Below, piece by piece: positions 1 through 20,103 of a stretch of DNA of 20,103 nt. The notes below the pieces were generated by a model that did no database searches, was not told the origin of the DNA, and saw only the letters and a program-made list of their open reading frames with translations. Source of the stretch: a virus. Where the stretch lies: positions 1-20,103 of the IMG/VR virus record IMGVR_UViG_3300010373_000507. One strand, written 5' to 3'. A program made the translations under genes and the position numbers. Position 1 is the stretch's first letter. Every line of letters starts with the position of its first letter.

Positions 1-30
1 CTCCTTTTTCCCCACGGAGGAACACAACCA

Positions 31-555
31 ATGAGTGCCGCACTCAATCAGGATACCGGCCACCAAGATACGAACACAGACACCGCGCCCCCCATGCCGC
101 CCGGATCACGCGCGCCCAGGCGCAACGCCAAGCTGGACCACGCAACCCTCACCATCACCACGCCCGACGAAAACGGCGCGTCCACCTATCACGTCGATGC
201 GCTCCCCGAGCCCGTCAAGCGCTGGGCCACGATGCAGGGCGTGTGGACCTTCATGCGCATGTCTGACGATCCCGACGCGGCGTTCGCCCGGCTGCAATCC
301 GGCAACCTCCCCAAGCAGCGCACGGGCGAGAAAAAGCCGCCCAAGCCGAACACCTGGCGGCTGGCAATGGCGCACGCGATGGTCGAGAAAACCCGCAAGT
401 CGGACTCGCCCATGACACTCGACGCTGCGCTTGACAGAGTCCGCGCCACGTCACGCGCCGATCTCGTCAAGGCCAAGCTGGCACCGCTGGTCATCAAGCA
501 CTTCCACCGCCTCAACGGCAGTGATCCCGACCAGAGCCTCGCCGCCCTGATCTAA
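31..555 (+). CDS. Hypothetical protein (174 aa)
   Basis: The gene starts at an ATG with a good ribosome-binding site (GGAGGA about 9 bases upstream). I do not recognise the family. The first 35 or so residues are polar, Pro-rich and probably disordered; the rest looks soluble, with a basic stretch (KQRTGEKKPPKP, near residues 95-106) and helical segments behind it. There is no signal peptide, membrane segment or Cys pair. It opens the visible operon and is followed after 56 bases by the gcrA-like gene. GC-rich third positions suggest a well-adapted gene. A DNA-binding or accessory early phage protein is possible, but nothing in the sequence decides this. Confidence 0.75.
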   Translation: MSAALNQDTGHQDTNTDTAPPMPPGSRAPRRNAKLDHATLTITTPDENGASTYHVDALPEPVKRWATMQGVWTFMRMSDDPDAAFARLQSGNLPKQRTGEKKPPKPNTWRLAMAHAMVEKTRKSDSPMTLDAALDRVRATSRADLVKAKLAPLVIKHFHRLNGSDPDQSLAALI

Positions 556-561
556 CCCGAT

Positions 562-597
562 GGAGCGGAGCGGGCACTTCCCCTGCTCGCTCGCTCC
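562..597 (+). other. GC-rich imperfect hairpin between the first gene and the gcrA-like gene
   Basis: The left arm GGAGCGGAGCGGGC (562-575) can pair with GCTCGCTCGCTCC (585-597), with one bulged G and one G-U pair. No T-run follows, so it does not look like a classical intrinsic terminator. A smaller palindrome GGGA-GACT-TCCC (600-611) follows and contains the likely ribosome-binding site GGGAG of the next gene, so RNA folding could tune translation of the gcrA-like gene. Confidence 0.4.
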
Positions 598-611
598 GCG
601 GGAGACTTCCC

Positions 612-1145
612 ATGCGTCCAGAAGAACGCCCGATCCAGTGGCACAACGCCGAAGTCATATCTCGCTTCCAGTCCCTTTGGGACAGCGGCATATCCACACA
701 GCGCATCGCTGACGAACTCGGCATTACGAAACACTCCGTCATCGGCAAGGCGCACAGGATGCACGCGCTGCATCCCGAGATGTTCGCGCCACGTCCATCC
801 CCCATCAAGCACCTTCCTGATTGGCAGACGCGGGACAAGAAAATCCGCCGCGCGCCAACGCACACGCTCCCCAAACTTGCACACTCCCAACCCATCAAAA
901 CCACCACCGCTGCAATCAAGGCCAGCCCAGGCAAGATCGAGCCTTGTAACTACCCCACCGAAACCAACTCGTGGCCTCGCTACAAGGCGTGCGGCATACC
1001 GTCCATTCCCGGCAAACCGTACTGCGCTCACCACTGTCTCTCTTGCTTCGTCGCACTCAACAGCGAAGAAGGAAAACGCATAAGAGCGGGATGGCGGCGT
1101 GTCGCTAATGTAATCCGCTGCGCCGAACTACGGGCAACGGCATGA
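612..1145 (+). CDS. GcrA-like cell-cycle transcription regulator
   Basis: GcrA proteins are alphaproteobacterial regulators that bind sigma-70 RNA polymerase and act at promoters carrying GANTC sites methylated by CcrM. Residues 13-50 contain a helix-turn-helix of the GcrA type (GISTQRIADELGITKHSVIG), and residues 110-141 carry the C-terminal Cys/His signature (EPCNYP, then ACGIP, then GKPYCAHH), matching the family pattern CxWP...CG...PYCxxH. Between them lies a basic, Pro/Ser-rich linker. The length of 177 aa is normal for the family. The ATG has GGGAG 7 bases upstream. The stop overlaps the next start (ATGA), so the two are probably translationally coupled. A DNA methyltransferase of the same class as CcrM lies 1.2 kb downstream in the same operon. 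A phage copy could redirect host cell-cycle promoters or control phage promoters; that role is inferred. Confidence 0.85.
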   Translation: MRPEERPIQWHNAEVISRFQSLWDSGISTQRIADELGITKHSVIGKAHRMHALHPEMFAPRPSPIKHLPDWQTRDKKIRRAPTHTLPKLAHSQPIKTTTAAIKASPGKIEPCNYPTETNSWPRYKACGIPSIPGKPYCAHHCLSCFVALNSEEGKRIRAGWRRVANVIRCAELRATA

Positions 1146-1327
1146 CCCTGGAAAACCTCAAGTGCGACTGCGGGAAGGTGGAACTGTTCTCCATCTTTCC
1201 CGGACATGAAGCAGACCGACACTCACTCATTGGCTTGCTGGAATGCCCCGAACCGCTGCGGTGTTGGTGTGCGGATTGCTGGTCACGGAAGTTTGGTGGC
1301 AGCGATGAAGTGGGGAAGGTGGTATGA
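1142..1327 (+). CDS. Small Cys-rich protein, possible zinc ribbon (61 aa)
   Basis: This small gene is tied to both neighbours by ATGA overlaps, the main reason for believing it is real. Six cysteines are grouped as CDC (residues 8-10), C35, CWC (41-43) and C46, a pattern compatible with one zinc-binding site. The C-terminus is short and charged. No known family is recognised, and there is no signal peptide or membrane segment. Its position between a GcrA-like regulator and a VirB11-like ATPase suggests a regulatory or adaptor role, but no function can be assigned. Confidence 0.6.
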   Translation: MTLENLKCDCGKVELFSIFPGHEADRHSLIGLLECPEPLRCWCADCWSRKFGGSDEVGKVV

Positions 1328-2355
1328 GCGGGGTTCTCAGTCCATTGCACCATCGCCCGGCCGGCGATTCGACGCTTCGGCGGCTGCTGACACCCTTCGA
1401 TCGGTTCCTCGCTGATCCTGGCACGCGGGAGGTTGTGGTCAATCGGCCGGGCGAGATCGGCGTCGAGAACGTGGATGGCTGGACGTGGCTGAACACGCCC
1501 GAGATGGACTTTGACCGGCTGGAGGAAATTGCCATCCTCGCCGGTTTCCAGACAGCGCGGGATGTCGATAGCGAGCATCCGCTGTGCCGATCGACGCTGC
1601 CGGACGGGCAGCGCATTCAGATTTGCCGGCCGCCCGCCACGGCGCCTGGCATCATTTCCCTTGCCATTCGCCGGCCCGCGCAGACAGCGCGCAGTGTAGA
1701 CGACGACGATTTCGAGGGGTTGTTCGCCACGGCCAATGCAGGGCCGTCACGGCGCTCCCGTGCGGATTCCGAGTTGGTTGCGCTCTACATGGCGCACGAC
1801 TGGCGAGCATTCTTCAAGTTGGCACGGCAGGCTCGCAAGAGCTTCGGATTCACTGGCGTAACCGGGTCCGGCAAAACGGACATGCTCAAGCGTCTGCTTA
1901 ATCTAACTTCCGACAGCGTGCGTGTGGTTTCCTTAGAGGATAACGCAGAATTTGGAGACATCGGCACTCGCAATAGGGTGTCACTGTTTTACGGTGACGA
2001 TCACGCCAAGATCGCGCCCGAGGAAGCTCTTAGAGCAAGTCTGCGTCTGCGGCCCGACGAGATATGGATGCAAGAGGTTACAGGAGCAGAGGCGTTTACG
2101 TATATTCGCGCGCTTGCTGCCGGACATCCTGGCGGCGGAACTTCCTGGCACGCCGAGGAAGGTCACGAGTTTGATGCGCTGGAGTTGATGGTTAAGCAGC
2201 ATCCTGCGGGGCGTGAGATACCGGACATTCGTAAATTCCTGCGCACGTATTTGGACATAGTTGTTTGGTGCGCGCGTGGCGAGGATGGCTTTAGTGCGCC
2301 AAGGGTGTGGTTCAAGGCTGCGGAAGATGCGGGAATGATGGAGGCGGGGAAGTGA
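1324..2355 (+). CDS. virB11: VirB11-like type IV secretion ATPase
   Basis: VirB11 proteins are hexameric ATPases on the cytoplasmic face of T4SS that drive pilus assembly and substrate transfer. The N-terminal domain spans about residues 15-120. The RecA-like domain has Walker A GVTGSGKT (178-185), an Asp box VVSLEDNAEF (201-210), the segment LRLRPDEIWMQE (240-251) holding Walker B, and a His box AGHPGGGTSWHA (266-277). The length of 343 aa is normal for VirB11. The start is an ATGA overlap with a strong upstream GGGGAAGGTGG. Oddities: the usual GE(I/L/M)R after RPD reads QEVT, so the conserved Arg is missing, and the gene stands 3 kb from the other T4SS genes, fused by overlap to a methyltransferase gene. 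A GspE/PilT-type ATPase is the alternative, but the spacing of the motifs and the length fit VirB11 best. Confidence 0.88.
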   Translation: MSGVLSPLHHRPAGDSTLRRLLTPFDRFLADPGTREVVVNRPGEIGVENVDGWTWLNTPEMDFDRLEEIAILAGFQTARDVDSEHPLCRSTLPDGQRIQICRPPATAPGIISLAIRRPAQTARSVDDDDFEGLFATANAGPSRRSRADSELVALYMAHDWRAFFKLARQARKSFGFTGVTGSGKTDMLKRLLNLTSDSVRVVSLEDNAEFGDIGTRNRVSLFYGDDHAKIAPEEALRASLRLRPDEIWMQEVTGAEAFTYIRALAAGHPGGGTSWHAEEGHEFDALELMVKQHPAGREIPDIRKFLRTYLDIVVWCARGEDGFSAPRVWFKAAEDAGMMEAGK

Positions 2356-3035
2356 GCCGCATCGAGCGCATTGGCGATGCGGTTTTGTATCTCGGGGATT
2401 GCCGCGAGATTTTGCCGACGCTTAGCGGCGTTGATGCGGTGGTCAGCGACCCTCCTTATGGCATCGCGCACGTCAAGGGCGCTGGCGGAAAAGGCAAGCA
2501 CAATCGACGCAACATTGCCCCCATATTTGGCGATGACATTCCGTTCAACCCGACCGAATGGCTGAATTTCTCCGAGGTGATTCTATGGGGCGCCGACCAC
2601 TATGCCGCCCTGTTGCCGCACGGGCGTTGGCTCGTGTGGGACAAACTCGATGGCGTCGCGTCTTACGATTCATTCTCTGACATAGAAGTCGCCTGGTCCA
2701 ATCAGCGCGGCGCATCGCGCATCTTCCGGCATTTATGGAAAGGTATATGCCAAGCGTCTGAAAAAGATGCTCGGCGTGAGCACCCCACGCAAAAACCAGT
2801 TGCACTGATGGAGTGGTGCGTCGGCTTCGTTAAGGGACACACTATCCTAGACCCTTTCATGGGCAGCGGCACAACGGGCGTTGCGTGCGCCAAACTCGGC
2901 CGCAGATTCGTCGGCATAGAAATTGAGGAACGCTATTTCGAGAGCGCCTGCCACCGCATCGAAGAAGCACAACGCCAGCCGGACATGTTCGTGGCGCCAG
3001 TCGCTAAAGCTGAGCAGATCGAGATTGCGCTATGA
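2352..3035 (+). CDS. Beta-class DNA methyltransferase (N6-adenine or N4-cytosine)
   Basis: This enzyme should transfer a methyl group from S-adenosylmethionine to an exocyclic amine of adenine or cytosine. Motif IV DPPYG lies at residues 33-37, HPTQKP at 144-149 and the AdoMet-binding motif DPFMGSGTT at 167-175. The order catalytic motif, then recognition region, then AdoMet motif marks the beta class, which includes CcrM and HinfI. I chose the GTG at 2352, which overlaps the virB11 stop as GTGA; it gives the typical N-terminus SRIERIGDAVLYLGDC and has GGAGGCGGGG upstream. At 227 aa it is short and lacks the extra C-terminal domain of CcrM. No partner restriction enzyme is obvious, so it is probably an orphan methylase protecting the phage DNA or acting in regulation. 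The target site cannot be read from sequence. Confidence 0.9.
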   Translation: MSRIERIGDAVLYLGDCREILPTLSGVDAVVSDPPYGIAHVKGAGGKGKHNRRNIAPIFGDDIPFNPTEWLNFSEVILWGADHYAALLPHGRWLVWDKLDGVASYDSFSDIEVAWSNQRGASRIFRHLWKGICQASEKDARREHPTQKPVALMEWCVGFVKGHTILDPFMGSGTTGVACAKLGRRFVGIEIEERYFESACHRIEEAQRQPDMFVAPVAKAEQIEIAL

Positions 3036-3538
3036 CGGTCAGACGCTTCCCCGAGCACGTCCTACAAGTGCAATGCAAAGCGTTCGCGCGTGAAGCGATC
3101 GACTCACCGCATTCTTTCATGGCATTTGATCGCAGCACCAATCACTCTGGTACCCAACATATGTGGGAGGCTAATCGCGGTGTACGTAAGGGGATGCCAG
3201 ATAGCCTTACCCTTGTAATCGGTATTGCGATATTCTGTGAGTTCAAAGTTCCTGGCGGCAAGCCATCGGTGTTTCAGGAGGAAATGGGCCGCGAGATACG
3301 TGCAGCCGGCGGCCATTGGTTCTGGACCACTAGCGTTACCGGATACATGGATGGCCTGTCTCGGTTTGGCGTTCATTTCCGGCCAAACGCTCGCCTTATC
3401 GCAGAGCATCGCGAGGCGTTGTTTCAAGGGTATTTGCTCAAGGATGTGGTGCCGCGTGGTGTTCCTCGCGGTGCGCTGCCGCCTTCGCTTACGCACGTTC
3501 GGCGTGTGAATGCGATCAGGCGGAAGGTGGCGTTTTGA
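3032..3538 (+). CDS. VRR-NUC domain nuclease
   Basis: VRR-NUC proteins are PD-(D/E)XK-fold nucleases common in phage replication and recombination blocks, some of which act on Holliday junctions or flap structures. The catalytic core is visible as RGVRKGMPD (residues 49-57, catalytic Asp 57), then CEFK (69-72, the E-x-K pair), followed by GKPSVFQEEMGREIRAAGG, the usual helix of the family. There is a C-terminal basic extension to residue 168. The ATGA overlap with the methyltransferase gene at 3032 sets the start. Because it follows a methylase one could think of a restriction-modification pair, but VRR-NUC enzymes are usually structure-specific, so a recombination or repair role next to the helicase gene is more likely. 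Confidence 0.82.
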   Translation: MTVRRFPEHVLQVQCKAFAREAIDSPHSFMAFDRSTNHSGTQHMWEANRGVRKGMPDSLTLVIGIAIFCEFKVPGGKPSVFQEEMGREIRAAGGHWFWTTSVTGYMDGLSRFGVHFRPNARLIAEHREALFQGYLLKDVVPRGVPRGALPPSLTHVRRVNAIRRKVAF

Positions 3539-3939
3539 TCCGCTTTCCTAACCGCCCTACGCGGCTATTCGATCGCGCGCGCACGCTTGGCGACATGCTT
3601 TACGATGGCGAAATGTCGTGGGATGGTGTAGTATCTGTCTGTCACCATATGGCGCAGATGGATAATTCACAGGACAAGAGCGGGCTGGAAGCGCGTTTGT
3701 GCTGGACGGCTGGCGATCATGCAGAAGCCAAAGCTCGTGCGCGCTGGCAAGCTTATCGTGAGCTTAGATATGTTGTTGGTCCGCTGCTCAATGTAGGAGC
3801 ATCAAAAGCCGCTATAGAGCAAGCGTGCGTTGCTTATAACGAGTCGCATGGTAACGTTCTGAAATGGGATAGAGACATTTTACCTATCCTCCGCGACGAA
3901 GTGCGAAAGTTTCATGCACGCGCCCGGTGGAAGAAATGA
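3535..3939 (+). CDS. Hypothetical protein (134 aa, TTG start)
   Basis: I do not recognise this family. The best start is the TTG at 3535, which overlaps the previous stop (TTGA) and has GGAAGGTGG 4-5 bases upstream; the first ATG (3595) would give a 114-aa protein but has no comparable site. The protein is soluble, rich in Arg and Ala, and mainly helical, with an acidic middle and a basic end (RKFHARARWKK). The stop overlaps the next ATG. Its place between a nuclease and a RepA-like helicase suggests a replication accessory role, inferred from context only. Confidence 0.65.
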   Translation: MIRFPNRPTRLFDRARTLGDMLYDGEMSWDGVVSVCHHMAQMDNSQDKSGLEARLCWTAGDHAEAKARARWQAYRELRYVVGPLLNVGASKAAIEQACVAYNESHGNVLKWDRDILPILRDEVRKFHARARWKK

Positions 3940-5063
3940 GAACCGGCGGTATCATGGCAGATTGGGATTGGAAGTCGGCAGGCAATGGAGCCGATGCGAT
4001 CCCGTTCCCTCTTGAGTTCTTTCATACTATTCAGCCGTCGCTTGACGCCTCAGACTTCGTTGAGGGGCTTCTCACGTCGGCTGCCATGTCCGTTATCTAT
4101 GGCGAGAGCACAAGCGGGAAGACGTTTTTTGCCACCGATCTCGGATTGCATGTCGCTCGCGGTGGTCAGTGGAATGGTAGGGACATTGACAGGGGCGCGG
4201 TGATCTATTGCGCTCTTGAGGGAAGCCACGGCATACGCAATCGTGTTGCTGCATTCAGAACGTTCTATGGATTGGATGATGCAGAGCTACCGTTTGCAGT
4301 CGTGCCTGTTAATATCAATATGCTCGATGCCACGCAAGGAGAAGTCGATAGGCTGATACAAACCATCAAGTTCGTTATGACGAAGATGGGAATGCCTGTC
4401 GTTCTTATAATTATGGATACGCTGTCGCGAGCGATGGCTGGCGGTAATGAGAACACGTCAGAAGATATGGGTTCTCTCGTTATCAATGGGGCCAGGATAC
4501 AGCAAGAGACAGGCGCGCACGTTTGCTGGGTCCATCACTCGGGCAAAGATTCCGCCAAGGGTGCCCGTGGGCATAGCCTCTTAAGAGCTGCGACTGATAC
4601 AGAAATTGAGATAGTGGTGGAGGGCCACGCTCGGACTGCCACGGTCATGAAGCAGCGGGACATGGAGTGTGTCGGCACGTTCAACTTTGAATTGGAGGTT
4701 GTGGAACTAGGGACGAATCGGCGCGGAAAGCCTGTAACATCGTGCGTGGTCCAGTACGGAGACATGGAGACATCTGAGGATGTCTCCAATGTCTCCAGGG
4801 GCCGGAAAGTGCCTACAGGACGGCCACAAGTGGCCTATCGCATCCTTTGCGATCTGGTCAGTGAGGCTGGCGAATCGGGTCACAGGGGCGCCCCAGACGG
4901 CGTTTTGACCGTGCCCGAGGAATGGTGGCGTGAACGCTTCTACGATCGAGCCCTGCCTGGGGCTGATCGTAAGACGAGGGAAAAGGCATACCGCCGGGCG
5001 GCGGATACCCTCATAGAGCACCACGCTATTGCCTGTTCTGGTGAGCGCGTATGGCTTGGATAA
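3936..5063 (+). CDS. RepA-like RecA-fold replicative helicase/ATPase (AAA_25 type)
   Basis: AAA_25/RepA-type ATPases are hexameric RecA-fold proteins used by plasmids and phages as replicative helicases. Walker A GESTSGKT is at residues 56-63, Walker B VVLIIMDT at 155-162, the sensor-like HHSGKD at 200-205 and the family block RGHSLLRAATDTEIEI at 211-226. Residues 305-375 look like a winged-helix DNA-binding domain. I chose ATG 3936 because it overlaps the previous stop (ATGA); GTG 3927 and ATG 3954 are in-frame alternatives. No primase or zinc-binding domain is present. Part of the GGAGACAT repeat array lies inside the gene (4758-4796, encoding GDMETSEDVSNVS) and the rest directly behind it, as expected when an initiator or helicase gene neighbours its own origin. 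Confidence 0.85.
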   Translation: MRTGGIMADWDWKSAGNGADAIPFPLEFFHTIQPSLDASDFVEGLLTSAAMSVIYGESTSGKTFFATDLGLHVARGGQWNGRDIDRGAVIYCALEGSHGIRNRVAAFRTFYGLDDAELPFAVVPVNINMLDATQGEVDRLIQTIKFVMTKMGMPVVLIIMDTLSRAMAGGNENTSEDMGSLVINGARIQQETGAHVCWVHHSGKDSAKGARGHSLLRAATDTEIEIVVEGHARTATVMKQRDMECVGTFNFELEVVELGTNRRGKPVTSCVVQYGDMETSEDVSNVSRGRKVPTGRPQVAYRILCDLVSEAGESGHRGAPDGVLTVPEEWWRERFYDRALPGADRKTREKAYRRAADTLIEHHAIACSGERVWLG

Positions 5064-5222
5064 CGTTCCCATCGCGCAACTGGAGACATGGAGACATTAG
5101 GAGACATGTCTCCTTGTCTCCGCCGGAGATGGAGACATTTGGGGGGGAATACCCCTTTAGGGGTATCCCCCATTGTCTCCTGTTTCGATTTGTCGCCAAA
5201 CGGAGACATGCAAAATGTCTCC
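4758..5222. repeat. Array of 13 GGAGACA(T) words in both orientations; candidate origin or operator cluster
   Basis: The word GGAGACAT occurs on the + strand starting at 4758, 4766, 5082, 5090, 5100, 5131 and 5202. Its complement (ATGTCTCC, or TTGTCTCC at 5114 and 5173) starts at 4780, 4789, 5106, 5114, 5173 and 5215. Copies are arranged as tandem pairs facing inverted pairs: one group lies inside the RepA-like gene (4758-4796) and a near copy of the same arrangement just after it (5082-5121), which includes the perfect 14-bp palindrome GGAGACATGTCTCC (5100-5113). A last pair (5202-5222) has a 5-base spacer. The 7-base core is seen elsewhere in the window only at a few scattered places, so this density is not chance. 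Possible roles are an origin bound by the RepA-like protein or another phage protein, a repressor operator, a partition site, or RNA hairpins. Confidence 0.85.
5131..5180. other. Long hairpin with G-run/C-run arms framed by the repeats
   Basis: The centre is a perfect inverted repeat ATACCCC (5149-5155), TTTA loop, GGGGTAT (5160-5166). It is extended by a run of 7 G (5141-5147) and a run of 5 C (5167-5171), and on the outside by GGAGACAT (5131-5138) and TTGTCTCC (5173-5180). It lies between the RepA-like gene and the zinc-finger gene. No T-run follows on the + strand, so it is not a standard terminator. A structured origin, a DNA cruciform or an RNA element that separates two expression units are all possible. 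Confidence 0.6.
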
Positions 5223-5240
5223 AATTCCGGTAAGCGAACG

Positions 5241-5411
5241 ATGAGCGGTTCCCGCCCTCCCTACCGCGATCCGTCCCTGCCCACGCCGCCCCCGGTGGAT
5301 AGCCCTACGTGGAGCCGATGGAACTGTCCGAACTGCACGTTCAACAACTCCCCGTTGTGCGAGTTCTGCGCGCGCTGCGGCGAGCCCAAACCCAAAGGAA
5401 CAAAAACATGA
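5241..5411 (+). CDS. RanBP2-type zinc-finger miniprotein (56 aa)
   Basis: Residues 27-46 fit the RanBP2-type zinc-finger pattern W-x-C-x2-C-x3-N-x6-C-x2-C exactly (WNCPNCTFNNSPLCEFCARC). In eukaryotes this finger binds ubiquitin or single-stranded RNA; in bacteria and phages such small fingers are of unknown role. The N-terminus is Pro-rich and the C-terminus basic. I chose ATG 5241, after the repeat array; an in-frame ATG at 5088 would only add residues encoded by the repeats. The upstream ribosome-binding site is weak. The stop overlaps the virB5 start (ATGA), so the two should be co-translated. A nucleic-acid-binding or assembly adaptor role is a guess. Confidence 0.7.
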   Translation: MSGSRPPYRDPSLPTPPPVDSPTWSRWNCPNCTFNNSPLCEFCARCGEPKPKGTKT

Positions 5412-6169
5412 TCCGCCTGGTCGCCCTGACCGTGGGATGCCTCCTGGCCGCGCTGGCGCCGGCTAGAGCACAAATCCCCGTCACGGACGCCGCCAACCTC
5501 GGCCAGCAGCTTCTCCACTACGGCCAGATGCTCAAGGACTACGCCCAACAGGGCCTGCAATACGCACGCCAAGGGCAGCAGCTTGAACAGGAAATCCAAT
5601 CCACCCTGACCCTTGAGCAGCAGCTACAAGCCTTCGTGCAAAACCCCAACCTGGGCTCCGCTATGGGCCTGATGAGCATGGCGGGTCTGCAAAACCCCCT
5701 GCCGGTCAATCCCTACGCTGTCCAAAGCTTGCTGAGCGGGCAGGGGGGTATTTCCGGTGCTCTCGGACAGCTTTCCTCGCTGACCACCGGCTCCTACAAC
5801 GCGAACAGCTATTACAATTCCAACAATGGCACATGGTCAGGACAAGAGGCTGCAAATCGTGCGAATGGAATAGCAGGAGCGCAGGGCATTGGCATGGTAT
5901 CGCTACAACAGATCGCGGCGCACATTCCTATCTTACAAGATTTGCGCACTCGCCTCGCGACTGCGACAACGCCCAAAGAAGTTCAAGACGCGCAAGCCGC
6001 GTTAGCAACCGAACAGGCGTGGGCGAGCGAGACAGGATCGCAGATACAAGCCTCTGCATTGATGTATGCCGCGCAGAGAGATGCTAACAATGAACGGGAA
6101 AATGAGCAGCTAAATAAGTCGATTGATGATAACCTGGCACAAGCTAAGGCAAAGGGATACTGGCAATGA
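5408..6169 (+). CDS. virB5: VirB5-like T4SS minor pilin
   Basis: VirB5 proteins are exported to the periplasm and sit at the tip of the T4SS pilus, where they help contact the recipient cell. The mature protein begins QIPVTDAANL after a clear Sec signal peptide (residues 1-21, cleavage after ARA). Residues 27-75 form a Gln-rich helix of the family (LGQQLLHYGQMLKDYAQQ), an Asn/Tyr/Ser-rich loop lies at 128-141, and a long amphipathic helical region runs to the end (about 165-253). The length of 253 aa is typical. The ATG 5408 is fixed by the ATGA overlap and by the signal peptide. The next genes are EexN-like and VirB6, an order also seen in conjugation operons. Third-position GC drops near 5800, which may mark an old recombination point. 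Confidence 0.87.
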   Translation: MIRLVALTVGCLLAALAPARAQIPVTDAANLGQQLLHYGQMLKDYAQQGLQYARQGQQLEQEIQSTLTLEQQLQAFVQNPNLGSAMGLMSMAGLQNPLPVNPYAVQSLLSGQGGISGALGQLSSLTTGSYNANSYYNSNNGTWSGQEAANRANGIAGAQGIGMVSLQQIAAHIPILQDLRTRLATATTPKEVQDAQAALATEQAWASETGSQIQASALMYAAQRDANNERENEQLNKSIDDNLAQAKAKGYWQ

Positions 6170-6531
6170 AATTCACTCTGGCGCTGGCGGCTGGGGTTCT
6201 TGTTTCCTCGATGGCTCTTGCTTCCGAGGTTCGCACCGTCTCGTGGTATGTCGCGCATCCTGGCGCACTTGCTGCGGTCACAGCCGCTTGCAAAAATGAT
6301 CCGGGGCACGGCCGGCATAATGCCGATTGCTGGAATGCCGACGAAGCGCGTATCGAGATGAACCTGCGTTCGCCGGGGCATGTCGATATGACACCGCCGA
6401 GTGATCCGCGCTATTGGAGCATCCATCCCGAGCAACTGACGCAACGCTTGCTCATTTGCCATCGGATGCCGGCTCAATATCAAGCAGCCAATTTCTGCCC
6501 GTCCGCGTTCGCCGCTGGCGGTGGGAGGTAA
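6166..6531 (+). CDS. EexN-like T4SS entry-exclusion family protein
   Basis: EexN proteins are made by conjugative elements to stop the cell from receiving the same element again, and their genes often sit between virB5 and virB6, as here. The family pattern is visible as VSWYVAHP (residues 25-32), then CKNDPG (42-47), then DCWNADEA (54-61). Residues 1-19 form a Sec signal peptide (cleavage after ALA). There is no lipobox Cys, so unlike many EexN proteins this one is probably free in the periplasm. Extra Cys at 98 and 111 could form a disulphide. The start overlaps the virB5 stop (ATGA). In a phage setting it could act in superinfection or conjugation exclusion; that is inferred. Confidence 0.72.
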   Translation: MKFTLALAAGVLVSSMALASEVRTVSWYVAHPGALAAVTAACKNDPGHGRHNADCWNADEARIEMNLRSPGHVDMTPPSDPRYWSIHPEQLTQRLLICHRMPAQYQAANFCPSAFAAGGGR

Positions 6532-6534
6532 ACT

Positions 6535-6720
6535 ATGTTCCGCTCAAGTCTAATCCCGTTGGGGGTTGCTGTCATCATCGCATATTGTGGTCTGGCGATG
6601 ATTAAGATGGCACTGTTGTTTGGTGGCACGTTGGGAGAATTTTCCTGCGGTGTGCTGCTGATCCTTGTCAGCGCATGGATGGCGTTTGCAATTCTCTTTC
6701 GACGCCGTGTGCTGCGATGA
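6535..6720 (+). CDS. Small membrane protein with two transmembrane segments (61 aa)
   Basis: GGGAGG stands 7 bases before the ATG. Residues 6-30 and 36-55 are hydrophobic and likely cross the inner membrane twice, ending in a basic tail (RRRVLR) that should stay in the cytoplasm. Its stop overlaps the virB6 start (ATGA), so it is probably made together with VirB6. The family is not recognised. It could be a small accessory subunit of the secretion channel. A holin is less likely, because no lysis gene lies nearby. Confidence 0.65.
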   Translation: MFRSSLIPLGVAVIIAYCGLAMIKMALLFGGTLGEFSCGVLLILVSAWMAFAILFRRRVLR

Positions 6721-7736
6721 ATGGTTGGACATTCTTTTCATGGATATTCCAACAGATCATCCCTCCGGTCATATCGTCCGTCCAGGCGATCATTTCTGCG
6801 CTTTCTGCGTATGTGGCACCTGTGCTGTTGGTTGCGATCGGTGCTTATCTTGCTGGTCGGCTTATTATGTTAGCCTATTCTCCAACCCAAGAGCCAATCG
6901 GCGTGTTTATGAAAACGCTGATGAAGTGCGCTATCGCATATTGGATCGTGGCATCTGCGGCAACCTACAATCAGTATCTCGGAACGCTGCTGCTAACCAC
7001 GCTCCCGACTGAGATCACGCGCGTTGTCTCAGGTGCTAGTGGCGGAAATCTGACAACTCTTCAAGGTCAGGTGTTCGATGACATTTGGGGCAAGGCGTGG
7101 TCTGCCGGGCTGGCAGTTTATCGCAACATTCCGTCCTACTCGTTCAAGGGTCTGGCGCTGGGTATGTTCATCGCCATGGTCTACTGGCCTGTTGCGCTGA
7201 TCTGCATATCCATTGGCTTCATGGTGTTTGTCGTCGCACAATTCGCGCTCGCGCTCTTGGTCGCGGTCGGCATCCTGTTCGCTGCCTTGTTTCCGTTCAC
7301 GGCATCGCGTGCCTACTTTGATCGCTGGCTTTCTGCCTGCCTGACTATGATCCTGCTGCAAGTGTTCATTGTTGCGGTGCTGACCATCCTCACCGCGGCG
7401 GAAAGCGCGGTCATCGCGCAGCTCGCCATGCACAACGGCACGTTTACCTCGGGCGACGAGATCGCCCAGCTCCAAATCCTGTTCGGTGGGCTACTCCTGT
7501 TCATCGTGGCAGGCATTGCCGCCTATCGCCTGCCAGGGCTTGCAGAGGCCGTGGGCGGGGGCGTGGTGGTGGACGTGGCGGCGTTCGGTGGCGCTGCCTA
7601 TGTGGCAGGCGCATCGGCCGCTGGGCTGCTGTCGGGCGCCGCTATCGGGGCTACCAGCGCTGCCGTATCTTCCGGCTCGCGATCTGTCAGTGCCATTGAG
7701 GGAATGAGCCCAACCGGCCCGTCTCTGTCAGGTTGA
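6717..7736 (+). CDS. virB6: VirB6-like T4SS inner-membrane channel protein
   Basis: VirB6 is the polytopic inner-membrane subunit of T4SS that lies in the substrate path. This 339-aa protein has at least five hydrophobic stretches (around residues 28-50, 66-88, 140-190, 202-228 and 248-270) and the family-type segment LFPFTASRAYFDRWLSACL, followed by a Gly/Ala-rich C-terminal tail rich in small residues. I chose ATG 6717 because it overlaps the previous stop (ATGA) and gives the N-terminus MNGWTFFSWIF; an in-frame ATG at 6675 would lie within the previous gene. It closes the visible T4SS cassette; VirB7-10 do not follow, since the next genes are a NusG paralogue and phage structural genes. 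Confidence 0.87.
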   Translation: MNGWTFFSWIFQQIIPPVISSVQAIISALSAYVAPVLLVAIGAYLAGRLIMLAYSPTQEPIGVFMKTLMKCAIAYWIVASAATYNQYLGTLLLTTLPTEITRVVSGASGGNLTTLQGQVFDDIWGKAWSAGLAVYRNIPSYSFKGLALGMFIAMVYWPVALICISIGFMVFVVAQFALALLVAVGILFAALFPFTASRAYFDRWLSACLTMILLQVFIVAVLTILTAAESAVIAQLAMHNGTFTSGDEIAQLQILFGGLLLFIVAGIAAYRLPGLAEAVGGGVVVDVAAFGGAAYVAGASAAGLLSGAAIGATSAAVSSGSRSVSAIEGMSPTGPSLSG

Positions 7737-7799
7737 CACGGTGACGCGCGGGCCAATAGCGTTTGGAAATTGGGCAGCCCCTGCGAGCGGGCGTCGTGT

Positions 7800-7822
7800 A
7801 GCGTTCAGCCGAAGCTTTTTTT
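7800..7822 (+). terminator. Terminator-like hairpin touching the NusG-paralogue start codon
   Basis: AGCGTTC (7800-7806) pairs with GAAGCT (7811-7816), with one bulged G and an AGCC loop, and is followed by a run of seven T (7816-7822). The next base is the A of the ATG of the NusG-like gene. The stem is short, so termination may be partial. It would separate the T4SS cassette from the morphogenesis block, or regulate the NusG paralogue itself. No ribosome-binding site is visible between the hairpin and the ATG. Confidence 0.5.
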
Positions 7823-8371
7823 ATGAGCCCCGACCCGCGATGGTTCGTCGTCAGCACATATCCCCAAGCCGAGTTCCAAGTGTGGGCCGCGCTGGGCAAG
7901 GACTTCCGACGCCATCTGCCGACGATTGTTGCCTACAGGCAGAAAATGCGTCATGGCCGCCCGGTTCTGATGCAGGGGCGCCGATCGTCGGAGCCGGTGA
8001 TTCGTCCATTCTTCCCCGGCTATCTGTTTGTCGAGCTGGATTTGCCGGGGCAGGATTGGGGCTCGATCGGACGCACCCAAGGGGTAAAGCGCCTTTTGAG
8101 CACCCCGGAGCATCGCCCCTTGCCTGTGCCTGTTGGTTTTGTTGAGGCTCTGATGGCGCAGGGCAGGGCAGGCGATGGAGCCATTGATCCAGGAGCCGCA
8201 GCCAAATTCCCGACGCTGGCGCCTGGTCAGAGGGTCCGCGTGACGGTCGGCGGGTCAGACATCGATAGCGTGGTTCACATGGCTGCCGAGGAACGGGTTT
8301 GGGTTCTGCTGCGGTTGTTCGATCGTGAGACAGTGACGGAGGTTCCTCGCGGTTCTGTCAGAGAGGTTTGA
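7823..8371 (+). CDS. NusG/RfaH-like transcription antitermination paralogue
   Basis: Specialised NusG paralogues bind RNA polymerase and stop pausing and termination in particular long operons. The NGN domain covers residues 6-112, with RWFVVSTYPQAE at the front, the hallmark FFPGYLFVELDL (63-74) and the conserved TQGVKRLL (85-92). A KOW-type domain follows at about 131-178 (LAPGQRVRVTVGG). The length of 182 aa is normal. ATG 7823 is the only start that keeps the NGN domain, yet there is no Shine-Dalgarno site and a T7 run touches the ATG. It lies between the T4SS cassette and the morphogenesis genes, so either could be its target operon. No clear ops-like element was found by eye. Confidence 0.88.
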   Translation: MSPDPRWFVVSTYPQAEFQVWAALGKDFRRHLPTIVAYRQKMRHGRPVLMQGRRSSEPVIRPFFPGYLFVELDLPGQDWGSIGRTQGVKRLLSTPEHRPLPVPVGFVEALMAQGRAGDGAIDPGAAAKFPTLAPGQRVRVTVGGSDIDSVVHMAAEERVWVLLRLFDRETVTEVPRGSVREV

Positions 8372-8375
8372 AAGT

Positions 8376-8708
8376 ATGGCTTATCTGACTCAGCTTGCGA
8401 TGTGGACTTTGCTACGTGAAATCCTTCAGGAGATAAAGAAAATGTCCGGCGCACTCGATACCGCTCTTGCGAGCATCAACACGTCCCTCTCTGCCGCGAC
8501 TGACAGCACCACGAAGCTGACCGCCGACGTTCAGGCGCTCATTGCGAAGCAGGCTTCTGGCGGCACTCTCACCGATGTTGAGACGGCGGCACTCGCCACG
8601 CTTCAGAGCAACATGGATGCTCACAAGGCAGCCGTTGACGCGCTCGACTCGGCCGTCAATGCAGCATCCGCACCCGCCGCAGCTCCGGCGACTCCTCCAA
8701 CCGCCTAA
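8376..8708 (+). CDS. Small coiled-coil protein (110 aa, start uncertain)
   Basis: The protein is rich in Ala, Thr, Ser and Leu, with helical heptad-like spacing over about residues 25-95 (ALDTALASINTSLSAATDST) and a disordered Ala/Pro tail. It looks like a small helical phage accessory protein; I do not recognise the family. Two starts are possible: ATG 8376, four bases after the previous stop with a weak GAGG, or ATG 8442 (88 aa), which has a good GGAG about 9-10 bases upstream (ggagataaagaaaatg) and may be the real one. The upstream part would then be a short leader peptide or untranslated. Confidence 0.65.
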   Translation: MAYLTQLAMWTLLREILQEIKKMSGALDTALASINTSLSAATDSTTKLTADVQALIAKQASGGTLTDVETAALATLQSNMDAHKAAVDALDSAVNAASAPAAAPATPPTA

Positions 8709-8927
8709 GTGGCGAAGGATAGTCGCCAATCCATGCTAGATGCGCAGGACGCTTTGCATAAGAGCATCGATGAAAAATGCGGTGCTCTTAATGCGACTGA
8801 GCAGCCAAGCGTTCGGCGTAGTCCGTTTGAGGGATTGGCTGAATACACCGATCTGATACTCGCTGTTGTATCGGTCATTGTGTTTGGAGCGTTCGCTATA
8901 GCAATCCTGTTCTGGCATAGGTTATGA
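8709..8927 (+). CDS. Small tail-anchored membrane protein (72 aa)
   Basis: The GTG start directly follows the previous stop; ATG 8733 is an in-frame alternative with GAAGGA some 14 bases upstream. The N-terminal two-thirds is polar and helical and the C-terminus has one hydrophobic segment (residues 47-69, LILAVVSVIVFGAFAIAILF) ending in WHRL. No family is recognised. One-segment membrane proteins next to the packaging genes can be lysis or assembly factors, but nothing here supports a precise role. Base composition is more AT-rich than the genes before it. Confidence 0.6.
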   Translation: MAKDSRQSMLDAQDALHKSIDEKCGALNATEQPSVRRSPFEGLAEYTDLILAVVSVIVFGAFAIAILFWHRL

Positions 8928-8954
8928 GTTAAATAACTAGTCCATTGACACAGA

Positions 8955-9236
8955 ATGCCCAGACATAGATTTGAGCCCGGTAACAACTTTGGCAAGGGGC
9001 GTCCTCCTGGCTCTCGCAATAAGTTAGCTGAGAAGTTCCTTACTGTGCTCTTTAACGATTTCAATGAGCATGGTAAGGATGCAATACAGCGCGTGCGAGT
9101 TAGCGATCCTTCGACATATGTTCGCACTGTTGCCAGCGTTATTCCAAAAGAGATTACTGGCGAAGATGGGCACCCATTGTTCGATCAGGTGAAGGTTATC
9201 TTTGTCAAGTCAGATCGCAAGAAAGAGGCAGACTAA
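8955..9236 (+). CDS. DUF5681-like protein, candidate small terminase subunit
   Basis: The N-terminal pattern FEPGNNFGKGRPPGSRNKLAEKF (residues 6-28) is the basic Gly/Arg/Pro motif of DUF5681 proteins, which commonly stand directly before large terminase genes. The rest (to residue 93) is a compact helical segment followed by a short acidic/basic tail. Small terminase subunits recognise the packaging site and start cutting of the concatemer. The gene overlaps the large terminase start by 35 bases. At 93 aa it is short for a full small terminase, so it may be a reduced form or only a packaging accessory. The upstream ribosome-binding site is weak. Confidence 0.7.
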   Translation: MPRHRFEPGNNFGKGRPPGSRNKLAEKFLTVLFNDFNEHGKDAIQRVRVSDPSTYVRTVASVIPKEITGEDGHPLFDQVKVIFVKSDRKKEAD

Positions 9237-10509
9237 GCCGGCGCCTGTTGAGGCAGAATTTCCGGAAAAGCTTGCCTGTCTCTTTGAGGATAAACGCTAC
9301 ATCGTTCTGTATGGTGGCCGTGGCGGGGGCAAGAGCCACGGCGTAGCGCGTGCGCTATTGCTACAGGGCATGGAAAAGCCGCTTCGCATCTTGTGCTGTC
9401 GCGAGATGCAGAACTCTATTCGCGATAGCGTGCATCGCCTGTTGTCGGATCAGATAACGTTGATGGGATTGGAGGACTTCTATTCCATCGAGGTCGCAGA
9501 GATCAAAGGCATCAACGGCACGCTGTTTTCGTTCGTTGGCCTGCGACACAACGTAAGCGGCGTACGATCGTTCGAAGGTATCGACGTAGCGTGGTGCGAG
9601 GAAGCGCAGGTTATCTCTAAAGCGTCCTGGGGCGTGCTGATTCCCACGGTTCGCAAGCCGGACTCTCGCATCATCGTTACGTTCAATCCAGAGCTTGACA
9701 CTGATGCCACTTACCAGATGTTTGTCGTTAATCCCCCTCCGGACTCGATTGTTGTCAAGATCAACTATGACGACAATCCGTGGTTTCCTGAAGTGCTTCA
9801 GCGAGAGATGGAGTATCTAAAGGAGACAGACCCGGACGCTTATCTTACAACCTGGCTTGGACACTGCCGACAGACACTCGATGGGGCGATATACGCGCGC
9901 GAAATACGTCGAGCGACAGAGGATGGTCGGATCACGCGAGTTCCGTATGACGCAACCAAGCCGGTTCATTGTTTCTATGACCTCGGATGGGCAGATAATA
10001 CGTCTATATGGTTCGCTCAAATCATTGGTTTTGAGTACCACATCATTGACTACCTTGAGGGTTCTCAACAGCCCCTGACATACTATCTGCAAGAACTGCA
10101 AGCGCGCGGATATGTGTATGGGTTCGATTGGCTGCCGCACGACGGACAGAGCAAGCAGTTGGGCACGGGGCGATCGGTTGAGGAAATGATGCGGGCGGCT
10201 GGCAGACAGGTTCGCATTGTGCCGCGGCTGAGTGTGATGGACGGAATTAATGCGGCGCGGACTGTATTTGCAAATTGTTGGTTCGATGCAGAGAAGTGTG
10301 CGGACGGGCTTCAGTGCTTGCGGCGGTATCGGTACGACGTGGATAGCGAGACAGGGCAGCTTAGCAAGGTACCGCTTCACGATGCAGCATCGCACGGCGC
10401 GGATGCGTTTAGATATCTTTCGCTCGGGCTTCAGGATCGGGGCAAGCCAGCGGTGAAAAAGTTCATTCCCTCTTTCGTTCCCGGCCCGCAGGCATGGATG
10501 AGGCGATAA
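9202..10509 (+). CDS. terL: Terminase large subunit (phage packaging ATPase/nuclease)
   Basis: This motor pumps DNA into the prohead and cuts it at the end. Walker A GGRGGGKS lies at residues 38-45 and Walker B IDVAWCEEA at 127-135, with the coupling-type TFNPE at 160-164. The nuclease domain shows FYDLGWADN (258-266, Asp 260), LPHDG (311-315) and HGADAFRY near residue 408, giving the acidic residues that bind metal. The length of 435 aa fits PBSX/P22-like large terminases. The only start that keeps Walker A is TTG 9202, with AGGTGAAGG about 7 bases before it; it overlaps the preceding gene, so translation is probably coupled. Confidence 0.95.
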   Translation: MSSQIARKRQTKPAPVEAEFPEKLACLFEDKRYIVLYGGRGGGKSHGVARALLLQGMEKPLRILCCREMQNSIRDSVHRLLSDQITLMGLEDFYSIEVAEIKGINGTLFSFVGLRHNVSGVRSFEGIDVAWCEEAQVISKASWGVLIPTVRKPDSRIIVTFNPELDTDATYQMFVVNPPPDSIVVKINYDDNPWFPEVLQREMEYLKETDPDAYLTTWLGHCRQTLDGAIYAREIRRATEDGRITRVPYDATKPVHCFYDLGWADNTSIWFAQIIGFEYHIIDYLEGSQQPLTYYLQELQARGYVYGFDWLPHDGQSKQLGTGRSVEEMMRAAGRQVRIVPRLSVMDGINAARTVFANCWFDAEKCADGLQCLRRYRYDVDSETGQLSKVPLHDAASHGADAFRYLSLGLQDRGKPAVKKFIPSFVPGPQAWMRR

Positions 10510-10658
10510 TGCTTATAGATCGTAGGTGGAGAGTTTTTGAAAGAGAATGGCGCATTAGACTGGACATAGGCAGGCGCTTCTTTGGGATCGTAGTGTGGAC
10601 TGCAAAGAAGCCTCTGCATCTACGTGAGCCTTTGATTAATACGTGGATTGGCAGATAA
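10509..10658 (+). CDS. Small basic protein between terL and portal (49 aa)
   Basis: This short gene fills the gap between the terminase and portal genes exactly: its ATG overlaps the terL stop (TAATG) and its TAA is followed at once by the GTG of the portal gene. The protein is very basic and Trp/Arg-rich (RRWRVFEREWRIRLDIGRRF) with a short hydrophobic stretch near residues 24-31. No family is recognised. The tight packing on both sides is the main evidence that it is translated. Confidence 0.5.
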   Translation: MLIDRRWRVFEREWRIRLDIGRRFFGIVVWTAKKPLHLREPLINTWIGR

Positions 10659-12863
10659 GTGAACCGAGCTGACACGAAAATCGTTGATGAGGCCAAGGAG
10701 CGGTTTACCTATTGCGAAGAATGGGAGACGCAATTCCGCACGAACTACAAAAACGATATGAAGTTTGCGGAGGGCGATTCCTACAATGGCTGGCAGTGGA
10801 CCGCATCCTACGTTAACGATCGCAATAAGGAAGGCGCACCGTCGCTCACCATCAATAAGGTGCGGCAGCACAATCTACAGATCGTGAATGACGCGCGGCA
10901 GAACAAGCCGCAAATCCGCATCCAGCCTGTTGCCGATGGCGCGAGCAAGGAAGCGGCGCTGGTGTTCGAGGGTGTGTGCCGACACATCGAGTATATCAGC
11001 GATGCGCAAACCGCTTACGATACGGCAACTTATCATCAGGTATACGGTGGCATTGGTTATCTTAGGATCGTTACTGAGTATCCTGATACTGAATCGTTCG
11101 ATCAGGAAATCTACATCCGACGAGTTCACGATCCGTTGTCAGTCTACCTTGATCCCGACATTCAGATGTACGATGGTTCCGATGCGCGTTATGCCTTCAT
11201 TTTCAAGAACATGAGGCCGAAGCAGTTCGATGATAAATACCCCAAGTGGAAGGGGCGCGTTGGATATGATGTGCTCGGGGCGGATGATGACTGGTCGAAT
11301 AAAGAGAACGTGAGGGTAGCTGAGTATTTCCGCCGCTCGGATATCAATGATGCGTTGATGGAAATGCCGGCCAACCTGCATCCTGACATGCCTCAAGGCG
11401 GCATGGTAAAGCGTTCAGAGATCACGCCAGAGTGGGCGAGCGCGCTTGACGAAATGAAGGTGCGTTCGCGGCCTATCAAGCAGCCCAAGATCGAATGGTA
11501 TAAGATCGCAGGGGATCAGATCATTGAACGTGGCGTCTGGCCGGGCTCTTATATCCCGATTGCGCGTGTGGTTGGCGAAGAAACTATCATCGATGGAAGA
11601 TTGGATAGGAAGGGACACACGCGGGCGCTAATGGATGCGCAGCGCATGTATAACTACTGGTCCTCGTCGGCCGTTGAGCACGTTGCGTTGCAGACGAAAA
11701 CGCCTTGGGTTGGGCCGATGGAGACATTCGAGGAGTTCGGGCAGTATTATGAGAATGCCAACCTAGAGAATCGGGCGTTTCTGCCGCACAAATCGTATGA
11801 CGATCAGAACCGTAAGCTGGATCAGCCGACCAAGGTAATGCCGCCGGTCATGCCGAATGCCTACATGCAGGGCATGGAGACAGCGGCCAACGAATTGCTG
11901 ATGGCGAGCGGTCAGTATCAGGCAGAGATGGGCGAGCCCGGCAATGAGCGCAGCGGGACCGCGATCAACGCTCGGCAGCGGCAATCGGACAATGCGACCT
12001 ATCACTATGTGGACCATCTTTCGCAGTCCATTCGCTATCTTGGGCGTCAACTGATTGATCTAATCCCGCATATCTATGATACGCCGCGCGTCCTACGCAT
12101 TCTGGGCGAGGATGGCACGGAAAAGCACGTCAAACTCGATCCGAATGCCAAGAAGGCGATTGACGGCGATTTAGACCATCCTACTGACGCGGATGTGGGG
12201 GCGATCTTCAATCCGAACATCGGCAAGTATGATGTTGTTGCCGACATTGGCCCGGCTTATGCGACCAAGCGGCAGGAAGCGTTTAGTGGCTATCTGCAAA
12301 TCATGCAGCGTTCGCCGGATTTGATGGCAAAGGCGGGTGACATTTTCTTCTCGCAATCGGATATGCCGGGCGCGGAGGCGCTGGCTGATCGGTTGCAGAA
12401 GTTCCTACCGCCGCAGATTCTTGACGAGAAAGGGCCTGATCCGCAGGTGTTGCAGCTACAGCAGCAGATGCAAACGATGCACCAGGCTGCGACACAGACC
12501 CTTCAGCAAGCGGGGCAACAGGTCAAAGACTTGCAGCAACAGCTTGCCGACAAGCAGCACGAGTCAGACCGCAAGGATGCCGAGGTTAAGCTGAAGATGG
12601 CGCAGATGCACTTCGATCAGGTGCAAGCGACGACGACGGCGCGTTTTAATCAGCAGCTAGAGGAATACAAGGCGCAGACGGCGCGCATGGCCGCTGCCGC
12701 TGCCGCTGATCCGGCGATGATGAAGGTGTTGCTACGCGAGTTGGGTTCGCATGTGGTGCAAATGCCTATCGTGCCGTTAATGAAGGAACACGCTGTCAGC
12801 GATCAGGAGATGCAGCCGGAACCGGAGACGACGACGACGAATGGAAAGGGGCAGGCGGCTTAG
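10659..12863 (+). CDS. P22-like portal protein
   Basis: The portal is a twelve-subunit ring at one head vertex through which DNA enters and leaves. The 734-aa length is close to P22 gp1 (725 aa). Visible family features are the N-terminal helix with YNGWQWTASYVNDRN (residues 43-57) and ITINKV-like SLTINKVRQHN, the VYGGIGYLRIV segment near 129-139, the VHDPLSVYLDPDIQ segment near 156-169, and the region around GEPGNERSGTAINARQRQSD. The last 130 residues form a Gln-rich coiled coil, like the barrel helix of P22 portals. The start is GTG 10659, immediately after the preceding stop. It is followed by several small genes before the scaffold gene. Confidence 0.93.
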   Translation: MNRADTKIVDEAKERFTYCEEWETQFRTNYKNDMKFAEGDSYNGWQWTASYVNDRNKEGAPSLTINKVRQHNLQIVNDARQNKPQIRIQPVADGASKEAALVFEGVCRHIEYISDAQTAYDTATYHQVYGGIGYLRIVTEYPDTESFDQEIYIRRVHDPLSVYLDPDIQMYDGSDARYAFIFKNMRPKQFDDKYPKWKGRVGYDVLGADDDWSNKENVRVAEYFRRSDINDALMEMPANLHPDMPQGGMVKRSEITPEWASALDEMKVRSRPIKQPKIEWYKIAGDQIIERGVWPGSYIPIARVVGEETIIDGRLDRKGHTRALMDAQRMYNYWSSSAVEHVALQTKTPWVGPMETFEEFGQYYENANLENRAFLPHKSYDDQNRKLDQPTKVMPPVMPNAYMQGMETAANELLMASGQYQAEMGEPGNERSGTAINARQRQSDNATYHYVDHLSQSIRYLGRQLIDLIPHIYDTPRVLRILGEDGTEKHVKLDPNAKKAIDGDLDHPTDADVGAIFNPNIGKYDVVADIGPAYATKRQEAFSGYLQIMQRSPDLMAKAGDIFFSQSDMPGAEALADRLQKFLPPQILDEKGPDPQVLQLQQQMQTMHQAATQTLQQAGQQVKDLQQQLADKQHESDRKDAEVKLKMAQMHFDQVQATTTARFNQQLEEYKAQTARMAAAAAADPAMMKVLLRELGSHVVQMPIVPLMKEHAVSDQEMQPEPETTTTNGKGQAA

Positions 12864-12877
12864 GAAGGATGATTAAT

Positions 12878-13204
12878 ATGCAAGCAAATCAGGTAAATTA
12901 CGCATCTTCTCTTAATTCTGCTTCATCAATCCAGCCATCTCGCTCACAAACAGATGGCGTTCTAACCGAAGTGCGTTGTCAGATTGATGGTGCTTCCGAA
13001 AACATTGCGAATATGGCATTTAGAGTGGAGCAGCTTGGTGAACGGTTATTCGGTGCTATTCCAGCTTCTGATGATGAGAAGACTCCTGGCGTGCCTCATC
13101 CGGTTTCTGGGCATGTTGATGCTATTCAGCATGGGCTTATGTCCCTTAAGAATCAGCTTTCGCGTCTTGAGTCTGCGTTGTCCCGTGTCGAGAAGATTGG
13201 ATGA
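12878..13204 (+). CDS. Hypothetical coiled-coil protein (108 aa)
   Basis: I chose ATG 12878 because GGAAGG (12863-12868) lies 9 bases upstream; the in-frame ATG 12869 is directly against that site and too close. The protein has a Ser/Asn/Gln-rich N-terminus and two helical segments with heptad spacing (around residues 30-58 and 80-107, ending ALSRVEKIG). Family unknown. It is more AT-rich than the portal gene. The stop overlaps the next start (ATGA). A small head accessory role is suggested only by position. Confidence 0.6.
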   Translation: MQANQVNYASSLNSASSIQPSRSQTDGVLTEVRCQIDGASENIANMAFRVEQLGERLFGAIPASDDEKTPGVPHPVSGHVDAIQHGLMSLKNQLSRLESALSRVEKIG

Positions 13205-13461
13205 GGGTGCGTGAAGGGTTGGGTATTGCGATGTTCGTAGCAGGACACGACTTTGCCAGTTTGCGGCCGGGAGAACACTGCCAAGGCAGCGATTGCAAGG
13301 GCGTGAGTTCGTTGGTTGATCTCACGTCGTTGGCTGATGTGGTGCAGGATGGTGACAGTTTCGTGGCGCATACCGGCGTTCTGAATGAGCGCGAGATCGG
13401 TGAGATTAAGAATGCGCGGGACGAAATGCGAAAGGTCATTGAGATGGCATGGGGGGCGTAA
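13201..13461 (+). CDS. Hypothetical protein (86 aa)
   Basis: The gene is coupled to both neighbours: ATGA at the start and TAATG at the stop. The protein is soluble with an alpha/beta look, carries two Cys (residues 27 and 32 in EHCQGSDCKG), and a helical C-terminus (EIGEIKNARDEMRKVIEMAW). I do not recognise the family. Similar small genes of unknown role often lie between portal and scaffold in phage late operons. Confidence 0.6.
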   Translation: MRVREGLGIAMFVAGHDFASLRPGEHCQGSDCKGVSSLVDLTSLADVVQDGDSFVAHTGVLNEREIGEIKNARDEMRKVIEMAWGA

Positions 13462-13670
13462 TGTTATTTGATTCTATGTTAGATGCGCGTGCATGGGCTT
13501 TTGAAAGACTGCTGCAGAACAGGTTTAGGAATCAGTCCGATTATCAGAATATGGGTATGGGAGGATTGCGACAGTCAACTCCCATTTCATTTGTGATGAC
13601 TGATGCAGAAGTTGTGGCTCAGTGGCTGTGGAATGGCCCTGACAAGCCGTGCGAGAAATGCGGCAAGTGA
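13461..13670 (+). CDS. Hypothetical protein with C-terminal CxxC (69 aa)
   Basis: ATG 13461 overlaps the preceding stop (TAATG) and follows a GGGGGGC purine-rich run; ATG 13449 is an in-frame alternative adding four residues. The N-terminal half is helical (MLDARAWAFERLLQNRF), the middle is Gly/Met/Gln-rich and the end is PCEKCGK, which is a single CxxC knuckle and not a full zinc finger. Family not recognised. It is the last gene before the 215-base gap ahead of the scaffold gene. Confidence 0.55.
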   Translation: MLFDSMLDARAWAFERLLQNRFRNQSDYQNMGMGGLRQSTPISFVMTDAEVVAQWLWNGPDKPCEKCGK

Positions 13671-13711
13671 ATTCGAGCGCCGATTTCTGAACGCCAGCTC
13701 AGAAGTCGCGC

Positions 13712-13777
13712 CGGCTCCGGGCTCCTGTGCGGGTGTCTGCTCCTCCCGAGCCGCCTGCATGGTAGAGCCCGGAGCCG
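13712..13777. repeat. 13-bp perfect inverted repeat before the scaffold gene
   Basis: CGGCTCCGGGCTC (13712-13724) is matched by GAGCCCGGAGCCG (13765-13777), with a 40-base spacer that is itself GC-rich. It lies in the 215-base gap 13671-13885, which has no convincing gene. No T-run follows. It could be a folded RNA leader controlling the scaffold and coat genes, a protein-binding site or a remnant of an inserted element. The remaining gap holds only the scaffold ribosome-binding site (GGGAG, 13876-13880). Confidence 0.6.
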
Positions 13778-13885
13778 ACTGGCTGCCTTCTTCCCCAAGG
13801 CGGCGGGAGACTAACGTATTTTGTTGCCTTGCTGGACTCCGATACCGCCGCACGGGTGGTAAACTGTTTGTGTTCGGGAGATTTT

Positions 13886-14689
13886 ATGAGCGAAACGGAA
13901 AGCGTCGCCGGCCCGCAGGAAGGCGCTGAACAGCCAAATCCGACGCCAGCGGAGGGCGCTCAGCCGGCAGAGGCGCAGCCGGCACCGGCAGCCGCGGAAC
14001 CCGCTGAAACGGCGTCAGAGCCTGCGCCAGAGGAAGCCAAAGAGGAACAACAGCCGCCGCGGCAGGCGTGGTGGCAGAAGCGAATCGATGAGATCACGCG
14101 CGCGCGGCAGGATGCGGAGCGTGAGGCGCAAAGGCTAAGACAGGAGATCGAGCAATATCGCCGGCCAGCTGATCCGAATGCGCCGCCAGGCCAGCAATCG
14201 CCCGCTCCTGCCAATCTGACGGATGCGCAGATCGAGGAACGCGCCAACTTTATCGCTACGCAGCGCGAGTATCAGAAGTCGATTGCGCGCACGATCGATG
14301 CTGGCAATGTCAAATACGGTGAGCCTGCCTTTAATGCAGCTTGCAACACGCTGGCGAGCCTTGGCGCAAATGAGCGCCCCGAGTTCATGCAGGCTGTTAC
14401 AGAGCTATCCAACGGCGCGGACGTGTTGCAACACCTTGGCGCGCATCCCGAGATTGCCGCGCCGCTGATGCATCTGCCGCCGCTGCGTATGGCAATGGAA
14501 CTGGCGCGGTTGGAGCGCCAGGTGACGGCGCCGCCTGCGCCCAAGCCGCTGTCTCGCGCGCCAGCGCCGATTGCGCCGATTGAGGGTGGCGTAAGTCAAG
14601 CGGAACCTGATATATATGATCCGAATATTTCGACTGAGCGCTTCATTGCGCTCAGAAACAAGCAAGAGGCCGCGCGTCGCGGTCGATAA
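13886..14689 (+). CDS. Phage scaffolding protein
   Basis: Scaffolding proteins guide coat assembly and leave the head before DNA is packed. The assignment rests on position (between portal and coat), acidic composition and helical layout. Residues 1-60 are Ala/Pro/Glu-rich and disordered, 62-100 form a charged coiled coil (WWQKRIDEITRARQDAEREAQ), then comes a helical middle with NLTDAQIEERANF (112-124), and the end is basic (FIALRNKQEAARRGR), as expected for the coat-binding helix-turn-helix tail of P22-like scaffolds. The length of 267 aa is close to P22 gp8 (303 aa). ATG 13886 with GGGAG upstream is preferred over the longer frame starting at 13829. Confidence 0.78.
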   Translation: MSETESVAGPQEGAEQPNPTPAEGAQPAEAQPAPAAAEPAETASEPAPEEAKEEQQPPRQAWWQKRIDEITRARQDAEREAQRLRQEIEQYRRPADPNAPPGQQSPAPANLTDAQIEERANFIATQREYQKSIARTIDAGNVKYGEPAFNAACNTLASLGANERPEFMQAVTELSNGADVLQHLGAHPEIAAPLMHLPPLRMAMELARLERQVTAPPAPKPLSRAPAPIAPIEGGVSQAEPDIYDPNISTERFIALRNKQEAARRGR

Positions 14690-14716
14690 GGCGCCTTCGC
14701 ACGCCACCTGAATGCG

Positions 14717-14788
14717 ATGCGACTAGCATCCCCCCGTCTTTGGCCGGGCAAAGCCAATGCGACTAAGCCGACCGGAATGGATGCGACT
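14717..14788 (+). repeat. Three copies of ATGCGACT ahead of the coat gene
   Basis: ATGCGACT occurs at 14717-14724, 14757-14764 and 14781-14788 in the non-coding gap before the coat gene. The first copy lies in a small hairpin (GATGC at 14716-14720, GCATC at 14726-14730). Spacing is irregular (40 and 24 bases). This may be a protein-binding site or simply low-complexity sequence in a regulatory leader. No convincing gene is seen in 14690-14893. Confidence 0.45.
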
Positions 14789-14816
14789 TCCTACCCTTTT
14801 CTTCCACTCCTGAAAT

Positions 14817-14846
14817 AACCCCAAGAGCTTTCGAGTGAGGGGTTTT
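14817..14846 (+). terminator. Probable intrinsic terminator or attenuator before the coat gene
   Basis: AACCCC (14817-14822) pairs with GGGGTT (14839-14844) and is followed by a T-run (14843-14846), with a partly paired interior that includes CT-TTCG-AG. It lies between the scaffold and coat genes, where many phages raise coat expression with separate RNA ends. The run of four T is short, so the effect may be partial. Confidence 0.5.
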
Positions 14847-14855
14847 GTCTGTAGC

Positions 14856-14876
14856 GCCGCGCGTGGAATGCGCGGC
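14856..14876 (+). other. GC-rich hairpin just upstream of the coat ribosome-binding site
   Basis: GCCGCGC (14856-14862) pairs perfectly with GCGCGGC (14870-14876) around a 7-base loop (GTGGAAT). It is followed by TTTC and then AGGAG (14881-14885), the ribosome-binding site of the coat gene. Such a stem at the 5' side of a strongly translated gene can protect the message or leave the ribosome site open. Confidence 0.5.
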
Positions 14877-14893
14877 TTTCAGGAGTGCGTCCT

Positions 14894-16162
14894 GTGGCTA
14901 ATGCGCTTATCACCAACCAAATGATTGCCGTGGAGTCTATCCGACTCTGGCACAACGAAAATGCCTTTCTGAACAACGTCAACGGTCAGTACAACGACGA
15001 ATTTGCCAAGGCCGGCGCGAAAGCCGGCCAGAGCATCCGCATTCGCGCGCCGGTCGATTACATCATCCGCACCGGCCCGACTGCCGTTGTGCAAGACACC
15101 ATCGAGCCCATCGTCAACCTGACGGTGGCAAGTCAGGCCGGCGTTGACATGAGCTTTAGCTCTGTCGATCGCACTATGACAATCGACAAGTTCAGCGAAC
15201 GCTACATTCGCCCGGCCATCAACGTGACGGCGGGCTATGTTGCGGTGACGCTCATGGCCGCGTCCGAAGGTGGTGCGTCCGGCTGGTCGGCTAACGTTAA
15301 CGACACGACCGGCGCGCTGTCCTCGCCTGTCGCGGCAACGTGGCTGAATGCCAAGGCCAATCTGACCAAGGCATCCCCGCCAACGTCAGACAAGCGAATC
15401 GTGATGGACCCCGTGACGGAAGCCAACACGGTTTCGACCCTCTCCGGTCTGTTCAATTCCCAGCCCCTCATTGCCAAGCAGTACGAGTCCGGCTCGATGA
15501 TGCGGGCGTTGGGCTTCGATTGGATGAGCGATGTTACTGCGATCATCCATACCACCGGCACGCTCGCGACTTCACCAACCTGGGTTCCGTCGCCGGTTTC
15601 CGGTTGGAGCTTCGGTACGTTGAACGCCGCGAATCAGGGCCTGACTGCGACAAGCTCTCTGACGGTCACGGCGCTGACTGGCACGCTGAAGATGGGCGAC
15701 ATTATCTGCATCGCTGGCGTTCAGGGTGTGAATCGCATTACGAAGCAGGCCACGGGGCGTTTGCGCAACTTCACCGTGACGGCGGATGTGGCGTCTGGCG
15801 CGACTGCCATTCCCATCGCACCGCCGCTGCTCGGTCCCGCCGCCGGTCCCGTGCTTCAGCCGCAGCAGACGGTCAATGCTGTTCCGGCGACGAATGCGGT
15901 CATCTATAGCCGCGCGCCGGCCAGCTCGATCTATCGCAAGAACCTCGCATATCACCCGGACGCTATTACGCTCGCTATGGTGGACCTGATCGAGCCGCCG
16001 AACGTCGAGGTTTCGCGCAAGAGCCAAGATACCGTCAGCGTGCGTGTGCTGACACAGTATCAGGGCACCAGCGATCAGCTTCTGACACGTCTCGATATCC
16101 TGTTCGGGCAAGCATACCTGCGGCCCGAGTGGATCGAGATTGTCCCTGATCCCGTCGTATAG
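14894..16162 (+). CDS. P22-like major coat protein
   Basis: This builds the capsid shell in the HK97 fold. The 422-aa length is close to P22 gp5 (430 aa). The start is GTG 14894, with AGGAG 8 bases upstream; GTG 14885 overlaps that site and is rejected. Family features are the N-terminal helix with TNQMIAVESIRLWHN, the segment GQSIRIRAPVDYI (residues 46-58), the DMSFSSVDRTMTIDKFSERYIRPAI region near 90-114, and the beta-rich insertion SLTVTALTGTLKMGDIICIAGV near 252-273, which matches the P22 coat I-domain in position and style. The end, around EWIEIVPDPVV, is also typical. It follows the scaffold gene and precedes the tail genes. Confidence 0.92.
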   Translation: MANALITNQMIAVESIRLWHNENAFLNNVNGQYNDEFAKAGAKAGQSIRIRAPVDYIIRTGPTAVVQDTIEPIVNLTVASQAGVDMSFSSVDRTMTIDKFSERYIRPAINVTAGYVAVTLMAASEGGASGWSANVNDTTGALSSPVAATWLNAKANLTKASPPTSDKRIVMDPVTEANTVSTLSGLFNSQPLIAKQYESGSMMRALGFDWMSDVTAIIHTTGTLATSPTWVPSPVSGWSFGTLNAANQGLTATSSLTVTALTGTLKMGDIICIAGVQGVNRITKQATGRLRNFTVTADVASGATAIPIAPPLLGPAAGPVLQPQQTVNAVPATNAVIYSRAPASSIYRKNLAYHPDAITLAMVDLIEPPNVEVSRKSQDTVSVRVLTQYQGTSDQLLTRLDILFGQAYLRPEWIEIVPDPVV

Positions 16163-16188
16163 CGCAACGATAGATAGGAGATACTGAC

Positions 16189-16689
16189 GTGTCCGACCAC
16201 CCCGCAGTGCGCTACACGCTCTATCCGCTTACGCTTTATCACCCGGTTCTCGGCGCCGTTACTGTTGAGAATCAGGAAGATGCGCTGAAAACTTTTGTGC
16301 CGCCCCATGACTGGTTTCACACTGCCGCCGAGGCCGACGCGCACCGGACGGATCGTGAGGCCATGATGGTTATTCACAATACGCGTCGGATGCAGGTTGA
16401 TGATATGGCCGCGCATTACGATGCGGTTGCCAGCGGCGATCCTGATGCGCTTGCCAAGGCGGCAGCGGAGCGCGATCTGAACCGCGACGACAAGAGCCCG
16501 GTTCCGCCTCGCGGCACTGTCACTCACTCGGTTTCGCACACTGAGGATTGGGTGAAGCCGCAGGCTGAGGAATTGCAGAAAACCGACGAGGACAAGCAGG
16601 CGGAAAACGAAGCGATCGAGAAGGCCGCGCAGGATCGGCGCGCGGCAACTGCTGATCTTGAGCACGTTGTTGTGGTGCCTGAAGGCTAG
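16189..16689 (+). CDS. Hypothetical virion-module protein (166 aa)
   Basis: GTG 16189 follows TAGGAG at a normal distance. The protein opens with a beta-rich domain of about 60 residues (YPLTLYHPVLGAVTVENQED, then WFHTAAEADAHRTD), followed by an acidic helical tail rich in Glu, Lys, Ala and Asp (residues 120-160) that may be a coiled coil. The family is not recognised. It lies between the coat and gp4-like genes, where some phages keep head decoration or head-completion proteins. The stop overlaps the next GTG by one base. Confidence 0.65.
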   Translation: MSDHPAVRYTLYPLTLYHPVLGAVTVENQEDALKTFVPPHDWFHTAAEADAHRTDREAMMVIHNTRRMQVDDMAAHYDAVASGDPDALAKAAAERDLNRDDKSPVPPRGTVTHSVSHTEDWVKPQAEELQKTDEDKQAENEAIEKAAQDRRAATADLEHVVVVPEG

Positions 16690-17600
16690 TGACCACAGCG
16701 CGGACTCTTATCAGTCGGGCGTTACGAACCGCTGGTGTCCTCGGTGTCGGGCAGAATGCCGCGGCCGAGGACATTGGCGAAGGCTTTGCGCTGGTCAACG
16801 ACATGATCGCGCAGTGGCAGGCGCGGCGATGGCTGGTTTTCCACTTGGTTGACGTGTGGTGCCAATCCACCGGCAGCCAAGCCTACACGGTCGGGCCTGG
16901 TGGCGATCTCGATATGCCACTCAGGCCCAACCGCATTGAAGGTGCGTTCTTTCGCCAGGGCGGCAGCCCTACGCCGCACGAATTCAGCCTCGATGGTAGC
17001 GAGACTGGAACCGACATTGCGGACGGCTCGAATGTGCTGGCGGTGGTTGGCGGCAGCGCCAACGCAATCGACTGGCCGTTGACGCTTCTGGAAAGTCGCG
17101 AGGACTACAACGCCATCACCATGAAGGGTTTGCCGAGCTTTCCTTCGCAGGCTTGGTACGATCCGGCGATGCCATTTGGACGTTTCTATGTCTGGGCATT
17201 GCCGGCGAACATTTACGAGTTGCACATTTCGGTTCGTGCTCCGCTACAAAGTTTCGCCAATCTGAGCGACAACATATTGCTGCCTCCTGAGTATATGGAG
17301 GCGTTGCATTACAATCTCGCTGGCCGAGTGCAGATTGCATATGGGATGGAAGTCAATCCTGGTATTGTCGGGATTGCATCGGCGGCGCTGGCGACGATAC
17401 GCGCTGCGAATTCGCAGATTCCGCTTATGAAAATGCCGAGTGCTGTCATGGGCCGTTGGCCGCGTGGCGTTGGCATTGGCTGGGCTGGTGCGGGTGGTTC
17501 ACTGCCGGGTTCTGGCACGGGCACTGCGCCGACAGATACCAGCGGGTTCTTTATTATTGGCGTTTCTGCACTGGATAGTGGTGGGATTTTGGGTCCATGA
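16689..17600 (+). CDS. P22 gp4-like tail accessory / DNA-stabilisation protein
   Basis: Gp4 binds under the portal and closes the head after packaging. The N-terminal helix pair TARTLISRALRTAGVLGVG then AAEDIGEGFALVNDMIAQWQARRW (residues 3-47) is the family signature, and LPPEYMEALHYNLAGRVQIAYGMEV (residues about 197-222) matches its second helical part. At 303 aa it is clearly longer than P22 gp4 (166 aa): a beta-rich middle (about 50-190) and a Gly/Ser/Thr-rich tail are added. The GTG start overlaps the previous gene's last base, and its stop overlaps the next ATG (ATGA). Confidence 0.82.
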   Translation: MTTARTLISRALRTAGVLGVGQNAAAEDIGEGFALVNDMIAQWQARRWLVFHLVDVWCQSTGSQAYTVGPGGDLDMPLRPNRIEGAFFRQGGSPTPHEFSLDGSETGTDIADGSNVLAVVGGSANAIDWPLTLLESREDYNAITMKGLPSFPSQAWYDPAMPFGRFYVWALPANIYELHISVRAPLQSFANLSDNILLPPEYMEALHYNLAGRVQIAYGMEVNPGIVGIASAALATIRAANSQIPLMKMPSAVMGRWPRGVGIGWAGAGGSLPGSGTGTAPTDTSGFFIIGVSALDSGGILGP

Positions 17601-18796
17601 CGGCTGTTGTCTTTACCACTGGAGAGACCGCATCTGCTGCGAAGTTCAATCAGCTTGCGGATGCGGCTGATGCAGCTCAGACGGCGGCGGCGGGAATGCA
17701 AGCGAGTGCTGATGCAGCGGCATTGAGTGCGCAACACGCTTCTGATCAGGCGGTTGTTGCGACAAACGCCGCTACGAACACCACTTCGTTTGCGACTGCG
17801 GCGGCGAGTAACGCGGCTGCTGCTGCGGCAAGTGCGACGGCGGCTGGTGTTTCGGCTGTTGGCGCGACTGGCGCGTTTAATGTCGGGCGAAACAAGATAC
17901 ACAACGCGATGTTTAATGTTCAGCAGCGCGGACAGGGGCCGTGGACGGTAGCTGGATATACAGCTGATCGTTGGAGAGCGTTTGGGATTCATTCAAACGG
18001 CTCAATGAGTGTTACGCTAGGAGTTTTGCAGGACTCGCAACGCGCCGTTATAGGAGACGAGGAAGCGCAGTCATCTCTTGTTTATGTCTTTACCGGAGGG
18101 ACTGGTGTTGGCGACATTGACGGTGTTAATCAATTTATCGAAGATGTGCGCCGCCTAGCCGGGAAGGCAGTTGTCATATCTTTTTGGGCCGTAGCGTCTT
18201 CTAATCTTAAGCTGGGCGTCGGAATTTCTCAGAACTTTGGGAATGGAGGCAGTCCATCGGCGTCTGTCAATCCTAACGCAACATCTGTCACCCTTTCGAC
18301 GACATGGACGCGCTACACGGTAACTACGGCATTTCCGTCTATTCAAGGTAAAACGCTTGGAACTAACATGAACAGCAGTTCACAGCTTACTTTTTGGATG
18401 TCGGCTGGGGCTACGTGGAACACGATTGCCGGTTCCATCGGATTCCAGTCAGGCACTATCCAACTTTGGGGTGTGCAACTAGAGGTAGGCTCTGTAGCGA
18501 CGGCGCTGGAAAAGTTGGATTATCAGACAGAACTTGCGCATTGCCAGAGGTTCTATCAGACCGGGCAAATGTTTATTACTGCATATGGAATCGCCGGTGC
18601 AGGATTAGGGGTTTCCGGGAATTACTTTACATCTATGCGTACGATACCTTTCATATCGCTTACAAACAGTTTTAGCTCGAATGTAAGCACTCCGGTGCTC
18701 GCGTCTAATATAGTAGTTCCGTCGGTTACGGTTACAATATTAACAACCGGAACAGCCGTTCTTAATGTGGGTTATACAGCATCGGCGGATCTGTAA
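17597..18796 (+). CDS. Tail fibre/receptor-binding-type protein
   Basis: This likely contacts the host surface. Residues 1-85 are Ala-rich and coiled-coil-like (AADAAQTAAAGMQASADAAA), as in many fibre shafts. From residue 100 comes the common phage fibre motif NKIHNAMFNVQQRG then YTADRWRAF, followed by a beta-sandwich (about 100-310) ending at QLWGVQLEVGSVATALEKLDY and ELAHCQRFYQTGQ, the usual marker of such carbohydrate-binding tail domains. The last 70 residues are Thr/Val/Ser-rich. The ATGA overlap fixes the start. The 3' half is more AT-rich than its neighbours, which suggests exchange of the receptor-binding end. Confidence 0.83.
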   Translation: MTAVVFTTGETASAAKFNQLADAADAAQTAAAGMQASADAAALSAQHASDQAVVATNAATNTTSFATAAASNAAAAAASATAAGVSAVGATGAFNVGRNKIHNAMFNVQQRGQGPWTVAGYTADRWRAFGIHSNGSMSVTLGVLQDSQRAVIGDEEAQSSLVYVFTGGTGVGDIDGVNQFIEDVRRLAGKAVVISFWAVASSNLKLGVGISQNFGNGGSPSASVNPNATSVTLSTTWTRYTVTTAFPSIQGKTLGTNMNSSSQLTFWMSAGATWNTIAGSIGFQSGTIQLWGVQLEVGSVATALEKLDYQTELAHCQRFYQTGQMFITAYGIAGAGLGVSGNYFTSMRTIPFISLTNSFSSNVSTPVLASNIVVPSVTVTILTTGTAVLNVGYTASADL

Positions 18797-18798
18797 AC

Positions 18799-20103
18799 AT
18801 GAAATTCCTATCTGCCATTGCTGCTCTGTGCCTCTTGCCTGTGCTCGCTATTGCGCAGTCCGCAGGACCGCCGACATTCCAGCAAGGGCAGCCACTCTCA
18901 TCCTCTATGCTCAACAACGCCTTCAAGAGCGTTGTTCGGCTTAATGGTTTGACAATGGTTGGCGCGTGTCAGGGGAATAGCTCGCCCAACGGCAATGGCG
19001 CAGCAACAATTACCGTCACATGTCCTGGCGCTGGTGTGCCAAACGGGGCCAACGGCTCCATTCAGCTAAACAACGGTGGATTGTTCCAAGGCGTCACGCT
19101 CAATGGCGATGCCTCGATGGATGCCACCGGCAAGCTCACCCTTAACACGGTGCCGCTGACCGAAGGTGGCACGGGTGCCACCACGCCAGCCGGCGCGCGC
19201 GTCAATCTCGGCATCTCGACGGTTGGCGGGACTGGCGCCTATGCCGATCTGACCGGTCTGCCGACGCTGGGCACGATTGCGGCCACGGCACTGCCTGCGG
19301 GGCCGCTGGTGGGCAGCAATGGCGCGGCGCTGACTTCGATACCGGCCATCTCTGGCGACGCCACCCTGAACGTCGCCACGGGTGTTCTGACCCTTTCCGC
19401 TGTGACGGTGCCCAAGGGCGGCACAGGAGCGGCGATCTTCGGCGCGCATCAGGTGCTGCTCGGGCAGGGAACCGCGTCCCTGACCACGACGACGGGTGGC
19501 ACGGCTACCCAGGTGCTGACTAGCAACGGGCCGAACGCCGATCCGAGCTGGCAGGCGGCGGCGGCTGGCGGCACGGGGCTTTCGCCCATCGCCAACGCCA
19601 CCTTGCTTGCGAATACGTCCGGCTTTTCAGCCAACCCGGTTTCGACTGCCTTGACGACGATGCTGGACACGCTCGGCACCACGCAAGGATCGGTCCTCGA
19701 ACGCGGCGCGTCGGGTTGGCAGCCGATTATTCCTGGCACGCCGGGCAATTGCTGGACCTCGAATGGGCCGAATGCCGATCCGACGTGGCAATCCTGCGCG
19801 GGCGGCACGGCGTTTGGCGGAACTGGCGGCGTGGTCGGTGTAGACGCCAGCGGCCAGCCTTTCGTGTTCTCGCTCAACAACCTGACCGTCTCGACCGGCT
19901 CAGGTTCCGGCATTCTGTCGGCAGGCACGGGCGGCGGTGGAACGGGCGGCGGCGGTACTGAACTCGTTAATCCGCAGACCGGTACGGCTTATACCGTGGT
20001 GTCAGGCGATGCCACGTCGCTGACCACTCTTAGCAATGCCTCTGCGATTGCGATTACCCTGCCGCAGCCTGGCAGCACGATCCTGACGGGCTGGTGGGCC
20101 GAC
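18799..20103 (+). CDS. Fibre-like protein with signal peptide (3' end beyond window)
   Basis: The frame is open from ATG 18799 to the last base (435 codons, no stop), so it is partial. Residues 2-19 form a typical Sec signal peptide (Lys 2, hydrophobic core, cleavage after AIA), which is odd for a virion fibre. The body is fibre-like: TFQQGQPLSSSMLNNAF (26-42), GGTGATTPAGARVNLG near 123-138, LTSIPAISGDATL, and a Gly/Thr-rich hinge near 385, followed by TELVNPQTGTAYTVVSGDA, common before a C-terminal fibre domain. SNGPNADP(S/T)WQ occurs twice, at residues 242-252 and again 79 residues later. The ribosome site is weak (GGCGGA). It may be a secreted or surface-displayed adhesin rather than a tail part. 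Confidence 0.75.
   Translation, partial: MKFLSAIAALCLLPVLAIAQSAGPPTFQQGQPLSSSMLNNAFKSVVRLNGLTMVGACQGNSSPNGNGAATITVTCPGAGVPNGANGSIQLNNGGLFQGVTLNGDASMDATGKLTLNTVPLTEGGTGATTPAGARVNLGISTVGGTGAYADLTGLPTLGTIAATALPAGPLVGSNGAALTSIPAISGDATLNVATGVLTLSAVTVPKGGTGAAIFGAHQVLLGQGTASLTTTTGGTATQVLTSNGPNADPSWQAAAAGGTGLSPIANATLLANTSGFSANPVSTALTTMLDTLGTTQGSVLERGASGWQPIIPGTPGNCWTSNGPNADPTWQSCAGGTAFGGTGGVVGVDASGQPFVFSLNNLTVSTGSGSGILSAGTGGGGTGGGGTELVNPQTGTAYTVVSGDATSLTTLSNASAIAITLPQPGSTILTGWWAD
19525..19782 (+). repeat. In-frame 21-base direct repeat in the fibre-like gene
   Basis: AACGGGCCGAACGCCGATCCG (21 bases counted at 19525-19545) recurs at 19762-19782 with two C-to-T changes at third codon positions. The copies are 237 bases (79 codons) apart and both encode NGPNADP, followed by (S/T)WQ. 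The second copy is flanked by two Cys codons that the first lacks. This points to internal duplication of a fibre repeat unit. Confidence 0.7.

Follow-up and report, generated by a model that had tools for sequence, protein, structure and literature searches.

Conjugative pili are assembled on a stalk formed by VirB6, its base, and VirB5, its tip, and this assembly is powered by VirB4 and VirB11 (PMC12624023). The succession virB5-eexN-virB6 is the gene order of conjugation operons (PMC13381706). In F and SXT/R391, entry exclusion is directed against the VirB6-type protein TraG of the donor; for the IncN, IncP and IncW systems the exclusion target is unknown, and the exclusion gene abuts virB6 (PMC11493245). 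Plasmids are also excluded by non-conjugative elements, namely integrative and mobilizable elements that carry the exclusion factor Sfx (PMC11493245). SGI1, a mobile island without a full T4SS of its own, brings along three mating-pore subunits that take the place of the corresponding ones of its IncC helper, and exclusion is evaded through its VirB6-type TraG (PMC5389848). Exchange of heterologous VirB5 between systems is likewise on record, to the extent that it is cited in PMC5389848.

Here, genes of this kind were found in a virus. The window, i.e. the whole 20,103-bp stretch of DNA analysed, spans the entire linear virus record IMGVR_UViG_3300010373_000507; the contig is an incomplete phage genome, and all absences reported for the window cover these 20 kb only. 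Like SGI1 with its traN, traH and traG genes, the phage carries, in the 20 kb seen, a few subunits without a full T4SS, including an exclusion-linked VirB6-type protein. In contrast, SGI1 has F-type subunits and is transferred through conjugation by its helper, whereas the phage is tailed, has P-type VirB5, VirB6 and VirB11 and brings its own EexN; subunit replacement is proven for SGI1 only. The pKM101-type EexN system of IncN plasmids belongs to the same family as the phage protein (NF033894), and its gene also lies between virB5 and virB6. However, phage EexN exceeds the 65-residue model, its exclusion activity is a prediction, and by eye it shows no lipobox cysteine; its plasmid relatives likewise have no obvious one where it would be expected. 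With the Sfx elements the phage would share an exclusion factor against plasmids that is carried by a non-conjugative element, but Sfx is an unrelated surface-exclusion lipoprotein, and the elements encoding it have no T4SS subunits. The operons of Acetobacteraceae and Azospirillum plasmids match the phage in gene order, strand and homologous proteins. These plasmids have the full virB1-virB11/virD4 set, whereas the window contains only virB5, eexN and virB6, with virB11 elsewhere and no further T4SS part visible; an additional 61-aa gene precedes virB6 in the phage.

The contig covers part of the genome of a P22-like tailed phage. Profile searches identified the large terminase (phrog_3717, 3.5e-61), the portal (phrog_156, 1.5e-114) and a P22 coat protein (PF11651, 1.6e-24), and the genes for TerL, P22-type portal, scaffold and coat are consecutive, in an order shared with L007 (as far as the portal), L169 and PAE2. 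Upstream of this head and packaging region lies the conjugation-gene cassette (Table 1), in which virB5, eexN, the 61-aa gene and virB6 are all on the plus strand with every reading frame intact. The T4SS family matches within the cassette are far beyond chance, and gene order and strand are those of conjugation operons. Profile matches and comparison with the plasmid operons thus confirmed the virB5, eex, virB6 arrangement that the original prediction had recognized; its further statement that this was the only T4SS cluster visible proved wrong, because the window also encodes an intact virB11.

Table 1. Features of the window discussed in the text (all on the plus strand; positions are those of the window).
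Feature	Position	Strand	Match or remark
virB11 (T4SS ATPase), 343 aa, intact	1324..2355	+	TIGR02788 1e-67, full length
Left flank: phage zinc-ribbon gene, likely start 5242	5242..5411	+	55% identical in L007
virB5 (pilus-tip / stalk protein), 253 aa	5408..6169	+	PF07996 1.5e-21, residues 22-231
eexN-family gene, 121 aa, predicted exported	6166..6531	+	NF033894 EexN 2.6e-14
61-aa ORF, two hydrophobic stretches (two-TM)	6535..6720	+	matches no family
virB6 (inner-membrane stalk base), 339 aa	6717..7736	+	PF04610 5.1e-21, residues 57-277
15-bp GCGTCGTGTAGCGTT, common to L007, upstream of nusG; phage homology restarts here	7791..7805	+	
Right flank: NusG/RfaH-like antiterminator gene	7823..8371	+	PF02357 3e-14; 77% in L007, 76% in L169
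Head and packaging genes TerS, TerL, portal, scaffold, coat	8955..16162	+	phrog_3717, phrog_156, PF11651

For VirB5, VirB6 and VirB11 the profile matches extend over most of the protein. VirB5 additionally matched TIGR02791 (3e-13, under the equivalog cut-off), and the VirB6 family profile matched TrwI of the solved R388 T4SS (7.5e-16). VirB11 scored 228.3 bits against TIGR02788, just under the equivalog cut-off of 249.95, and matched the solved VirB11 2gza with 4.6e-48. EexN reached 52.9 bits against NF033894 (cut-off 33) and is encoded just upstream of virB6, from which only the 61-aa ORF separates it; its N-terminus is signal peptide-like, and all four conserved cysteines are retained. The genes are tightly packed: virB5 begins within an ATGA shared with the end of the zinc-ribbon gene, and eexN within an ATGA shared with the end of virB5. 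The virB6 ORF extends from 6675 to 7736, but its start is most likely at 6717 rather than 6675, since this ATG is coupled to the TGA stop codon of the gene before it (ATGA) and the resulting MNGW... terminus aligns with the starts of plasmid VirB6 proteins. The 61-aa ORF has no counterpart at the equivalent place in the plasmid operons. Its assignment as a VirB2 pilin was rejected, as 126 of 2000 shuffles reached its score.

Comparison with sister phages located both T4SS pieces as additions to a conserved phage layout. The nearest sister contig, L007 (terminase 88%; portal 95% over the first 124 residues), has the order gcrA - methyltransferase - VRR-NUC-like gene - ... - zinc ribbon - nusG - terS - terL - portal. 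It has no virB11 behind gcrA, and its slot between zinc ribbon and nusG holds a single 69-aa ORF. In a second relative, L169 (portal 62%, nusG 76%), the layout is similar and two different small ORFs fill the slot. On the left side of the cassette, homology to L007 ends with the zinc-ribbon gene (DNA match at 5242-5304 by blastn), and on the right it restarts at 7791, 55 nt past the virB6 stop. The virB11 of the window follows gcrA and precedes the methyltransferase gene, and ATGA and GTGA overlaps join it to these neighbours. Because the sister phages keep the flanking genes without either T4SS piece, the cassette and virB11 are, judged by this comparison, two accessory insertions in the phage genome.

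The nearest homologues of the inserted genes are found in complete conjugation operons on Acetobacteraceae plasmids. The plasmid matches to VirB6 comprised six alphaproteobacterial plasmids only, and those to VirB5 a single one, Roseomonas p3-AD3. All six plasmids carry full operons; five of them have eexN flanked by virB5 and virB6, and the Methylorubrum plasmid has it past the coupling-protein gene instead. Identity to the Roseomonas mucosa p3-AD3 proteins was 35% for VirB5, 35% for VirB6 and about 45% for EexN (range given, 35-46%). In phylogenetic trees, phage VirB5 and VirB6 each grouped with p3-AD3 (support 0.99 and 0.96 respectively) inside a clade of plasmid homologues; VirB11 fell into the same plasmid clade, its exact position not being resolved. 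On these trees and matches, the ancestry of the T4SS genes is of plasmid type, with p3-AD3 foremost among the relatives. The VirB11 of p3-AD3 itself (L004 13985-14896), though encoded within a full operon, has GSSKT as an altered Walker A motif and falls short of its relatives in length.

That a phage carries four intact T4SS-related genes at two sites where its closest relatives have none suggests that it meddles with the conjugation machines of its host's plasmids. Our first-ranked reading, to which we assign a probability of roughly 0.4, is that the genes form an exclusion and subunit-substitution cassette acting on T4SS machines encoded elsewhere in the cell. It is ranked first because the cassette follows the logic of SGI1: parts that bear on assembly, pilus tip and exclusion identity are combined with an exclusion protein, and no structural core is in view. 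The phage would have acquired intact subunits of an Acetobacteraceae-type conjugative T4SS at two places and maintained them in its upstream gene cluster as accessory genes ('morons'): the cassette between the zinc-ribbon and nusG-like genes, virB11 next to gcrA on the methyltransferase side. The cassette would be expressed together with the phage operon, and the T4SS targets of its products are most likely encoded elsewhere. In the envelope, EexN would stop incoming transfer from donors whose VirB6 it recognizes, while phage VirB6, VirB5 and VirB11 would take over as stalk base, pilus tip and ATPase in a conjugation machine that the cell already contains. Such substitution would alter the abilities of the machine or the exclusion system it obeys, as SGI1 does on IncC plasmids, and the phage would presumably benefit. 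Against this stand several points: EexN by itself would be enough for exclusion, so that the gain from VirB5, VirB6 and VirB11 is not obvious; the cassette comes from one contig only; and VirB11 carries changes beside its active site (see below). A bolder version is improbable in our judgement, namely that VirB5, VirB6, VirB11 and a matching exclusion protein are a minimal T4SS 'refit kit' that rebuilds the machines of resident plasmids to the advantage of the phage; a virus would then be following the strategy of SGI1, and its genome might even be passed on by conjugation. No relaxase was matched among the window ORFs, so the analogy with SGI1 may stop at remodelling; an oriT is not recognizable from sequence alone.

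The condition of VirB11 bears on whether the subunits would instead poison a resident T4SS, as the original prediction had also proposed. Phage VirB5, VirB6 and VirB11 might enter such a machine as wrong subunits and jam it, so that conjugation stops or the pilus is lost; being intact and retaining many conserved residues, they could assemble. VirB11 departs from its family at T186D, R246E and R253T, sites at which at least 92% of 36 relatives share the conserved residue; all three adjoin the active site, R253T directly following the Walker B glutamate, and could yield dead mixed hexamers. On the other hand, the Walker A Lys-Thr (GSGKT), the Walker B Glu (E251) and the His box (GH...HA) are all retained, and p3-AD3 VirB11, inside a complete operon, deviates at just as many conserved columns (eight in each protein). 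A dead, dominant-negative VirB11 was thus not established. Moreover, a single jamming subunit would suffice, yet four genes have been retained, and residue retention in VirB5, VirB6 and VirB11 fits replacement equally well. We therefore regard poisoning as unlikely. The broader prediction of an exclusion or interference unit fared better: such a role is reasonable because a block of conjugation genes lies as an accessory insertion in an ordinary phage and its EexN retains most of the conserved residues, but the poisoning part of the proposal did not gain support.

About equally doubtful is that the genes are neutral passengers, plasmid segments caught by illegitimate recombination that play no role for the phage. 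The gene order is merely that of the plasmid operon, there is one contig, and sister phages do without the genes. However, there are two separate T4SS insertions with intact frames and start/stop overlaps with phage genes, and their residues are still constrained. With the positions invariant among five plasmid operons as reference, the phage proteins kept 21 of 23 (EexN), 31 of 42 (VirB6), 75 of 101 (VirB11) and 25 of 43 (VirB5); p3-AD3, processed in the same way, kept 21/21, 31/45, 75/120 and 25/39 respectively. This comparable retention suggests that the constraint on the phage proteins is roughly that seen in a complete operon of similar divergence. The GC3 of the four T4SS genes (0.61-0.67) has adapted to the phage level, the plasmids being higher (0.75-0.98), which speaks against a recent graft or a chimeric assembly; given residues kept as in p3-AD3 and a phage-like GC3, the genes appear neither decayed nor likely to be an assembly chimera. 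In addition, headful phages of about 43 kb rarely retain 3.4 kb of idle DNA for long.

Less probable still is a larger or complete T4SS scattered over the unseen remainder of the phage or of a phage-plasmid. The contig is incomplete, T4SS genes already occur at two places, and an AAA_25 ATPase gene with iteron-like repeats looks plasmid-like. But the window's 20 kb contain no further part, and a search with 25 plasmid T4SS/transfer proteins, which picked up virB5, eexN, virB6 and virB11 in the window, detected no T4SS in the entire sister records of 43.3 kb (L169) and 44.4 kb (L009); a full virB set would take about 10 kb extra, besides the missing tail, lysis and integration genes.

Searches for further cases returned none. 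VirB5, EexN and VirB6 had no match among the 50,697 phage records of INPHARED, where VirB11-like matches were confined to unannotated faecal 'Bacteriophage sp.' contigs and one large Microcystis phage. Scans of IMG/VR with VirB6, VirB11, VirB5 and EexN, singly or as alignments, gave no second case, a weak negative, as they relied on short peptide patterns and may omit near-identical records. Family searches for VirB6 and VirB5 found nothing in 50 records, which included 48 terminase-relative virus contigs, the VirB5 search matching no control genome either, and that for VirB11 nothing in 39 records. Close prophages were not found in bacterial genomes, where the family sampled as a group was probably Rhizobiaceae, and the open-licence literature yielded nothing on virB5, virB6 or eexN in phages or on phage-encoded inhibition of conjugation. 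The cassette is thus known from one metagenomic contig, as would fit a misjoining of plasmid DNA to phage contigs; this is very improbable, given that both insertions are internal, with phage genes on either side, overlapping start and stop codons at the borders and a phage-like base composition. Conjugation machinery is a known phage receptor, e.g. for PRD1. It is similarly far-fetched, however, that phage VirB5, as the pilus tip (PMC12624023), or VirB6 changes a conjugative pilus so that pilus-dependent phages fail to infect, since no window feature indicates pilus use and known exclusion proteins target conjugative entry, not phage entry.

If the cassette does act on plasmid conjugation machines, phages would have a means of directing or blocking plasmid transfer from within the cell, using parts taken from the machine itself. 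Because the phage took EexN along with virB6, the gene for the suspected target, phage-plasmid competition would be tied to the unknown target of EexN-type exclusion, and the EexN-virB6 pairing would become testable in a minimal natural setting.

Several other features of the contig were noted. A GcrA-like regulator and a CcrM-like adenine methyltransferase are encoded at 612-1145 and 2352-3035; this pair controls the alphaproteobacterial cell cycle, and its presence indicates that the host is probably an alphaproteobacterium. A scan for promoters gave none above chance. Directly upstream of the NusG/RfaH-like gene, the element GCGTCG(T/C)GTAGCGTT occurs at 7791-7805 in the window, at 4840-4854 in L007 and at about 7992-8006 in L169, and its 12-bp core, TCG(T/C)GTAGCGTT, is present in one copy in each of the three. 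The GTAGCGT within this element resembles the ops element, the recruiter of RfaH. Finally, a GGAGACA(T) repeat is present in 13 copies, in both orientations, at 4758-4796 and 5082-5222 (17 in the whole window), at the 3' end of the AAA_25 (RepA-like) gene and directly past it. L007 and L169, whose replication genes differ, have no such array, which looks like an iteron-type replication origin or an operator array.
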